Position numbers and translations under genes: made by a program
Part shown: one piece after another, positions 1 to 64,000 of the stretch
How the letters are laid out: every line of letters starts with the position of its first letter
Position numbering within the stretch: position 1 is the first letter of the stretch
Notes under the pieces: generated by a model
Told to the model about the DNA's origin: nothing
What the model saw: only the letters and a program-made list of their open reading frames with translations
The model's database searches: none
DNA from: Halorubellus sp. JP-L1
GTDB taxonomy: Archaea > Halobacteriota > Halobacteria > Halobacteriales > Natrialbaceae
Length of the DNA stretch: 64,000 nt
Reading direction: 5' to 3'
Assembly: GCF_011440375.1 (NCBI RefSeq)
Contig: NZ_JAAOIR010000001.1
Coordinates: forward strand, 1,426,001 to 1,490,000

Positions 1-206
1 TGGAAGTACTTCCGGCGCTGGTCGTCGGTGTGACTCTCGATGAGGCCCGCGGCCTCGAGCTTCCGGAGGTGCTCGATGACCGCCTTCGGGGAGACGCCGA
101 GGTACTCGCTGATCTCCGTGACGTAACACGGTTTCCGGGCGAGCAGGCGGAGGATCCGCCGTCGGTTCTCGTTCCCGAGGAGGTCCAGGAGGGCCGCAGA
201 GTCCAT
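1..206 (-). CDS. ArsR-type winged-helix transcriptional regulator (partial)
   Basis: The first about 68 residues of a DNA-binding regulator are present; the rest lies beyond the left edge. The visible part is a full winged-helix core: LLGNENRRRILRLLARKP, then a helix-turn-helix (YVTEISEYLGVSPKAVIEHL) and the start of the wing (LIESHTDDQRRKYF). This layout is typical of haloarchaeal ArsR-like regulators. The start at 206 is the only ATG that leaves the helix-turn-helix intact. Target and effector cannot be inferred. It is transcribed in the same direction as the secreted protein at 267-1205 and could share a transcript with it, with about 60 bases between. Confidence 0.8.
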   Translation of the reverse strand, partial: MDSAALLDLLGNENRRRILRLLARKPCYVTEISEYLGVSPKAVIEHLRKLEAAGLIESHTDDQRRKYF

Positions 207-266
207 TCGGTTGTAGGTTGACGGCGAGTGCGTAAAAGAATGTCTGCTGTCGATTCGCGCGTCGCG

Positions 267-1205
267 TCAGCGCCCGCCCGCGATTCCGCCGGTGGAGACC
301 GAGGCCTGCCGGGTCGCGTCCGTGGACGCCGTCAGGTCGCTGCCGCTATCGGGGCCGCCGCCGTTCCCGCCGTTTCCGCCAGTACCCGGTCCGCCGTCGC
401 CACCGCTCCCGCTCCCGTCACCACCGCCGGTGCCGTTCCCCACCGTCGGCCCCTGAACGGTGTCGTTCCCGGGGTTCTCGACGGGCGTCCCGTTCGCGGT
501 CCCGTTCGAGCCGGTCCCCGAGCCCGCTCCCGGCCCGCCGTTGCCGCGCGTGGAGTCGTTCGCTTCGGCGCCGCGGTCGCCTGGCGGCCCGCCGTTGCCC
601 TTGCCGGGGACGCCGTCGGGCGGCCCGCGGACGCCGACGCTGAGGTTCCGTGCGACGGCCGCGACCTCGGGCCCGGTGAGGTTCCGCGCGTTCCCGCGGA
701 GCGTCTCGAGCTTCGTCGCGTTCACGCCAGCGGTGGTGGCGCGAGTGCTCGTGGCGTTGATCGCGTCCTGGAGCGCGCCGATGCGGGCAGCGAGCGCGCT
801 CATTCGGGCGGTGTACGCGACGTCACTCAGCTGTCCCTTCTTCGCGAGCAAGCGCTCCTTCTGGCCCTGGAGGGCCTGGATGCGGTTCTCGAGGGCGTTC
901 GCCCGAGCGTTCACGAGCGACTCCGCGGAGGCGTTGCTCTGGTTCCACTCGGCGGCGAACATCCCCTCGTCGACGGAGGCGTTCGCGTCCGACGCGCTCG
1001 CCTGCATGAACGCGGAGACCTCCGCGCCCATGCTGGCGTTCGTTCCGTTCGGCTCCGTCGCTGCTGGGTCGGCGTCGCCGTCGGCGCTGCCGACGGTCGA
1101 CGCTCGCTCGGGGCTGGCCGCCGGGCCGAGCGGGCCGGCGGCGGCGACCGAGACGGCGCCGACGACTGCGACCAGCGCGAGGAAGACGGCGAGGGTCGTT
1201 CTCAT
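267..1205 (-). CDS. secreted low-complexity protein with coiled-coil core
   Basis: 312 residues. Residues 1-24 form a Sec-type signal peptide (MRTTLAVFLALVAVVGAVS). Residues about 55-105 are rich in Asn-X-Ser/Thr sites, so N-glycosylation is likely. Residues about 105-155 form a helical heptad-like stretch (ALENRIQALQGQKERLLAKK). After about residue 200 the chain is Gly/Asn/Ser/Pro-rich and probably disordered. There is no C-terminal anchor, so it is probably exported and free or bound to the surface. I recognise no enzymatic domain. Similar signal-peptide plus short-helix proteins sit beside ArsR-like regulators in haloarchaea, but no function is established. Confidence 0.75.
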   Translation of the reverse strand: MRTTLAVFLALVAVVGAVSVAAAGPLGPAASPERASTVGSADGDADPAATEPNGTNASMGAEVSAFMQASASDANASVDEGMFAAEWNQSNASAESLVNARANALENRIQALQGQKERLLAKKGQLSDVAYTARMSALAARIGALQDAINATSTRATTAGVNATKLETLRGNARNLTGPEVAAVARNLSVGVRGPPDGVPGKGNGGPPGDRGAEANDSTRGNGGPGAGSGTGSNGTANGTPVENPGNDTVQGPTVGNGTGGGDGSGSGGDGGPGTGGNGGNGGGPDSGSDLTASTDATRQASVSTGGIAGGR

Positions 1206-1494
1206 CAGTTCGTGGAAGGACAGCCACCCCCTAAAAGGAGGTCGTTCGTTTCGGACCGTTCACGTCGATTTCGCCGCCTTCCCGGGACCGTTTACGAGCG
1301 TTCACCTCGTTCCCGGCCGGCGATTCGGGTCGTTACAGGGCGCGATGTGAAGATGGAGACGACGCGGGCGTTCGCGGTCGGAGTCGTCCGTCCGCGATCG
1401 TAGCCCGGCGTTCGCGTGGTGACCGCGTCCGAGGTTCGGTGCTCGAACCCCCCGGAAGGCTTTTGGTAACAAGTATCATGGATAGGCGTGGAGG

Positions 1495-1920
1495 ATGTTC
1501 GAGAAGTTCTCACGCGGCTACTACCTCGGGCGGTTGTACGTCACGCCGTCCCCCGAGGAGCGTGCGCTCATCGAGCGCACGACGCACGACCGAGTCAGCG
1601 AGCAACTGTACGCGGCCGAGTCCGACGCGGCCACACCGGACTCGCTCGTCATGAAGCTCGACACCGCGCACTTCCCCGTCCACGGCGACGACGGCGTCCC
1701 GACGGAGACGCTCGCGGTACCCGCGGAACTACTCGACTCGCTCGACGTGTCGAACCCGCCGACGCTCACGGAGGTGTTCCTCGCGAAGGCCGACCGCGCC
1801 GAACAGCTCCTCCAGTTCGCGCGACCACCCGGCGACGACGACGCGACGGACGATACCGGCCCGTTCGGTCCGGGCGGCCCACGGGGCCCGCGCGGACCGG
1901 GCGGCCCGACCGGAACCTGA
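1495..1920 (+). CDS. haloarchaeal conserved protein, DUF5802-like
   Basis: 141 residues. The N-terminal block FEKFSRGYYLGRLYV, then VMKLDTAHFPVHGD, matches a small soluble family found throughout haloarchaea that I remember as DUF5802; its role is unknown. Residues about 110-141 are a low-complexity Gly/Pro tail (GPGGPRGPRGPGGPTG) that looks disordered and collagen-like. The ATG at 1495 follows a weak A/T-rich element (about 1465-1480), which fits a leaderless transcript. It stands alone and ends about 105 bases before the next gene on the same strand. Confidence 0.75.
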   Translation: MFEKFSRGYYLGRLYVTPSPEERALIERTTHDRVSEQLYAAESDAATPDSLVMKLDTAHFPVHGDDGVPTETLAVPAELLDSLDVSNPPTLTEVFLAKADRAEQLLQFARPPGDDDATDDTGPFGPGGPRGPRGPGGPTGT

Positions 1921-2025
1921 CGGCCGAACCCGCAGCCGGACCGGACGGGAACCGGCGCGGCCTCGGCCGCTCGCGCTCGGGAGCTCCCGGAACGGTGAAG
2001 GGACCGCGGGTCGGCGTGGTACGTG

Positions 2026-2922
2026 ATGCTCGACGAGTTGCTCGGTCGCGCCGCGCTCAAGGACCGAATCGAGGAGGTAGAGGACGAGAAGCGACGGCTC
2101 CGCGAGCAACTCGAGGCCGAACAGCGCCGGCGCTCGGAGGCCGCGAGCGCGCGCCAGGACGCCGAGGAGCGCGTGAACCGCCTCGAGGACAAGATCGCGC
2201 AACTCGAGGGCGAACTCGAGCGCGAACGCGACGCCGCGGCCGCCGAGTCGCTGTCGTTCCGGCGCGTCGAGTCCCTCCGCGGCGGCCGGTTGGACGCGAT
2301 CCTCGACCGACTGCGGAGCGTGGACGCGGGCGCGGAGGGCGCGCTGTCGGCGTACGTCGCAGACGGCGACGTCCCCGACGCCGTCCGGGAGGCGTTCGGC
2401 GACCGGAGCGCGCTCGTGCGTCGCGCGGCGCCGTGTCTCGCGTACGTCGACGACGCCGGCCTCGTGAGCGCGACGCTGTCGGTGCCCGCGCCCCCGGAGC
2501 CGTTCTGCGAGTGGCGCGAGACGTTCCGCGTCGACGACGAATGGTGCAAGCCGACCGGCCGGTTCGCGTTCGCGCTCGTCCGCGCCGGCGTGTTCGCCGT
2601 CGGCGAGTACGACGGCCGCGACCGCACGAGCTACCGCGGGTTCGCGAGCGACGTCAAAGGCGACCACTCGAAGGGCGGGTTCTCCCAGGGCCGGTTCGAG
2701 CGCCGGCGCGACGCCCAGATCGACGAGCACCTCGAAGACTGCGAGGCCGCGCTCCGCGACCGCGACCCCGACCGGCTCTACGTCGCCGGCGACGCCCGTC
2801 TCGTCGACGCGCTCGACGTCGACGCGACCGCGACCGCCGCCGTCGACGCGAGCGGCGACCCCGAGGACGCACTCGACGAAGCGTTCCACGAGTTCTTCAC
2901 CGCGACGCTCCGCACGGTCTGA
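2026..2922 (+). CDS. Vms1/acVLRF1-type peptidyl-tRNA hydrolase (ribosome rescue)
   Basis: 298 residues from ATG 2026; a GTG one codon upstream is also possible. Residues 1-75 are a long coiled coil (ELLGRAALKDRIEEVEDEK). A release-factor-like domain follows, with KGGFSQGRFERRRDAQ at about 213-229. That GG-x-SQ loop resembles the catalytic loop of the Vms1/ANKZF1/acVLRF1 family, which cleaves peptidyl-tRNA on stalled large ribosomal subunits. The coiled coil would contact the ribosome. Family assignment is by motif and domain order. Cytoplasmic activity is inferred. It is followed, convergently, by the histidine kinase at 2948. Confidence 0.75.
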   Translation: MLDELLGRAALKDRIEEVEDEKRRLREQLEAEQRRRSEAASARQDAEERVNRLEDKIAQLEGELERERDAAAAESLSFRRVESLRGGRLDAILDRLRSVDAGAEGALSAYVADGDVPDAVREAFGDRSALVRRAAPCLAYVDDAGLVSATLSVPAPPEPFCEWRETFRVDDEWCKPTGRFAFALVRAGVFAVGEYDGRDRTSYRGFASDVKGDHSKGGFSQGRFERRRDAQIDEHLEDCEAALRDRDPDRLYVAGDARLVDALDVDATATAAVDASGDPEDALDEAFHEFFTATLRTV

Positions 2923-2947
2923 ATCGACGCGACAGTCGCTTGCCCGC

Positions 2948-4723
2948 TCACAGCGTGCCGTCGTCGCCGCGCCAGCGTTCGGTCTCCGCGTCCGGGTCGC
3001 GGCGCTTGCCGGCGATGGGGAGGCCGAGCGTGACGGTGGTGCCGTCGTCGACGGTCACGTCCACGTCGCCGCCGAGGCGTTCGACGCCCCACGCGACGAT
3101 CCAGAGCCCGAGGCCGCTGCCGTGCTCGAGCGCGGACTCCTCGTCCTGCTGGAGCGCGCGGAGTTCGACCTCGGGGATGCCGGGGCCGTCGTCGGCGACG
3201 ACGAGCTCCACGATCGAGTCCTCGACGGTCCCGGTGATGGTGACGGTGCGGCCGGGGGCGTCGTCTCGCTCGGAGCCGTCGTCGCTCGTGGTCCCGCCCT
3301 CGCGCCGCTCTCGATAGCCGTGCTCGATTGCATTTTCGACGAGGTTCGAGACGACGGCGTACACGACGGTGCCGCGGGCGACGGCGACGTCCGGGACGTC
3401 CACGTCGAACGTCACGTCGGGGTTCTCGTGGCCCATCGTGTCGACGAGGTCGTCGACGAGCGCCGCGAGCGACCGCGCTTCGGCGTCCTCGGTCGCCATG
3501 ATGGTCTCGACCGTCCGCGCCTTGTGCGAGAGGTCGACGAGTTCGTCGCCGACGTCCGCGATCTCGGTCGCGATGGCGGCGTCGTCGCCGTCGAGGCGGG
3601 CGGCGAGTTCGCGAGCGCGACCGGTGACGACGTTCATGTCGTTCCGGAGGTTGTGCCGGAGGACGCGGTTGAGGACGGCGAGACGTTCCTCGCGGCGCTC
3701 GGTTTCCGTGACGTCCCGGAGCACGAACACGCGCCCGACCTCGTGGTCGTGCTGGTCGACGACCGGGGACTGCTCGATCGCGTACCGGCGCGTGCCGGCG
3801 GCGTTCCAGACCTGTGCGTTCTGGTCGAACGTCCCGTCGACGAGCGCGGACTCGTCGACGACGTCCTGGACGAGTTCGCCGAGCGCGGCGTTCGGGTCGA
3901 CGTCGAGGACGCGGCCGGCGACGGGGTTGCACTCGACGATGCGGTTCCGGTCGTCGACGACGACGACGCCGTCGCGCAGACTCCTCGTGACGACGTGCTG
4001 GCCGAACCGGCGCGTCGACGGCGCGTTCTCGAGGAAGTCGTACCGGAACATCGCGTTCCCGAACGCGACGGCGGACACGGCGAGCGCGTACGGCGTGACG
4101 TTCAGGCCGCGGATGGGCGTCACGTCCACCATCGAGAACAGCGAGACGACGATCGGGGTGGCGACGCCGACGAGGAGCGCGAGCGTCTGGTCGCGGTAGA
4201 GGTGGCCGGCGGTGAGGCCGAATCGGACGATGACGGCGGCGCCCGCGAACGTGACGGCGAACAGGTAGAGGCTGAGTGCGATCGTGGCGGGGCCGAGATT
4301 GTGGTCGACGAGGTAGAGGTCGCCGGACTCGACGAACTCGTAGGACGACCAGACGAGCGTTCCGGGGTCGAAGAAGAGGACGGCGACGAACGCGACCGAC
4401 GGGACGGTGAGTGCGGCGACGCGTCGAGGCGTGAGTTCCGCGCCGTACCCCGCGTACTCGAGAGCGAACGTCAGCCAGAACACGGGGACGATTGCGGCGT
4501 ACACCCAGTGCATACGTTCGAGGAACAAGCGCATGCTCTGGGATTCGACGACGAGCCCGACCGCGGTCGTCGCGGACCACAGCGAGAGGAGGACGCAGAG
4601 TGCGCCGAAGGGGAACGCGGCGGGCCGGTCGCGGTACCGGATCGCTGCGACGCCGAGCGCCAGCGTGGCCGCCGTCGCGAGGACGAGGCCGAGGACGTAC
4701 GGCGACGCGAGGACGGCGAGCAT
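2948..4723 (-). CDS. membrane sensor histidine kinase (7TM N-terminus, PAS, HisKA, HATPase)
   Basis: 591 residues. Residues 1-225 carry about seven membrane helices like the HisKA_7TM sensor domain. A PAS-like domain follows (about 240-345, GVVVVDDRNRIVECNPVAGR). The phosphoacceptor helix is LNRVLRHNLRNDMNVVTG, with His near 356. The ATPase domain has the N box NLVENAIEHG, the G1 box DDGPGIP and the G2 box GSGLGLWI. No receiver is attached, so a separate regulator must exist. The start at 4723 is the first Met before the hydrophobic helix and lies 28-37 bases from the TATA element at 4751-4760. The stimulus is unknown. It diverges from the dgcN-like gene. Confidence 0.88.
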   Translation of the reverse strand: MLAVLASPYVLGLVLATAATLALGVAAIRYRDRPAAFPFGALCVLLSLWSATTAVGLVVESQSMRLFLERMHWVYAAIVPVFWLTFALEYAGYGAELTPRRVAALTVPSVAFVAVLFFDPGTLVWSSYEFVESGDLYLVDHNLGPATIALSLYLFAVTFAGAAVIVRFGLTAGHLYRDQTLALLVGVATPIVVSLFSMVDVTPIRGLNVTPYALAVSAVAFGNAMFRYDFLENAPSTRRFGQHVVTRSLRDGVVVVDDRNRIVECNPVAGRVLDVDPNAALGELVQDVVDESALVDGTFDQNAQVWNAAGTRRYAIEQSPVVDQHDHEVGRVFVLRDVTETERREERLAVLNRVLRHNLRNDMNVVTGRARELAARLDGDDAAIATEIADVGDELVDLSHKARTVETIMATEDAEARSLAALVDDLVDTMGHENPDVTFDVDVPDVAVARGTVVYAVVSNLVENAIEHGYRERREGGTTSDDGSERDDAPGRTVTITGTVEDSIVELVVADDGPGIPEVELRALQQDEESALEHGSGLGLWIVAWGVERLGGDVDVTVDDGTTVTLGLPIAGKRRDPDAETERWRGDDGTL

Positions 4724-4750
4724 TGGACAGGAATCCCATTCGCTTGCTGT

Positions 4751-4760
4751 AAATATAAAG
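4751..4760 (-). promoter_or_regulatory. TATA box of the 7TM histidine kinase gene
   Basis: The + strand reads aaatataaag, so the kinase strand reads CTTTATATTT. Its centre is about 32 bases upstream of the kinase ATG at 4723, the spacing expected for an archaeal TATA box with a leaderless or nearly leaderless transcript. Confidence 0.65.
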
Positions 4761-4921
4761 CCTCTTGCGGACTCGTCTGTCGATTCGTGCGCGCAGCCGG
4801 CAGTGGTCTGGTCGACGGCGATAGCCACCGGCCGACAGTTCGATTTCCTGTCACGTCGCCGCAAGGGTGTCCCTGCAGCGTTCCGGCAAGGTTCAAGCGA
4901 CGGGGTGCCGACTGGAGTGGT

Positions 4922-5941
4922 ATGAAGGCGGTCATCCTCGCGCACGAGCAGTTCCCCGACAGGGCGAAGACGGCACTCGGCGTGCTCCGGTACGGCGACC
5001 ACGACGTCGTCGCCGTCCTGGACCGCGACCGAGCCGGCGACCGCGTCGCCGACCACGTCAGGGACGTGCAGGACGCGCCGGTCGTGGCGTCGATGGCGGA
5101 CGCGCCGGACGCGGACGTCCTGATAATCGGCATCGCACCGATCGGCGGCGGGTTCGAGGAATCCTGGCGACCGGACGTCCGCGCGGCGCTCGAGAGCGGC
5201 ATGGACGTCGTCTCCGGCCTCCACCACTTCCTCGCCGACGACGACGAGTTCGTGGCGCTCGCCGCCGAACACGGCGGCGAGATCGACGACGTCCGACGAC
5301 CACCCGCGGACCTCGGCGTCGCGGATGGCGTGGCGAGCGACGTCACAGCCGAGGTCGTCCTCACCGTCGGCACGGACTGCTCGGTCGGGAAGATGACCGT
5401 CACCGAGGAACTCGCACGCGCCGCGCGCGACCGCGGCGTGGACGCGGCGGTCGTCCCGACCGGCCAGACGGGCATCATGATCGAGGGCTGGGGGACGTGC
5501 GTCGACCGCGTCGTCAGCGACTTCACCGCCGGTGCGGTCGAGGACATGATCCTCGAGGTCGGCGACGACCACGACGTCCTGTTCGTCGAGGGCCAGGGCT
5601 CAATCGCGCATCCCGCGTACTCCGCGGTCACGTGCGGCATCCTCCACGGCGCGCAGCCGGACTCGCTCGTGCTCTGTCACGCCGCCGGCCGCGACCGCGT
5701 CCACGGCTACGAGGAGTACGCCCTCCCCGACCCGGAGACGTACGTCGACCTCTACGAGTCCCTCGCCGCGCCCGTCCACGAGGCGAGCGTCGTCGCGGGC
5801 GCACTCAACACGGTGAACGTGGACGGCGACGGCGACGCACGCGGCGCGGTCGCGGACTACGAGACCGCGCTCGACGCCCCCGCGGGCGACCTCGTTCGGT
5901 TCGCCGACGACCGCGAGCGCGTCCTGGAGGCGGTCCTGTGA
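4922..5941 (+). CDS. dgcN: DUF1611 protein, DgcN-like (D-amino-acid N-acyltransferase)
   Basis: 339 residues. The N-terminal part is Rossmann-like (about 1-120). A P-loop follows, GTDCSVGKMT at about 151-160, then VPTGQTGIMIEGWG, VEGQGSIAHPAYS and LVLCHAAGRD. These are hallmarks of the DUF1611 family. Characterised DgcN proteins act with DgcA in bacterial D-glutamate catabolism, DgcN as an N-acyltransferase and DgcA as a racemase; I transfer that role here by homology and by the adjacent epimerase. The gene overlaps the next one by 4 bases (stop 5939-5941, GTG 5938), so translation is probably coupled. Substrate range in this organism is uncertain. Confidence 0.75.
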   Translation: MKAVILAHEQFPDRAKTALGVLRYGDHDVVAVLDRDRAGDRVADHVRDVQDAPVVASMADAPDADVLIIGIAPIGGGFEESWRPDVRAALESGMDVVSGLHHFLADDDEFVALAAEHGGEIDDVRRPPADLGVADGVASDVTAEVVLTVGTDCSVGKMTVTEELARAARDRGVDAAVVPTGQTGIMIEGWGTCVDRVVSDFTAGAVEDMILEVGDDHDVLFVEGQGSIAHPAYSAVTCGILHGAQPDSLVLCHAAGRDRVHGYEEYALPDPETYVDLYESLAAPVHEASVVAGALNTVNVDGDGDARGAVADYETALDAPAGDLVRFADDRERVLEAVL

Positions 5942-7041
5942 CCCTCCAACTGGACTGGGAGCGCGTCGACCTCCCGCTCGCGGACACGTTCACCATCTCC
6001 CGCGGCTCCACGGACGTCGCGGAGAACGTCGTCGTCCGCGCCAGCGTCGACGATGCCGACCACACCGACGGTTCCGACGGACGTGGCGGCGGTAGCGGTG
6101 CTGGCGGCGCTGGCGCGGCCGGCGCGGTCGGCGTGGGCGCGGCCGCGCCGTCGCGACACTACGGGGAGACGGCGGCGACGGTCGAAGCGGTGCTGCCCGA
6201 CCTCGAGGCCGCGATCGCGGACGTCGACCCGTTCCAGACCCGCGCGGTCGAGGCGGCGTGCCGGACGGCGGTCGGCGGGAACCCGGCGGCGCGGGCCGCG
6301 GTCTCCATCGCGGTCCACGACTTCGTCGCGAAGCGCCTCGACGTCCCACTCTACCGGTACCTGGGCCTCGACCCCGAGGCGGCGCCGAACACGTCGTTCA
6401 CCATCGGCCTCGACACCACCGAGCGCATCCGGGAGAAGGCCGCGGCGGCCGCTGACGCTGGCTACGGAATCCTGAAGGTCAAACTCGGCGGCGGGCGCGA
6501 CCGCGCAGTCGTCGACGCGGTCCGCGAGGGCGCGCCGGACGCCGTCCTCCGCGTGGACGCGAACGAGGCGTGGAGCGCAAAGGAAGCCGTCCGCAAGACC
6601 GAGTGGCTCGCCGGCCACGACGCGGCCGTCGAGTTCGTCGAACAACCGGTTCCGGCGAGCGACCCCGAGGGACTCCGGTACGTCTACGAGCGGTCGCCGC
6701 TCCCGATCGCGGTCGACGAGTCCTGCATCGACCCCACTGACGTCCCGCAGGTCGCGGACCGCGCGGACATAGTGACGTGCAAGCTGATGAAGTGCGGGGG
6801 CGTGCAGGCCGCTCGCGACCTGTTCGCCGCCGCTCGCGCGCACGAGATGGAGACGATGCTCGGGTGCATGGTCGAGTCAAGCGCCGCCATCGCCGCGGGC
6901 GCACACCTCGCGCCGCTGTGCGACCACGTCGACCTCGACGGCTCGCTCCTCCTCGCGGACGACCCCTACGACGGCCCCGTCCAGGCCGGCGGCGCAATCG
7001 CACTCGGCGAGGAACCGGGCACCGGCGCGGGACGGAACTGA
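5938..7041 (+). CDS. dgcA: enolase-superfamily dipeptide epimerase, DgcA-like
   Basis: 367 residues, GTG start overlapping the upstream stop by 4 bases. The capping domain is followed by a TIM barrel with the expected residues: KVKLG (the K-x-K base pair), RVDANEAW, FVEQP, VDES (three metal ligands) and CKLMKCGG (second base Lys). This is the muconate-lactonizing/dipeptide epimerase subgroup (L-Ala-D/L-Glu epimerase or N-acyl-amino-acid racemase). The capping domain carries an unusual low-complexity insertion at about residues 40-75 (GGGSGAGGAGAAGAVGVG). Paired with DgcN, it may racemise an N-acylated D-amino acid. Confidence 0.82.
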   Translation: MTLQLDWERVDLPLADTFTISRGSTDVAENVVVRASVDDADHTDGSDGRGGGSGAGGAGAAGAVGVGAAAPSRHYGETAATVEAVLPDLEAAIADVDPFQTRAVEAACRTAVGGNPAARAAVSIAVHDFVAKRLDVPLYRYLGLDPEAAPNTSFTIGLDTTERIREKAAAAADAGYGILKVKLGGGRDRAVVDAVREGAPDAVLRVDANEAWSAKEAVRKTEWLAGHDAAVEFVEQPVPASDPEGLRYVYERSPLPIAVDESCIDPTDVPQVADRADIVTCKLMKCGGVQAARDLFAAARAHEMETMLGCMVESSAAIAAGAHLAPLCDHVDLDGSLLLADDPYDGPVQAGGAIALGEEPGTGAGRN

Positions 7042-7050
7042 CCGGCGCTC

Positions 7051-9240
7051 TCAATCGACGTCGAAACGCGGGCGACGAGCGAGCCGTCGAGCGAGCGGAC
7101 GCGGACGCCGCGGACGGTCCGCGGTCTCGGCATCGACGGCCGCGTCGATTGCCTCCGGCACCGCGTCGACTGCCTCCCGCACCGCGTCCCGGACCGCGTC
7201 GACCGCCTCGGCGATCTCCTCGACGGACCGCGCTCGCGTGCGGCCAGTCGCGGCGTCAGTCACGGGCAGTTCTGCGCCCGCGCGTTCGTCGTCGCCGACG
7301 ACGACGTAGCGGGGGACGCGCTCGCGCTCGACGGCGGCGATGCGCGCACCGACCGATAGTTCGCGGTCGTCGACGTCGACCCGCACGCCCGCCGCCGAGA
7401 GCGCGTCGGCGGCGTCGGCGGCGCGCGCGACGTGGTCGTCGGCGACCGGGACGAGCCGGAGCTGCGTGGCCGCGAGCCAATCCGGGAGCGGCGTCGCCGG
7501 CACCTCGGTGGGGTCTACCGCGCCGCGCCCGGCTCCGTCGGCGGCTTCCGCCGCGGCGACGGCGGGCGCGTCGAGTATCGCGGCGAGCGTCGCGTCGAGC
7601 GCGCCGGCGGGCGATGCGTGGACGACGCTCGGCACCGGGTCGTCGTCCTCCTCGAAGTGCGCGACGCCGTCGTCGTCGAGGCGGACGGTGCCAGTCGGGA
7701 GCGCGCCGCCGTCGGCCGTCGGCGCGAGGACGTCGACGCGGACGGGCCACGCGGTCGGGCCGCCGTCGACGACGCCGACGAGCACCGGCGCGTCGAGCGC
7801 GCGTCCGAGGTCGTCGAGCCAGCCCGCGTTCGCGGTCGCGAACGCGGGCGTAACGCGGACGACGGCGAGAGCGTCGAGGCCGCAGTCCGCCGCGAGCGCG
7901 AGCGAGCGGCCAGCGTGTTCGACGACCGCGTCGCGGGCAGCGGCGTCCACGGCGTCCGCCGCGTTCGCGTCCGCTGGACCGTCCGCATCGTTCGCACCGT
8001 CAGGGGCGAACGCCTCGTGGACCGTCGGTGCACGCGATCCAGCGGCCAGTGCGTCGACGCCGTCCGCATCACCCTGACCGTCCCTGCCATAGACGTTCTC
8101 CACCCACTCGTTCGCGAGCGCCGCGGGTGCGTCGGGCGTCGAGAGTGCGAGCGGGTACGCGTCGGCGGGGACGTCGGCGGCGGCGAGCGTCGCGAGCGCG
8201 GTCGCCGCGTCGCGGTCGGAGAGCAGGACGCGGCGGTCGCCAGCGGGGACCCCACGACTGCGAGTACCGAGCGTCGCGGCGTACCCGCGGACGCCGTCGT
8301 CGGCGAGGTCGAGCGCGCGCGGGCCGCCGACGGGCATCGTCGCGTCCGCGGTGGTCGACCCGAGGTCGGCGACGGCGTCGGCGAGCGCGTCCCGCAGGAA
8401 CGCGCCGACCGGCCGACGCGTCGCCGCAGCATCGAGCGGGTCGCGGTCCGCGACGGCGAGCGCGCGCGCCCGGTCCCCGCGGTCCGGCGGCGCGTCGCCT
8501 CCCGACGACGCCAGCGCCGGCCCCGGCGACTCGAGGTCGTCGACGACGGCGCGCACGACGCGCTCCGCGCCCGGCGAGAGGGCGAGGAGGTCGTCGCCGC
8601 TCGAGCCGTCGTCGTCCGAGCCCTCTTCGCCCGAGCCCTCGTCGTCGTCGAGGACGCGAGCCGGGTCGCGTCCGTCGCCGCCCGAGCCGACGAGTCGCCA
8701 GTCGGTCGACGGCGGCTCCGCAGCGTCCCCCGGCCCGACCGACCGCACGGTCGTCGCGAACGGGTGCGCCTTCGTCTCCACCTCGAGACGCGCCCGCCAC
8801 CCGAACGGCGACGCCCGCACGTCGAACGCCTCGTCGCCGAGCGCGTCCACGAACGCCCCGAACACCGGGGCCGCCGACGCCGGCGCCGCCGCCCGCGGAC
8901 TCGCCGCCGCATCCGGGTACAGGAGCACGTCGTCGACCCGCAACCGCTCGGCGACCTCGCGGACCGCGTCCGCAGCCGCCACCACCACGCCCCCCACGTC
9001 GGTCCCGTCGCCCGACTCCACCGCCACGAACGCCACGAGCCCGTCCGTCACCTCCAGCGCGGCCGGACCGTCGCCGTCCACCCCGTCCGCACCCGACAGC
9101 GCCCGCTCCGTCGGCTCGACAGTCGCCTCGTCCGCCGACAGCGCCCGCTCCGTCGGCTCGACAGTCGCCTCGTCCGCCGACAGCGCCCGCTCCGTCGGGG
9201 TAGCAGTCGCCTCGTCGACGTGCACGAACACCAGTCGCAT
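7051..9240 (-). CDS. degenerate threonyl-tRNA synthetase paralogue
   Basis: 729 residues. All ThrRS domains can be traced. The N-terminal archaeal editing domain runs from MRLVFVHVDE through LVAFVAVES, VLLYPDA and SPFGWRARLEVETKAHP. A decayed class II core contains AWPVRVDV and PSVVHASPAGALDATLAAIL, and the C-terminal anticodon-binding domain has WLAATQLRLVPVADDH and VDDRELSVGARI. Key residues are lost: the editing AHLS motif is DAAAS, and the motif 3 Arg (HRxxxGS) is Ala (HASPAGA). I expect no aminoacylation. Three 14-residue repeats (ADEATVEPTERALS) interrupt the editing domain. It may be a tRNA-binding or regulatory pseudoenzyme. It converges on dgcA with 9 bases between. Confidence 0.72.
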   Translation of the reverse strand: MRLVFVHVDEATATPTERALSADEATVEPTERALSADEATVEPTERALSGADGVDGDGPAALEVTDGLVAFVAVESGDGTDVGGVVVAAADAVREVAERLRVDDVLLYPDAAASPRAAAPASAAPVFGAFVDALGDEAFDVRASPFGWRARLEVETKAHPFATTVRSVGPGDAAEPPSTDWRLVGSGGDGRDPARVLDDDEGSGEEGSDDDGSSGDDLLALSPGAERVVRAVVDDLESPGPALASSGGDAPPDRGDRARALAVADRDPLDAAATRRPVGAFLRDALADAVADLGSTTADATMPVGGPRALDLADDGVRGYAATLGTRSRGVPAGDRRVLLSDRDAATALATLAAADVPADAYPLALSTPDAPAALANEWVENVYGRDGQGDADGVDALAAGSRAPTVHEAFAPDGANDADGPADANAADAVDAAARDAVVEHAGRSLALAADCGLDALAVVRVTPAFATANAGWLDDLGRALDAPVLVGVVDGGPTAWPVRVDVLAPTADGGALPTGTVRLDDDGVAHFEEDDDPVPSVVHASPAGALDATLAAILDAPAVAAAEAADGAGRGAVDPTEVPATPLPDWLAATQLRLVPVADDHVARAADAADALSAAGVRVDVDDRELSVGARIAAVERERVPRYVVVGDDERAGAELPVTDAATGRTRARSVEEIAEAVDAVRDAVREAVDAVPEAIDAAVDAETADRPRRPRPLARRLARRPRFDVD
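9094..9219. repeat. 42-bp tandem repeat, three copies, in the ThrRS-like gene
   Basis: Units run 9094-9135, 9136-9177 and 9178-9219. The first two are almost identical and the third diverges at its end. The period is a multiple of three and encodes repeats of ADEATVEPTERALS between the first strand and the next element of the editing domain. It looks like recent slipped-strand or unequal duplication. Confidence 0.9.
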
Positions 9241-9287
9241 ACCTCGAATTGCGGCCGGCGCGACAAAAGCGACGCGAGCGCGCGCCG

Positions 9288-10355
9288 CTACTCGGGTGCG
9301 TCCTCGAACTCGAACTCCGCCGACCGGTTCGTCTCCCGGAGGACGAACGGCCCGATCGCGAGCGTGCGCTTCGTGACCGTCGCGATGCGGAGGATGTACG
9401 ACACCAGTAACGCGAACGGGAACACCGACACCGCCGACGCCGCCGCGACCAGGGTTACACCCGTCGACACGCCGAGTGCCTCACCGGCGACGAAGGAGGC
9501 GCCCGACTCGAAGAACACGATCATCGACGCCGCCGTCACGAGCGCCGGCACCGCCGCGTACAGGATCGTCCGCGACAGGTTCACGAGCTCCCACTGGAAG
9601 TACAGCGTCTTGAAGTGCTCGCGAGCCGGCGCGAACAACCCCAGCGCCCGCTCCAGGTCGTCGAACGCCGCCTCGACGTCGTCCGTGCACTCCTCGGCGT
9701 ACTCCACCCGGAACCGTCGCGCGGCGTATATCTTCCGCGAATAGTCGTAGTCCAGCGCCGCGGACAGGACGTCGAACGTCCCGAACTCCGCGTCCTCGAG
9801 GTCGGACGCGACCGCGTTCGCGTTCTCCGTCACCGACGACGCGTACTCGGAGACGGCGTCGTCGAACGCCGCGCTCGCGTTCGCGTCCTCGACCGCCGCG
9901 ACGAGCGCGTCCGCCCGGTCCGCGGACGCCTCGACGAGCGCGCGCAGGAACGCCGACGGCTCCGTCGGCGCCACCGCCGGCTCCAGGACCTCTTCCGCGT
10001 CCCGGCGGAACGACAGCGCGCCCTCCATGCGCTCGCGCTGGTCGCCGACCGCACCCAGCTCCTGCGAGAGCACGAGCTGGTTCAACGTCACGACGAGCGT
10101 CACGCCCGTAATGATCGCGCCGACGAACGCCTGGAACAGCGTCTCCACGGGGTCGCCCGTCCGCAAGAACCCGACGGAGTCGACGCCCGGGACGGCGTCG
10201 ACCGCCAGCATGCTCGCGAACACGAACGCCGCGATCACGACCGCGACCACCAGTCGGTCCGCGGCCACGAGCAGCCAGAGCTTCGCCGAACTCACCGCCG
10301 CCCGCTCGCGCATCGAGTCCTCGTCGCCGCCCGACGCGTCGCTGCCCTCGCTCAT
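9288..10355 (-). CDS. conserved membrane protein, unknown function
   Basis: 355 residues. There are two hydrophobic segments near the N-terminus (about 28-52 and 72-95, VVAVVIAAFVFASMLAV and ITGVTLVVTLNQLVL). A long soluble, largely helical region of about 150 residues follows, then two more segments (about 265-325). The central part is helical and rich in Ala, Asp and Glu (ADALVAAVEDANASAAF). I recognise no catalytic motif. The topology suggests a helical domain between two transmembrane pairs. The start at 10355 is the first ATG; Met15 is an alternative. Transcribed in the same direction as pspA, whose stop is about 150 bases upstream. Confidence 0.72.
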   Translation of the reverse strand: MSEGSDASGGDEDSMRERAAVSSAKLWLLVAADRLVVAVVIAAFVFASMLAVDAVPGVDSVGFLRTGDPVETLFQAFVGAIITGVTLVVTLNQLVLSQELGAVGDQRERMEGALSFRRDAEEVLEPAVAPTEPSAFLRALVEASADRADALVAAVEDANASAAFDDAVSEYASSVTENANAVASDLEDAEFGTFDVLSAALDYDYSRKIYAARRFRVEYAEECTDDVEAAFDDLERALGLFAPAREHFKTLYFQWELVNLSRTILYAAVPALVTAASMIVFFESGASFVAGEALGVSTGVTLVAAASAVSVFPFALLVSYILRIATVTKRTLAIGPFVLRETNRSAEFEFEDAPE

Positions 10356-10428
10356 GCATCATGCTTCGATGCCCGCCGTGAAAACAGTACGTCCGAACCA
10401 TCGACAGCGAGCCAGTTCCGTCCGCGCC

Positions 10429-10498
10429 GATCGAATCCTGCTGATCGATTCGCGCCGATCGAATCGCGCCGATCGGGTCGTGCCGATCGGGTCGTGCC
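10429..10498. repeat. five 14-bp tandem repeats just downstream of pspA
   Basis: Exactly five 14-base units, each beginning GATCG, run from 10429 to 10498. The last two (gatcgggtcgtgcc) are identical and the others differ by a few bases. They start about 11 bases beyond the pspA stop codon and end about 75 bases before the start of the membrane protein at 10355. Each unit contains the partly palindromic core CGATCG or GATCGA. Confidence 0.9.
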
Positions 10499-10508
10499 GC
10501 TCAGTCAG

Positions 10509-11351
10509 CTACTGCTCTTCGTCCTGTAGCTCCTCTAGCTCCGCCTCGACCTCGCTGTCCTCGACGTCGGTCGCGGCATCGCCGCCGTCGGCCGCCTCCG
10601 TCTCCACGTCCGCGCTCTCGGTCTCCGTATCGGCATCCGTCTCCGCGGGCTCGCTCTTCCCCATCTCGGCCTTGAGCGTGTCCAGTTCGGCGTCCACGCT
10701 CGAGTCCGTCGACATCTTGTCGAGCTCGCGGTCGATCGAGTCCTTGTCGCTGAGGACGTCGTCGAACGCGCCCGAGTCGTGGAGTTCGTCCATCGCCGCG
10801 GCGCGGGCCTCCATGTCGTTCGTGCGCTCCTCGGCGCGCTCGATCGAGCGACCGACGTCCTCCATCTCGTCGCCCGCACCCGTCATCGCTTCGCTGACGC
10901 GCGCGCTCGCTTCGGCGGCCTCGTAGCGCGCCTTCATCGACTCCTTCTTCGTCTTGAACTCCTCGATGCGCTGCTGCAAGGTCTCCTTCTTCTCGACGAG
11001 CTGGTCCTGCGTGTTCTGTAAGTCCTGGATCTGCGCTTCGAGCTCCTCGATCTGGTTCATCTTCGACTTCTTCTTCTCGAGGGCCTTGCGCGCGAGGTCC
11101 TCGCGGTCCTGGCTGACCGCCTCCCGCGCCTGCTCGTTGTGCTTCTCGACGTTCTCCTCGAGTCGCTTCTTCTGCATCTCCAGGCGCTTCTTCTGGGTCG
11201 TCAGGTCCGCGATGCCCTTCTTGACCTGCTGGAGCTGGTCACGCATCTGCTCGTAGGAGTAGTCGAGCGTCTCCCCAGGGTCCTCCGCTCGATTGAGGAT
11301 CGAGTTCAGCTTCGAGCGGATGACGTACGATGCCCGCGACAGGATTCCCAT
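10509..11351 (-). CDS. pspA: PspA/IM30 family membrane-stress protein
   Basis: 280 residues. The N-terminus MGILSRASYVIRSKLNSIL is the amphipathic helix typical of PspA/IM30/Vipp1. About 170 residues of coiled coil follow (KKRLEMQKKRLEENVEKHN and EAQIQDLQNTQDQLVEKKE). Residues after about 230 form an acidic, Asp/Glu/Thr/Ala-rich tail longer than in bacterial PspA. The family forms ESCRT-III-like oligomers that protect the inner membrane. No PspF-type regulator or other psp gene is nearby. A TATA element at 11374-11382 supports the start. Confidence 0.88.
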   Translation of the reverse strand: MGILSRASYVIRSKLNSILNRAEDPGETLDYSYEQMRDQLQQVKKGIADLTTQKKRLEMQKKRLEENVEKHNEQAREAVSQDREDLARKALEKKKSKMNQIEELEAQIQDLQNTQDQLVEKKETLQQRIEEFKTKKESMKARYEAAEASARVSEAMTGAGDEMEDVGRSIERAEERTNDMEARAAAMDELHDSGAFDDVLSDKDSIDRELDKMSTDSSVDAELDTLKAEMGKSEPAETDADTETESADVETEAADGGDAATDVEDSEVEAELEELQDEEQ

Positions 11352-11373
11352 ACCAAGTTCCTAGCATCCAGCG

Positions 11374-11382
11374 CCTTAAAAG
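11374..11382 (-). promoter_or_regulatory. TATA box of pspA
   Basis: The + strand reads ccttaaaag, so the pspA strand reads CTTTTAAGG. Its centre is about 27 bases before the pspA ATG at 11351, which implies a leaderless transcript. Confidence 0.65.
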
Positions 11383-11530
11383 CGTCAGGTTTCGAATGGG
11401 TAGGAGTTGGTCACAAAGCACCAGCACGATACACGTTAGCACGAATTGGAGGGCTGCAGGTGGCGGTGAGTCGTGCGTCCACGGGCGACCCCCGGGACGT
11501 TGAAGGGACGACCCGCCCTACGTCTTGCAC

Positions 11531-12172
11531 ATGACCGAGAGCGATGCCGTCCTCGTCCCGGGCGCCCGGGACGTCCGCGCCAGCCTCGACGCGACAGCGA
11601 GCGGCGACGACGCGCGCGCCGACGCCGACGCGACCGCGTGCGTCGTCGCCTGCCCACCGCACCCACAGATGGGGGGCGTTCGGAGCGACCGTCGACTCAC
11701 CGCCACCAGCGACGCGCTCACCGACGCGGGCGTCGACTGCCTCCGGTTCGACTACGGCGACTGGGACGACGGCCGCGGCGAACGCGAGGACGCCCGGAAC
11801 GCCCTCCGCTGGGCGACCGACCGCTACGACGCCGTCGGCGTCTACGGCTACAGCTTCGGCGGCGCGATCGCCATCCTCGCCGCCGCCAGCGTCGAGGTCC
11901 CAGTCCACGCCTGCGCCGTGCTCGCACCAGCGAGCCGCCTGAACGAGGAATTAGACGCCGCCGCGGCCGTCGACGACCTCCCCTGCCCGCTCCAGGTCGG
12001 CTACGGCGAACGCGACGAGACCGCCGACTCGACGCCCGTCGTCGAGGCCGCCGAACGCTGCCAGCAGCGAGTGATCGCGTACGCCTCCGACCACCACTTC
12101 GTCGGCCAGCACCAGCAGGCCGGCCGCGACGCCGCCGACTTCCTCGGCACGCACCTCGGCGTCGGCGAGTAG
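11531..12172 (+). CDS. alpha/beta hydrolase (dienelactone-hydrolase-like)
   Basis: 213 residues from ATG 11531; an in-frame TTG lies two codons upstream. The fold markers are CVVACPPHPQMGG (oxyanion region), the nucleophile elbow GYSFGG with Ser near 108, LQVGYGERDE (acid strand) and YASDHHFVG (catalytic His). It is compact, like the haloarchaeal KANL3/Tex30-type small hydrolases. It has no signal peptide, so it is cytoplasmic. Substrate unknown. It diverges from pspA across about 180 bases. Confidence 0.82.
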   Translation: MTESDAVLVPGARDVRASLDATASGDDARADADATACVVACPPHPQMGGVRSDRRLTATSDALTDAGVDCLRFDYGDWDDGRGEREDARNALRWATDRYDAVGVYGYSFGGAIAILAAASVEVPVHACAVLAPASRLNEELDAAAAVDDLPCPLQVGYGERDETADSTPVVEAAERCQQRVIAYASDHHFVGQHQQAGRDAADFLGTHLGVGE

Positions 12173-12229
12173 CGAGACCACGGGGTCCGACCGCAACGAC
12201 CACAAGCCCCGGTCGCGAACCCCGAACCG

Positions 12230-12460
12230 ATGCCGTCGACCACCACCACGGCGTCTGCCGAACTCGGCTGGACCGCGATCTACGTCGGCGTCGTCGTCGC
12301 CGGCGCGAGCCCCATCCTCGCCGGCGGCGCCCCGACGCAGGGCTGTTATCCCGACTGCGTCGGCACGGTCGAACCGACGCTCGCCGTCGCCGGCCTCGCG
12401 CTGCTCGTCGTCGGCGTCGCGCTCGCCGGCGTCGCTCGCCTCCGCGCCGGTCGCGAGTAG
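12230..12460 (+). CDS. small membrane protein with two TM helices
   Basis: 76 residues. Two hydrophobic helices, about 15-32 (AIYVGVVVAGASPILAG) and 48-68 (LAVAGLALLVVGVALAG), flank a short loop with two cysteines (GCYPDCVG). The paired Cys could form a disulfide or bind metal on the outside. It lies 57 bases downstream of the hydrolase gene on the same strand and may be cotranscribed. No function recognised. Confidence 0.65.
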   Translation: MPSTTTTASAELGWTAIYVGVVVAGASPILAGGAPTQGCYPDCVGTVEPTLAVAGLALLVVGVALAGVARLRAGRE

Positions 12461-12491
12461 TCCACGTCCGCCCCGGAGAGCGGCTGTCGGG

Positions 12492-12521
12492 CCGGTTCTA
12501 CCGCAGTCGGTTCTACCGCAG
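12492..12521. repeat. 15-bp tandem duplication spanning the stop of the M14-like gene
   Basis: Two adjacent copies of ggttctaccgcagtc. Read on the minus strand, the unit contains the last codons and TAG stop of the gene ending at 12513. The period of 15 keeps frame, so the same Arg-Leu-Arg-stop string is repeated immediately after the real stop. Confidence 0.8.
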
Positions 12522-13334
12522 TCGGTCGTCGTCCGGGAGCGACGAGAGCGGGCCGAGTCGGCGAGCGCGGAAGCCGACGCTCGCCTCGTACCCGTCGGTC
12601 GACATCAGGACCGGGTAGAACGGTTCGTCGGCGACGAGTTCCTCGTCGCCGCGACGGGCGAACGCCGTCCCGGCCGGCACCTCGTGGAAGTTCTCCCCGA
12701 GGAACTCGTACCCCCTCCCGTCGACGCGATCAAACACTTCGAAGACGGTCGGATCGACGGTGCCAGCGCGCTCGCCCGCGAGCTCTCCGTCTCCCACCGC
12801 AGTCAGGCCGGCGGCTGCGAGCACGTTCCGCAGCACTCGCTCGGCGGTGTCGACGGCGGCCTCGCTCCCCTTCCGACCGCACTCGACCGCGACGCCGTCG
12901 ACGTGGGACGCCAGCCCGCCGGCTTCGGTCCGGACGTCGACGGCGCGGTCGAGCCCCGTCCACTCGAGCAGTCGGCGCGTCCGGGGCGTGAGTCGCTGGT
13001 AGAGCGCGAACGGCTCGGCCGTCGAGACGGTCGAGTGGAGGTCGAGCACGGGGAGTCCGTCGACGACCTCGAGGAGTCGGCTCGCGAGCCGCGCCTCGTG
13101 CGCGTCCGCGTCCGGGTCGCCGGGGTACGCGCGATTCAGGTCCACGTCCACGAAGCGCTCGCCGGCGTCGCGCGCTCGCTCGTTCGCCACCACGAACAGG
13201 ACCGCTCCCGAGAGCCGGAGGGACTCGTCCGCGAGCAATCGCTCCATCGCCCGCTCGCCGCACGGTTCGTCGCCGTGCTGGCCGACGACGACGGCCAGCT
13301 CCGGTCGGCCTTCCCCGAGCACGTGCGTTCGCAT
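12513..13334 (-). CDS. succinylglutamate desuccinylase/aspartoacylase-like (M14) protein
   Basis: 273 residues from ATG 13334; an in-frame start at 13361 would add nine residues. Zinc-site motifs are GQHGDEPCGE (H-x2-E) and DLHST (third ligand), with an early DLNRAYPGD (Arg/Asn substrate motif) and VECG. This matches the AstE/aspartoacylase branch of the M14 carboxypeptidase fold, zinc hydrolases that cleave N-acyl amino acids. Substrate is unknown. A related but distinct family member is encoded at 59409-60377. Its 3' end is tandemly duplicated, stop included. Confidence 0.82.
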   Translation of the reverse strand: MRTHVLGEGRPELAVVVGQHGDEPCGERAMERLLADESLRLSGAVLFVVANERARDAGERFVDVDLNRAYPGDPDADAHEARLASRLLEVVDGLPVLDLHSTVSTAEPFALYQRLTPRTRRLLEWTGLDRAVDVRTEAGGLASHVDGVAVECGRKGSEAAVDTAERVLRNVLAAAGLTAVGDGELAGERAGTVDPTVFEVFDRVDGRGYEFLGENFHEVPAGTAFARRGDEELVADEPFYPVLMSTDGYEASVGFRARRLGPLSSLPDDDRLR

Positions 13335-13463
13335 CGACGGAACTCCAGGCCCCCACACCATAATCCCTTCTGCCAGACGCGCACCGACCGACAGTTTCGG
13401 GATGGACGATCGAACCGACTTCGGGCTCGAAATCGAAGCAGAACCGGGTCGTCCTACGAATGG

Positions 13464-13471
13464 TTTTATAT
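13464..13471 (+). promoter_or_regulatory. TATA box of the peptide ABC operon
   Basis: The sequence tttatatg is centred about 28 bases before the ATG at 13495 in an unusually A/T-rich stretch (13460-13490). This is a strong archaeal promoter for the whole five-gene operon and indicates a leaderless first gene. Confidence 0.75.
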
Positions 13472-13494
13472 GCTCATATTAACTACTACGGACC

Positions 13495-15138
13495 ATGCTA
13501 GAGGATAGTCCTGACAGACGCGGGTTCCTGAAGTACGCGGGCGCTGCGACGGCGGCATCGCTCGCCGGCTGCATGGGCGGCGACGAGACGACCGAGACCG
13601 ACGCCGGCGACGGCGACGACACCGACGGCGGCGACGGCACCGACGGCGGCGACGATACCGAGACCACCGACGACGGCGAGACGGAAGTGGGCGAGTTCGA
13701 GGTCACCATCACCCAGGGGAACATGCCCTCTGGACTCGACCCCCACGACCACCGCGAGACGCCGACTGACGTCGTGATGCTCCACGCCTACGAGGGCCTC
13801 ATCACGCGCGACGCGGCGGGATCGACGCAGGCCGCGCTCGCGACCGACTGGTCGCGCGTCGAGGGCGAGAACGCCGCGGAGTTCCAGCTCCGCGAAGACG
13901 TCACGTTCCACAACGGCGATACGTTCGTCGCCGAGGACGCGGCGTACAGCATCAACCGCATCGTCGACGAAGACGTCGGGTTCGCGAGCCCGCAGCGCGA
14001 CCAGCTCGCGGGCGTCAGCGGCGCGAGCGCCGTCGACGAGACGACGGTCCGCGTCGAACTCGACGGACTCAACCCGATCGTGTTCTCCGAGTTCGCGACG
14101 TACTGCGACATCGTGCAGAAGTCGTGGGTCGAGGACCGCTCGAAGTCCGAGATCGGCCAGGAGATGAACGGCACCGGCCCGTTCCAGCTCGACTCCTACA
14201 CGCAGGACGAGGAGGTCGTCTTCACGCGCTACGACGACTACTGGGACGACCCCGCGGAGGTGTCCGAACTCACGTTCCGTAGCGCCACGGAGTCCAGCAC
14301 GCGCGTCAACCAGATGCTCCAGGGCGAGACCGACATCATCGTCAACGTCCCGCCCCAGGAGGTCAACCGCATCAACAACAGCGACGCGGGCAGCGTCTCC
14401 GCCGCGCCGAGTACGCGCATCCTCTACAACGGGATGCGGTACGACGTGGAGCCGTTCTCCTCGAAGCAGTTCCGGCAAGCGATGAACTACGCGGTCGACC
14501 TGGAGAGCATCGTCTCGAACGTCCTCGGCGGGTTCGGCGCGCAGACCGGCCAGCCGACGCTCCCGGAGTTCGTCGGCCACAACGACGACGTCGACCCCTA
14601 TCCCTACGACCCCGACGAGGCCGAGCGCCTCGTCGAGGAGTCCGGACACGCCGGCGTCGAGATCGAACTGAACACGCCCGTCGGCCGGTACCTGAAGGAC
14701 CTCGAGATCGCGCAGGCGGTCGCGGGCTACATCGACGAACTCCCGAACGTCTCCGCCTCCGTCAACCAGCGGGACTTCGGGTCGCTGACCGACGAGCTCC
14801 TGACCGGGAACATCGAGGACAAGCCGCCGTGGTACCTCATCGGGTGGGGCGAGGCGACGTTCGAGGGGGCGCTCGTCATGACCGCGCTCCTCTCGACGAA
14901 CGGCGCGCTGACGTCCTGGAGCAACGACGAGTTCGACTCGCTGCTCGAGACGGCCGCGAACAGCACGGGCGACGAACGCGTCTCCGCGCTGGAGGACGCG
15001 AACGCGCTCGCGAACGAGGAAGCACCGTGGATCTTCCTCAACCAGCAGTACAGCGTCTACGGCGTCAGTAACCGCGTCGAGTGGGAGCCTCGCTCGGACG
15101 AGCGCATCGACGCGTACGCGATGAGTCCCGCCGAGTAA
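13495..15138 (+). CDS. peptide/nickel ABC transporter substrate-binding lipoprotein
   Basis: 547 residues. A Tat signal (DRRGFLK, 7-13) leads to the lipobox LAGC with Cys26. An Asp/Thr/Gly-rich linker (30-65) follows, then a family 5 solute-binding domain: ITQGNMPSGLDPH, LREDVTFHNGDTFVAEDA, FRQAMNYAVD and YPYDPDEAERL. It would be folded in the cytoplasm, exported by Tat and lipid-anchored outside the cell, where it captures oligopeptides or a similar ligand. It is the first gene of a five-gene operon and sits six bases before the first permease. The ligand cannot be told from sequence. Confidence 0.92.
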   Translation: MLEDSPDRRGFLKYAGAATAASLAGCMGGDETTETDAGDGDDTDGGDGTDGGDDTETTDDGETEVGEFEVTITQGNMPSGLDPHDHRETPTDVVMLHAYEGLITRDAAGSTQAALATDWSRVEGENAAEFQLREDVTFHNGDTFVAEDAAYSINRIVDEDVGFASPQRDQLAGVSGASAVDETTVRVELDGLNPIVFSEFATYCDIVQKSWVEDRSKSEIGQEMNGTGPFQLDSYTQDEEVVFTRYDDYWDDPAEVSELTFRSATESSTRVNQMLQGETDIIVNVPPQEVNRINNSDAGSVSAAPSTRILYNGMRYDVEPFSSKQFRQAMNYAVDLESIVSNVLGGFGAQTGQPTLPEFVGHNDDVDPYPYDPDEAERLVEESGHAGVEIELNTPVGRYLKDLEIAQAVAGYIDELPNVSASVNQRDFGSLTDELLTGNIEDKPPWYLIGWGEATFEGALVMTALLSTNGALTSWSNDEFDSLLETAANSTGDERVSALEDANALANEEAPWIFLNQQYSVYGVSNRVEWEPRSDERIDAYAMSPAE

Positions 15139-15144
15139 CGCCAG

Positions 15145-16143
15145 ATGTCCCTCGCTCGGTTCCTGGCGAAGCGACTCCTCCAGGGCGCGTTCGTCGTCTG
15201 GGGCGTCGTGACCATCGTCTTCGGGCTGCGCGTCATCGCACCGGGCGATCCGGCGAACGTCCTGTTGCCACCGGACGTCGATCCCGAGGTCCGCCGGCAG
15301 GTCGTCGCGGAACTCGGACTGGATCAGCCGCTGCACGTCCAGTACTGGAAGTTCATCACGGGCGTCCCGACCGGAGACCTGGGAACGTCGTTGACGACCG
15401 GTACCGAGGTCACTGCGCGCGTCGCCCGGAGCATCCCGGCGACGCTCGAGCTCGCGATCGCCGCGACGGTCGTCGCGGTCGTCATCGCCATCCCGCTCGG
15501 GGTCGTCAGTGCGACGAACAGGCACACCGCTCCCGACTACGGGGCGACGCTGTTCTCGCTCGCCGGCATCAGCACGCCGAACTTCTGGCTCGGCGTCATG
15601 CTCATCATCGTGCTCTCTGTCCAGTTGAACCTGTTCCCGACGAGCCAGCGCGCCATCGGTATCCCCGCCATCTTCGACCTCGTGGCGTCCATGCAGTTCG
15701 CGGCCGCCCTCGAGGGACTCAGGACGTGGCTGTGGTACATCACGCTCCCGGCGATCACGCTCGGGACGTACTTCACGGCGCTCATCACGCGACTGACGCG
15801 GAGCGGGATGCTCGACGAACTCGGGAAGACGTACGTCCGGGCGTCGCGAGCGAAGGGCCTCCCGGAGTCGCTCGTGCGTTACAGGCACGTCCTCCGGAAC
15901 ACCCTCATCCCGATCATCACCGTCGTCGGCCTCCAGCTCGGGACGCTCATCGGCGGTGCGGTCATCACTGAGTTCGTCTTCGACTGGCCGGGACTGGGGC
16001 AGGTCCTCATCAGTAGCATCAACTCGCGCGACTGGCCGATGGTGCAGGGGTCGCTCATCGTCATCTCCATCGGATTCGTCGTGGTGAACATCGTCGTCGA
16101 CACGCTGTACACGTACGTGAACCCGCGGGTGGGATTCGACTGA
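15145..16143 (+). CDS. dppB: ABC transporter permease, DppB/OppB type
   Basis: 332 residues with six predicted membrane helices. The N-terminus (RFLAKRLLQGAFVVWGVVTI, first helix) and an external region (LDQPLHVQYWKFITGVPTGD) are typical of DppB. The cytoplasmic EAA loop reads YVRASRAKGLPESLVRYRHV, the contact point for the ATPases. It forms the channel together with the next gene, which starts immediately after its stop codon. Confidence 0.93.
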   Translation: MSLARFLAKRLLQGAFVVWGVVTIVFGLRVIAPGDPANVLLPPDVDPEVRRQVVAELGLDQPLHVQYWKFITGVPTGDLGTSLTTGTEVTARVARSIPATLELAIAATVVAVVIAIPLGVVSATNRHTAPDYGATLFSLAGISTPNFWLGVMLIIVLSVQLNLFPTSQRAIGIPAIFDLVASMQFAAALEGLRTWLWYITLPAITLGTYFTALITRLTRSGMLDELGKTYVRASRAKGLPESLVRYRHVLRNTLIPIITVVGLQLGTLIGGAVITEFVFDWPGLGQVLISSINSRDWPMVQGSLIVISIGFVVVNIVVDTLYTYVNPRVGFD

Positions 16144-17274
16144 ATGATCTCCGAACTACTCTCGTGGCTGGCCGCCAGGTTCCCCCTGGGGAGCATCAAC
16201 CGTGGGCTGGTCTCGCCACGCACGCTCAGAAGCCTGCGGCGCGGATTGGATCGGAACGTCCTCGCGAAGATCGGCATCGTCGTCGTGGTCGTCGTGCTGC
16301 TCGTGGCGGTGTTCGCGCCACTGATCGCGCCGCACAAGCCGGGGACGCAGAACCTGGACAACGCTCGCTCGCCGCCGCTGGGCTTCACGAAGGCGACGAC
16401 CGAGGAGGTGCCGGTCCAGGACAACGGGAGCGTCGTCTTCGAGGACGGCGAGATCGTCACTGAGAACCAGACCGTGTACGAGAACGCGACGACGACGCAC
16501 CCGCTCGGGACCGACGGGAACGGTCGCGACATCCTCTCGCGACTCGTCTACGGCGCCCGGGTGTCGCTGCTCGTCGGCTTCCTCGGAACGGGCCTGGCGA
16601 TGCTCGTCGGCGTCAGCGTCGGCCTCGTCGCCGGCTACTACCGCGGGACGGTCGACGACGTCCTGATGCGGAGCGCGGACGTGATGCTCGCGTTCCCCTC
16701 GATCGTCCTCGCGATCGCGCTCATCGGCGTGCTCGGGGACGCGCTCGAGCGGTCCATCCCGGACCCGTTCGTCCAGAGCGGCCTGTCCGAGGCGTTCCGG
16801 TCTGCGGTCGGACTCCCGACGGGGATGCCCGAGAGCACCGTCGTTCCGGGGACGATCATCGTCGTCGTCGCACTCGTCAACTGGGTGTGGTTCGCGCGCG
16901 TCGCACGCGGCGAAGCCCTGAACCTGCGCGAGCAGTCGTACGTCAAGGCCGCGCGAGCACTCGGGGCGAACGACGGGACGATACTGCTCCGGCACGTCCT
17001 CCCGAACGCCATCACGCCCATCCTCGTCCTCGGCACGATCCAGATCGCCGCGATCATCCTGCTGGAGAGCGCGCTCTCCTTCCTCGGGTTCTCGTCGGCG
17101 AACGTCTCCTGGGGCTTCGACATCGCGCTCGGCCGCCAGTACCAGTCGACCGCGTGGTGGATCGCGGCGATGCCGGGACTGGCGATCGTCGTCACGGTCG
17201 TCGGCCTGAACCTCGTCGGTGACTGGCTCCGGGACGCCCTCGACCCCGGTATCGAGGGGGAGGGAGGGGTATGA
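16144..17274 (+). CDS. dppC: ABC transporter permease, DppC/OppC type
   Basis: 376 residues. After a cytoplasmic leader, the first helix lies at about 40-62 (VVVVVLLVAVFAPLIAPH). An external insert of about 45 residues (QNLDNARSPPLGF to YENATTTHPLG) contains Asn-X-Thr/Ser sites, then five more helices follow. The EAA loop is YVKAARALGANDGTILLRH. The conserved TDGNGRDILSRLVYGARVSL segment marks the DppC family. ATG follows directly on the dppB stop, so the two are translationally linked. It ends overlapping the ATPase gene by 4 bases. Confidence 0.93.
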   Translation: MISELLSWLAARFPLGSINRGLVSPRTLRSLRRGLDRNVLAKIGIVVVVVVLLVAVFAPLIAPHKPGTQNLDNARSPPLGFTKATTEEVPVQDNGSVVFEDGEIVTENQTVYENATTTHPLGTDGNGRDILSRLVYGARVSLLVGFLGTGLAMLVGVSVGLVAGYYRGTVDDVLMRSADVMLAFPSIVLAIALIGVLGDALERSIPDPFVQSGLSEAFRSAVGLPTGMPESTVVPGTIIVVVALVNWVWFARVARGEALNLREQSYVKAARALGANDGTILLRHVLPNAITPILVLGTIQIAAIILLESALSFLGFSSANVSWGFDIALGRQYQSTAWWIAAMPGLAIVVTVVGLNLVGDWLRDALDPGIEGEGGV

Positions 17275-18542
17275 CCCGCGAACCCGACCGCGAGACCGCT
17301 CGCGGGCAGGGCCGCGAACCCGCCCAGGAAGCCGGCCGGGAGCCTGCGCGCAAGGCCGACCGCCTCCGCGTCGAGGACCTCAGCACGCGGTTCTTCACCG
17401 AGGAGGGCCAGGTCAACGCCGTCGAGTCGGTGTCCTTCGACGTGCGCGAGGACGAGATTCTCGGCATCGTCGGCGAGTCCGGGTCGGGCAAGTCCGTGAC
17501 GGCGCTGTCGACCATCGACCTCGTCGACTCGCCGGGACGGATCACGGACGGCGAGGTGTGGTTCCGCGAGCCCGACCTCGCCGAGGAGTTCCGCGAGAAG
17601 ACGCCGGCGGCGGTCGACGGCGACTTCGTCGACCTCAGGCGACTCCCGAAAGGCGTCCGGCGGTCGCTCCGCGGCCCGAAGTTCAGCATGATCTTCCAGG
17701 ATCCGATGAGTAGCTTCAATCCGTCGCTGACCGTCGGCGAGCAGATCGCCGAGGCCGTCGAGGTGCAGCGTCGGGCCTCGGCGAACCCGCGGAGCACGCG
17801 CTCGCGGACGCAGGGGTACGGGCTCGGGAACCTCATCGTCGACACGCTCGTCCCGGGACGCGAGTACACGAGTCCCGAGAGCAAGGCGCGCGCAATCGAA
17901 CTGCTCGAGCAGGTCGGCATCCCCGACCCCGTCGAGCGCGCCGACGAGTACCCCCATCAGTTCTCGGGCGGGATGCTCCAGCGCGCGATGGTCGCGCAGG
18001 CGCTCGCCGGCGAACCCGACGTGCTGTTCGCCGACGAGCCCACGACGGCGCTGGACGTCACCATCCAGGCCCAGATACTGGATCTGCTCCGGGACATCCA
18101 GCAGGATCGAGGGATGAGCGTCGTACTCATCACGCACGACCTCGGCGTCATCGCTCGCATGTGCGACCGCGTCGCCGTGATGTACGCCGGCGAGGTCGTC
18201 GAACGCGGCTCGCTCGAGGACGTCTTCGAGGCCCCAACGCATCCGTACACGCAGGGGTTGCTCGGGTCGATCCCGGACGTGGAGGACCCGGCACCGCGAC
18301 TCCAGCCGATCGAGGGGAACGTCCCGAACCTCAACGCCGAGGAGATGGGCGACCGCTGCTACTTCGCCGACCGCTGTCCGAAGGCGATGGAGGCCTGCCT
18401 CGAGCACCCCGCGGAACGACCCGTCGACGGCGACCCCGACCACACCGCTCGCTGCGTGCTCGCCGACGGCGAGTACGACCCCGCGACCGCGCTCGACGAC
18501 GACCACTTCGAGGAAGCGGAGGAGGTGCAAGCCGATGACTGA
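17271..18542 (+). CDS. dppD: ABC transporter ATP-binding protein, DppD/OppD type
   Basis: 423 residues. Walker [10 protein letters not shown]-loop [13 protein letters not shown], signature [14 protein letters not shown], Walker [12 protein letters not shown] and H-loop ITHDLG are all intact. The first 30 residues are a charged, low-complexity extension. The C-terminal oligopeptide-type domain keeps a cysteine set ([15 protein letters not shown]) like that of other OppD/DppD proteins. It includes an insertion of about 35 residues between Q-loop and signature (about 165-205). It energises uptake as a heterodimer with the next ATPase and overlaps it by 8 bases. Confidence 0.93.
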
Positions 18543-19608
18543 CCGACCACTCGTGGCGGTCGAGGACCTGGAGAAGCACTACTACGAGAACGACACCCTG
18601 ATCGACCGCGTGCTCGGGCGGGAACCGACCGCGGTGCGGGCGGTCGACGGCGTGAGCTTCGACGTGGAGCGCGGCGAGACGCTCGGGCTCGTCGGCGAAT
18701 CCGGCTGCGGGAAGTCGACGACGAGCGAGACGCTCCTCGGGCTCCGGGAGGCGACCGGTGGCTCAGTTCGCTTCGACGGCGACGACGTCTTCGAGATGAC
18801 TACGGACGAACGCAAGGCGTTCCGGCAGCAGGCCCAGATCGTCTTTCAGGACCCGTTCTCGAGCCTCGACCCGCGGATGACCGTCGGCGAGATCGTCACC
18901 GAGGGCCTCAGAATTCACGGACTCGCCGGGAGCGCTGAGCGCGAGTCGCGTGCGAGGGAGTTGCTCGAGCGCGTCGGACTGTCCGCGCGACAGGTCGACC
19001 GCTACCCCCACGAGTTCTCCGGCGGGCAGCGCCAGCGCGTCGGGATCGCTCGCGCGCTCGCGCTCGACCCCGAGTTCGTCGTCCTCGACGAACCGGTGTC
19101 GGCGCTGGACGTGAGCGTGCAGGCACAGGTGCTGAACCTCCTCGAGGACCTCCAGGACGAGTTCGGCCTCACGTACCTGTTCGTCGCACACGACCTGAGC
19201 GTCGTCCGGCACATCTCCGACCGCGTCGCCGTGATGTACCTCGGGAAGATAGTCGAGACCGGGCCGGTCGACGAGATCTTCGAAGACCCCCAGCACCCCT
19301 ACACGCAGGCGCTCCTGGACAGCGTCCCCAGAGCGTCGGTCGAAGAGTACGGTCGCCGCGGCGGTCGACTGGAGGGCGACGTCCCCTCGCCGCGGAACCC
19401 GCCGACCGGCTGTCGGTTCCACACGCGCTGCCCGCACGCCAGGGAGGCCTGCAAGCGCGAGCTCCCGCCGGACTACGACGTCGGCGCCGACCACGAGGCG
19501 GCGTGCTTCCGCGCGGACGCGACCCACGAGTACTGGGACAGCGACCCGCTCGAGCACGCCGGCGACGCGGAGGACTCGATGGGCGGCGGCGTCGCGGACG
19601 ACGACTGA
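18535..19608 (+). CDS. dppF: ABC transporter ATP-binding protein, DppF/OppF type
   Basis: 357 residues. Walker [11 protein letters not shown]-loop [13 protein letters not shown], signature [16 protein letters not shown], Walker [13 protein letters not shown] and H-loop VAHDLS are intact. The C-terminal Cys set ([15 protein letters not shown]) matches the OppF family. It is the last gene of the importer operon and ends in a short acidic tail. It is convergent with the acetyltransferase at 19654, with only 45 bases between them, so termination must occur there. Confidence 0.93.
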
Positions 19609-19653
19609 CCGCGCCGCAACGACCGCGGCTCGCGGTCCCGGTCGCTTCGACGC

Positions 19654-22043
<2,390 letters not shown>

Positions 22044-22044
<1 letters not shown>

Positions 22045-22961
22045 TGGTGGACGTCGACTCCTTCATCGACGAGAAGATCGAGGAGATCGCCGACGAAGTC
22101 GGCGACGCGAACGCCGTCATCGCCCTATCGGGTGGCGTGGACTCCTCGACCGCGGCCGCGCTCGCGTACGAGGCGATCGGCGACCAGCTCACGCCCGTCT
22201 ACGTCGACACCGGGTTGATGCGCGAGGGCGAGACCGACCAAATACGCGAGGTCTTCGACTACATGGACTCGCTCCGCATCGTCGACGCGAAGGAGCGGTT
22301 CCTCGACGAGCTTGCCGGCGTCACCGATCCCGAGGCGAAGCGGCACGTCATCGGCGAGCAGTTCATCCGCGAGTTCGAGACGGTCGCGACCGAGGTGGAC
22401 GCGGACTACCTCGTCCAGGGCACCATCTACCCGGACCGCATCGAGAGCGAGGGCACCATCAAGTCCCACCACAACGTCGGCGGGCTCCCCGACGTCGTGG
22501 ACTTCGAGGGCATCGTCGAACCGATGCGGGACCTCTACAAGGACGAGGTGCGGGAGGTCGCGCGCGAACTCGACCTCGAGGAGATCATCGCCGAACGCAT
22601 GCCGTTCCCCGGCCCCGGACTCGCCGTCCGCATCATCGGCGAAGTGACCGAGGAGAAGCTCGACGTCGCCCGCATGGCGAACCACGTCGTCGAGGACGAG
22701 CTCGAGGAGTACGAGCCCTGGCAGGCGCTCGCTGCGGTGATCGGGAAGGCCACGGGCGTGAAGGGCGACAACCGCGTGCACGGCTGGGTCGTCAGCGTAC
22801 GCTCCGTCGAATCGAGGGATGGAATGACCGCTCGCGCTCAGGAGATCGACTGGGAGACCCTCCAGCGCATCCAGTCCCGCATCACGGGCGGCCACGACAA
22901 CGTCGCGCGCGTCGTCTACGACGTCACGCACAAGCCGCCTGCGACCATCGAGTACGAGTAG
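22044..22961 (+). CDS. guaAb: GMP synthase, ATP-pyrophosphatase subunit B
   Basis: 305 residues. It converts XMP to GMP using ammonia delivered by a separate glutaminase subunit; archaea split GuaA into two proteins, and no glutaminase subunit is seen in this window. Motifs are the PP-loop [14 protein letters not shown] (about 29-42), [24 protein letters not shown], and the C-terminal dimerisation domain [15 protein letters not shown] with [10 protein letters not shown] at the end. Its ATG overlaps the pyrG stop, so the two nucleotide-synthesis genes are coupled. Confidence 0.96.
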
Positions 22962-23081
22962 CGCCGTCGACGCCGCTCGCCGCCTCGACGCTCGTCGCTT
23001 GCCACGTCGTGTCACGTGAGGCGGCGGCAGGGGCGCGTCGACAGGAAAGGCACAAACCGGTACGGCCCCAACGTGGTCGCA

Positions 23082-23402
23082 ATGAAGGCGATTTTCGCGG
23101 GCGTCGACGAACACGAGCTAGTTGGCGAACTGGAGGCCGTCGGGTACGAGGTGAGCGTGGTCGCCGACGTCGCGAACCGGCCCGCGCTCGAGGAGGCAGG
23201 CGTCCACGACGCGGACCTGTTCGTCCTCACGGACGTCGGCCAGGCGACGTCGATCCCGGTCGCGAAAGACCTGAACGAGGACGTGCGCGTCGTCTGCTAC
23301 ACGGACGACTCGCTCCCGGAGTTCGTCAGCGGCCAGGAGGTACTCTCCGTCGACCCCGCGCTGCTGGACTCCGCGACCGTCGCCGAGGAACTCGCGGCCT
23401 GA
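23082..23402 (+). CDS. small Rossmann-like protein, DUF7126-like
   Basis: 106 residues. The strand-helix pattern (MKAIFAGVDEHELVGELEA, ADLFVLTDVGQATSIPVA, DVRVVCYTDD) resembles a short nucleotide-binding half-domain like TrkA-N, but lacks a clear Gly-rich loop. Conserved in haloarchaea next to pyrG/guaAb. I remember the family as DUF7126; some entries carry a CTP-synthetase label that the sequence does not support. It lies 120 bases after guaAb on the same strand. Function unknown. Confidence 0.7.
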   Translation: MKAIFAGVDEHELVGELEAVGYEVSVVADVANRPALEEAGVHDADLFVLTDVGQATSIPVAKDLNEDVRVVCYTDDSLPEFVSGQEVLSVDPALLDSATVAEELAA

Positions 23403-23508
23403 CGGCTACGCGACCGCAGTGGCTCTCTGGGGCGGCATCGCGTCGCAGTCGCACGTATCGAGTCTCGAAACGCGCGCCGAGTCGGCTCTCGAGCGCGAAC
23501 GCGGCTTG

Positions 23509-24249
23509 ATGACCGAGTGCGCCCAGGTTACGGGCATGCTCGGGAGCGTCACCAGCCGCGTCGGGTCGGCGACCGACGACGGCGACACCGACCGCGTCGA
23601 CCAGCCCGGTACCGTCCAGTCAGTCTACAACCGCTTCCTGCGACCGCACTTGCCGTACAAGCTCAGCACGCACAACGGCGTCACGGCGCGCGGCGCGAAG
23701 CTGTTCGACTTCACGGACCGGTTCCCGGAGTACGAGGCCGCGATCATCGACTCGCTCCGCGAGCGCGTCCGGACCGGCGACGACGTCGTCGTCGTCGGCG
23801 GCGGGTTCGGCGTGTCCTCCGTCGTCGCCGCGAACCACGTCGGCGAGACGGGGTCGGTGACGACCTACGAGGGCGGCGCGGACCAGTACGGCCTCGTCCG
23901 CGAGGCCCTGGAGTTGAACGGCGTGACCGACCGCGTCGACGTGGAGCACGCCATCGTCGGGTCGGCGGTGTCGCTGTACACGCCGCCGGGGGACGCGCGC
24001 GTCGTCGACGCCACCGAACTCCCGGCGTGCGACGTCCTCGAGATGGACTGCGAGGGTGCGGAACTGGACGTCCTCCGGAACCTCGAGATCGAGCCGCGCG
24101 TCGTCGTCGTCGAGACCCACGCGAACTTCGGGTCGCCGGAGGGCGACGTCCGCGAAGAACTGGATCGCCTCGGCTACGAGGTCGTCGACCGCGAGGCGGA
24201 GATCGCAGAGGACGGGATCTTCGTGCTGACGGCGGTCCGCGACGAGTAG
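23509..24249 (+). CDS. FkbM-family SAM-dependent methyltransferase
   Basis: 246 residues from ATG 23509; the open frame extends 30 codons upstream, and ATG 23536 is also possible. The SAM site is DDVVVVGGGFGVSSVVAANH (motif I) with TYEGGADQYGLV (acidic residue after strand 2). LEMDCEGAELDVLRNL is the diagnostic D-x-E-G-x-E of the FkbM family, and VVVETHANFG follows. The family O-methylates sugars, lipids or small molecules. There is no signal peptide. No glycosylation genes adjoin it, so the acceptor is unknown. Confidence 0.82.
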   Translation: MTECAQVTGMLGSVTSRVGSATDDGDTDRVDQPGTVQSVYNRFLRPHLPYKLSTHNGVTARGAKLFDFTDRFPEYEAAIIDSLRERVRTGDDVVVVGGGFGVSSVVAANHVGETGSVTTYEGGADQYGLVREALELNGVTDRVDVEHAIVGSAVSLYTPPGDARVVDATELPACDVLEMDCEGAELDVLRNLEIEPRVVVVETHANFGSPEGDVREELDRLGYEVVDREAEIAEDGIFVLTAVRDE

Positions 24250-24268
24250 GCCGCGACCCCGAGGCAGT

Positions 24269-25240
24269 TCACCGCTCGACGACGGTGCCGCCGGCGCCGA
24301 CGGCGACCGCGGATTCGTCGCCGAGTCGCACGACCGCCTTCAGGTTCTCGCCGGTCGGCGTCGCGTCCTGGCGCCACTCGCTGTTCTCGCGGTCGTAGAC
24401 CCGACCGCCGCCGCCGACGACGTACCCGGCGTCGTTGCCCGCGACTTCGACGTCGCGCAGGCCGGCGTCGCCGGTGTCGCTCCGCACCCACTCCGAGCCG
24501 TCCCAGTGGTAGACGGTCCCGCCGCCGCCGCTCACCCAGACGTCGTCGAAGTCGTCCGAGTCGACGCCGTAGAAGTCGTGGTTCGCGTCCGCGACGCCGA
24601 GGCGATCCCACGTCGCGCCGTCGCGCGTGTAGAGGACGGTCTGGTTCCCGTCGACGACGTGCCCGCTCGTGTCGTCGTGGAAGTCGACGGCGTTGATCGC
24701 GGACCCGCTCGCGGGCGTGGCGTACTCCCAGGTCTGGGGCTCGCCGTTCTCGAAGCTATAGTACAGCTTCCCGCTGTCGCCGGCGACGTACACGTTCGCC
24801 TCGCCCGCAGCACCGGTGACGGAGACGTCGTTGAAGTTGTTCGTGACGTCCATCGGCGCGGAGCGATCGCGGAGGGTTCCGGTCTCGACGTCGAGTTCGC
24901 CGATGGCGCCGGACGCGCCGACGAACCACAACCGGTCGCCGTCGTCGGTCACGTCCGCGCCGTACAGCGAGTTCCCGTTCCCGGTGGGGCCACCGTCGAG
25001 CACCGTCACGTACCCCTTCGGCGTGCGCTCGAGGACGACCCCGCCCGCACCGACGGCGTACACGCCGGCGGCCGTCTCCTCGACGTCGTAGAGCGCGTTC
25101 CCGGTCGGGGACTCCCGCATCGTCCAACCGGAATCGTCCGCGACCGAAGCGACGACGGCGCCGCTGCCGGCGAGCGTCGTGGCCGCGGCCGCGCCGAGCG
25201 CCTTCAGAGCGGTGCGTCGCGAAGTGGAGGGATTCGTCAT
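24269..25240 (-). CDS. Tat-exported beta-propeller-like protein
   Basis: 323 residues. A twin-arginine signal (STSRRTALKALGAAAAT) ends near residue 30 without a lipobox Cys. The rest consists of about six repeats of roughly 45 residues, each with a Tyr/Val-Asp start and a GxGGxVxxR/W ending (VYAVGAGGVVLER, VWVSGGGGTVYHWDG, YVVGGGGRVYDRE, AVGAGGTVVER). That is the pattern of YCF48/sialidase-like propellers, which mediate protein binding or assembly. It would fold in the cytoplasm and be secreted. Partner unknown. A TATA-like element (attaaatc, about 25277) lies upstream. Confidence 0.8.
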   Translation of the reverse strand: MTNPSTSRRTALKALGAAAATTLAGSGAVVASVADDSGWTMRESPTGNALYDVEETAAGVYAVGAGGVVLERTPKGYVTVLDGGPTGNGNSLYGADVTDDGDRLWFVGASGAIGELDVETGTLRDRSAPMDVTNNFNDVSVTGAAGEANVYVAGDSGKLYYSFENGEPQTWEYATPASGSAINAVDFHDDTSGHVVDGNQTVLYTRDGATWDRLGVADANHDFYGVDSDDFDDVWVSGGGGTVYHWDGSEWVRSDTGDAGLRDVEVAGNDAGYVVGGGGRVYDRENSEWRQDATPTGENLKAVVRLGDESAVAVGAGGTVVER

Positions 25241-25622
25241 TCGAGTTCACCCGGTCGACCGTGAGGGATCGGGGACGGATTAAATCTCGAGACGGGTGAC
25301 GTGAATTTACGACGTTTCGTTCGTTTAACGGTCGCCTCCCGTGACGGTTCAGACCGTTCACGGTCGTTCATCCCGGTAAAACGACGTGGAGGGTGTCGAT
25401 GATTCATGTAGCTCTCCCTCCTCGAAAAAACTGGAGGCGACGAGCCTCCCTCCCCTCCCTCCCGCGGTCGCTCCCCCGCGACCGCATCCGTCAGAGGCAC
25501 GCCGCCCCCGCTACGGGCACGCCCTCCGACTCACTCCCCCCTCATTTCTACACGACCGACTCCCACTCGTTCCACGCGACCGACGCCCTCTCTTTCGACG
25601 CCATCGGCGAGCCAGGAGCTCG
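25241..25622. other. gene-free 382-bp stretch with promoter and hairpin
   Basis: No credible gene. The left part holds an A/T-rich promoter (about 25275-25285) for the propeller gene. At 25464-25485 there is a perfect 8-bp stem (GCGGTCGC / GCGACCGC) around six bases, just after a C/T-rich tract (25449-25463), about 140 bases beyond the moaB-like stop. It could be that gene's terminator or a processing site. Confidence 0.55.
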
Positions 25623-26300
25623 TCAGTCGCTCGCGTCCACGTCCTCGTTCCCGTCCTCGGCGAGTCCGACGAGGTGTCCGACGACGGGCTCCAGGAGGTC
25701 CATCCCGGTCCGGACAGCCGACTCGCTCCCCGGGAGGCAGACGACGACTGTCCCGTCGGCCACACCCGCCAGCGCGCGCGAGACGATACCCATCGCGCCG
25801 ATCTCGGCGACCGACCGACGCCGGAACTCCTCGCCGAACCCCGGCAGTCGCTTCCCGAGCACGGGGTCGACCGCCTCCGGCGTCACGTCGTCGTCAGTCA
25901 CGCCCGTCCCGCCGGTCGTCACGATGACGTCCACGTCCCTGCGGTTAACGAGCCGCGCGACCGTCCCCTGGACGCCGTCGAACTCGTCGCGGATCAGCTC
26001 GCGCGTCACGACCGCGTGCCCGGCGTCCGTCAGAGCGTCCGCGATCAAGTCGCCGCTCGGGTCGTCGTCGAGCGACCGCGTCGACGACACCGTGACGACC
26101 GCCGCCCGAACGACGGCTGCGTCGCCAGCGTGATGCGCGTCGTCGCCCGCCTGCTGGCCGTCCTCGACCGGGCGACGCTCGTCGTCCCCACCGCCGCCGG
26201 CCGGGTGGTCGTGGCCGCGTTCGCTGTCGGGGACGCGCTCGGACGCGTGCTCGCCGTCGCCGCCCGCCTGACCGTGGTCGTGCCCGTCACCGTCCGTCAT
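25623..26300 (-). CDS. moaB: MoaB/Mog-type molybdenum cofactor protein with His/Asp-rich leader
   Basis: 225 residues from ATG 26300. Residues about 68-220 are a MoCF/MoaB domain: VVTVSSTRSLDDDPSG, VIVTTGGTGVTDDDVTPEAV (the GGTG substrate loop), and VCLPGSESAV. The family binds molybdopterin and adenylates it or supports metal insertion. The first about 65 residues are unlike other MoaB proteins: HDHGQAGG, RGHDHPAGGGGDD and DDAHHAG make a His/Asp/Gly-rich leader that might bind metal. No other moa or moe gene lies in the window. The start could be downstream if the leader is untranslated, but codon use continues through it. Confidence 0.8.
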   Translation of the reverse strand: MTDGDGHDHGQAGGDGEHASERVPDSERGHDHPAGGGGDDERRPVEDGQQAGDDAHHAGDAAVVRAAVVTVSSTRSLDDDPSGDLIADALTDAGHAVVTRELIRDEFDGVQGTVARLVNRRDVDVIVTTGGTGVTDDDVTPEAVDPVLGKRLPGFGEEFRRRSVAEIGAMGIVSRALAGVADGTVVVCLPGSESAVRTGMDLLEPVVGHLVGLAEDGNEDVDASD

Positions 26301-26445
26301 GTGGGTCGCATTCGGGGGCAGCGACGTAAGCCCACCGACGACCCATCCCGGGCGACGGCGACGACCCGATCGCCGTTGGTGACCGACCTCCCAGCGCGCG
26401 CTACCGGTCGGAACGTTCTTTGACCGACCGGGCGACGGCCCGAGC

Positions 26446-27495
26446 ATGAAGGCGGTCCAGTTCGGCAAGCACGGCGGACGCGACGTCATCGAGTACGACG
26501 AGTTCCCCGACCCCGAGGTCGGCCCCGAGGACGTCCTCGTGGACGTGAAGGCAGGTGCACTCAACCACCTGGACGTGTGGACGCGCAAGGGATTGGGCGC
26601 GACGGGTCGACTCGACCTCGAGATGCCGCACGTCCCCGGGAGCGACATGGCGGGCGTCGTCGACGCGGTCGGCGACGACGTCACGCGCTTCGCGCCCGGC
26701 GACCGCGTCGCGCTGCTCTCGGGCGTCTCCTGCGGGACGTGCGAGTTCTGCCGGCGCGGCGAGCCGACGCTGTGCGTGGACTACCACGTCATCGGCGAGC
26801 ACGTCCAGGGCGTGCACGCCGAGCAGGCCGCGGTCCACGAGGACCAGCTCGCGCCCGTCCCCGAGGGCGTGGACTGGGCGACGGCGGCGGCGGCACCGCT
26901 CGTGTTCCAGACCGCGTGGCGGATGCTCCTGGAACGCGGCGAGCTGGAGTCCGGCGAGTCCGTGCTCGTCCTCGGCGCGTCCGGCGGCGTCGGGCACGCC
27001 GCGGTCCAGATCGCCGCGGACGCGGGCGCGACGGTGTACGCGACGGCGTCGACCGAGGAGAAGATGCAGCACGCGCGCGAGTGCGGCGCCGACTTCGTGG
27101 TGAACTACGAGGACGAGGACTTCGCGGACGCGATTCGCGAGCAGACCGGCGACCGCGGCGTCGACGTCGTCGTCGACCACGTCGGTGCGGCGACGTGGTA
27201 CAGCTCGCTGAAGAGCCTCGCGCGCGGCGGTCGCCTCCTGACGTGTGGCGCGACCACGGGGCCGCGACCGGAGACGCATATCGGCCGCATCTTCTGGAAT
27301 CAACTGGACGTTCGCGGGTCGACGATGGCGAGCCACGGCAGCGCCGAACGCGCGCTCGAGAAGGTCTGGGACGGCACGTTCGAGCCGCGAATCCGCGCGG
27401 AACTGCCGATGAGCGAGACCGCGCGAGCGCACGAACGCCTGGAGAACCGTGAGGGCTTTGGCAAGGTGGTCGTAATTCCAGATAGTGAGCGCTGA
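26446..27495 (+). CDS. zinc-binding MDR-family dehydrogenase
   Basis: 349 residues. The GroES-like N-domain keeps the structural zinc lobe CGTCEFCRRGEPTLC (about 92-106). The Rossmann domain has LVLGASGGVGHAAVQIAA (NAD(P) site) and later VVVDHVGAATW. The expected catalytic zinc Cys near residue 38 is Asn (GALNHLDVWTRKG), as in quinone reductases and enoyl reductases, so it may be a structural-zinc-only MDR enzyme rather than a true alcohol dehydrogenase. The next gene's GTG start overlaps its 3' end by 11 bases. Confidence 0.85.
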   Translation: MKAVQFGKHGGRDVIEYDEFPDPEVGPEDVLVDVKAGALNHLDVWTRKGLGATGRLDLEMPHVPGSDMAGVVDAVGDDVTRFAPGDRVALLSGVSCGTCEFCRRGEPTLCVDYHVIGEHVQGVHAEQAAVHEDQLAPVPEGVDWATAAAAPLVFQTAWRMLLERGELESGESVLVLGASGGVGHAAVQIAADAGATVYATASTEEKMQHARECGADFVVNYEDEDFADAIREQTGDRGVDVVVDHVGAATWYSSLKSLARGGRLLTCGATTGPRPETHIGRIFWNQLDVRGSTMASHGSAERALEKVWDGTFEPRIRAELPMSETARAHERLENREGFGKVVVIPDSER

Positions 27496-27826
27496 CGACG
27501 ACGGGTACGTCCACCGACCGGGCGCGGCCCGCGACACCGACGCCGACGGTGACGACGCCACCGGCCCCGCCGACGACCCGGGTACGGGAACGACCGATTC
27601 GGTGGACGATGACGTCCAGGGCGCGCATCCCGACGCGGTGGACCGGGGCTTCGACGGTCGCGGCTGGGTGCTGATCGGCGTGCTCGCGTTCTCGCTCCTG
27701 GGCGCGCCGCTGCTCATCCTCTGGCGGCCGCCGGTGTTGCCGTACTGGGTGGCGCTCCTGGCGCTCCCGATGCTGCCCGCGATACTGCTGGGGGCGGTCG
27801 GCGTCTGGGCGACGACGCGCCCGTAG
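27485..27826 (+). CDS. small haloarchaeal membrane protein
   Basis: 113 residues, GTG start overlapping the dehydrogenase by 11 bases. Residues 1-60 are acidic and low-complexity. Two membrane helices follow (about 62-80, WVLIGVLAFSLLGAPLLIL, and 84-108, YWVALLALPMLPAILLGAV). The cytosolic acidic arm plus a helical hairpin is common in haloarchaeal genomes; no function is known. Coupled expression with the dehydrogenase is likely. Confidence 0.65.
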   Translation: MSADDDGYVHRPGAARDTDADGDDATGPADDPGTGTTDSVDDDVQGAHPDAVDRGFDGRGWVLIGVLAFSLLGAPLLILWRPPVLPYWVALLALPMLPAILLGAVGVWATTRP

Positions 27827-27978
27827 CCGGCCGACGATACGCTTGGTGGCGACCGACTCCTCGCCGTTCTCGGCGGTCGAGTAATCCGCCAGCGATGGCT
27901 CGCGGCGAACGTGGAACGGGTAGGGGTAGAGGGGGGGTCGTCGTCCGGGACGACGATGGCGAGGGCTCGCGCCTCGGG

Positions 27979-28302
27979 CTAGCAGAGGGCTGCTGGGGGG
28001 CCGTCGAACTCGCTGTCGATCCGGTCGACGACGGCGACCGAGAGCGCGACGTCGGCCTCGGGCGTCGCGTCGCGGTCGGCGTACTCGACGAGCGCGCACC
28101 GCAGTCGCCACGCCTCGAACGCTGTGAACCGGTTCTCGCCGGCTTCGAGTTTCTCGGCGACCTCCAGGGCCCACCAGGGTTGTGCGTCCGCGTCCTCGTC
28201 GAGGAGGTGCGCGAGCACGACGTGATGGACGACCCAGGCTTCGGCTCGCGAGAGCTCGAGGCGGTTCGTCGGCGTCCGGTCCGGTGCTGGTTCGGTCGAC
28301 AC
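27979..28302 (-). CDS. small conserved haloarchaeal protein
   Basis: 107 residues, soluble and helical (LSRAEAWVVHHVVLAHL, WWALEVAEKLEAGENRFTA, RLRCALVEYADRDATPEA). The spacing of conserved Trp and His suggests a small helical bundle. I recall similar haloarchaeal proteins as an unnamed DUF but cannot place it further. The start at 28302 has an A/T-rich element (gatataaac, 28350-28359) about 50 bases upstream. Function unknown. Confidence 0.65.
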   Translation of the reverse strand: MSTEPAPDRTPTNRLELSRAEAWVVHHVVLAHLLDEDADAQPWWALEVAEKLEAGENRFTAFEAWRLRCALVEYADRDATPEADVALSVAVVDRIDSEFDGPPAALC

Positions 28303-28518
28303 GATCGATCACGAGGCGCGAGGCCTCGCCCGGCAGTACGCGGTCGCCGGATATAAACATTGGCGTGTGTTAACAAGTGACGTACAGACGAGAGCGGTCG
28401 ACCGGGGACGAACTCGCCACCACGGAGAACCGACCGTTCGCAACCGGTCAGTCGATTCCGACGCCGCCGTTCGGTGCCGGAGCGCCGATACCGCCACCGG
28501 TCGTACTCGGGCGGCAGT

Positions 28519-29103
28519 TCACTCCACGTCGCGACGCATCGCGATCTCGAACCACGGGCAGAGCCGGAGCTGACGGTAGAACTCCGGCTGCTCGTGGAGG
28601 CGCTCGTAGGGCACCCACATGAGGCCGCCGACCTCCTCGGGGTTCGGGTCGAGGTCGGTGTCGTGCAGCGTCGCCTGCAGGACCGCGCAGACCTCGTGCT
28701 CGACGCCCGCGTTCTCGAAGTACCGCTTGTACTCGAAGCGGTCCGTGACGCGCAAGTCGTCGTACTGGTCCGGCGTGACCCCGAGCTCGTCGTCGAGACG
28801 CTGTCGGGTCGCCTCCTCCTGCGTCTCGCCTTCGCGCGGGTGCGACGCGACGGTGCCGTCCCACCACGTCCCCCACAGGCGCTTGTCGGGCGCGCGCTGG
28901 GCGAGCAGGATGCGGTCGTCCTGGTCGAACAGGAGCGCCGTGAACGCGCGATGCCGGATGCCGTCGCCGGTGTGCGCGTCCAGGCGGTTCACGAGGCCCT
29001 CCGGGTCGTCGTTCGCGTCGACCGCGATGACGTCCTGCGAGGCGTTCTCGTGCTCGAGGTTCGCGCCAGCGTCTGCGTCCGCGGGCGAATCGGGTGCGCT
29101 CAT
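28519..29103 (-). CDS. idi: NUDIX protein, type I isopentenyl-diphosphate isomerase-like
   Basis: 194 residues from ATG 29103. The family pattern is clear: IRHRAFTALLFDQDDRILLA, then LWGTWWDGTVASHPREGE, then EEATRQRLDDELGV (NUDIX-type box) and HEVCAVLQA, which carries the second catalytic Glu. In characterised type I enzymes the catalytic Cys lies just before the second His motif (V-C-x-H-P); here that position is Ala (TVASHP). Isomerase activity is therefore doubtful. It may hydrolyse or bind a diphosphate, or act with a relaxed mechanism. It stands alone. Confidence 0.78.
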   Translation of the reverse strand: MSAPDSPADADAGANLEHENASQDVIAVDANDDPEGLVNRLDAHTGDGIRHRAFTALLFDQDDRILLAQRAPDKRLWGTWWDGTVASHPREGETQEEATRQRLDDELGVTPDQYDDLRVTDRFEYKRYFENAGVEHEVCAVLQATLHDTDLDPNPEEVGGLMWVPYERLHEQPEFYRQLRLCPWFEIAMRRDVE

Positions 29104-29771
29104 ACCCGAACCGAACGCAAACCGAATTGAAACCACCTTCGACTCGCACCCGATACCAATTCGCTGGCGAGTTCGCCACGAAAGACCGTATCGAGAACGC
29201 ACCTCACGCACCGAGAACAACTGGACCACCCACAAAACCACCCACAGCATCGCCGCACCCCACCACCGCCACGACCCAGAACCACCACCACACGCACTCG
29301 CTCGCTCATACACACCGACCGACCACACCGCGAACACCCAGAAAGCCCCGGCTCGACTGCACCGCAACCGCGACCGCACCGCGCCCTGCCCTCCCCCTGC
29401 TCGCAGCACGCGCGCAGTTCCGCGCGCGCTGCTCGCGGCCCGGGTGAAGTGACGAGTCGAGCGTGCGAGCGCCGGTTGGCGCGCGCTGTCGCAGTCGCGC
29501 GAGTGAAGGCGAGCGCGGCTGCGTCGATACCGTGCGAGGTTCCCGCGAGTGAAACGAGCGGGAGTCGGCTGGGGAGGACGAGGCTGCGGTGTGGACGCGG
29601 TGCTGCTGCGGTGGGATGGGACTGAACGGGGCCGGCCTGGGGCGTTCTCCGAGGTCTCACCACGAACTTCCGAGAAGAGAGCCACGGAACCGACTGCCCG
29701 CGGCTAGTAGCCGTCAGACGCGACTGAGAGAGACGGACAAAGCACTTGATGTCTCGATTTGAGTTCCGAAT
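29104..29771. other. gene-free 668-bp stretch with strand-skew switch
   Basis: Open frames here show no family resemblance. From about 29105 to 29445 the + strand is strongly A+C-rich (runs such as caccaccgccacgaccc). From about 29446 to 29650 it is G-rich. The switch point (about 29395-29440) holds an imperfect hairpin of alternating GC (cacgcgcgc, then gcgcgcgctg). It separates two outward-reading genes: Idi on the minus strand and the lipoprotein on the plus strand. Confidence 0.6.
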
Positions 29772-30137
29772 ATGCAACGTCGGCATTTCCTTGCGCTCTC
29801 CGGAACGGTTTCGCTTGCAGGCTGTACGGGAATGCCACAGGACGCCGTCGTGAAAGCGGACCAGCAGTCCGCGACTGCCGGGACCATCGACATTGCATTC
29901 CGCGACTTACCTGGGCCAGAGCAACGAATCGTCGAGATCGCCGTCGAAGAGGAGTTCTATCATGCCTGTCCGGAACTCCCTGAGGCCGTTCGCTCCCTCG
30001 CCAACCGCATCGAGAGCGAACGACCGTACCTCGAATATCACGGTGAGTCATACGGACTATGGATTAGTATCACGGACCAAGTCTATGCGATGACTGCTTC
30101 TCCCCCCGAGAACTCTCCTAGCTGCGGGATATTTTGA
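29772..30137 (+). CDS. putative Tat lipoprotein, lower G+C than neighbours
   Basis: 121 residues. MQRRHFLALSGTVSLAGC is a twin-arginine signal ending in a lipobox, with Cys18, so the mature part (about 103 residues) would be anchored outside the cell. No domain is recognised. The mature sequence (VEIAVEEEFYHACPELPEAV) is acidic and mixed helical. Base composition and codon third positions are visibly less G+C-rich than in flanking genes, a sign of recent acquisition or weak constraint. It stands alone after the skew-switch region. Confidence 0.65.
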   Translation: MQRRHFLALSGTVSLAGCTGMPQDAVVKADQQSATAGTIDIAFRDLPGPEQRIVEIAVEEEFYHACPELPEAVRSLANRIESERPYLEYHGESYGLWISITDQVYAMTASPPENSPSCGIF

Positions 30138-30248
30138 ACCGGCGGATGCACACCCTGTCTCTCCCGTGATTCGTGGGACGTGGAGTGACACGTGCTCGGT
30201 GGAATCGTTCGGGCGTGCGCCACGTTGCGGTTCGACGTCGGAGTCGAG

Positions 30249-30662
30249 TCACCCGAGGCGTTCGTCGAGGATGAGTCGGGTCTTGGTCGCGTCGACGTCC
30301 TCGAGTTCGCGCGCTTGCGTGATGAGTTCGTTCACGCCCTGGGTGTCGGCGGCGTCGACGACGAGGACGATGTCTTCCTCGCCGGAGACCATCCAGACGA
30401 AGTCGACCTCGTCCCAGTCCGCCATGCGGTCGGCGACCTCGCCCGTGGCGACGTCCACCGCGACGCCGACCTCGATCATCGCTTTGACGTTCCCCGTGCG
30501 CGTGGAGACGGTGAAGCGCTCGATGACGTCCTCCTCGGTCATGCGTTCGACGCGGTTGCGGACCGTGCCCTCGCTGGTGCCGACCTCCTCGGCGATCTCG
30601 GTGTACGGCGTTCGTGCGTCTCGACGGAGGACGTTGAGGATGCGGCGGTCGAGTTCGTCCAT
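30249..30662 (-). CDS. Lrp/AsnC family transcriptional regulator
   Basis: 137 residues. An N-terminal helix-turn-helix (MDELDRRILNVLRRDARTPY, then VGTSEGTVRNRVERM) is followed by the AsnC ligand-binding/oligomerisation domain (about 60-135: MIEVGVAVDVATGEVAD, VDFVWMVSGEEDIVLVV). Haloarchaeal Lrp genes commonly lie divergent from carA, as here. The start at 30662 has a TATA-like element (ctaaacg on +, 30691-30697) about 32 bases upstream. Amino-acid-dependent control of carA and its own gene is likely, through the inverted repeat at 30707-30725. Confidence 0.88.
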   Translation of the reverse strand: MDELDRRILNVLRRDARTPYTEIAEEVGTSEGTVRNRVERMTEEDVIERFTVSTRTGNVKAMIEVGVAVDVATGEVADRMADWDEVDFVWMVSGEEDIVLVVDAADTQGVNELITQARELEDVDATKTRLILDERLG

Positions 30663-30706
30663 GGAGATGCGGTAGTACACCGTCCCCCACCTAAACGATT
30701 GCGAAA

Positions 30707-30725
30707 TTCGTAACGATGCTACGAA
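30707..30725. promoter_or_regulatory. inverted repeat between lrp and carA, candidate Lrp operator
   Basis: TTCGTA (30707-30712), a 7-base spacer, then TACGAA (30720-30725): perfect 6-base arms. It sits 8 bases upstream of the carA TATA element (cttatg, 30733-30738) and about 10 bases upstream of the lrp TATA element, so a bound dimer could control both promoters. Binding by the adjacent Lrp is inferred from position. Confidence 0.55.
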
Positions 30726-30767
30726 AGCAACGCTTATGGGGCCGGCCGCGATACGTATCTCGTAACG

Positions 30768-31832
30768 ATGGACGCCTACGTAGCCATCGAGGGTGGACAC
30801 GTGATCGAAGCACGTGGCCGCGCTCCAGGAACGACGAACGGCGAACTGGTCTTCACGACAGCGTACACGGGATACGAGGAGAGCCTCACCGACCCGTCCT
30901 ACGAGGAACAGATCCTCACGTTCGCGTACCCCCTCATCGGGAACTACGGCGTCCGAGAAGAGCGCTTCGAGTCCGACCGCGTCCACCCGAACGCGGCGGT
31001 CGCTCGCGAACTCACCGACGACGTCGCCGAGTGGCTGACCGCCGAGGGCGTCCCCGCCGTCGACCAGATCGACACGCGCGACCTCGTCACGGACGTCCGC
31101 GAAGACGGCGCGATGGCGTGTGGGATCGCCGTCGGCGACGACGTCACGCCCGAGGACGCCCTCGCCGAACTCGAGGACTGCACCGCGATGAGCGACCACG
31201 AGGACATCGGCGCGCAGGTCTCCGTCGACGAACTCGAGGTCACGACGGGCGACGCCGACGGCGCGACCGTCGCGCTGCTGGACTGCGGCGCGAAGCAGTC
31301 CATCGTCGAGTCCCTGAACGAGCGCGGCGCGACCGTGCACCGCCTCCCCTACGACGCGACGCCCGAGGACGTCGACGCCGTCGACCCCGACGTCCTGTTC
31401 GTGTCGAACGGCCCCGGCGACCCCGCGAACTTCGACGCCGCCGTCGACGTCGTCGACGCGTTCGTCGGCGACGTCCCCGTCGCCGGCATCTGCCTCGGCC
31501 AGCAGATCGTCGCTCGCGCGCTCGGCGGCACCACCGAGAAGATGGCGTTCGGGCACCGCGGCGTGAACCAGCCCGTGCAGGACGTCGACTCCGGGAAGGT
31601 CGTCATGACCACGCAGAACCACGGCTACACGGTCGCCGACGCCCCCGAAGCCCTCGACGTCTCCCAGATCAACGTGAACGACGGCACCGCCGAGGGCCTC
31701 GACAGCGACGACCTGGACGTCATCACGCGCCAGTACCACCCCGAAGCCAACCCCGGCCCGCACGACTCCATGGACTTCTTCGACGACGTGCTCGGGATGG
31801 CGTCGGCGAAGCGAACGGTCCTCGCGGACTAG
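30768..31832 (+). CDS. carA: carbamoyl-phosphate synthase small (glutaminase) subunit
   Basis: 354 residues. It releases ammonia from glutamine for CarB, feeding pyrimidine and arginine synthesis. The N-terminal domain holds FTTAYTGYEESLTDPSY and YPLIGNYG. The class I glutaminase domain has NGPGDPANFD, VAGICLGQQIVARALGG with the nucleophile Cys, and QYHPEANPGPHDS with the catalytic His. It is single-copy here and lies 6.3 kb from carB, which is encoded on the opposite strand. The start has a TATA box 30-35 bases upstream. Confidence 0.96.
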   Translation: MDAYVAIEGGHVIEARGRAPGTTNGELVFTTAYTGYEESLTDPSYEEQILTFAYPLIGNYGVREERFESDRVHPNAAVARELTDDVAEWLTAEGVPAVDQIDTRDLVTDVREDGAMACGIAVGDDVTPEDALAELEDCTAMSDHEDIGAQVSVDELEVTTGDADGATVALLDCGAKQSIVESLNERGATVHRLPYDATPEDVDAVDPDVLFVSNGPGDPANFDAAVDVVDAFVGDVPVAGICLGQQIVARALGGTTEKMAFGHRGVNQPVQDVDSGKVVMTTQNHGYTVADAPEALDVSQINVNDGTAEGLDSDDLDVITRQYHPEANPGPHDSMDFFDDVLGMASAKRTVLAD

Positions 31833-31910
31833 CGGCGGACGTAGGCGTCCACTCCTCCGAACGCTCGACCGGACAGCGACGGCGTCGCTCACGTCCGGGC
31901 GACCCGCGAG

Positions 31911-32657
31911 TTACCCCTGCGATGGAATCGAGTACCCGGAGCGGCGGGCGACGAGCCCCGTCTCGGGGCCGGCCCACGCGAAGGAGACGCTGTCCGTCGT
32001 GGTGGCGGCGCGCGCGCTCGCCACTTCGAACGTGCGATTGCGGGCTTCGGGCGTGGTGAGGGCGGCGGCCATCAGCCACGCGAGGTCTCGGCGGGGGATG
32101 CGGCCGCTGACGACGTCCGTGCCCTCGGTCGTGACGACGTCGCGCGTGCGGGCGCCGTCGGTGACGGTTCCCGTCCGGAGGATGGTGTGGGGGACGCCGC
32201 GTTCTCTGAGCGAGCGCTCCGTCGCGTCGAGCGCGCGAAGGAGGCGGTGGTTGTAGAGTCTGATCGGGAGGACCATTCCACGAGTGGAGTCGCCGACGCC
32301 GATCGTCGAGTGCAGGACGACGTACGGTCGGTCGGCGTCGTCGGTGGCGTCGAGGAGGTTCTGGAGGCCACTGCCGGCGTCGAGCGAGCCGACGACGCGG
32401 CCGAGTGCGCCGTCGGTGACGGTACAGCAGATGGCGTCGACGTCGGCGACGGCGGCGGCGAGTCCCTCGTCGTTCGCGAGGTCGGCGACGACCACGTCGT
32501 CGGCCCCGTCGCTGCGCGCACCGGACTCCGCGCCGGGCGAACTCACGAGCGCGCGGACGGTGTACTCGGTGTCCGCGAGGTACGACAGGAGCGCGGTCCC
32601 GACCGGCGTTGCGGCGTCTGCAACCAGGACGCGATACGATTCGTGTGGCACGTTCAC
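31911..32657 (-). CDS. atypical SDR NAD(P)-binding protein
   Basis: 248 residues. The Rossmann start is YRVLVADAATPVGTALLSYL (a variant of GxxGxxG in which the first Gly is Ala), followed by DVVVADLANDEGL and an IGVGDSTRG stretch. RTGTVTDGARTRDVV and a TFEVASARAA ending match the NmrA/SDR_a5-like proteins that bind NAD(P) and often act as redox sensors or reductases. No Tyr-x-x-x-Lys catalytic pair is seen. Convergent with carA, with about 80 bases between. Confidence 0.75.
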   Translation of the reverse strand: MNVPHESYRVLVADAATPVGTALLSYLADTEYTVRALVSSPGAESGARSDGADDVVVADLANDEGLAAAVADVDAICCTVTDGALGRVVGSLDAGSGLQNLLDATDDADRPYVVLHSTIGVGDSTRGMVLPIRLYNHRLLRALDATERSLRERGVPHTILRTGTVTDGARTRDVVTTEGTDVVSGRIPRRDLAWLMAAALTTPEARNRTFEVASARAATTTDSVSFAWAGPETGLVARRSGYSIPSQG

Positions 32658-32723
32658 ATAGTACGCACTGGGGGAGGTAAAACGTTCCGTGCGACCACCG
32701 CCGGACCGGTCCCGGTGACGTCC

Positions 32724-33014
32724 CTACCCGTTGCGTCGGCCCCCGGTCCCACGGCCGTCCACCCCGTCGTCGTCCCCGACTTCCGTCGGCGGATGGACGA
32801 ACAGCACGTCGACGATCGCGATCACGCACGCGAGTGCGGCGGGCGCGAGCAGCGACTCGGGCGAGTACCCACTGAGGAACGCACCGACCACCGACGAACA
32901 GAGCAGCACGGGAATCGCACCGAGGACCACGTCGTACCTCGACGGCCGCAGGCCACGGCCTCGTTCGCTCGCGATCGATTCGACACCCCGCTGGTCGGCG
33001 CGTGCTTGGCTCAT
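32724..33014 (-). CDS. small membrane protein, two TM helices
   Basis: 96 residues. A charged N-terminal arm (about 1-27) precedes two hydrophobic helices (VVLGAIPVLLCSSVVGAFL and LLAPAALACVIAIVDVLFV), then an Asp/Gly-rich tail. No function recognised. The strand upstream of the ATG at 33014 has an A/T-rich element (about 33048-33060, tgtaaaaatttcg on +) that fits a promoter. It is on the same strand as the SDR gene and 67 bases upstream of it. Confidence 0.65.
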   Translation of the reverse strand: MSQARADQRGVESIASERGRGLRPSRYDVVLGAIPVLLCSSVVGAFLSGYSPESLLAPAALACVIAIVDVLFVHPPTEVGDDDGVDGRGTGGRRNG

Positions 33015-33459
33015 GGTACGCTCTACCGACACGTACGAGCGGTTCGATTGTAAAAATTTCGCCGAAAACCGCCACCGAACCGTCACCGAACCGCCATCGA
33101 ACGAACGAGAACTACCGGCCGAGGATCTCCCTAAGCGAGAAAAATAATATCTATACGTTATCCACCGCGTCGCGACGCTGGCACGGTAGTCGCGGACCGC
33201 GGACCGGGCAAGCGGCGACCCCGGCCCCCCAGCTCGACACCTCGAACGCGTCGTCAACGACCGGTCCGTCGCCAGGGGCCGGTTCGCCGCCAGGGGCCGG
33301 TTCGCCGCTATCACCCGGTTCGTCGTCATCGACCGGTCCGTCGATAGCGTCCGATTCCCGCCATCTCTCCCTCGACCCCGTGATACGTCCGAGCAGGGAG
33401 CGACCGCGCGAGAAAGCGCGGCCGAACTACGGAGTCGGCCGCGTGCATTCGACGCCAGG
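33015..33459. other. gene-free 445-bp stretch with A/T-rich promoter zone and repeats
   Basis: No credible gene. The left part holds the promoter of the small membrane protein (about 33048-33060). A second A/T-rich block, aaaaataatatctatacg, lies at 33140-33157 with no obvious start beyond it on either strand. At about 33270-33306 there are two 18-base direct repeats (gccaggggccggttcgcc) followed by a degenerate third. These lie downstream of the halocyanin stop and may act in termination. Confidence 0.55.
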
Positions 33460-34131
33460 TCAGCGAACCGTGAACGAGCCCTCCATGCCGAGGCTCTGGT
33501 GGGGCGCGCAGTAGCACTCGTAGTCTCCGGCGGCCTCGAACGTGTGCGCGAGCAGGTACCCCTCGGCGTACGTGTCCGAGGCGCTCCCGGGCGTGCCCGT
33601 CCAATCGGAACCCTCGGGTTTCTCGCGAACGCGGACGTTGTGCCCGGTGTCCGTCCACTGCCAGTGGACGGTATCGCCGGCGTCGATCGCGAACGTCTCC
33701 GGCTCGAACCGGAACCCGTCTGGCGCGACTTCGACGACCTGGTCGGGCTCTCGCTCCTCGGGCGGCGTCGTCTCCGTCGCCGTCTCCGCGCTCCCACCAT
33801 CGGTCGTGGTTCTGTCGCCATCACTCGTGGTCGCACCGTCGTCTGTGTCCGTGGTCGTCTCACCGCCGGTGCCGTCGTCCGCCGTCGTGGCTGCAGCGTC
33901 GTCTCCGTCAGTCGAGCCGTCGATCGCTGGCGACGTGGCCGTGTCCGTCGACGTTCCGGCGTCGGGGCGATCGGGACCCCACGGGTTCGAGAGGCAACCA
34001 GCGGACGCGAGCACGAGTGACAGCGCCCCGCCCGCGCCCGCGAGGAGGCAGCGGCGACTGTGGACACCGTCGCTACCGCGACCGATGTCGCGGTCGCCGT
34101 CCGCGTCGAGGGCAGCGTCTCGGTCGGTCAT
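33460..34131 (-). CDS. halocyanin-like blue copper lipoprotein
   Basis: 223 residues from ATG 34131. A Tat-type signal (SRRCLLAGAGGALSL) leads to a lipobox (ASAGC). A Thr/Asp-rich disordered linker runs to about residue 118. The plastocyanin-like domain follows, with copper ligands in TGHNV (His), YCAPHQ (Cys and His) and LGM (Met). It would carry electrons at the outer membrane face. It is the last of four genes that overlap by 4 bases each; its ATG overlaps the stop of the 6TM gene. In this operon it is coupled to a 2Fe-2S protein and a methyl-accepting protein, suggesting redox sensing. Confidence 0.88.
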   Translation of the reverse strand: MTDRDAALDADGDRDIGRGSDGVHSRRCLLAGAGGALSLVLASAGCLSNPWGPDRPDAGTSTDTATSPAIDGSTDGDDAAATTADDGTGGETTTDTDDGATTSDGDRTTTDGGSAETATETTPPEEREPDQVVEVAPDGFRFEPETFAIDAGDTVHWQWTDTGHNVRVREKPEGSDWTGTPGSASDTYAEGYLLAHTFEAAGDYECYCAPHQSLGMEGSFTVR

Positions 34132-34802
34132 GCGTGGTCCTCCTCGCGGTCGTCGTCCGTTGGCGCGTTTCCGAGGTCGCGGAACTCGTAGGACGACCCG
34201 CTCGCGTCCGGACTGGTTCCGGTCGCGCGGTCGCCCGTGCGGGCGTCCACGAGCAACGGGACGGCGTGGACGACGCCGGTCGCCGCGAACGCCCAGTCCG
34301 GGACCGTGGAGGGAAAGAGAACGGCCGCGAGGACGACAAGTCCCGCCGCGAACGCGGCGACGAGGTACGCTGCGCGGGCGCGGTGCGCCGCGACAACGCC
34401 CGTGAGCGCGAACCCGATCGCGAGGACGACCGGCCACGGCGCCCACAGGAGCGTCCGGCCGAGTTCGGGCCCGACGAGTCCCGCCAGGGCGACGGCGTCG
34501 AGGGAGAGCGCGCCCGCGACGAGGACGCCCCACGCCCACAGGAGCGGACTGTACCGGACGTCGCGCTGGCCGGCGAGAACGCCGAGCGCGACCATCGCGA
34601 CGCTCGCGAGCGCCCAGTACCCGACGACCACGACGGCGCCGTCGACGCCGACCGTCGAGAGCGCGAACCCGGGGGTCGAAGCCAGGAACTGCGTGAGCGC
34701 CCACCCGAGCGCGCCCAGGACCGCGCCGACGACGAGGACGGCGTCGATACCGACGCCCTCCTGCATCTCCGCGTCGGTCTGGGCCGCGGCCGTGTCCATC
34801 AT
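34128..34802 (-). CDS. six-helix membrane protein of the taxis/redox operon
   Basis: 224 residues; a second Met follows at position 2. Six hydrophobic segments span about 20-185 (VLVVGAVLGALGWAL, VVVVGYWALASVAMVALG, LLWAWGVLVAGALSL, LLWAPWPVVLAIGFALTG, AYLVAAFAAGLVVLAAVLF, WAFAATGVVHAVPLL). An acidic C-terminal tail follows. There is no His pair pattern for haem and no recognised family. By operon position it may link the membrane sensor to the 2Fe-2S and copper proteins, or act as a quinone- or ligand-sensing unit. Overlaps both neighbours by 4 bases. Confidence 0.7.
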   Translation of the reverse strand: MMDTAAAQTDAEMQEGVGIDAVLVVGAVLGALGWALTQFLASTPGFALSTVGVDGAVVVVGYWALASVAMVALGVLAGQRDVRYSPLLWAWGVLVAGALSLDAVALAGLVGPELGRTLLWAPWPVVLAIGFALTGVVAAHRARAAYLVAAFAAGLVVLAAVLFPSTVPDWAFAATGVVHAVPLLVDARTGDRATGTSPDASGSSYEFRDLGNAPTDDDREEDHA

Positions 34803-35833
34803 CGCCCGTCACCCCCGGCGGTCGCGGACCCGCTCGGACCGTCGGCGGCGTAGTCGTACTCGCCCGCGTACTCCGCCGCCGTCACCACGATCTGGTCCGG
34901 GCGGTCCGACGCAACCACCTCGTCCGCATCGACACGATCCGCGGCGTCCACCGCACCGTCGACGTGCTGTCCCCAGTAGCCGTCGTGCTTGCCGACGGTG
35001 ACGTCGCCCTGGACGTGCGTCTGGCAAGCGAGCCGGAGCCCGCTCGCCGCCTCGTGGGGCGGGAGACTGAGTCGGCGCCGCTCCCGGTCTCCCATCTCGT
35101 CGACGTCGCCGTCGCAGGACACCGCGCACGTCCCGCAGAGGCCGTTCCCGCCGCAGTTCGCGACCTGCGTCACGTCGTTGTGCGGCGAGTGCCCCTCGGC
35201 GGCGAGCAGGACCGCCCGCAGCTGGTCGCCGACCTCGCACGTCACCGACGTGTCGCCGAACGTCACCGTCGGCGTCCGCCGGAACGCGGGGCTCTCCCCG
35301 TCGTACAGGAGATCGACGCTCGTCGTCAGCCAGCAGCCCGCGTACTTGCCCGCGGTCTGGCGCGCGAGCGCGAACTCGTACGTTCGGTCACCGTCGGGAT
35401 GTCGTGCGAGCACCGCCTGCGTGAACCGGTCGCCGTCGCGCTCGGCCGCGCCGCGCTCGATCGCGTCCGCGCCGACGAGCCGGTCGTACATCGGGCCGAG
35501 CAGCGTCGCCGCGAACCCCTCGAGCGAGCCGTGCGCCTGGCGGAACGACGGCGCGGCGAAGTCGAAGAGCGTCCGCACGACCGCCGGCACCGTCCCCGCG
35601 TCACGGGCCGCCCGTGCGTCCACCGTCGCCGCCTCGATTGCGTCCAGCTGCACGCGGAGCGCCGCCGCCGGCTCGAACGCCGGCGACGGACCGACCGCGG
35701 ACTCGCTCCCGTCGACGGCCGCATCCGCTCCCGCCTCGGCCGCGGCGTCCGCGGACGAATCGCCGTCGCCGTCCCTCGCCGACCGCGCGTCGGCCCCGAA
35801 CACGAACTCGGCGTCCTCCTCGGGCTCGGTCAT
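34799..35833 (-). CDS. DUF4864-like domain fused to 2Fe-2S ferredoxin
   Basis: 344 residues. Residues 1-55 are acidic and disordered. A domain at about 58-170 (RVQLDAIEAATVDARAARD, then LFDFAAPSFRQAHGSLEGF) resembles the DUF4864/NTF2-like family. A plant-type ferredoxin follows (about 180-300), with CGGNGLCGTC and RLACQ giving the four cluster Cys. It has no signal peptide, so it is cytoplasmic. The fusion puts a redox centre next to a possible small-ligand domain. The gene sits between the methyl-accepting protein and the 6TM protein, overlapping each by 4 bases. Confidence 0.8.
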   Translation of the reverse strand: MTEPEEDAEFVFGADARSARDGDGDSSADAAAEAGADAAVDGSESAVGPSPAFEPAAALRVQLDAIEAATVDARAARDAGTVPAVVRTLFDFAAPSFRQAHGSLEGFAATLLGPMYDRLVGADAIERGAAERDGDRFTQAVLARHPDGDRTYEFALARQTAGKYAGCWLTTSVDLLYDGESPAFRRTPTVTFGDTSVTCEVGDQLRAVLLAAEGHSPHNDVTQVANCGGNGLCGTCAVSCDGDVDEMGDRERRRLSLPPHEAASGLRLACQTHVQGDVTVGKHDGYWGQHVDGAVDAADRVDADEVVASDRPDQIVVTAAEYAGEYDYAADGPSGSATAGGDGR

Positions 35834-37398
35834 CGCGAGGCCTCCACGGCCGACTCCGAGCCCTCCGGCGACCGCACCGTGAACTGCTCGAGCGCCCGCT
35901 CGAGCTGGCTCGCCCCGTCAGCGAGCCAGTCCACGCGCTCCTCGATGCGCTCGATGACCGCCTCCTGCTCGCGCGCCGTCGCCGCCACGGCCGCCGCCTC
36001 CGTCGCCGTCTCCGCACCGATCTCGCGGACCGACGTCACGCTCGACCGCGCCGCCACCGCCCGCTCGGTCTGCGCGTCCGTCGCGTCGTCGATGCGCGCC
36101 GCGTCCTCCGCCGTCTCCGCGACCACCGACTCGACGTCCTCGAACGACGACAGCGCAGCCCCGATGGTGTCAGCGCCCCGCTCGAGCGCCGTCTCCGTGC
36201 GCTCGATCTCCGCCAGCGCCGCCTCCGTGTCCGCCGCGACCGACGCGAGGCCGTCCTCGATGGCGGCCGCCGCCGCCTCCGTGTCGTTCGACAGCGACCG
36301 GATCTGGTCGCCGAGGTGGGTCATGCTGCCGTCGTCGTTCGTTTTCTTCGCCTCCAGCGCCGTGTTCATCGCGAGGTGCTCGGTCTGCTCGGTCAACCCG
36401 CGGACCTGGTCCGCGAGCGCCTCCACCTCCGCGACCGTCGCCGCGAGCGACTCGATCTCGGCGACCGACGCCGCCATCCGGTCCTCGATCGTCTCCAGCT
36501 CGTCGAGCGCGTCCGTCGCCGCGGTCGCGCCCTGGCTCGACGTCGACGCCGCCCGCTCTGACTTCTCGGCGACCGCGCCCGCCGAGCGCGCGACCGTCCG
36601 CACGTCCTCGAGGAGCTGCGCCATCGCGTCGGCGGTCTCCTCCAGCTCCGCGTGCTGTGCCTCGACGCCCTCGCTGATGGACGCCGTCGCCGCCGTCACC
36701 GCCGCCGTTCCCTCCTTCGCCCGGCCCGCGTTCTCGTCGGCCGTCTGCGCGGCACCCGCGACGGACTGCGAGAACTCGCGAACCTCCGCGACCATCGTCT
36801 CCATCCGGTCCATCGTCTCGTTGAACGACGTCGCGAGCGCGTCGAACTGCGGGACGCCCGTCTCCTCGTCCATCCGTCCCGTCAGGTCGCCGCGCCGGAC
36901 CGTCGAGAGCGTCCGCGTCTGCGCGGTCGCCGTCGACGCCAGGTCGCGATTCAGGGACTCGACGGTCGCTACCTGCTCGCCGAGTTGCTCGCGTAACTCC
37001 GCGACGCTCCAGGATAGCTGGCCGACCTCGTCGCGCCGCGTCGGCTCGAACGAGCCGTCGTACCGACCGCGCTCGACAGCGCGACGCGTCTCCCGGTCGA
37101 GGTCGCGCAGCCCCGTGACGACCGACCGCTCGACGAGCGCGAACGCCACGACGATGCCAACGGCGAGCGTCGCGAACGCGAGGACGCCCCCGCGATAGAT
37201 CGCTCGTGCCTGCTCGTAGGTCGCGTCGAGCGCGACCGTCGCCTGCCAGACCGCCACGGCGACGACGACGAACGACACGCCGACCGCGGCGACGGCCGCG
37301 GTCGCGAACTTCCCCGTGAGCGACGCCCGCGGGTCCGCCCCCCTACGGACGCGCTGGCGGAGCGCCCCCACGCCTGCTCGAAGAACCCCTGTTACCAT
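35830..37398 (-). CDS. methyl-accepting chemotaxis-like protein with atypical tip
   Basis: 522 residues from ATG 37398; an in-frame start at 37449 would add 17. Two membrane helices lie at about 35-55 and 70-92 with only about 20 residues between, so there is no external sensor domain. A HAMP domain (about 95-150) and a long coiled-coil signalling domain follow. The tip that normally reads NAAIEAARAGE...GFAVVADEVR is here NTALEAKKTNDDGSMTHLGD, so the Arg/Gly core that binds CheA/CheW is lost. It leads the operon, overlapping the 2Fe-2S gene by 4 bases. It may signal by another route. Confidence 0.82.
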   Translation of the reverse strand: MVTGVLRAGVGALRQRVRRGADPRASLTGKFATAAVAAVGVSFVVVAVAVWQATVALDATYEQARAIYRGGVLAFATLAVGIVVAFALVERSVVTGLRDLDRETRRAVERGRYDGSFEPTRRDEVGQLSWSVAELREQLGEQVATVESLNRDLASTATAQTRTLSTVRRGDLTGRMDEETGVPQFDALATSFNETMDRMETMVAEVREFSQSVAGAAQTADENAGRAKEGTAAVTAATASISEGVEAQHAELEETADAMAQLLEDVRTVARSAGAVAEKSERAASTSSQGATAATDALDELETIEDRMAASVAEIESLAATVAEVEALADQVRGLTEQTEHLAMNTALEAKKTNDDGSMTHLGDQIRSLSNDTEAAAAAIEDGLASVAADTEAALAEIERTETALERGADTIGAALSSFEDVESVVAETAEDAARIDDATDAQTERAVAARSSVTSVREIGAETATEAAAVAATAREQEAVIERIEERVDWLADGASQLERALEQFTVRSPEGSESAVEASR

Positions 37399-37546
37399 AC
37401 CCGACCCAGGGAAGACCACTTGAAGGAGATTTTGCCGAATCTCTCCCAAATTCGTGCCAACTACCCGCGGATTCTCGACTGCGAACGGGCAGGGGCGATG
37501 ACGGGGGCGGTTCCCCGAGGCGCCCCGGCGAGGACGCGCCCGACGG

Positions 37547-38053
37547 TCAGTACGTCACCGACAGTCCGTCGCGCTGGAAGCTGTTCGTCGTGTAGTCGAT
37601 CAGGCCGACCATCTCGCGGACGGTGAGGAAGTTCGTCGAATCGTTCGACCCCTCTGGGAGGTGGTACCTGACGCCATCGGGCTCGTACTCGGCGACGATC
37701 GCCTTGTGGATCCCCGAGTGTTCGTCGAGGAGTTCGCAACGGATCGCGTCGAGGTCGTCGTTCGCGTCGTCGTACTTGTCCTCGAGGATCGCCTGCCGGA
37801 CGTCGTCCTGGGCGTCGAGACCGAGCGCTTCGGGCCGGTACGCTCGCGGTCTCCCGAAGTCGTTCGCGACAAACGCGACGAGGTCGCCCGCGACGTCGTC
37901 GTTCAGCCGTCGAACGTCCGCCACGACCGCGCTCTCGTCGAAGAACTCGACGTCGTTCCGGCGCCCCCGGAGCCGCGTCATCTCCTCGCGAAGGAGCTCG
38001 TACTTCCGGTTCGAATCCGTCGCGTCGACGTACGCGTCCACCCAGTCGGTCAT
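37547..38053 (-). CDS. conserved hypothetical protein
   Basis: 168 residues, acidic and soluble, probably mostly helical (DWVDAYVDATDSNRKYELLR, LDAIRCELLDEHSGIHKAI) with a small beta part near the end (GVRYHLPEG). I recognise no family. Codon use and composition match neighbouring genes, which supports it being real. The stop at 37547 and the methyl-accepting gene start at 37398 are 149 bases apart on the same strand. Function unknown. Confidence 0.62.
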   Translation of the reverse strand: MTDWVDAYVDATDSNRKYELLREEMTRLRGRRNDVEFFDESAVVADVRRLNDDVAGDLVAFVANDFGRPRAYRPEALGLDAQDDVRQAILEDKYDDANDDLDAIRCELLDEHSGIHKAIVAEYEPDGVRYHLPEGSNDSTNFLTVREMVGLIDYTTNSFQRDGLSVTY

Positions 38054-38163
38054 CGTCTCCGAGTCCGGTCGCGACCGTGATAACGCTCGCCCACGTTCGC
38101 GAACGAGTCACACGGAGAGTTCGGTCGTCGGCCCGCGGCCCCATCCGGGGTTGGCGCGCGGCC

Positions 38164-41100
38164 CTATCCCCAGTCCTCGGTCCTGCGCGGACGCTCGCTC
38201 ACCGGGAGCACCTCCAGGTCGCCGTCGCGCACCGCGAGTCCGTCGAGGTACGCCTCGGCGGCGGCCTCCGTGGAGAGGTACGCGACGTCCTCCTCGACCG
38301 CGGTCGTGAGCGCGTCGCGGTCGTCGCTCACGAGCAGGTCGACCGCGCCGTCGATGATCGCCTGCGGAACGTCCTCGAACTCGACGACCGTGAAGAACTC
38401 CCCGAAGCGCTCGGGGAGGTCGCCCGCGTCGCCGTCGAGGCTCACGACGGCCTTTCCGCCCGTGTTCACCGCGTTCCCGGCGGCGTCTTGGGCCTTCCAG
38501 TACGCCATCCCGAACGAACTCGCCGTCCCCATGACCTCGCCGGTCGACTTCATCTCCGGCCCGAGGCGCGGATCCGAGTTCGGCAAGCGGTCGAACGGCA
38601 GCACGACCTCTTTGACCGAGTAGTGCTCGGGTACCTGCTCGGCGACGTCCAGCGACTCGAGGGTCTCGCCGGCCATCACCTTCGCTGCGACCTTCGCGAT
38701 CGGAACCCCCGTCGCCTTCGACACGTACGGTACCGTGCGCGACGAACGCGGGTTCGCTTCGAGGACGTACACCTCGCCGTCCTTGACGGCGAGCTGGACG
38801 TTCAGGAGCCCGACGGTGTCGAGCGCGCTCGCGATGTCCTCGACGACCCCGCGAACGCGTTCGGTCGTCTCGTCGTCCAGCGACCGCGGCGGGATGACGC
38901 AGGCCGAGTCGCCCGAGTGGACGCCAGCGGACTCGACGTGCTCCATGATGCCGCCCAGCAGGACGTCCTCGCCGTCGCTCACGGCGTCGACGTCCAGCTC
39001 GATCGCGCCCGCGAGGAACTCGTCCACGAGGATCGGCTTGTCCGGGGAGACCCTGACGGCCTCCTCGACGTACTCCTTCAGCTCCTCGTCGTCGTGCACG
39101 ACCTCCATCGCGCGCCCGCCGAGCACGTAGGAGGGCCGGACGAGCACCGGATAACCGATGTCGCGCGCGAGGTCGAGTGCTTCCGCCTCGCTCGTCGCCG
39201 ACCCGCCCTCGGGCTGTGCGATCCCGAGCTCGTCCATGAGGACGTTGAAGCGATCGCGGTCCTCCGCGAGGTCCATCGCCTCCACGCTCGTCCCCAGCAC
39301 CTCGCAGTCCAGGCCGCGGCGCGCCAGCTCGTCTTCTAGCGGTTCGCCCACGTTCACGGACGTCTGCCCGCCGAACTGCACCATCACACCGTCCGCGTCC
39401 GTCGCCGCGACGACGTCCGCGATCTCCTCGGCCGTGATCGGCTCGAAGAACAGCCCGTCGCTCGTGTCGTAGTCCGTACTGACCGTCTCCGGGTTGTTGT
39501 TCACGACGTGCGCGTCGATGCCCAGTTCCTCCAGGGCCTGGACGGCGTGGACCGAGCAGTAGTCGAACTCGACGCCCTGCCCGATGCGGATCGGGCCGCC
39601 GCCGACGACGACCACGCTCTCCATCTCCGGGTCCACCTGGAGCTCGTTCCGGTACCGGCTCTGGGCGAATCCGGGCTCGCGCGCCGAGTAGTAGTACGGC
39701 GTCGACGCCGCGAACTCGCCCGCGCACGTGTCCACTTGCTTGAACGACCGGTCCGGCGTCGCGTCCTCGACGGCGTCCAGCGTCGACGCCGCGTCGCCGC
39801 TCCCCGTCGGCGCGTCCGCGACCCGGCCGCCGTCGCTCGCCAGCTCCGCGACCTCCGCGTCCGTGAACCCGACCTCGCCCGCCGACGCGTAGTCGCCCTC
39901 GGCCGCCGACGCCGCCGCGTTCGCGACGTTCTGGAAGCGCTCCACGTACCACTCGTGGATCTCCGTCATCTCGATGACCTCCTCGACCGAATAGCCGCGG
40001 TCGAACGCCTCGAAGATCGCGTACGGCCGGTCCGGACTCGGCCGCACGAGGTACTCGGATTCGAGTTCGTCGTCGGTCAATTCGGCCCAGTCGACGTCCG
40101 GCTCGTACTCCGACGAGCGAAGCGCCTTCAGCAGGCTCTCCTCGAACGTCCGCCCGATCGACATCGCCTCGCCCGTCGACTTCATCGCGGTCGACAGCTC
40201 GAAGTCCGTCTCCGGGAACTTGTCCTGGGGCCAACGGGGTACCTTCGTCACGACGTAGTCGATCGCGGGCTCGAACGCCGCCGTCGTCTCGCCCGTGATC
40301 TCGTTGTCGATCTCGTGCAGGCGCTTGCCGAGCGCGACCTTCGCCGTGACGCGCGCGATCGGGTAGCCCGTCGCCTTCGACGCGAGCGCGGACGAGCGCG
40401 AGACGCGCGGGTTCACCTCGACGACGCGGTACTCGCCGCCGGGCGTGCCGTCGTCGCGCCACGCGTGCTGGATGTTACAGCCGCCCTCGATGCCGAGTTC
40501 GCGGATGACCTTCAGCGCGCTGTCGCGCATCTGCTGGTGGCCCTCGTCCGGGATGACCTGACTCGGCGTGACGACCGTGGACTCGCCGGTGTGGATGCCC
40601 ATCGGGTCGATGTTCTCCATGTTGCAGATGATGATGCAGGAGTCGTCGCCGTCCCGCATCACCTCGTACTCGAGCTCGACCCAGCCGTCGATGCTCTCCG
40701 TGATCATCACCTCGTCGTTCCGCGAGAGCCGGAGGCCCTTGCGGACGCGCTCCTTGAGTTCGTCCATCTCCTCGACGACGCCGGACCCGGCGCCGCCGAG
40801 CGTGTACGTCGTCCGCATGATGACGGGGAGGCCGCCGACCCGTTCGACGGCGTCCTCGATCTCGTCGACGCTGTTGATGGTGACCGACTTCGGGACGGGT
40901 TCGCCGATGGACTCCATGCGCTCGCGGAACAGGTCGCGGTCCTCGGTCGCGTAGATGGTGTCCAGTGGCGTCCCCATGATGTCGACGTCGTACTCGTCGA
41001 GCACGCCTTCCTCGGCGAGTTCCGCGGTGACGTTCAGGCCGGTCTGGCCGCCGAGGCCGGCGATGACGCCGTCGGGGTTCTCGCGCGCGATGACCTCGGA

Positions 41101-41337
41101 GATGGCGTCGGTCGTGATCGGCTCGATGTACACCTCGTCGGCCATCTCGGGGTCGGTCATGATCGTCGCCGGGTTCGAGTTCACGAGGACGACTCGCGCG
41201 CCCTCCTCCTGGAGCGCCCGGCACGCCTGCGCGCCGGAGTAGTCGAACTCCGCGGCCTGCCCGATCTGGATGGGGCCGGAGCCGATGAGGAGGATTGTGC
41301 GTCCGTCCGCGTCGTCGGTTGGTGTCCCGCCGGTCAT
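38164..41337 (-). CDS. carB: carbamoyl-phosphate synthase large subunit
   Basis: 1057 residues. Makes carbamoyl phosphate from bicarbonate, ATP and the ammonia released by CarA. Two homologous ATP-grasp halves are clear: LIGSGPIQIGQAAEFDYSG near the start with VEVNPRVSRSSALASKATGY, and VGGGPIRIGQGVEFDYCSV with LEANPRSSRTVPYVSKATG. The C-terminal MGS-like regulatory domain is short (about 130 residues after 930) and low in recognisable ligand motifs, unlike E. coli CarB. Archaeal single-chain form. The start is backed by a TATA element 31-39 bases upstream. No other car gene is adjacent. Confidence 0.96.
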   Translation of the reverse strand: MTGGTPTDDADGRTILLIGSGPIQIGQAAEFDYSGAQACRALQEEGARVVLVNSNPATIMTDPEMADEVYIEPITTDAISEVIARENPDGVIAGLGGQTGLNVTAELAEEGVLDEYDVDIMGTPLDTIYATEDRDLFRERMESIGEPVPKSVTINSVDEIEDAVERVGGLPVIMRTTYTLGGAGSGVVEEMDELKERVRKGLRLSRNDEVMITESIDGWVELEYEVMRDGDDSCIIICNMENIDPMGIHTGESTVVTPSQVIPDEGHQQMRDSALKVIRELGIEGGCNIQHAWRDDGTPGGEYRVVEVNPRVSRSSALASKATGYPIARVTAKVALGKRLHEIDNEITGETTAAFEPAIDYVVTKVPRWPQDKFPETDFELSTAMKSTGEAMSIGRTFEESLLKALRSSEYEPDVDWAELTDDELESEYLVRPSPDRPYAIFEAFDRGYSVEEVIEMTEIHEWYVERFQNVANAAASAAEGDYASAGEVGFTDAEVAELASDGGRVADAPTGSGDAASTLDAVEDATPDRSFKQVDTCAGEFAASTPYYYSAREPGFAQSRYRNELQVDPEMESVVVVGGGPIRIGQGVEFDYCSVHAVQALEELGIDAHVVNNNPETVSTDYDTSDGLFFEPITAEEIADVVAATDADGVMVQFGGQTSVNVGEPLEDELARRGLDCEVLGTSVEAMDLAEDRDRFNVLMDELGIAQPEGGSATSEAEALDLARDIGYPVLVRPSYVLGGRAMEVVHDDEELKEYVEEAVRVSPDKPILVDEFLAGAIELDVDAVSDGEDVLLGGIMEHVESAGVHSGDSACVIPPRSLDDETTERVRGVVEDIASALDTVGLLNVQLAVKDGEVYVLEANPRSSRTVPYVSKATGVPIAKVAAKVMAGETLESLDVAEQVPEHYSVKEVVLPFDRLPNSDPRLGPEMKSTGEVMGTASSFGMAYWKAQDAAGNAVNTGGKAVVSLDGDAGDLPERFGEFFTVVEFEDVPQAIIDGAVDLLVSDDRDALTTAVEEDVAYLSTEAAAEAYLDGLAVRDGDLEVLPVSERPRRTEDWG

Positions 41338-41367
41338 GGTTGCTTATCGATGTTCAGTCCGTACATC

Positions 41368-41402
41368 GTAATAAGACCCACGATAGATTACGAGGAGCGT
41401 AA
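41368..41402 (-). promoter_or_regulatory. carB promoter with TTACG-N5-CGTAA inverted repeat
   Basis: The TATA-like element reads TCTTATTACG on the carB strand (about 41368-41377), 31-40 bases before the ATG at 41337. Immediately upstream, TTACG (41388-41392), AGGAG and CGTAA (41398-41402) form an inverted repeat. Its position relative to TATA mimics the carA inverted repeat, which also contains CGTAACG, so a common regulator is plausible. Confidence 0.5.
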
Positions 41403-41509
41403 CTCGGTTTCGAAGTTCGAAATCTTGCCGCCTTTCTGCCGGTCCAGCACTCGTCAGAGAGTACCACGCGCCCCCAAGAACTACACGCTCGTCCCGTACA
41501 GAGAGGCGT

Positions 41510-42541
41510 ATGCCGAAACCCGTCCAGTCACCGCCGGTCGCCGACGACCAGTCCGTCCTCGTCCTCCCGACGTCCAGTCAGGTTCCAGGCTTCGTCGTCG
41601 ACCGCGCCGCCGACCGCCTCCGCAAGCGCTTCGACGTCGCGGTCGAGCGCTCGCCGCTCCTCGACGCCGACGGCCCACCCGCACCGGACGACGTCGCGAG
41701 CGCGCTCGAGGCCGCGTTCCGCGACCCGGACGTCGGCGCCGTCGTCGCCGCCAGCGGCGGCGACCGCCAGGTCCGCGTCCTCGAACACCTCGACCGCGAC
41801 GCGCTCGCCGCGAACCCGACGCGGTTCTTCGGCATCAGCGACAACACGAACCTCCACTGCGCGCTCGCGAGCGCGGACGTCGTCTCCTACTACGGCGGCC
41901 AGTGCCTCCCCGGCCTCGCGCTCGACAACGCGCTCGCCGACTACACCGCAGAGTACCTCGAGCGCGCGCTATTCGACGAATCGCTCGGCGTCGTCGAACC
42001 CGCCGACAGCTACACCGACGGCCACTTCGACTTCGAGACCGAGGAACCGCGCGAGTGGCGACCCGCACACGGCTGGACGTGGAACGGCTTCGACGGCCCC
42101 GTCACCGGCCGCGTGCGGGGTGGCTGTCTCGAGGTCCTCGAGTGGGTCGCCGCCGCCGACCCCGCGGGCGACCTCGTCCCCGCCAGCGAACCCGCCCACG
42201 ACGACGGCCGCGTCCTCCTCGTCGAGACGAGCGAGGAACTCCCGTCGCCAGCGCACGTCCGCAGGGTCCTCCAGAACCTCGGCGCCCGCGGCACGCTCGA
42301 CGACCTCGACGCCGTCCTCGTCGGCCGCCCGAAGACCCGCCACGAGGACAGCCCGCCCCAGAGCGAGCGCGACGCCTACCGCCGCCATCAGCGGACCGCG
42401 ATCGCCGAGACCGTCCGCGACTACGCGGACGCACCCATCCTGTTCGACTTCGACGTCGGTCACACCGACCCGCACGTCCCAGTCCCACTCGGCGCACGCG
42501 TCACGCTCGACCCGCGAGAAGAATCCGTCACCTTCCACTGA
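41510..42541 (+). CDS. S66-family LD-carboxypeptidase-like peptidase (MccF type)
   Basis: 343 residues. The serine peptidase triad of family S66 can be traced: nucleophile Ser in FFGISDNTN (about 113), Glu in VLLVETSEEL (about 240) and His in DVGHTDPHVPVPLG (about 312). VVAASGGDRQV is the oxyanion segment. Bacterial members cleave murein tetrapeptides or microcin-like adducts. Haloarchaea have no murein, so an MccF-like detoxifying or peptide-recycling role is more likely. No signal peptide, so cytoplasmic. It diverges from carB across 172 bases. Confidence 0.85.
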   Translation: MPKPVQSPPVADDQSVLVLPTSSQVPGFVVDRAADRLRKRFDVAVERSPLLDADGPPAPDDVASALEAAFRDPDVGAVVAASGGDRQVRVLEHLDRDALAANPTRFFGISDNTNLHCALASADVVSYYGGQCLPGLALDNALADYTAEYLERALFDESLGVVEPADSYTDGHFDFETEEPREWRPAHGWTWNGFDGPVTGRVRGGCLEVLEWVAAADPAGDLVPASEPAHDDGRVLLVETSEELPSPAHVRRVLQNLGARGTLDDLDAVLVGRPKTRHEDSPPQSERDAYRRHQRTAIAETVRDYADAPILFDFDVGHTDPHVPVPLGARVTLDPREESVTFH

Positions 42542-42570
42542 CGTCACCCGAGCGATCCCTCGCCGCCCCG

Positions 42571-42801
42571 CTACCGGTCCACGAACCGATACCGGTACGG
42601 CGGATCGTCGCCGACCACTTCGACCGCGCCCGACTCCGCGCGCCGCCCCAGGACGGTCGCGACGCGATGCGTACTCTCGACGTCGACGTCGTGCTCGTCG
42701 AGGACGGCGACGATCTCGCTCGCCGACAGCGGCTCGTCGACGCCGGCACTCGCCAGTACGTCGCGGATGCGCTCGAACTCGCCGTGGTCCACGGGAGTCA
42801 C
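42571..42801 (-). CDS. small HTH-like conserved protein
   Basis: 76 residues with a GTG start at 42801. Helical pattern DHGEFERIRDVLASAG, then EPLSASEIVAVLDEHDV, then THRVATVLGRRAESGAV and a short PYRYRF strand; this reads as a compact winged-helix. Haloarchaea carry many such standalone domains that bind DNA or proteins. No ATG exists in frame at the right place, so GTG was chosen. It is convergent with the S66 peptidase, 29 bases apart. Confidence 0.6.
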   Translation of the reverse strand: MTPVDHGEFERIRDVLASAGVDEPLSASEIVAVLDEHDVDVESTHRVATVLGRRAESGAVEVVGDDPPYRYRFVDR

Positions 42802-42910
42802 ACGCGAACGCACGTACGCAACAGGGATAAAACGACGCCCCGAGTGCGACAGATTCGCACGACGAACGCGCTTCGTCGCGGTGTCGCCTCTCACAGCGCG
42901 GCCTCGCTCC

Positions 42911-43450
42911 TCACAGCGCGCTGTCGTGCTCGTCGGCGAAGTCCCGCTGCGCGCGGTACGCGTCGACGAACTCCGCAACGTCGAACTCCAGCATCTGTTG
43001 CTCGAACTCCTGGACGGCGTTCTGGTCCTCCGCGTGACTCACCGCGTGCTCCATGAGTTCGACGACGAGTTCCACGACGATCTCGTGGAGGCGCCGCGAG
43101 TCGAACTCCGTCACCCACACCATCGTATAGCCGACGCTCCCGTCGTCGCTCACGTCCTTCACGGCGACCGCGTCCGGGAACTCCTCCAGGACGACGCCCA
43201 TCAGATGGACGGTCCCGAACTCCTCGAAGTCGTCCGCCGGCTCGACGGTCTCCCGGAGGACGGCGACGAGGCTCTCCGGGAAGAAGCGCGACGGCGGGTG
43301 GACGTCCTGCACGACCGCGTGCGTGCCCCCGCACGCGCACTCGAACTCGCGGACGCCCATGTCGAGGTCTTTCACGTCGACGCGCTCGCCACAGGACAGC
43401 TCCAGTGCGCTACTCGGCGCGTCGTCCCCCGGAACCCGCGGCTCAGGCAT
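42911..43450 (-). CDS. haloarchaeal DUF5815-like protein with Cys pairs
   Basis: 179 residues. A short N-terminal region has ELSCGERVDVKD and FECACGGTHAVVQDVHPPSRFF, where three Cys (one before, then C-x-C) could bind a metal. A soluble alpha/beta domain follows (about 60-175: LVAVLRETVEPADDFEEF, VWVTEFDSRRLHEIVVELV). I recall this family as DUF5815; it is conserved in haloarchaea and has no known role. It precedes the small HTH gene on the same strand. Confidence 0.75.
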   Translation of the reverse strand: MPEPRVPGDDAPSSALELSCGERVDVKDLDMGVREFECACGGTHAVVQDVHPPSRFFPESLVAVLRETVEPADDFEEFGTVHLMGVVLEEFPDAVAVKDVSDDGSVGYTMVWVTEFDSRRLHEIVVELVVELMEHAVSHAEDQNAVQEFEQQMLEFDVAEFVDAYRAQRDFADEHDSAL

Positions 43451-43533
43451 ACCAGTCGGTTCGGAACGAACGCCTAAAAGCAGCGCGACTCCCGGTCGTG
43501 GCCGTCCCGCGTCGCCATGCGAGCGGCCGACTG

Positions 43534-43595
43534 CCGGTCGCTACGGCCAGTCGTCCCGAACGAGCGACCGGTCGCTACGGCCAGTCGTCCCGAAC
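43534..43595. repeat. 34-bp tandem duplication spanning the 3' end of the DUF7124-like gene
   Basis: Copies of a 28-base core (43534-43561 and 43568-43595) are offset by 34 bases. On the minus strand each contains the codons for RDDWP and the TAG stop, followed by the palindrome AGCGACCGGTCGCT at the junction. The downstream copy lies beyond the stop codon and is not translated. Confidence 0.8.
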
Positions 43596-43994
43596 CGGCT
43601 CCTCCTCGGCGGCCGCGTCGTCGCCGACGTCGCTCGCGAGCGGCCACTCCGCGGCGTCGGCCGCGTCCTCCACGGGGAGGTACTCCCAGCCGACGCGGTC
43701 GGCGAGGTCCGCGTCGTCGTCGTCCGTCCCGACGAACACGTGCCGGTCCGTGTCGAACTGGTCGTGGACGCTGTCGAGGCTCTCCTCGCGACCGCGCGGG
43801 CCGCTGAAGAAGTCCTGGCGGACGCGGTTCTTCCGCGTGAAGTTCGTGACGACGTACGTCGGTTCGTCCGAGACGACGCCGACGTACTTCGCCCAGCCTC
43901 GCGCGTCGTCGAAGACGGCCTCCGGGTCCGCGAGCGCCTGCAGCGCCGACAGCTCGAAGGCGAGCGTCATCGTGCCACTATCGGGACCGTTCAT
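43575..43994 (-). CDS. haloarchaeal DUF7124-like protein
   Basis: 139 residues from ATG 43994; Met at 43970 is an alternative. The conserved core LAFELSALQALADPEAVFDD and WAKYVGVVSDEPTYVVTNF suggests a mixed alpha/beta fold. DFFSGPRGREESL and RHVFVGTDD follow, with an acidic C-terminal tail. I remember it as DUF7124, found across haloarchaea and of unknown role. The 3' end, stop codon included, is tandemly duplicated downstream. Confidence 0.72.
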   Translation of the reverse strand: MNGPDSGTMTLAFELSALQALADPEAVFDDARGWAKYVGVVSDEPTYVVTNFTRKNRVRQDFFSGPRGREESLDSVHDQFDTDRHVFVGTDDDDADLADRVGWEYLPVEDAADAAEWPLASDVGDDAAAEEEPVRDDWP

Positions 43995-44200
43995 GCAAGA
44001 GGATGGCCGCCCGTCGCGAAAGAACGTGTCGGTCTGGGGTGGCTCGTGCCGGATCGAGTCGGCCCGGCGTCCGGCGGCATCGGCCACGCTGACGCGAGTC
44101 GCCAGCGCGATGCGTGCCGCTTCCGCGTCGGCGTCGAGAATTCGCGTCGGCGTCGAGAACGCCGCCTCCCTCCTGCTCCCCAGTGAACGCCCCTCGCCCC

Positions 44201-44425
44201 CTAGACGCGTTCGACGCGGAGGTAATCTGTCGACACCACGACGTCGCCGGCGGACAGTCGCGTCCTCGAGGCCGGTACCTCGACTGTCTCCCCCGTGCTC
44301 CTCCCGGCGATGCGCCGGTAGGTTCGATCCTCGAGTTGGTCGACGTGCTTCGCGGTGGCGTCCGCCGGGACGGATTCGGTACGGCGCAAACGCAAGCCAT
44401 CGCTCGTGGTGTCACAGACTGCCAT
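44201..44425 (-). CDS. small conserved haloarchaeal protein
   Basis: 74 residues from ATG 44425. The sequence MAVCDTTSDGLRLRRTESVP, AKHVDQLEDRTYRRIAG, ETVEVPASRTRLSAGDVVV suggests a small beta-rich fold. The TATA element at 44455-44461 lies 30-36 bases upstream and decides the start; the open frame continues 21 codons further. No function recognised. Confidence 0.65.
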   Translation of the reverse strand: MAVCDTTSDGLRLRRTESVPADATAKHVDQLEDRTYRRIAGRSTGETVEVPASRTRLSAGDVVVSTDYLRVERV

Positions 44426-44454
44426 GGGGCGTGGTACAGTATGGCACGCTTTCT

Positions 44455-44461
44455 GATAAAG
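44455..44461 (-). promoter_or_regulatory. TATA box of the small gene at 44201-44425
   Basis: The + strand reads gataaag, so the gene strand reads CTTTATC. It lies 30-36 bases before the ATG at 44425 and argues for a leaderless start at that codon rather than an upstream one. Confidence 0.6.
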
Positions 44462-44563
44462 TTTGGCGTCGACCACTTCACGAATCACGACGAACCCCCA
44501 CCGACTATCGCGGCCCCACCGCTATCGGTCACAGTCGACGAAGCGAAGAACGAGACGACCGAC

Positions 44564-45808
44564 TTACTGCTCGGCTTCCGGCGCGTCCAGCCGATCCAGG
44601 TCGAGTTCCTCGTCGAGCAGGACCTCCTTCTGGCCGGCGAGGTCGCGCTGCTCGCGAGCGAGCTTCTTCAGCTTCGTCTGCGGCGCCAAGTCCCCGATGA
44701 GGACGCCACCGATGACCTTCCCGTCCTTGAACACGACGCGACGCCACTCCGTCTCGGAGTACTTCTGCTCCACGTAGTCGTCGCCGAGCGTCGGATGCCC
44801 GAACGAGAGGAACGGGAAGTCGAAGTGCGTGATCGAGTACGACGACACCCACTCGAACACCTCCGACTTGGCGTCCGCGACCATGTTCTTCGCCGCAACC
44901 TGTCCCTGCTCCTTCGCCGACCCCCACGAGCCGTTCTGGGCCTGCTCGCCCAGGATGACGTCGTGGAACTGCGTCAGGTCGCCCGCCGCGTACACGTCCT
45001 CGACGTTCGTCTGCATGTACTCGTCGACGACGATCCCGTCGTCCAGCTCGATGTCGGTCCCGCGGAGGAACTCCGTGTTGAAGTTCAGGCCGATGGCGAC
45101 GCCGACGAACTCCCCGTCGTACTCCACGCCGTTCGGGTCGACCGCACCCGTCACCGTGCCGTCGTCGTCGACCGTGAACCGGTCGACGCCGGACTGGAAC
45201 ACCGGCTCCACGCCCTTCTCGCGCAGGCCGTCGTGGATGATCTCCGCGCCCTCCTCGCTGAGCGCGTACCGCCACCAGCAGTCTCCACGCATCAGGTACT
45301 TCGCGTCCACGTCCTGCGCGCCACAGATCGCCGCCAGGTCGATCCCGAGCAGACCAGCCCCCACCACGAGCCCGGTCTCGGCCTCGCTCGCGTGCTCCTC
45401 GATCCCGCGCGCGTCCTGGAACGTCCAGAAGTGATGGACGCCCTCGGCGTCCGAGTTCTCCACGGGCAGCTGCGTCGGCGTCCCACCGGTCGCGACCAGC
45501 AGCTTGTCGTACTCGATGACGTTACCGGCGTGCGTCTCGATCTCGTGCCCGTCCGTGTCGACGTGCGTGACGTGCGTGTTCAGTTCCAGTTCGATGTCCC
45601 GCTCCTCGTACCACCCGTCGTCGTGGATGGAGATCGGTGCCTCGGGCATCTTGCCCTTCGCGAACTCCTTTATGAGGATGCGATTGTAGAGGGCCTCCCC
45701 CTCGTCCGTGATGACGGTGATGTCGGCGTCGGGTGCCTCCTCGCGGAGTGTCTCGGCCGCTGACGACCCCGCGATCCCATCGCCGATGATCACGTACGAA
45801 TCGGTCAT
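44564..45808 (-). CDS. FAD/NAD-dependent pyridine-nucleotide oxidoreductase
   Basis: 414 residues. FAD site YVIIGDGIAGSSAAETL (residues 5-21), second-cofactor site TGLVVGAGLLGIDLAA (about 145-160) and the FAD end motif VYAAGDL. It belongs to the NirB/rubredoxin-reductase-like family of class I pyridine nucleotide-disulfide oxidoreductases; no redox-active Cys pair is visible, so electron transfer goes to a partner protein or acceptor. Start and spacing are supported by a TATA-like element about 25-32 bases upstream (45831-45840). It stands alone. Confidence 0.85.
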   Translation of the reverse strand: MTDSYVIIGDGIAGSSAAETLREEAPDADITVITDEGEALYNRILIKEFAKGKMPEAPISIHDDGWYEERDIELELNTHVTHVDTDGHEIETHAGNVIEYDKLLVATGGTPTQLPVENSDAEGVHHFWTFQDARGIEEHASEAETGLVVGAGLLGIDLAAICGAQDVDAKYLMRGDCWWRYALSEEGAEIIHDGLREKGVEPVFQSGVDRFTVDDDGTVTGAVDPNGVEYDGEFVGVAIGLNFNTEFLRGTDIELDDGIVVDEYMQTNVEDVYAAGDLTQFHDVILGEQAQNGSWGSAKEQGQVAAKNMVADAKSEVFEWVSSYSITHFDFPFLSFGHPTLGDDYVEQKYSETEWRRVVFKDGKVIGGVLIGDLAPQTKLKKLAREQRDLAGQKEVLLDEELDLDRLDAPEAEQ

Positions 45809-46077
45809 GTCCGAACGGTTCGGTACGGGGGTTAAAGTGGGTTGCTATCTGCGTAAACGCGCGACGAGGCGGATCTCGTTCCGGGAGACGGCGGCGGGGT
45901 TGGCGGCGGCAACGGCGACCGCGCTCGACGCTCGCGACGACGCCGCCGGCCGCCGGTAGTCGTCGAGTGTCGGACGGTAGCATCGCGTTACCGAGACCCA
46001 GACCGCGCCCCGCACGCCGCTACGGGGTACCGCCAGCGGGACGTTCTTGGTAACGCAGTCCCAACCCCCGACTAGTC

Positions 46078-46650
46078 ATGAAGATCCGCCAGAACGTCAC
46101 GCACTTCGCGTTCAAGCAGGCGCTCACGGCGCCCGTGCTCGGCGACGTCGCTCGCGGGAAGCTCGTGGACATGCACACGGACATCTTCCTCGAGAAGGCC
46201 GACGCCGACCACCGCGAAGCGCGCCGCGAGCACCTCGACGACTTCTTCGCGGCGACGATGGACGCGTACGTCGCCGCGCTCGACTACTACCCGGAGGCGA
46301 AAGCTCGGGAGATAACGCACGTCCAGGCGAACTTCGACTTCTACAACCACGGCTGGACGGAGATGATGGAGTTCCCGACCGACGAGCTCGACGCCCACTA
46401 CGACCGGTACGCGGAGTTCTTCGAGGACCACGGCGTCACGATCGACGACCCCCTGGGGGAGTTCGCGCCGCCGGGCGGCGTCGCGGACGCGCCGTCGACG
46501 CCGGAGCAGCTCGACGACCCAGAGCATCCCTACGCCGAAGGCGGGTTCGCGGACGACGTGTACGTCGAGACCGCCGACGGCGACGTCGTCGTCGGCGGCC
46601 AGGACGAGCCCGAGGACGTCGACCCCGAGGAGCACGTCACCGGCGAGTGA
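46078..46650 (+). CDS. haloarchaeal DUF6149-like protein
   Basis: 190 residues. The helical, Tyr/His-rich core KIRQNVTHFAFKQALTAP, VDMHTDIFLEKADADHREAR and ANFDFYNHGWTEMMEFP is conserved across haloarchaea in the family I recall as DUF6149; no role is known. The C-terminal about 55 residues are acidic and disordered (PEQLDDPEHPYAEGG). The His/Asp/Glu spacing could support metal binding but no known motif fits. Confidence 0.74.
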   Translation: MKIRQNVTHFAFKQALTAPVLGDVARGKLVDMHTDIFLEKADADHREARREHLDDFFAATMDAYVAALDYYPEAKAREITHVQANFDFYNHGWTEMMEFPTDELDAHYDRYAEFFEDHGVTIDDPLGEFAPPGGVADAPSTPEQLDDPEHPYAEGGFADDVYVETADGDVVVGGQDEPEDVDPEEHVTGE

Positions 46651-46821
46651 GCGGTCGACCGACTCCCTGCCGTTCTCGGACGAACGTTCAAGTGCGAAGC
46701 CGCGGCCACGAGCGACGTGTCCTGACCGAGAGCGCGCGAGCGGTCGAGACGGGAGTGCGATGCACCCTCGCGCGAATACCGACCGCGTGCCGCCGTCGTC
46801 GACGGTGACGGCGTCCCACCC

Positions 46822-48210
46822 CTACCGCATCGCCTGTTCGCCAGCTTCCTCCACAACTCGCGCCGCGTCGTCGATGCGGTCCGCGCACTCGAACCCGGCG
46901 ACGATCCCGCCGTTCAGCGAGCGCTCGGGGTACTGTGCGCGACTCGCCATGCCCGCGTAGTAGACGCCGTCGGCGACGCCCGTCGCGTCCGCGCCGAGGT
47001 CGTAGGGGACGACCATGTCGAGGTAGCCGCGCTCGTAGACGGGCGCAGCACGTGGGTTCCGCGAGATCCGGACGGACTCGACCATCTCCTCGTCGAACCG
47101 GTCGGGGAACATCTCCGCGACGTGCTCGAGCCAGCGGCGCTCGACCTCGTCGTCGTCGGCCTGCCAGAGCCACTCCTCCGGCGACTGCACGTAGCTCGCG
47201 ACGTACAGCAGGTGGTCGCCGCCGTAGCGTTCCGGGGGGACGAAGTTCGTGTGCTCGATGAGCGCGCCGAACGGCGCGTCGTGCGCGACGTTCAGCCAGT
47301 ACGTCTCGTCCATCAGCGACTCGTTCAGCGTGACGACCGCGCAGACCGCGCCCTGGAAGTCGATGTCGCACGTGTAACCGGTGAGGTCCTCGAGGACGTT
47401 CGGCATCGCCGCGACGACCACGCTGTCGACGTCGTGACGCTCGCGTCCGGCCGCGGTCTCGACGGTAAGGGACTCGACCGCGCCAGCGCCCCCCTCACGC
47501 CCCTCTCCTCCCGTATCGATGTCGACGACGCGCGCACCCGTCTGGACGTTCTCCCGACCGACGCCCTCGATGAGCGCGTCGATGAGCACCGCGAAGCTCC
47601 CGTCGAAGTACCCGAGCTGTTCGCCCTTGAGGAGGTCGCGTTCGCCGCGGAACTTGATCCGCCCCAGGAGCCACGCCGCCGACACGTCGTCCTTCCGGTC
47701 GCCGAACTTGGCATCCAGCAGGGGTTCGAAGAAGTTCTCGTACACGCCGCGGGTGGTGTGCTCGACGAGGAACTCGCGGATTGGGACGTCCTCGTACGCC
47801 TCGAGGTCGTCGTACGTGTCGAAGGAGGGAATGCCGCCGCGGACGTCCACCTCCATCGTGAGCATCCCGAGACGGAACTTGTCGTAGAGGCTCATGTGGG
47901 GGTACGCGGCGATCTCCCAGATCGTGTTCAGGGGGTGGACGACGCCGTCGACGTAGTAGCCGTCGTTGCCGTAGATCCACTCGACGCGGTCGCCGACGCC
48001 GAGGTCCTCTGCGAGTTCGACGATGGTCTCCTCGCTCTTCGAGAGGTGGTGGTAGAACTTCTCGATTGGGTCGCCGCTCGTCTCGTAGACGGCGGCGAGC
48101 CCGCCGAGGTCGTCGCTCGCCTCGAAGACGCGGACGTCGTGGCCGCGTTCCTGGAGTCGGTGTGCGGCGGCGAGTCCGGCGATGCCGCCACCGACGATGC
48201 CGACAGTCAT
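46822..48210 (-). CDS. FAD-dependent amine oxidase/protoporphyrinogen-oxidase-like protein
   Basis: 462 residues. FAD site MTVGIVGGGIAGLAAAHRL at the N-terminus, then DVRVFEASDDLGGLAAVY. KFYHHLSKSEETIVELAE and NTIWEIAAYPHMSLYDKF resemble the haloarchaeal HemY/GlF-like NAD(P)/FAD oxidoreductases. YYAGMASRAQYPERSLNGGIVAG is the C-terminal FAD-closing motif. The family includes phytoene dehydrogenases, amine oxidases and UDP-galactopyranose-mutase-like proteins. The substrate is unknown; carotenoid or polysaccharide pathways are possible. Divergent from thrB across 144 bases. Confidence 0.83.
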   Translation of the reverse strand: MTVGIVGGGIAGLAAAHRLQERGHDVRVFEASDDLGGLAAVYETSGDPIEKFYHHLSKSEETIVELAEDLGVGDRVEWIYGNDGYYVDGVVHPLNTIWEIAAYPHMSLYDKFRLGMLTMEVDVRGGIPSFDTYDDLEAYEDVPIREFLVEHTTRGVYENFFEPLLDAKFGDRKDDVSAAWLLGRIKFRGERDLLKGEQLGYFDGSFAVLIDALIEGVGRENVQTGARVVDIDTGGEGREGGAGAVESLTVETAAGRERHDVDSVVVAAMPNVLEDLTGYTCDIDFQGAVCAVVTLNESLMDETYWLNVAHDAPFGALIEHTNFVPPERYGGDHLLYVASYVQSPEEWLWQADDDEVERRWLEHVAEMFPDRFDEEMVESVRISRNPRAAPVYERGYLDMVVPYDLGADATGVADGVYYAGMASRAQYPERSLNGGIVAGFECADRIDDAARVVEEAGEQAMR

Positions 48211-48354
48211 GTTCGAACGTGCGATGCCGGTCGGTATGGGTCTGTTGGAGTGTTCGCGGCGGCCAAGGGGAGCGCCGGCCGTTCCGAGGGAGCGAACGGA
48301 CGGGTCGTTGCGGTCTCCGCTAGGTTTTTCGTGGGGGCCGGGTAAGTCGGGGGC

Positions 48355-49236
48355 ATGCTGACGGTTCGGGCACCGGCGAGTTCGGCGAACCTCGGGAGTG
48401 GGTTCGACGTGTTCGGCGTGGCGCTGGGGGTGCCCGCGGACGTGGTGCGCGTGGAGCGCGCCGACGAGACGAGTATCACGGTGACGGGCGTCGGGAGCGA
48501 GTACATCCCGGAGGACCCGGCGGGGAACACGGTCGGCGCGGTCGCGGAGGCCCTGGACGCGCCGGCGCACATCCACATCGACAAGGGCGTGCGGCCGGCG
48601 TCGGGGCTTGGGTCGTCGGCCGCGTCGGCGGCGGCGGCGGCGGTCGCGTTGAACGAACTGTACGACCGCGGGCGCTCTCGGGAGGAACTCGTGCACGTGG
48701 CGGCGAAGGGCGAGGCGGTGGTTTCGGGGGACGCGCACGCGGACAACGTCGCACCGTCGATCCTCGGCGGGTTCACGATCGCGCGCGACGACGGCGTGCT
48801 GCAGGTGGACGCGTCCGTGTCGCTCGTCGCGTGCCTGCCGGAGGTCGTGGTGTCGACGCGGGACGCGCGGGACGTGGTGCCGGCGTCGGCGTCGATGGAC
48901 GACGTGGTTCGGACGGTCGGGTCGGCAGCGACGCTCGTCTCCGGGATGCACCGCGACGACCCGGAGCTGGTCGGGCGGGGACTGGAGGAAGACGTCGTGA
49001 CGCCGAAGCGGTCGGCGCTCGTCGACGGCTACGACGACGTGAAGGCGGCGGCGCTCGCGTCGGGCGCGACGGGCGTGACGGTGAGTGGCGCTGGCCCGAG
49101 CGTGCTGGCGGTGTGCCGGGAGCGCGACCGGCGCGGCGTCGCGGGCGCGATGGTCGAGGCGTTCGAGGACGCGGACGTGTCGGCTCGCGCCTACCAGACG
49201 GAGATCGGGCAGGGGGCGACCGTCTACCGGGACTGA
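48355..49236 (+). CDS. thrB: homoserine kinase
   Basis: 293 residues. GHMP-kinase fold: TVRAPASSANLGSGFDVFG at the start, the ATP-binding RPASGLGSSAASAAAAAVAL (about 81-100), and GVTVSGAGPSVLAV near the end. It phosphorylates homoserine in threonine synthesis using ATP. No other thr gene is nearby, so the pathway is dispersed. A TATA-like tttttcg (about 48326) lies about 28 bases before the ATG. Confidence 0.95.
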   Translation: MLTVRAPASSANLGSGFDVFGVALGVPADVVRVERADETSITVTGVGSEYIPEDPAGNTVGAVAEALDAPAHIHIDKGVRPASGLGSSAASAAAAAVALNELYDRGRSREELVHVAAKGEAVVSGDAHADNVAPSILGGFTIARDDGVLQVDASVSLVACLPEVVVSTRDARDVVPASASMDDVVRTVGSAATLVSGMHRDDPELVGRGLEEDVVTPKRSALVDGYDDVKAAALASGATGVTVSGAGPSVLAVCRERDRRGVAGAMVEAFEDADVSARAYQTEIGQGATVYRD

Positions 49237-49277
49237 GTGTCGGTTCGGTCCACTGGTGGTCGCCTCCACTGGAGGGG

Positions 49278-49284
49278 TTTTATC
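49278..49284 (+). promoter_or_regulatory. TATA box of the small membrane gene pair
   Basis: tttatc lies 26-32 bases upstream of the ATG at 49310, in a locally A/T-rich stretch just after the thrB gene. It marks a new promoter and supports the leaderless start chosen for 49310-49615. Confidence 0.6.
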
Positions 49285-49309
49285 ACGATTGGGCGTGTTA
49301 GTGGTTCGC

Positions 49310-49615
49310 ATGGCTACGCGGAGCGGTCGGCCGTTCGCCAGCGCGCCCCTCGACGGCGTCGTCAGGTCGCTGTACAGCGCTGGGCTCGCGCTAATCGGCG
49401 TCGGGTTCGTCGCGGGCGTTCTCGCATCGGCGTCCGTCCTGGAGGCGACCGGGTCCGTGTCGCGGACCGCGGCGACGACGACCGGAGCGCTGGGCGGCCC
49501 CCTGGTCGGCGTCGGCGCGGAGTCCGTCGTCCTCCACCTCGCGGCGGTCGCGGTCGCGGCGGGCGTCTGGCTCGTCGGCGCGGGACTCGTCGTGGACGGC
49601 CTCGTCGAGTCGTGA
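49310..49615 (+). CDS. small haloarchaeal membrane protein, first of a coupled pair
   Basis: 101 residues with two hydrophobic helices (about 22-42, YSAGLALIGVGFVAGVL, and 74-96, LAAVAVAAGVWLVGAGLVV). No family recognised. The next gene's GTG start overlaps its TGA by 4 bases, so both are translated from one message; two partner helices in each protein suggest a small membrane complex. Confidence 0.62.
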   Translation: MATRSGRPFASAPLDGVVRSLYSAGLALIGVGFVAGVLASASVLEATGSVSRTAATTTGALGGPLVGVGAESVVLHLAAVAVAAGVWLVGAGLVVDGLVES

Positions 49616-49977
49616 CCGCCGGCAGTGACGCGCTCGCGGCGGCGGGCGTCCTCGGTCTCGTCGCCGTCGCGGTGGTCGCAGTAGACGTCATCTTCGCACC
49701 GGTCGCGGTCTTCGCCGGAGCTGCGGGTGCGGTCGGGTTGGAACTGTTCGCGAGCGTTCGCGCCGCCCGCGTCAGGGCGGTCTGGACGCGACGGGGCGTC
49801 CGGGCAGTAGCGGTCGTGCTCGGCGTCGCGGTCGTCGCCGTCGCCACCATCGCGGTCCCGGTCTGGGGCCTGAACGCGCTCGCCGGCGGCCTCCTCGCGT
49901 ACCTCGCGCTCCTCGCACTCGTCGCGGGCGGCGTCCTCCCGCCCTCGACCGACTGGTTTCGTGGACAGGGAGAGTAG
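49612..49977 (+). CDS. small haloarchaeal membrane protein, second of a coupled pair
   Basis: 121 residues, GTG start overlapping the upstream stop by 4 bases. About four hydrophobic helices (VLGLVAVAVVAVDVIF, VAVFAGAAGAVGLEL, VAVVLGVAVVAVATIAV, LAGGLLAYLALLALVAG). No motif recognised. The overlap and shared direction argue that it works with the protein encoded upstream. Confidence 0.62.
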   Translation: MTAGSDALAAAGVLGLVAVAVVAVDVIFAPVAVFAGAAGAVGLELFASVRAARVRAVWTRRGVRAVAVVLGVAVVAVATIAVPVWGLNALAGGLLAYLALLALVAGGVLPPSTDWFRGQGE

Positions 49978-50010
49978 GCCGGCGAGTTGGATCCCGCGTC
50001 GGCCGCCCCG

Positions 50011-50223
50011 TCAGAACCGGTACTCGCCCTGGACGTCGGCGTCGTCGAACTGGCGGCCGCCGTCTCGGTCCCCGTCGTCGTCGCGCGACGTCTCCGCGAG
50101 GCAGGTCGCACAGAGCCCCGGGTCGCGCTCGTAATGCGTGTCGCAGGCGAGCGCGCCGCAGCGCTCGCAGCGGTCGACCGCTTGCGCGGACTCGCAGATC
50201 TGGCACAGGCCCGAGACGCTCAT
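50011..50223 (-). CDS. small zinc-finger (cross-brace-like) protein
   Basis: 70 residues from ATG 50223. CQICE, CERC, ACDTHY and LCATC give seven Cys plus His, enough for two zinc ions in a cross-brace like that of B-box or HIT-type fingers. The acidic tail (about 40-70) is disordered. Tiny haloarchaeal zinc fingers often bind proteins or RNA; this one's target is unknown. It is divergent from the J-domain gene at 50343, 119 bases apart. Confidence 0.75.
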   Translation of the reverse strand: MSVSGLCQICESAQAVDRCERCGALACDTHYERDPGLCATCLAETSRDDDGDRDGGRQFDDADVQGEYRF

Positions 50224-50342
50224 GTGGACCCGTTCGCGTTCGTCGTGCAAGAGTCTGGCTGTCGCGGGCGTCTGACTGCCACGGGGGCTGGCTGTCGTTG
50301 GGAGCCGAGCGTTTTAGGCGTTCGCAGTCCCTGGCTCCGAAC

Positions 50343-50939
50343 GTGAGGGACTCCCCGCTGCTGTTCGGGCTGGCGTCCGTGTTCGCCGGCCTGACGACGA
50401 TGCTCGCGGTCGTCGCCATCGTCACGAGGGAGGCGTTCGTGCTCGCGATCGCGCTTCCCTTCGCCGCGACGGGCTACTTCATGTGGTACCAGGCGACGGG
50501 GCGGATGCGCGAGCGCGTCGCGGAGGGCGTGAACGCGGACGGCTCCCGGTTCGCCGAGCAGAAGGCTCGCGAGGGCGCCCAGCGCGGCCGGAGTCGGTTC
50601 GCGCGCGAAGCGCGCCGTCGCATCGACCGCGAGCGACGACGGCGGGCACGAGCGAGCGGGCGGCGCGCGCGGACGAGCACCGCGGGCGGCGCCGGCGCTG
50701 GTGCCGCCCGCGGCGCCAGCCGTCGCGGTGGCGATCGTGGTCGACGCGTCGCCCAGCGCGACGGGCCGAGCCTCGAGGAGGCGTACCACCGCCTGGGGCT
50801 CGACCCGGGCGCGAGCGAGGAAGCCGTCCGCGAGGCGTACCGCGAGCGCGTGAAGGACGTCCACCCCGACACCGCCGACGGCGACGAGGAGGCGTTCAAG
50901 CGCGTCACGGCCGCGTACGAGCGCCTCACCGGCGAGTAA
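50343..50939 (+). CDS. membrane-anchored J-domain protein
   Basis: 198 residues with a GTG start at 50343. Two membrane helices lie at about 7-50 (FGLASVFAGLTTMLAVVAI and FVLAIALPFAATGYFMW). A strongly basic Arg/Ala/Gly-rich region follows (about 75-138), then a C-terminal J domain (about 140-198) with the diagnostic HPD in VKDVHPDTADGD. It would recruit DnaK at the membrane. Domain order (TM first, J domain last) matches haloarchaeal relatives. DnaK and GrpE are not in this window. Confidence 0.82.
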   Translation: MRDSPLLFGLASVFAGLTTMLAVVAIVTREAFVLAIALPFAATGYFMWYQATGRMRERVAEGVNADGSRFAEQKAREGAQRGRSRFAREARRRIDRERRRRARASGRRARTSTAGGAGAGAARGASRRGGDRGRRVAQRDGPSLEEAYHRLGLDPGASEEAVREAYRERVKDVHPDTADGDEEAFKRVTAAYERLTGE

Positions 50940-50991
50940 CCGCCGCCGTTAGCCCCTACGATTATGTAGCCGGAACGGATTGAGAGCCATA

Positions 50992-52884
50992 GTGAATCAG
51001 GGGGGTATCCGCGTCCTCCACGTCGACGACGACGAGCGCTTCGGCGCGCTCGCGGCGTCGTTCCTGGGGCGACTGGGGTCGTTCGACGTGACGACGCGAA
51101 CGGGGTACGAGAGCGCGATGACTGCGGTCGACGAGGAGTCGTTCGACTGCGTCGTCTGCGACTACGACCTCGGTGCGTACGACGGCCTCGACGTCCTCGA
51201 CGCGGTCCGCGAGCGCGACCCCGAGGTTCCGTTCGTGTTGTTCACCGCGAAGGGCTCGGAGCAGGTGGCGAGCGACGCCATCGCCGCCGATGCGACGGAC
51301 TACCTCCAGAAGGGCAGCGGGGGACGCAGCCAGTTCGAGCTGCTCGCGAACCGCGTCGAGAGCGCGGTCGGCGAGGCCCGGACGCGCGAACGCCTGCGGT
51401 CGAACCGTCGGCGCGTCCGGCACCTCCACGAGGTCGCTCCCGAGTTCGCGCAGTGCACGAGCGCGGCGGCCGTCCACCGGACGACGGTGTCGGCCGCCGA
51501 GCGCATCCTCGACTTCGAGTGGGTGTTCGTCGCCGTCCCCGTCGACGGCCAGTTCGAGAGCCGGCCGCGCGAACACGAGGGCGCGTTCATGCTCGAAGAG
51601 CCGTTCGCGCTCGACGAGGGCATCGTCGGGGAGACGTTCCAGTCGGGCGAACCGCACGTCGTCGACGACCTCCGGGCGGAGCCGCTCGCGACGCCCGCAG
51701 ACGACCAGTTCCGGTCCGGGCTGTCGGTCCCCGTCGGCGAGCAAGCGGTCCTGCAGGCGGTCAGCGACCGGACGGGGGCGTTCGACGAGTACGACCGCGA
51801 GCACGCGGAACTGCTCGCGTCGCACGCCGCGGCGGCGCTGTCGCGCATCGAGTCCGAGCAACTGTACCGGACGCTCGTCGAGCAGAGCCACGACGGCATC
51901 TACGTCTACCAGGGGTCGTCGTTCCAGTTCGTGAACGACCGCGTCGCCGAACTCACGGGGTACGCGAAGGCGGACCTGTACGAGATGGACCTGTGGTCGC
52001 TCGTCCACGAGGACGACCGCGAGAACGTCAAGGAGTCGGCGCGAGGCGCCGAGGACGGCCCGGTCGTTCGCGAGGCTCGCATCGTCAGGAAGGACGGGAC
52101 GGTCCGGCACATGGCGCTGTCGACCGCGCAGATCACGTACGACGGCGAGCCGGCGTTCATGGGCGCGGCCCGGGACGTCACCGAACGCAAGCGTCACGAG
52201 CGCCAGTTAGAGCGGACGAACGAGCGCCTGGAGCAGTTCGCGAGCGTCGTCAGTCACGACCTCAAGAACCCGCTCGCGGTCGCGGAGGGGAACCTGGAGA
52301 TGGCGCGTGAGACCGGCGACGACGAGCACCTCGAGAGCGCGAGCGAGGCCCTCGATCGGATGTCGACGCTCGTCACGGACGTCCTCGCGCTCGCTCGCGA
52401 GGGGAGTACGGTCGTCGACCCGGACGGGGTCTTCCTCTCGTCGGTCGCGAGCGCCGCGTGGACGGTCGTCGACACCGGCGACGCGTCGTTCGTCCTCGAC
52501 GACGACGCGCACGTCCGCGCCGACGAGAACCGACTCAAGCGCCTGCTCGAGAACTGCTTCAGGAACGCGGTCGAGCACGGGACTGCGGACGGGTCGGTGA
52601 CGGTGACTGTGGGTGCGCTCGAGGACGAGACCGGATTCTACGTCGCCGACGACGGTCCCGGCATCCCCGAGGGCGAGCGCGAGGCGGTGTTCGAGTCCGG
52701 CGTGACGAACAGCCCGGACGGGACCGGGTTCGGGCTCGCGATCGTCGCGGAGATCGCCGACGCGCACGAGTGGCGGGTCGGGGCGACCGAGAGCGAAGAC
52801 GGCGGTGCTCGCATCGAAGTCGCGGACGTCGAGCCGGTCGCGGACGCTCGCGCGGACGCCGACGCCGTCGCCGACGACGCCTGA
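50992..52884 (+). CDS. hybrid receiver-GAF-PAS histidine kinase
   Basis: 630 residues from GTG 50992 (a TTG at 50980 is also open). Domains: receiver (about 1-115, with VLHVDDDE, phosphoacceptor Asp in VCDYDLGAYDG and FTAKGSEQ), GAF (about 150-285), PAS (about 290-410, YVYQGSSFQFVNDRVAELTG), HisKA with VVSHDLKNPLAVAEG, and HATPase with NCFRNAVEHG, DDGPGIPEGE and GTGFGLAIV. It has no membrane helix, so it is a cytoplasmic sensor. A TATA-like element at 50960-50968 fits GTG 50992. Partner unknown. Confidence 0.86.
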   Translation: MNQGGIRVLHVDDDERFGALAASFLGRLGSFDVTTRTGYESAMTAVDEESFDCVVCDYDLGAYDGLDVLDAVRERDPEVPFVLFTAKGSEQVASDAIAADATDYLQKGSGGRSQFELLANRVESAVGEARTRERLRSNRRRVRHLHEVAPEFAQCTSAAAVHRTTVSAAERILDFEWVFVAVPVDGQFESRPREHEGAFMLEEPFALDEGIVGETFQSGEPHVVDDLRAEPLATPADDQFRSGLSVPVGEQAVLQAVSDRTGAFDEYDREHAELLASHAAAALSRIESEQLYRTLVEQSHDGIYVYQGSSFQFVNDRVAELTGYAKADLYEMDLWSLVHEDDRENVKESARGAEDGPVVREARIVRKDGTVRHMALSTAQITYDGEPAFMGAARDVTERKRHERQLERTNERLEQFASVVSHDLKNPLAVAEGNLEMARETGDDEHLESASEALDRMSTLVTDVLALAREGSTVVDPDGVFLSSVASAAWTVVDTGDASFVLDDDAHVRADENRLKRLLENCFRNAVEHGTADGSVTVTVGALEDETGFYVADDGPGIPEGEREAVFESGVTNSPDGTGFGLAIVAEIADAHEWRVGATESEDGGARIEVADVEPVADARADADAVADDA

Positions 52885-52985
52885 TAGCACGCACACGGTG
52901 TCCACCCGAGCAATCGAGACGCTGGTGTGCCAAACGCACCCGTGTGACGGGAAGCCTTATGCGAGTCTCTCACTAACGACGCGAT

Positions 52986-54680
52986 ATGAGCCCTGACAGG
53001 GCCGTGTTGCAGCGCGCCCTCGACCGCGGCGAGCGCGAGGGTGGGAGCGTCGAGTTCAAGGAGCGACTCCGGAAGGACCTCCACCTCTCTGACGGCCGCC
53101 GGGAGTCCCTCGCGGCGCAGCTCCGGCATCGCGTCCTCTCGGGCGACGGCGAAGCGACGTACGTCGTCGGCGTCACCGACGACGGCGGACTCGCGGGCGT
53201 CCCGCCCGCGGAGTTCTCGGAGTCCATGGACGTCCTGAGTCTGCTCGCCGAGGAGGCGGGCGCGCACATCGACGAGGTGCAGACGTGGAGCGTCGACGAT
53301 GCTGGTGCACGCGCCGGTACGGACGTCGACGTTGCGGGCGCACAAGCGGGCAGCGGATCGGCGACGGACGACGACGACAGCGCCGACGGCATCGTCGGCG
53401 TCGCGACGATCCAGGAGGGCGCGGTCCTCGAGACGGACGACGAGCACATCGTCGTCGGGACCGCGGGCCACGTCGACCACGGGAAGTCGACGCTCGTCGG
53501 GTCCCTCGTCACGGGCGAGGCGGACGACGGCGAGGGCGCCACGCGCTCGTACCTCGACGTGAAGCCCCACGAGGTCGAGCGCGGTCTCTCCGCTGACCTC
53601 TCCTACGCCGTCTACGGGTTCGACGGCGACGACGAGCCCGTTCGGATGCAGAACCCGCACCGGAAGACCGACCGGGCGCGCGTCGTCGACGAGTCCGAGA
53701 AGCTCGTGTCGTTCGTCGACACCGTCGGGCACGAGCCGTGGCTGCGGACGACGATCCGCGGCCTCGTCGGCCAGAAGCTCGACTACGGCCTGCTGACGGT
53801 CGCGGCCGACGACGGGCCGACGAAGACGACCCGCGAGCACCTCGGCGTCCTGCTCGCGACCGAGCTCCCGACGATGGTCGCTATCACGAAGGCCGACCTC
53901 GTCTCCGAGGAGCGCCTCGCGGCGGTCGAGCGCGAGGTCGAGACGCTCCTGCGGGACGTCGGGAAGACGCCGCTCCGGATCGGTCGTCACGGCGTCGACG
54001 CGGCCGTCGACGAGGTCGGCGACGGCGTCGTCCCCGTGTTCGTGACGAGTTCCGTCGAGGGGCGCGGACTGGACGCGCTCGACGAGGTGTTCCGTCGCCT
54101 CCCGAAGACCGCGGGCGACGACGGCGACTTCCGGATGTACATCGACCGCACCTACTCCGTGACCGGAGTGGGCGCGGTCGCCTCCGGCACCATCATGCGC
54201 GGCGAGGTCGAGGCCGGCGACGAACTCCTGCTCGGGCCGATGCCCGACGGCTCGTTCCGCGAGGTCGAGGCTCGCAGCATCGAGATGCACTACCATCGCG
54301 TCGACGAGGCCAAGGCCGGGCGCATCGTCGGCATCGCACTCAAGGGCGTCGACGAGGCCGACATCGAGCGCGGGATGGTGCTCGTGCCCGCGGACAGCGA
54401 CCCGAAGCCGGTCCGCGAGTTCGAAGCCGAAGTAATGGTGCTGAATCACCCGACCAGGATCGGCGACGGCTACGAGCCGGTCGTCCACCTGGAGACCATC
54501 AGCGAAGCCGCGGTGTTCCACCCCGAAGGCGGCCAGTTGCTTCCCGGCGACAAGGGGAACACGCGAGTCCGGTTCAAGTTCCGTCCGTACCTCGTCGAGG
54601 CGGGCCAGCGGTTCGTGTTCCGCGAGGGCCAGAGCAAGGGCGTCGGCACCGTCACCGGCGTCCACACCGACGACGACTGA
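52986..54680 (+). CDS. GTPBP1/2-like translational GTPase
   Basis: 564 residues. G1 GTAGHVDHGKST (about 158-169), G3 FVDTVGHEP (Val replaces the usual Pro), G4 AITKADL, and beta-barrel domains like those of EF-Tu: YSVTGVGAVASGTIMRGEVEAGDELL, then a third barrel near the C-terminus ending GVGTVTGVHTD. N-terminal about 155 residues are an archaeal extension. Archaeal GTPBP1-like proteins are linked to stalled ribosomes and tRNA handling in eukaryotic relatives. Role here is inferred. Confidence 0.85.
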   Translation: MSPDRAVLQRALDRGEREGGSVEFKERLRKDLHLSDGRRESLAAQLRHRVLSGDGEATYVVGVTDDGGLAGVPPAEFSESMDVLSLLAEEAGAHIDEVQTWSVDDAGARAGTDVDVAGAQAGSGSATDDDDSADGIVGVATIQEGAVLETDDEHIVVGTAGHVDHGKSTLVGSLVTGEADDGEGATRSYLDVKPHEVERGLSADLSYAVYGFDGDDEPVRMQNPHRKTDRARVVDESEKLVSFVDTVGHEPWLRTTIRGLVGQKLDYGLLTVAADDGPTKTTREHLGVLLATELPTMVAITKADLVSEERLAAVEREVETLLRDVGKTPLRIGRHGVDAAVDEVGDGVVPVFVTSSVEGRGLDALDEVFRRLPKTAGDDGDFRMYIDRTYSVTGVGAVASGTIMRGEVEAGDELLLGPMPDGSFREVEARSIEMHYHRVDEAKAGRIVGIALKGVDEADIERGMVLVPADSDPKPVREFEAEVMVLNHPTRIGDGYEPVVHLETISEAAVFHPEGGQLLPGDKGNTRVRFKFRPYLVEAGQRFVFREGQSKGVGTVTGVHTDDD

Positions 54681-54784
54681 GTGCAGTGGCGTACGGTCGA
54701 GCGACTGCCCGACGACTCGGTGACGCGGACGACGAGAGGGGCGACCCCGGTGACGTTTTGGTCGGCCGTCGCCTACCCTCGACC

Positions 54785-55729
54785 ATGACCGACGGGGCCC
54801 GTCGCGCGCTGCTCGTCCTGACGGGCGTGCTCTCCTTCCTGTTCTACGTCGCGATCGCGGTCGTCCTCGCGAACGTCGCAACCGTGGTGCTCGCGGACCC
54901 GCCAGCACCGGGGGTGCTCGTCGCCGCGGTCGTCGCGAGCGGCCTCGCGTTCGGGTACCTGAGCTATCGCGCCGGCCCGACGCGCATCCTCGGGGCGCTC
55001 GACGCACGACCGGTGCCGCGCGCGACCGCGCCACGGCTCCACGAGCGCCTAGAGGCGATCGCCGACCGCATGGACGTCCGGGCGCCGTCGGTGTACGTCG
55101 CGGCGCTCGACGCACCGAACGCGCTCGCCGTCGGCGCACGCGGCGGCGGCGTCGTCGTCCTCGACCACCGCCTCCCGCGCATCCTTCGCCCTGAGGAACT
55201 CGACGCCATCCTCGCGCACGAACTCGCGCACCTCGAGGGGTACGACGGCCTCGTCCAGACCCTCGCCGCGAGCGTCCTCCAGACCGTCGCCGGCATCGCG
55301 TTCCTCGCCATTCTCCCCGTCGGCTTCCTGTTCGCCGGACTGTCCAGAACGGCGACCTACCTCGCCGGCCAGCAACCCGAGCCGTTCCGCGTCCACCTCC
55401 AGCGTACGCACTACCGCGTCGGCCAGCTCGTCGTCCTCGCACTCCTCGCGTTCACGCTCGCACTCCGCGCACACTCCCGCCGCCGCGAACTCGCCGCCGA
55501 CGACCGCGCCGTCGACGTCACCGGCGACCCGCTCGCGCTCGCCCGCGGCCTCCGACGCATCCAGCGCGCCAGCGACCCCTACCGCGGCCTCTGGAGTTCG
55601 CTATTCGTCCACGGCGAAGAGGACGCCCTCACGGAACTGCTCGCGACGCACCCATCGATGGACGACCGCATCGAACGCCTCCGAGCGATGGCCGACGACC
55701 GCCAGCGAATCACGGTCGACGTCGAGTAG
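54785..55729 (+). CDS. M48-family membrane metalloprotease (HtpX-like)
   Basis: 314 residues. Two N-terminal membrane helices (about 8-60), the zinc site AILAHELAHLEG (H-E-x-x-H, about 140), and two more helices (about 158-180 and 216-235). A downstream RRRELAADDRAVDVTGDP supplies the third ligand Glu and the family E-x-x-A-D pattern. It cuts misfolded membrane proteins. Third gene of the same-strand run after the kinase and GTPase. Its 3' end abuts the twin-hairpin repeat at 55732. Confidence 0.88.
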   Translation: MTDGARRALLVLTGVLSFLFYVAIAVVLANVATVVLADPPAPGVLVAAVVASGLAFGYLSYRAGPTRILGALDARPVPRATAPRLHERLEAIADRMDVRAPSVYVAALDAPNALAVGARGGGVVVLDHRLPRILRPEELDAILAHELAHLEGYDGLVQTLAASVLQTVAGIAFLAILPVGFLFAGLSRTATYLAGQQPEPFRVHLQRTHYRVGQLVVLALLAFTLALRAHSRRRELAADDRAVDVTGDPLALARGLRRIQRASDPYRGLWSSLFVHGEEDALTELLATHPSMDDRIERLRAMADDRQRITVDVE

Positions 55730-55731
55730 CG

Positions 55732-55837
55732 GTCAGTATCCACCCGAACCGGCGGCCTGGAGGCCGCCGTATGCTACACGAGTCAGTACCGACCGGAAAC
55801 GGCGGCCTGGAGGCCGCCGTATGCTATAGCAGTCAGT
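55732..55837. repeat. twin 50-bp hairpin repeat, site 1
   Basis: Two 50-base units (55732-55781 and 55782-55831) plus the first six bases of a third (GTCAGT). Each unit holds a perfect palindrome: 9-base arms CGGCGGCCT and AGGCCGCCG around GG, at 55750-55769 and 55800-55819. Units share GTCAGT at the start and GTATGCTA after the hairpin. The region lies between convergent genes; the last GTCAGT includes the HAD gene stop codon. Related units occur at 59331-59413 and 60451-60563. Confidence 0.88.
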
Positions 55838-56519
55838 TCCGCCACGGCGGTGTCGCGAGTTCGTCCAGTCGTTCGACGGTGAAGTGCGGTTCCGGGTCGG
55901 GTTCGGTGGTGCCGTCGTGGAGCCACGCGGAGCGGACGCCCGCGGCGTGCGCGCCGGGAACGTCGGTCTGGAGGGAGTTCCCGACGTGGACCGCGCGGTC
56001 CGCAGTCGTCCCGAGATCGTCGAGTGCGGCGTAGTACGCGTCTGGCTCGGGCTTCGCGGGTGCGTCGTAGCCCGCAAAGACGACGGTCTGGAACGTGTCC
56101 GAGAACTCGAGCGCGGAGAGCTTCCGGCGTTGCATCTCCGGCGCGCCGTTCGTCACCACGCCAAGCGCGTGGTCCTCGGCGAGTGCCTCCACGGCCGCCT
56201 GCGCGCCCGGCAGCGGGTCGACGTTCGTGTGGTCGCGCGCCTCCGCGAAGTGGTCCGCCATCTCGTACGCGAGGTCCCGAGAGCGCCCGTACTCGTCGGC
56301 GAGGTTCGCGAAACATATCTCGCGGAGCTCGCGCATCCCGTCGTGCTCGTCGTCGTCGTTCACCACGCGCTCGTAGGCGTCGTAGTACTCCTGCACGTCG
56401 AAGAACGGCTCGACGCCGACCGCCTCGAAGCTCGCCCGGAGGAGGTCCGCGCTCGTCCGCCGGTACTCACAGAGCGTGTCGTCGAGGTCGAAGAGGACGG
56501 CGTCGACGGCGTCGGTCAT
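55833..56519 (-). CDS. HAD-superfamily hydrolase
   Basis: 228 residues. HAD motif I DAVLFDLDDTLCEYRR (nucleophile Asp and acid Asp), motif II LGVVTNGAP, motif III Lys within YDAPAKPEPDAY, and motif IV HVGNSLQTDVPGAHAAG. A helical cap lies between motifs I and II (about 20-100). Class I small-molecule phosphatase or dehalogenase-like; the substrate is unknown. The stop codon lies inside the third partial repeat GTCAGT. Divergent from the TrpD-like gene, 108 bases away. Confidence 0.87.
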   Translation of the reverse strand: MTDAVDAVLFDLDDTLCEYRRTSADLLRASFEAVGVEPFFDVQEYYDAYERVVNDDDEHDGMRELREICFANLADEYGRSRDLAYEMADHFAEARDHTNVDPLPGAQAAVEALAEDHALGVVTNGAPEMQRRKLSALEFSDTFQTVVFAGYDAPAKPEPDAYYAALDDLGTTADRAVHVGNSLQTDVPGAHAAGVRSAWLHDGTTEPDPEPHFTVERLDELATPPWRN

Positions 56520-56627
56520 ACGATACGGTACGTACTCGATCCCTCTTGGGATTCCCGGTTTCTCGACCGTGTCCGAGCACTCAGGACTTCCGAGACGCTT
56601 TTGCGCGGACCGTCCCAACCCCCGTGC

Positions 56628-57698
56628 ATGGCAACAGGCGAGCAGCGGTTCGGCGAGTGGCCGTTGAAGCGACTGATGACGGAAGTCGTCGGGTCCGGAC
56701 ACAAGTCCGCGGAGGACATGACCCGCGACCAGGCGCGAGAGGCGTTCCAGCGCATCCTCGCGGACCAACCCGACCCGACGACGCTCGGCGCGTTCTGGCT
56801 CGCGAACCGCTGGAAGCGCAACAATCCCGAAGAACTCGGCGCGTACGTCGACGTGATGCGCGAGGAGACCGTCGAGACCGCCGAACCCGACTGCGACCCC
56901 GTGGACTGCGGTGCGAACTACGACGGCAAGGGCCGGTCGATGATCTTCGGCGTCGCCGCCGGCGTCGTCGCCGCCGCCGCGGGCACGCCCGTCGTCGCCC
57001 ACAGTGGCGATAGGGTGCCGACGCAGAAGCAGGACGCGTACAAGCACGTCCTCGACGAACTCGACGTCCGCACCGAACTCGAGCCCGAGGAGTCCGCGGA
57101 GATGGTCGACTCGACCGGGTTCGGGTTCTACTACCAGCCAGCGTTCGCACCCGGCATCGACGACCTCTTCGAGCGCCGCGACAACATGGGCGTCCGGACG
57201 TTCGTGAACACCGTCGAGACGCTCGCGAACCCCGCGAACGCGGACGTCCACCTCGGGTCGTTCTACCACCTCGCGTTCGCGAAGAAGGTCTGCGAGACGT
57301 TCCAGGCGAGCGAGCAGAGCGACGTCTCGAAGGTCGTGATGTTCCAGGGGATGGAGGGCTACGACGACGTCCGCCCCGGCTACACGAAGGTCGCCGAGTG
57401 GCGTCGCGAGGGCGACGACCTCTCGGACTACGAGATCGAGACCGCCGAGTACGGGATGGACGTCGAGGAGGAGGACCTCCAGGTCGAGGACGTCGCCGAG
57501 GAATCCGCCGCGATCACCGAGGCGGTGCTCGCCGGCGAGCGCGACGACGCGTTCGCGGACGCCGTCGCGCTCAACGCCGCACTCCGGATGTACGCTCGCG
57601 ACGACGTCGACAGCATCCAGAATGGTATCGACGAGGCACGCGCGGCGGTCGACGACGGCAGCGCGCAGGCGGTCCTCGAGGACCTGCGGGACTTCTGA
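56628..57698 (+). CDS. TrpD-like (anthranilate phosphoribosyltransferase family) protein
   Basis: 356 residues. The family fold is clear: an N-terminal helical domain (FGEWPLKRLMTEVVGSGH, MTRDQAREAFQRILADQPDP) then a glycosyltransferase 3-like domain. The PRPP-binding loop GTGGDG of true TrpD is replaced by DCGANYDGKGRS, although AAGVVAAAAGTPVVAHSGDR follows as in TrpD. This fits the TrpD2/YbiB branch, which binds nucleic acids rather than making tryptophan. No trp gene is adjacent, so I call it TrpD-like and leave the reaction open. Confidence 0.8.
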   Translation: MATGEQRFGEWPLKRLMTEVVGSGHKSAEDMTRDQAREAFQRILADQPDPTTLGAFWLANRWKRNNPEELGAYVDVMREETVETAEPDCDPVDCGANYDGKGRSMIFGVAAGVVAAAAGTPVVAHSGDRVPTQKQDAYKHVLDELDVRTELEPEESAEMVDSTGFGFYYQPAFAPGIDDLFERRDNMGVRTFVNTVETLANPANADVHLGSFYHLAFAKKVCETFQASEQSDVSKVVMFQGMEGYDDVRPGYTKVAEWRREGDDLSDYEIETAEYGMDVEEEDLQVEDVAEESAAITEAVLAGERDDAFADAVALNAALRMYARDDVDSIQNGIDEARAAVDDGSAQAVLEDLRDF

Positions 57699-57829
57699 AC
57701 GTCCCGGTCCAGCACTCCCGAAGACCAGAACAAAACGATTCACAGCCTCCACCAGTCCTCACGACGTGAATCGGTAGATACAGCATCCACGTGTAACAGA
57801 TGGGGCAGGTGGAAGGATAGATTGACGGG

Positions 57830-58444
57830 TTAGTTCGGTTTCCGGGCGAACAGTATCTCTGCTGCGTGTCGGTGGGGTTCACCCCCCGAGTTGTCGTCGA
57901 AGATTATCTCCTCAGATTCGATGACCTCCCAGTCACGATAGTATTCCATCAACTCGCCTCGGGCGTAGAAATACTCGCGTTCCGTCCAGTCCGGTGCCGT
58001 CGGAACGTCGGGATGGTCCACGAAAGCGAACATTGCGTGAATCCCGTCGGCAGTCGTTTTCTGTTTAAAGTGATCGAACTGTCGATCCCGGTTCTCAGGT
58101 CGAATATATTGAATCGCACCGGCCGAATAAACTACATCAACCGCCTCGGGGAAGGTGGCGTCGTTTGCATCAGCTTCGATCGTCTGGAGGGGGACCTCTC
58201 GCTCGTTGGCAAGACGCTCGGCCTTCGCCAGGCCGTTGGGAGAAACCTCCAACGCATACACGTTCCATCCTTGTTCAGCAAAAAACACCGCGTCCCGTCC
58301 CTCACCGGCTCCAACGTCAATCGCCGTGATGCCAGAATTAGCCTGTGAAGCAATCTCCGTCGTCTTCTCGGCCATCCCGTTTGGCTCTGTACCCCAGTAA
58401 TACTCATCTAGCCCGTATACTCGTTCTCGGTCGGCGAACTTCAT
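57830..58444 (-). CDS. TehB-like SAM-dependent methyltransferase, low G+C
   Basis: 204 residues. Motif I TAIDVGAGEGRDAVFFAEQG, then NVYALEVSPNG (acidic residue of strand 2) and VDVVYSAGAIQYI resemble TehB-type tellurite/small-molecule methyltransferases. No membrane segment. The gene's G+C content, codon third positions and residue use (more Ile, Lys, Asn and Tyr than neighbours) stand out in an otherwise very G+C-rich window, suggesting recent transfer. Function beyond methyl transfer is unknown. Confidence 0.8.
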   Translation of the reverse strand: MKFADRERVYGLDEYYWGTEPNGMAEKTTEIASQANSGITAIDVGAGEGRDAVFFAEQGWNVYALEVSPNGLAKAERLANEREVPLQTIEADANDATFPEAVDVVYSAGAIQYIRPENRDRQFDHFKQKTTADGIHAMFAFVDHPDVPTAPDWTEREYFYARGELMEYYRDWEVIESEEIIFDDNSGGEPHRHAAEILFARKPN

Positions 58445-58550
58445 GGCTCAACCGTTCCATCAGGCATCTTAACGGCTCTGATACATTCGCACTCTCGTTC
58501 TAACGGCTAAGTCACCGAATTACCGGTGGAAACAACGCTTGGGGGTGGTT

Positions 58551-59225
58551 CTAGGGACCCCGTTTCCGTTCAAGTACCGAGAGTAGCGCGGGGACCTCGC
58601 CGCCGCGGGAGACGAACGTCTCGTCCCGGAACTCGACGACGCGCCAGTCGCCGTCCGAACCGTCACCGTCGGTTCCGTCGGCGTCGAATGCGTCACGGAC
58701 GTCGCGCCGCGAGATCAGGTCCGGCGGCCAGTCCTCTGGCGCACCGGGAGCGAACGAGAGGACGAACGCGCGCCCGCCGGGTTCGAGGACGCGAGCGAGC
58801 GCGTCGGCGTAGGCGCTCCGGCCGTCGTCGTGATCGCTGTCCGGGCCGCCGAGCGCGTGGAAGACGCCGACGTCCAGAACCGTCGCGGCCTCGTTCGCGT
58901 CGACGACGCCCCCGGTCGTCCCGAACTCGAGCGCGTCGCCGACCGCGAACTCCACGCGGTCGTCGAGGCCGCGCTCGGTGGCGCGGGCGAGGGCGCGCTC
59001 GACGGCCGTCGGCGCGACGTCGACCCCGAGGACGTCGTACCCCTCGCTCGCGAGGAAGCACGACTCCGTGCCGAGTCCACAGCCGACGTCGAGGACCGGA
59101 TTCGCGATCGCGTCGCTCGCCACGAGCGCCTTGACGACCGGCTGCGGATCGCCAGTGTCCCAGCCGACCTCGTCGTTGCTCGCGTACGCGCCCTCCCAGC
59201 CGGTGCCGGAGTCCTCGTCGGACAT
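58551..59225 (-). CDS. class I SAM-dependent methyltransferase
   Basis: 224 residues from ATG 59225; an in-frame ATG seven codons upstream is the alternative. Motif I NPVLDVGCGLGTESCFLAS, then LGVDVAPTAVERALARA, FAVGDALEFG and VLDVGVFHALGG (motif IV region). High G+C like its surroundings, in contrast to the low-G+C methyltransferase next to it. Thiopurine-methyltransferase-like, by overall pattern. Substrate unknown. Confidence 0.83.
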   Translation of the reverse strand: MSDEDSGTGWEGAYASNDEVGWDTGDPQPVVKALVASDAIANPVLDVGCGLGTESCFLASEGYDVLGVDVAPTAVERALARATERGLDDRVEFAVGDALEFGTTGGVVDANEAATVLDVGVFHALGGPDSDHDDGRSAYADALARVLEPGGRAFVLSFAPGAPEDWPPDLISRRDVRDAFDADGTDGDGSDGDWRVVEFRDETFVSRGGEVPALLSVLERKRGP

Positions 59226-59330
59226 GGAAACGAGAGCACTCGGCACGGGGAAATAGAGCCACCGGTCGACGACGAACGCACGCGATCCAGACAGTCGACG
59301 ACCACGACGCTCCTCTCCCCAGACGGCGAC

Positions 59331-59413
59331 AGAAACGGCGACCTCACGGTCGCCGTACGCTTGTCAGTCAGTATTGGAAACGCCGACCTCACGGTCGCCG
59401 TACGCTTGTCAGT
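59331..59413. repeat. twin hairpin repeat, site 2 (45-bp period)
   Basis: Two units, 45 bases apart. The first has a perfect palindrome, ACGGCGACC and GGTCGCCGT around TCAC, at 59335-59356. The second (59380-59401) has one mismatched pair. Each is followed by TACGCTTGTCAGTC. The second GTCAGTC contains the stop codon of the M14-like gene (59409-59411), as at site 1. The region lies downstream of that gene and upstream of the methyltransferase start. Confidence 0.85.
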
Positions 59414-60377
59414 CGGTGATCGCCACACTCGCAAGTCGGTCCCCGGCCTTCACCGTGGCTTCGCGCGTGATGGCGTACAGCAATCCGTCGCGGTCGAACG
59501 TCGGGCGCTGCAGGACCTCGTACGTCGTCGGATCGTAGACGGTGCCGACGTCGTCGCCTGGGGCGACGCGCTCGCCGAGTTCGAGCGCGGGGTTCGGGCG
59601 GAAGAGGCCGCTGTCGGTGGCGTCCACTCTGCCGAGGTGGTTGCGGGCGACGACGGGGTCGGTCGTGATCGGCTGGCCGTCGAGGACGCCGACGTGCCGG
59701 CAGACGTTCAGGACGCCTCGAACCCCGGCCTCGACCGCCGGCTCGACTATCTGGCGGGAGTGCGCGAGTTCGGGCGTGATGGCGGGGATGCCCTCGCGAG
59801 CGGCGGCGACTCGTAACTTGCCGTCGAAGTCGCGGCGATGCCACTCGTCGGGCGCGTCGTCGCCGCGGCGCTCGCCGAGGAGGAGGTCGGTCCCGAACGC
59901 CTCCGCGAGCGCTCGCGCTTCCCGATCCTCGTGCGGGTAGACGACGTGCGAGAGCAAGTCCGGGCTCCCCGTGTGGAGGTCGACGACCGCGTCCGCGTCT
60001 GCGACGAACTCCCAGAGGCGCGCCGCCATGCGCTCGTGTAGTGACCCCTCGGCGTCACCCGGCCATACCCGATTCATGTTCGAGTTCACCGCGTCCAGCG
60101 ACGCCGGCGCAGTGTACCCGACGCGGTCGAACGTCACCGGGTTCGCGACCGGGACCGCGATCACGCGCCCCGACAGCTCCGAGAGCGGGAGTTCGTCGTG
60201 AACGCGCCGCAGCACCTCCGTCCCGTTCACCTCGCGGCCGTGCTGAGCGGCCTGCACGTACACCGTCGGCCCCGCCTCCGGGCCCTCGTACACGTGCACC
60301 GTCGTCGCGACGCGGACGCCCGACGGGAGCCGAGCGAGCGCGACGTCCTCGCGACGGTGACGAGCGGAACGCGTCAT
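59409..60377 (-). CDS. succinylglutamate desuccinylase/aspartoacylase-like (M14) protein
   Basis: 322 residues. Zinc motifs are VQAAQHGREVNG (H-x-x-E) and VVDLHTG (third ligand), with the substrate motif NSNMNRVWPGD (N-x-x-R). ITPELAHS carries the probable catalytic Glu. It is longer than the protein at 12513-13334 and has a C-terminal beta domain (about 235-320) as in succinylglutamate desuccinylases. The substrate is unknown. The stop codon lies within the second copy of the hairpin repeat. Confidence 0.84.
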   Translation of the reverse strand: MTRSARHRREDVALARLPSGVRVATTVHVYEGPEAGPTVYVQAAQHGREVNGTEVLRRVHDELPLSELSGRVIAVPVANPVTFDRVGYTAPASLDAVNSNMNRVWPGDAEGSLHERMAARLWEFVADADAVVDLHTGSPDLLSHVVYPHEDREARALAEAFGTDLLLGERRGDDAPDEWHRRDFDGKLRVAAAREGIPAITPELAHSRQIVEPAVEAGVRGVLNVCRHVGVLDGQPITTDPVVARNHLGRVDATDSGLFRPNPALELGERVAPGDDVGTVYDPTTYEVLQRPTFDRDGLLYAITREATVKAGDRLASVAITD

Positions 60378-60450
60378 CGATTACGCGAACGTTCGACGGG
60401 CGCAGTCTTGAATCTCACCCCGACGAAGGACAGGTCGGAAACGGCACCGC

Positions 60451-60563
60451 CGACCGGAACCGCCGACCCGGAGGCCGCCGGATGCTGGTGAGCCAGATGG
60501 AACCACGCCCTCCCGACCGGAACCACCGGCCAAGAGGCCGCCGGATGCTGGTGAGCCAGATGG
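60451..60563. repeat. twin hairpin repeat, site 3 (63-bp period)
   Basis: Two 50-base units (60451-60500 and 60514-60563) match site 1: CGACCGGAAC, then a GC-rich imperfect hairpin, then GGCCGCCGGATGCTGGTGAG and CCAGATGG. Unlike sites 1 and 2 it lies between divergent genes. It ends 8 bases before the likely TATA box of the cyclophilin gene (ttatccc, 60571-60577). Confidence 0.85.
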
Positions 60564-60599
60564 GGCAACGTTATCCCGAAGGGACACCTCCCTTCTGGT

Positions 60600-61178
60600 A
60601 TGACGATAGCTGCAACCATCCACACGACACACGGCGACGTCGACGTCGAACTCTACGAGAAGAAGGTCCCGCGAACGGTCTCGAACTTCGTCGGCCTCGC
60701 GCTCCAGGATCCGGCCGCTGACTTCGAGCCGTCGCCGCTTTCGACGACGTGGGAGGACCCCGACACGAGCGAGATCCGCGGCGACTCGCTGTACGCCGGC
60801 GCGGACTTCCACCGCATCATCCCCGACTTCATGATCCAGGGCGGCGACCCCGAGGGCACCGGTCGCGGCGGCCCCGGCTACCAGTTCGACGACGAGTTCG
60901 ACGACGAGCTCTCCCACGACGGCCCGGGCGTCCTCTCGATGGCGAACGCCGGCCCCGACACGAACGGCAGCCAGTTCTTCATCACCCTGGACGCCCAGCC
61001 CCACCTCGACGGCAAGCACGCCGTCTTCGGGAAAGTCACCGACGGGATGGACGTCGTCGAGGAACTCGGGTCGCTCCCGACGGACGGCCGCGACAAGCCC
61101 CAGGAAGAGGCCGGCATCGAGTCCGTCACGATCCACGACGACGTCGACCACCTCGACCTGACGACCGCCGACGCCTGA
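60600..61178 (+). CDS. cyclophilin-type peptidyl-prolyl isomerase
   Basis: 192 residues. It speeds Pro isomerisation in folding proteins. The cyclophilin core is clear: TTHGDVDVELYEKKVPRTV, DFHRIIPDFMIQGGDPEG with the catalytic Arg, and GVLSMANAGPDTNGSQFFI. It is single-domain with no signal peptide, so cytoplasmic. The start is supported by a TATA-like element about 25 bases upstream. The twin-hairpin repeat sits directly upstream of this promoter. Confidence 0.95.
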   Translation: MTIAATIHTTHGDVDVELYEKKVPRTVSNFVGLALQDPAADFEPSPLSTTWEDPDTSEIRGDSLYAGADFHRIIPDFMIQGGDPEGTGRGGPGYQFDDEFDDELSHDGPGVLSMANAGPDTNGSQFFITLDAQPHLDGKHAVFGKVTDGMDVVEELGSLPTDGRDKPQEEAGIESVTIHDDVDHLDLTTADA

Positions 61179-61320
61179 CGGCGGACCCGCAGCCGACCAC
61201 GCATTCGGTTTCTCGTAACCCCAGCGGTGTGCGGACTTCCCGCTGGCGACGTTCTCGATCGCCGGAAGCGACGCGACTGCTCTCCCTGCGTAGCGGATGG
61301 GGACGCGGTCAGGGGTGGCG

Positions 61321-61542
61321 TCAGGTCGTGCTCTCCCTGCTGAGGCCGTCGCTCGGGTCGTTCCCGTAGTACAGCGCGACCGTACCGATGGCCGAGAGCA
61401 CGAGGACGAGGAACGTCCAGTACTGCGAGTACGGCCAGACGTCGGCGACGTAGACGTCCACCAGGAGGAGCGGCCCGAGGCTGAGGACGCCCGCGAGGGA
61501 GAACCAGCCGAGCCACCCGAAGTCGTGTCGTGCCATGTCCAT
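61321..61542 (-). CDS. small membrane protein, two TM helices
   Basis: 73 residues (an in-frame Met at position 3 is an alternative start). Two hydrophobic helices (LGWFSLAGVLSLGPLLLVDV and YWTFLVLVLSAIGTVALYYG) separated by a Tyr/Trp-rich turn. No motif recognised. Conserved-looking composition but function unknown. On the opposite strand to the cyclophilin and ferredoxin genes. Confidence 0.62.
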   Translation of the reverse strand: MDMARHDFGWLGWFSLAGVLSLGPLLLVDVYVADVWPYSQYWTFLVLVLSAIGTVALYYGNDPSDGLSRESTT

Positions 61543-61664
61543 CCGAGAGTCGGCGATTGCGGCGAAAAGCCACGTTGCTTGCGACTGCGTGCCACGGCTC
61601 AGGGGTCGGTTCGGGGCAGTGGGATACCGACAACCGAAAGGTGGCCGAGTCCCGAGTGAGGCAC

Positions 61665-62069
61665 ATGAGTGACGCCGAGGACGCCGCGGACGCTACGGAT
61701 GCCGCGGACGCTCCGGACGCCGAGGGCACCGGGGATGACGCGGACGCGCACGCAGCGAGCGAGATCGGGGAGGCGAACGCGCCACCCGTCGAGGAGGCAC
61801 CGTACAAGCTCATCTTCGAGGCGAACAAGTGCTTCGGCGCGGGGAAGTGCGCGGAGAAGTCGACGAACTGGGAGCTCAGCATCGACACCGGCCTCGGGAC
61901 CCCGCGCGCGTACTTCTTCGACGAGGCGGACCTGGAGCACAACGTCGCCGCGGCCGAGGCGTGTCCCGCGAAGAAAGACCAGGGGATCATCCACGTCGTC
62001 GACCGCCGCACCGACGAGGAGATCGCGCCCGACCCCCACGGCGACGGGACGCTCAGCGTGGACTGGTAG
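61665..62069 (+). CDS. single-cluster ferredoxin with acidic leader
   Basis: 134 residues. After about 45 low-complexity, Ala/Asp-rich residues comes a compact ferredoxin: YKLIFEANKCFGAGKC, then EACPAKK. The Cys pattern (C-x5-C...C-P) gives three ligands, as in 3Fe-4S or modified 4Fe-4S ferredoxins that serve P450s and other oxygenases. The usual fourth Cys is missing. No partner gene is adjacent. The acidic leader is typical of salt-adapted proteins. Confidence 0.8.
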   Translation: MSDAEDAADATDAADAPDAEGTGDDADAHAASEIGEANAPPVEEAPYKLIFEANKCFGAGKCAEKSTNWELSIDTGLGTPRAYFFDEADLEHNVAAAEACPAKKDQGIIHVVDRRTDEEIAPDPHGDGTLSVDW

Positions 62070-62165
62070 AGCGCTCGCTCGAGGGGGTCGGCCGACGGCA
62101 GAAGGAGCGCTGTCGAGCGCTATAAGGAGAAACCGATTCGAGGAGAGAGCTCCGAGCGTGGAGCG

Positions 62166-62612
62166 TCAGGCCGCGACCTTCGCTTCGGCCTCGACGAGGT
62201 CCTTCGTGAGTTCGAGGCTCTGCGAGAACTGGCGCTTGTTGTACCGCTTGGCGACGGGTGCCACGATGCGGTCCCGGAGCCGGTCGCCGAACTCGTAGTC
62301 GGCGCGCTGGACGACGGTCGTCCCGCTGGGCGTCTCGGCGTACTCGAAGTGGATGTCGCCGCTCATCCCGCCGTTCTCGAACGTCATGATGTGTTCGGTG
62401 GGTTCGACGCGGCGCAGGGTGAGGCCGCCGTCGAGTTCCATACCGAGCATCCTGTACGTGGTGTCCATCCAGATGCCGTCGTCGGTCTCCTCGCCGACGT
62501 CGACGGAGACGAGGCTGGGGTTCGTCCGGAGCCAGTTCTTGGGGTCGTCGTTGAACGCGAAGACTTGGTCGATGGGCGCTGCGATCTCGATCGTGTGCTC
62601 GAATGTGGGCAT
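62166..62612 (-). CDS. SRPBCC-fold (polyketide cyclase/START-like) protein
   Basis: 148 residues from ATG 62612; the frame is open 27 codons further upstream, with a TTG. Strand pattern TFEHTIEIAAPIDQVFAFND and the following WLRTNPSLVSVDVG fit the SRPBCC/CoxG-like lipid- or ligand-binding fold with its hydrophobic cavity. The C-terminal helix is YNKRQFSQSLELTKDLVEAE. Ligand unknown. An A/T-rich promoter (about 62708-62722) upstream implies a leader of about 70 bases. Confidence 0.78.
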   Translation of the reverse strand: MPTFEHTIEIAAPIDQVFAFNDDPKNWLRTNPSLVSVDVGEETDDGIWMDTTYRMLGMELDGGLTLRRVEPTEHIMTFENGGMSGDIHFEYAETPSGTTVVQRADYEFGDRLRDRIVAPVAKRYNKRQFSQSLELTKDLVEAEAKVAA

Positions 62613-62792
62613 TGTGATTGCTCTGTACCAAACCGACTCGCGCAGTTCCCAGACGGTGGACGGATGCGAGAAAGGGAGTTGTACACCTACCAAGAGGAGC
62701 CCTGAGAACTTAAATAGATACTACTCATAAGTTATCAAGTGGTTCTCGTTCGTTCTGCGGGACGATCATGCTGGCCACGGGCGCAATCGCGG

Positions 62793-63338
62793 TTACTCCT
62801 CGCCGCTACCGTCGTCTCCGCGGTCTGCGGGCGGGTTCGACCCGTCGACCGTCGGTTCGTCGTCGGATTGTTCCGTCGTTTCGTCGGCGCGTGGCGACGG
62901 CTCGTCGGTGTCGTCGGCGCGTGGCGACGGCTCGTCGGTGTCGTCGGCGCTCGAGTCGCCCTCCCTGCCGTCGCGATCGGCGCGGTCGTTCCGGGCGTTC
63001 GCGGCGTCGGCGCGACGAGGGTGGTCGTCGCCGCGATCGTGGCGGTCGCGGTGATCGCGACGGTCGTGTTCGTCGGTGCCGCCGGTCGCGATGGCGATGG
63101 CGCGCGCGATCACGTACATGAGGACGATCCCGGTGCCGACGGCGAGGACGAACTGGCCGACGACCCCGAAGACGAAGCCGATCCCGGAGGGGCCGAGGAG
63201 GAGCGCGAAGACGAACGGGACGACGGCGATGGCGACGAACAGCCCGACGAGTTTCGCGAGCCTGACGGCTTCGAGGAGGATCTGGTCGGTATCGAGCGTG
63301 TCGTCTCGACGGTCGACGAACGGCGTCTCGGAGGGCAT
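62793..63338 (-). CDS. membrane protein with Asp/His/Arg-rich tail and tandem repeat
   Basis: 181 residues. Two membrane helices lie at about 28-80 (LVGLFVAIAVVPFVFALLL and VVGQFVLAVGTGIVLMYVI). The tail from about 87 is charged and low-complexity (TDEHDRRDHRDRHDRGDDH), with a 10-residue repeat DDTDEPSPRA at about 132-151. The His/Asp density suggests metal or proton binding, but there is no family match. The start is backed by a TATA-like element (GCTTATGAAAG on this strand, 63360-63370). Confidence 0.66.
   Translation of the reverse strand: MPSETPFVDRRDDTLDTDQILLEAVRLAKLVGLFVAIAVVPFVFALLLGPSGIGFVFGVVGQFVLAVGTGIVLMYVIARAIAIATGGTDEHDRRDHRDRHDRGDDHPRRADAANARNDRADRDGREGDSSADDTDEPSPRADDTDEPSPRADETTEQSDDEPTVDGSNPPADRGDDGSGEE
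62881..62940. repeat. 30-bp tandem repeat within the tail of the 62793 gene
   Basis: Two identical 30-base units (62881-62910 and 62911-62940) plus about 10 bases of a third. The period is divisible by three, so it adds in-frame DDTDEPSPRA copies to the disordered tail. Confidence 0.9.
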
Positions 63339-63359
63339 CGACCACGTCTAATCAGTATG

Positions 63360-63370
63360 CTTTCATAAGC
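63360..63370 (-). promoter_or_regulatory. TATA box of the 62793 membrane protein gene
   Basis: On the gene strand GCTTATGAAAG, centred about 27 bases before the ATG at 63338, so the transcript is probably leaderless. Confidence 0.55.
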
Positions 63371-63433
63371 GCGGCGGTTGGGCGCCGGGGCAAGCGAAAC
63401 CGACTTGGCATCCGCGCCGGTAGCCGAGGGTGC

Positions 63434-63518
63434 GCGAGGGTGGCTGAGCCAGGCCAAAGGCGGCGGACTTAAGATCCGCTCTCGTAGGAGTTCGTGGGTT
63501 CGAATCCCTCCCCTCGCA
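63434..63518 (+). tRNA. tRNA-Leu (anticodon UAA)
   Basis: 85 bases. Acceptor arms gcgaggg (63434-63440) and ccctcgc (63511-63517) pair fully, with A as the discriminator base. The anticodon stem-loop gcggacttaagatccgc carries the anticodon TAA (UUA codons). A long variable arm (ctcgtaggagttcg) follows, as expected for Leu. The T-loop is ttcgaat. No intron is visible. It is the only RNA gene in the window. Confidence 0.93.
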
Positions 63519-63545
63519 TCGCCGTCGCGAGCGGTGTCGGAAGGT

Positions 63546-63554
63546 GTATTTAAG
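63546..63554 (+). promoter_or_regulatory. candidate promoter TATA after tRNA-Leu
   Basis: tatttaagt lies 28 bases beyond the tRNA end and about 70-79 bases before the lipoprotein ATG at 63625. It probably drives that gene with a leader of about 45 bases. Confidence 0.5.
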
Positions 63555-63624
63555 TCTTCGGGCGAGTTGTTCGCTCGTCAGTCGTGAAGACCGGTTGAAG
63601 TATGTGTCGTCCGTTCGGTTGGAT

Positions 63625-64000
63625 ATGGAACGAATGCTCTCCAGACGGCGGCTGCTCGCGGGGACGGGAACGGCGCTTGCGGCGGCGCTCGCTGGCTGTA
63701 GCGGGTTGACGCCGTTCGTCGGGAAGCGTCAGGAGTCGAGTCGTAGCGTCGGCGTCGAGGGCGTGAGCGCGCTGTCGGCGGTCGTGGACGTCGGCGACGT
63801 CTCGGTTCGGTCCGCGGACCGCGATGACGTTCGCGTGGACGTGGTGAAGCAGTCGAGTTCGGTGAACGCGGACCTGTCGAAGCTCGAGTTCCGCGTGGAG
63901 CGCCCGAGCGACCGCGTGCGGTTGCGTGGCGAGTGGACGGGCGACAGCGGGTTGTCAGGGCAGCCGTCGCTGGATCTGGACGTCGTGGTGCCGCGGTCGC
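63625..64000 (+). CDS. Tat lipoprotein, DUF4097-like (partial)
   Basis: The first 125 residues of a lipoprotein that runs off the right edge. A twin-arginine signal (MLSRRRLLAGTGTALAAAL) ends in a lipobox, AGC, with Cys25. The mature part starts to show the short-strand repeats of the DUF4097/adhesin-like beta-helix family: VVDVGDVSVRSADRDDVRVDVV, then LEFRVERPSDRVRLRG. It would be anchored outside the cell. No function can be given from the fragment. Confidence 0.72.
   Translation, partial: MERMLSRRRLLAGTGTALAAALAGCSGLTPFVGKRQESSRSVGVEGVSALSAVVDVGDVSVRSADRDDVRVDVVKQSSSVNADLSKLEFRVERPSDRVRLRGEWTGDSGLSGQPSLDLDVVVPRS

Follow-up and report, generated by a model that had tools for sequence, protein, structure and literature searches.

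A four-gene cassette of some salt-loving archaea, a possible redox-responsive signalling unit not described so far

Introduction

The Aer receptor of Escherichia coli is devoid of a periplasmic domain. It is a redox-linked transducer in which redox is sensed through an FAD-PAS module (PMC13059710). In Halobacterium, the pairs SRI/HtrI, SRII/HtrII, BasB/BasT and CosB/CosT associate a transducer with two transmembrane (TM) helices and a pair of HAMP domains to a distinct protein from which the stimulus comes (PMC3579733; for the two HAMP domains, PMC8144572), BasB and CosB being binding proteins (PMC3579733). Transducers 2, 3, 5, 6 and 18 of Halobacterium copurify with receptor or binding proteins associated with them, and its membrane-potential transducer, MpcT (HtrXIV), is a two-TM protein as well (PMC3579733). 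The hairpin tip is the end that binds CheA and CheW in archaeal and bacterial transducers (PMC8144572). Few surfaces in prokaryotic signalling are as well conserved as this tip of the methyl-accepting transducers (MCPs).

The present work deals with a cassette of four genes located in a stretch of 64,000 nucleotides from Halorubellus sp. JP-L1 (contig NZ_JAAOIR010000001.1, positions 1,426,001 to 1,490,000), hereafter the window. From its sequence, the cassette has the appearance of a redox-responsive signalling unit, not described so far and present in some salt-loving archaea; the literature search returned no paper describing these four genes together.

The four-gene cassette and its distribution

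The cassette is carried by the minus strand of the window and starts with an MCP-like transducer of 522 aa (37398-35830), followed by a protein of 344 aa which fuses a DUF4864-like domain to a ferredoxin (35833-34799), a six-helix membrane protein of 224 aa (34802-34128) and a halocyanin lipoprotein of 223 aa (34131-33460). Successive open reading frames overlap by 4 bases at all three junctions. The order, coordinates, content and overlaps given for these genes by the first-pass annotation all agree with the reading frames and the domain scans. An ORF of 168 aa (37547-38053, minus strand), for which Pfam gives no match, is located between carB and the cassette, and no counterpart of it is predicted at the matching place in four relatives (L033-L036). 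Directly downstream of the halocyanin gene, Halorubellus salinus possesses a gene for a PrsW-type intramembrane protease, recognized by its Pfam match (L033, 11576-12568); similar genes occur at matching places in three Haloarchaeobius loci (L034, L035 and L036) and none is predicted in the window.

Using the fusion protein as a query against 292 Halobacteria genomes, full-length ferredoxin fusions were retrieved from 9 genomes distributed among three GTDB families, e.g., those of Halorubellus salinus, Haloarchaeobius iranensis, Haloarchaeobius sp. FL176 and Salinarchaeum laminariae, and a tenth carrier (G326) was recovered by a search with the six-helix protein. The remaining matches to the fusion query in these 292 genomes were mostly separate ferredoxins or separate DUF4864-type proteins, and full-length fusions occurred exclusively in cassettes among the loci inspected. 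The co-occurrence of the four genes in haloarchaea had been set beforehand as a test, and they proved not to be scattered: all ten carriers possess the complete set, arranged in an identical order. The assessed junctions overlap by 4 bases, except for a single one which overlaps by one base. Since this order and these overlaps are retained while the identity of the cassette proteins falls to about 42%, the arrangement is not due to chance, and the order is maintained either by selection or because the genes of the unit are inherited together. The cassette is thus supported, by its sequence features, as a conserved unit with a co-transcribed appearance. In Haloarchaeobius iranensis (L035, about 9290-9470, minus strand), the six-helix gene looks frameshifted near its start, as a result of either a sequencing error or a real break. 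No conserved additional gene that would offer an output partner accompanies the cassettes.

Two genomic sites harbour the cassette, the names of the neighbouring genes having been assigned by reading their sequences. In the genus of the window and in Haloarchaeobius, it sits between carB and carA, and in the other four carrier genomes it adjoins the primase small subunit gene priS and a GINS-like gene. In cassette-free congeners, the priS-gins genes directly abut the gene found next to the cassette on its other side in the carriers, and this empty site indicates that the four genes were gained or lost together. The cassettes of the priS-gins site (L037, L038, L039 and L040) span three families and the same site is empty in the congeners L131-L135, suggesting that homologous flanks have allowed the movement, or the repeated loss, of the four-gene block.

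The transducer

The cassette MCP consists of a cytoplasmic N-terminus, a first TM helix, a loop of about 18-20 residues, a second TM helix, two HAMP stretches and an antiparallel coiled coil, the latter being co-linear with that of 21 other haloarchaeal MCPs upon alignment. Its hydropathy peaks cover residues 32-50 and 71-89, about 20 residues apart, and a loop of this size leaves no room for an external sensor, as the first-pass annotation had proposed. A FAD-binding PAS domain is similarly absent, no PAS family being matched in the Pfam scan. The HAMP match (28.4 bits for a cut-off of 25) extends over two stretches, and the MCPsignal family (PF00015) is recognized at 34.4 bits in the protein scan, where the Pfam cut-off is 34.6, and above the cut-off, at 35.5 bits, in the genome search. 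With respect to profile scores, the nine cassette MCPs range from 759 to 873 bits whereas all other MCPs of the 292 genomes reach 283 bits or less; on this basis they are a discrete family, widely separated from the remaining MCPs of haloarchaea.

No part of the cassette transducer is better conserved than its HAMP region: across five cassette lineages, the second HAMP stretch and its connector share an identity of 0.70, compared to 0.35 in other MCPs. The reverse holds for the tip, with an identity of 0.40 (0.32 in its core) across the same five lineages against 0.76 in other MCPs. The motif EAARxGExGxGFAVVADEVK, retained in the comparison set of 21 of the nearest other MCPs, as well as in the two further MCPs of the window genome, is missing from all nine aligned cassette MCPs; in the window protein, the altered tip occupies residues ~336-375 and reads EAKKTNDDGSMTHLGDQIRS at this place. 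The replacement of the CheA/CheW-binding tip, claimed from the window sequence, is therefore confirmed against the 21 other haloarchaeal MCPs. According to the alignment, the hairpin of the window protein and of most members has one residue fewer, and that of a single member two residues more. The glutamate pairs used for methylation are also mostly lost among the nine aligned proteins: inspected by eye, the SSAEEIA pair is kept in L039 exclusively, and none of the nine retains the first residue of the AEEQT pair.

The rebuilt tip is conserved within lineages and differs between them. Between the window protein and its counterpart from the Haloarchaeobius group (L034), tip identity amounts to 0.88 compared to 0.70 for the rest of the molecule, and dN to 0.076 in the tip compared to 0.209 for the whole protein. 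In every MCP region compared, dN is lower than dS, few parts evolving more slowly than the tip within a lineage, and none of the nine aligned sequences contains stops or frame breaks. The new tip, being under purifying selection within its lineage, thus corresponds to a working surface rather than to a product of decay. The output of the unit probably bypasses the standard binding of CheW and CheA. In the two deepest lineages, the tip heptads are partly near-canonical, e.g., QTNHIAINAQIEAA in Salinarchaeum, and because these parts persist, the cassette tip may bind CheW weakly.

Chemotaxis genes in the carriers

Three MCPs are encoded in the window genome, together with a full che operon in which CheW, CheY, CheB, CheA, two CheC-like genes, CheD and CheR were recognized by reading the predicted proteins. 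The co-occurrence of Che genes with the cassette was considered as a test of its output and was found uninformative: genes with CheA/CheW domains are present in 9 of the 9 carriers tested, but also in 246 of the 292 haloarchaea (84%), so that their presence in carriers decides nothing. Several carriers, including the window genome, display just two CheW-domain matches, corresponding to CheW and CheA, and hence no spare adaptor is evident for a second type of tip.

The ferredoxin fusion, the halocyanin and the membrane protein

The fusion protein, the sequence of which is devoid of an export signal, comprises an N-terminus of low confidence, an NTF2-like domain of the DUF4864 type (~47-182) and a plant-type [2Fe-2S] ferredoxin domain (~188-292). 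The ferredoxin half is readily recognized (Fer2, 27.6 bits for a cut-off of 21), with Cys227, Cys233, Cys236 and Cys270 invariant in the nine fusion proteins. The DUF4864 half, announced together with it by the first-pass annotation, is less straightforward, as the window protein scores below the cut-off for this family (PF16156, 14.6 bits for 27.1 required, E 0.04). The name is nevertheless retained, because the stand-alone haloarchaeal relatives of this domain pass the cut-off at 40-47 bits, which supports its assignment, by sequence, as a divergent DUF4864 relative; the family is not mentioned in the literature searched. In the predicted model, residues 47-182 (pLDDT about 86) form helices packed on a curved antiparallel sheet, and many NTF2-like chains match this confidently predicted domain with Z values of 8-9.3, only moderately above the background, at about 3 Å over about 105 residues; an NTF2-like fold is accordingly assigned to it. 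The ferredoxin half is poorly modelled. Stand-alone DUF4864 proteins and [2Fe-2S] ferredoxins of haloarchaea are homologues of one or the other half of the fusion; in the loci inspected, they are encoded by separate genes in unrelated neighbourhoods, with no link to an MCP.

The halocyanin resembles other members of the halocyanin/plastocyanin family by its cupredoxin domain (Copper-bind, 9.6e-15), its H-C-H ligands and an export signal of the Tat-lipoprotein type, in which a twin-arginine and a lipobox (SRRCLLAG...ASAGC) precede a Thr/Asp-rich linker and the cupredoxin domain. In the window protein, the type-1 copper ligands consist of H164, C208, H211 and an axial methionine (GHN...C-APH-QSLGM). 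The cassette protein differs from the family by a score below the NCBIfam cut-off (TIGR03102, 49.7 bits for 93.8 required) and by the axial residue, which is leucine in 8 of the 10 cassette halocyanins, the window copy keeping its methionine; the other halocyanins matched by motif in six carrier genomes all possess methionine. The replacement of the axial methionine by leucine raises the potential of blue copper sites, and the leucine of most cassette members suggests a tuning of the potential.

The third protein, predicted to form about six helices, is a divergent member of a wider haloarchaeal family. It matched nothing in Pfam, NCBIfam or PHROGs, nor in a sequence search of solved structures, and its low-confidence model (mean pLDDT 59) yielded no useful fold match. 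Cassette members share one invariant histidine (H179), not kept in all distant relatives, and no invariant cysteine. The possibility of a transmembrane electron wire was considered and is not supported, as no conserved pair of His or of Cys residues occurs; with a single invariant histidine and no invariant cysteine, the six-helix protein is not proposed as an electron carrier. A distant relative abuts a halocyanin gene at another locus (L090, 7305-8462, minus strand), with neither an MCP nor a ferredoxin.

Possible function of the cassette

A single inherited cassette, conserved metal ligands and a transducer without a sensor domain of its own, in which the HAMP region is strongly conserved and the tip rebuilt, form the basis of the reading proposed here, namely a membrane-bound, redox-coupled signalling unit of four proteins built around a repurposed methyl-accepting transducer, to which we would give about an even chance. 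The reading as a redox unit is plausible from the sequences and is strengthened by the conservation of the cassette. We infer a four-protein complex, redox as its stimulus and an output other than CheA. The six-helix protein would sit against the two membrane helices of the transducer, as sensory rhodopsin does against HtrI/HtrII, and would hold the halocyanin on the outer side of the membrane and the ferredoxin fusion on the inner one. A change of redox or occupancy state at the Fe-S or copper centre, or the docking of a partner, would shift the state of the TM/HAMP region, and the signal would leave through the altered tip towards a partner other than the standard CheA/CheW baseplate, or towards a baseplate that is poorly engaged. 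A membrane complex is suggested by analogy with the transducers that copurify with their partners (PMC3579733). Somewhat more tentatively, the cassette MCPs may represent a receptor family that left chemotaxis, the CheA/CheW tip having become an output surface that is new and specific to each lineage, with the separate [2Fe-2S] and copper proteins of the same cassette as its drivers.

As the main alternative, the cassette MCP could be an ordinary energy-taxis receptor that still feeds CheA, perhaps via mixed trimers with canonical transducers, its redox proteins providing an Aer-like or MpcT-like input. The overall length, the HAMP pair and the hairpin of an MCP are indeed retained, canonical heptads around the tip partly survive in the two deepest lineages, and another adaptor, CheV, is proposed for some receptors with particular signalling domains (PMC4742279). 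We nevertheless regard such a receptor as rather unlikely, since the most conserved CheA/CheW-binding motif has gone from the nine aligned proteins, the length of the hairpin has changed (-1 or +2 residues) and most of the methylation glutamates are lost; the CheW-domain genes of the nine carriers tested and the full che operon of the window genome, which could be invoked in its favour, lose their weight in view of the 84% of haloarchaea endowed with Che genes.

That the cassette is primarily an electron-transfer module made of the ferredoxin, the membrane protein and the halocyanin, and that its MCP-like coiled coil scaffolds or regulates this module instead of transducing signals, seems to us quite improbable. 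Two conserved redox sites, the axial leucine suggestive of potential tuning in 8 of 10 halocyanins and the six-helix relative adjoining a halocyanin without MCP (L090) would fit such a module, but the membrane protein possesses no conserved heme or metal site, the cassette includes no quinone- or NAD(P)H-binding partner, and the HAMP region is the most conserved one of the transducer, as expected of signal transmission. As for a decaying paralogue merely located beside unrelated redox genes, to which the borderline MCPsignal score and the loss of the canonical tip might point, it is hardly credible and already contradicted by the conservation data: reading frames are intact in the nine MCPs, gene order is fixed, and dN remains below dS everywhere, with a tip among the slowest-evolving parts within lineages.

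Comparison with known systems

If the proposed redox-coupled unit is real, the family would illustrate a way of rewiring receptors away from CheA, in which HAMP signalling is kept and dedicated redox subunits are gained. We know of no Fe-S/Cu-coupled transducer in archaea, and the cassette would then be the first. Like the SRI/HtrI, SRII/HtrII, BasB/BasT and CosB/CosT pairs, it associates a two-TM transducer with a HAMP pair to separate proteins, and the partner gene is adjacent to the transducer gene and conserved with it in all ten carriers, as in the SRII/HtrII and BasB/BasT type. Unlike these pairs, it has three partners, two of them redox proteins, and a transducer that has lost the CheA/CheW tip motif; its membrane partner, by any match, is not a rhodopsin. 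The cassette MCP resembles MpcT as a two-TM, energy-related transducer (PMC3579733). No Fe-S, copper or six-helix partner is known to us for MpcT. Aer shares with the cassette MCP the link to redox and the lack of an external sensor, but senses through its own FAD-PAS, whereas the redox centres of the cassette are carried by proteins separate from the transducer.
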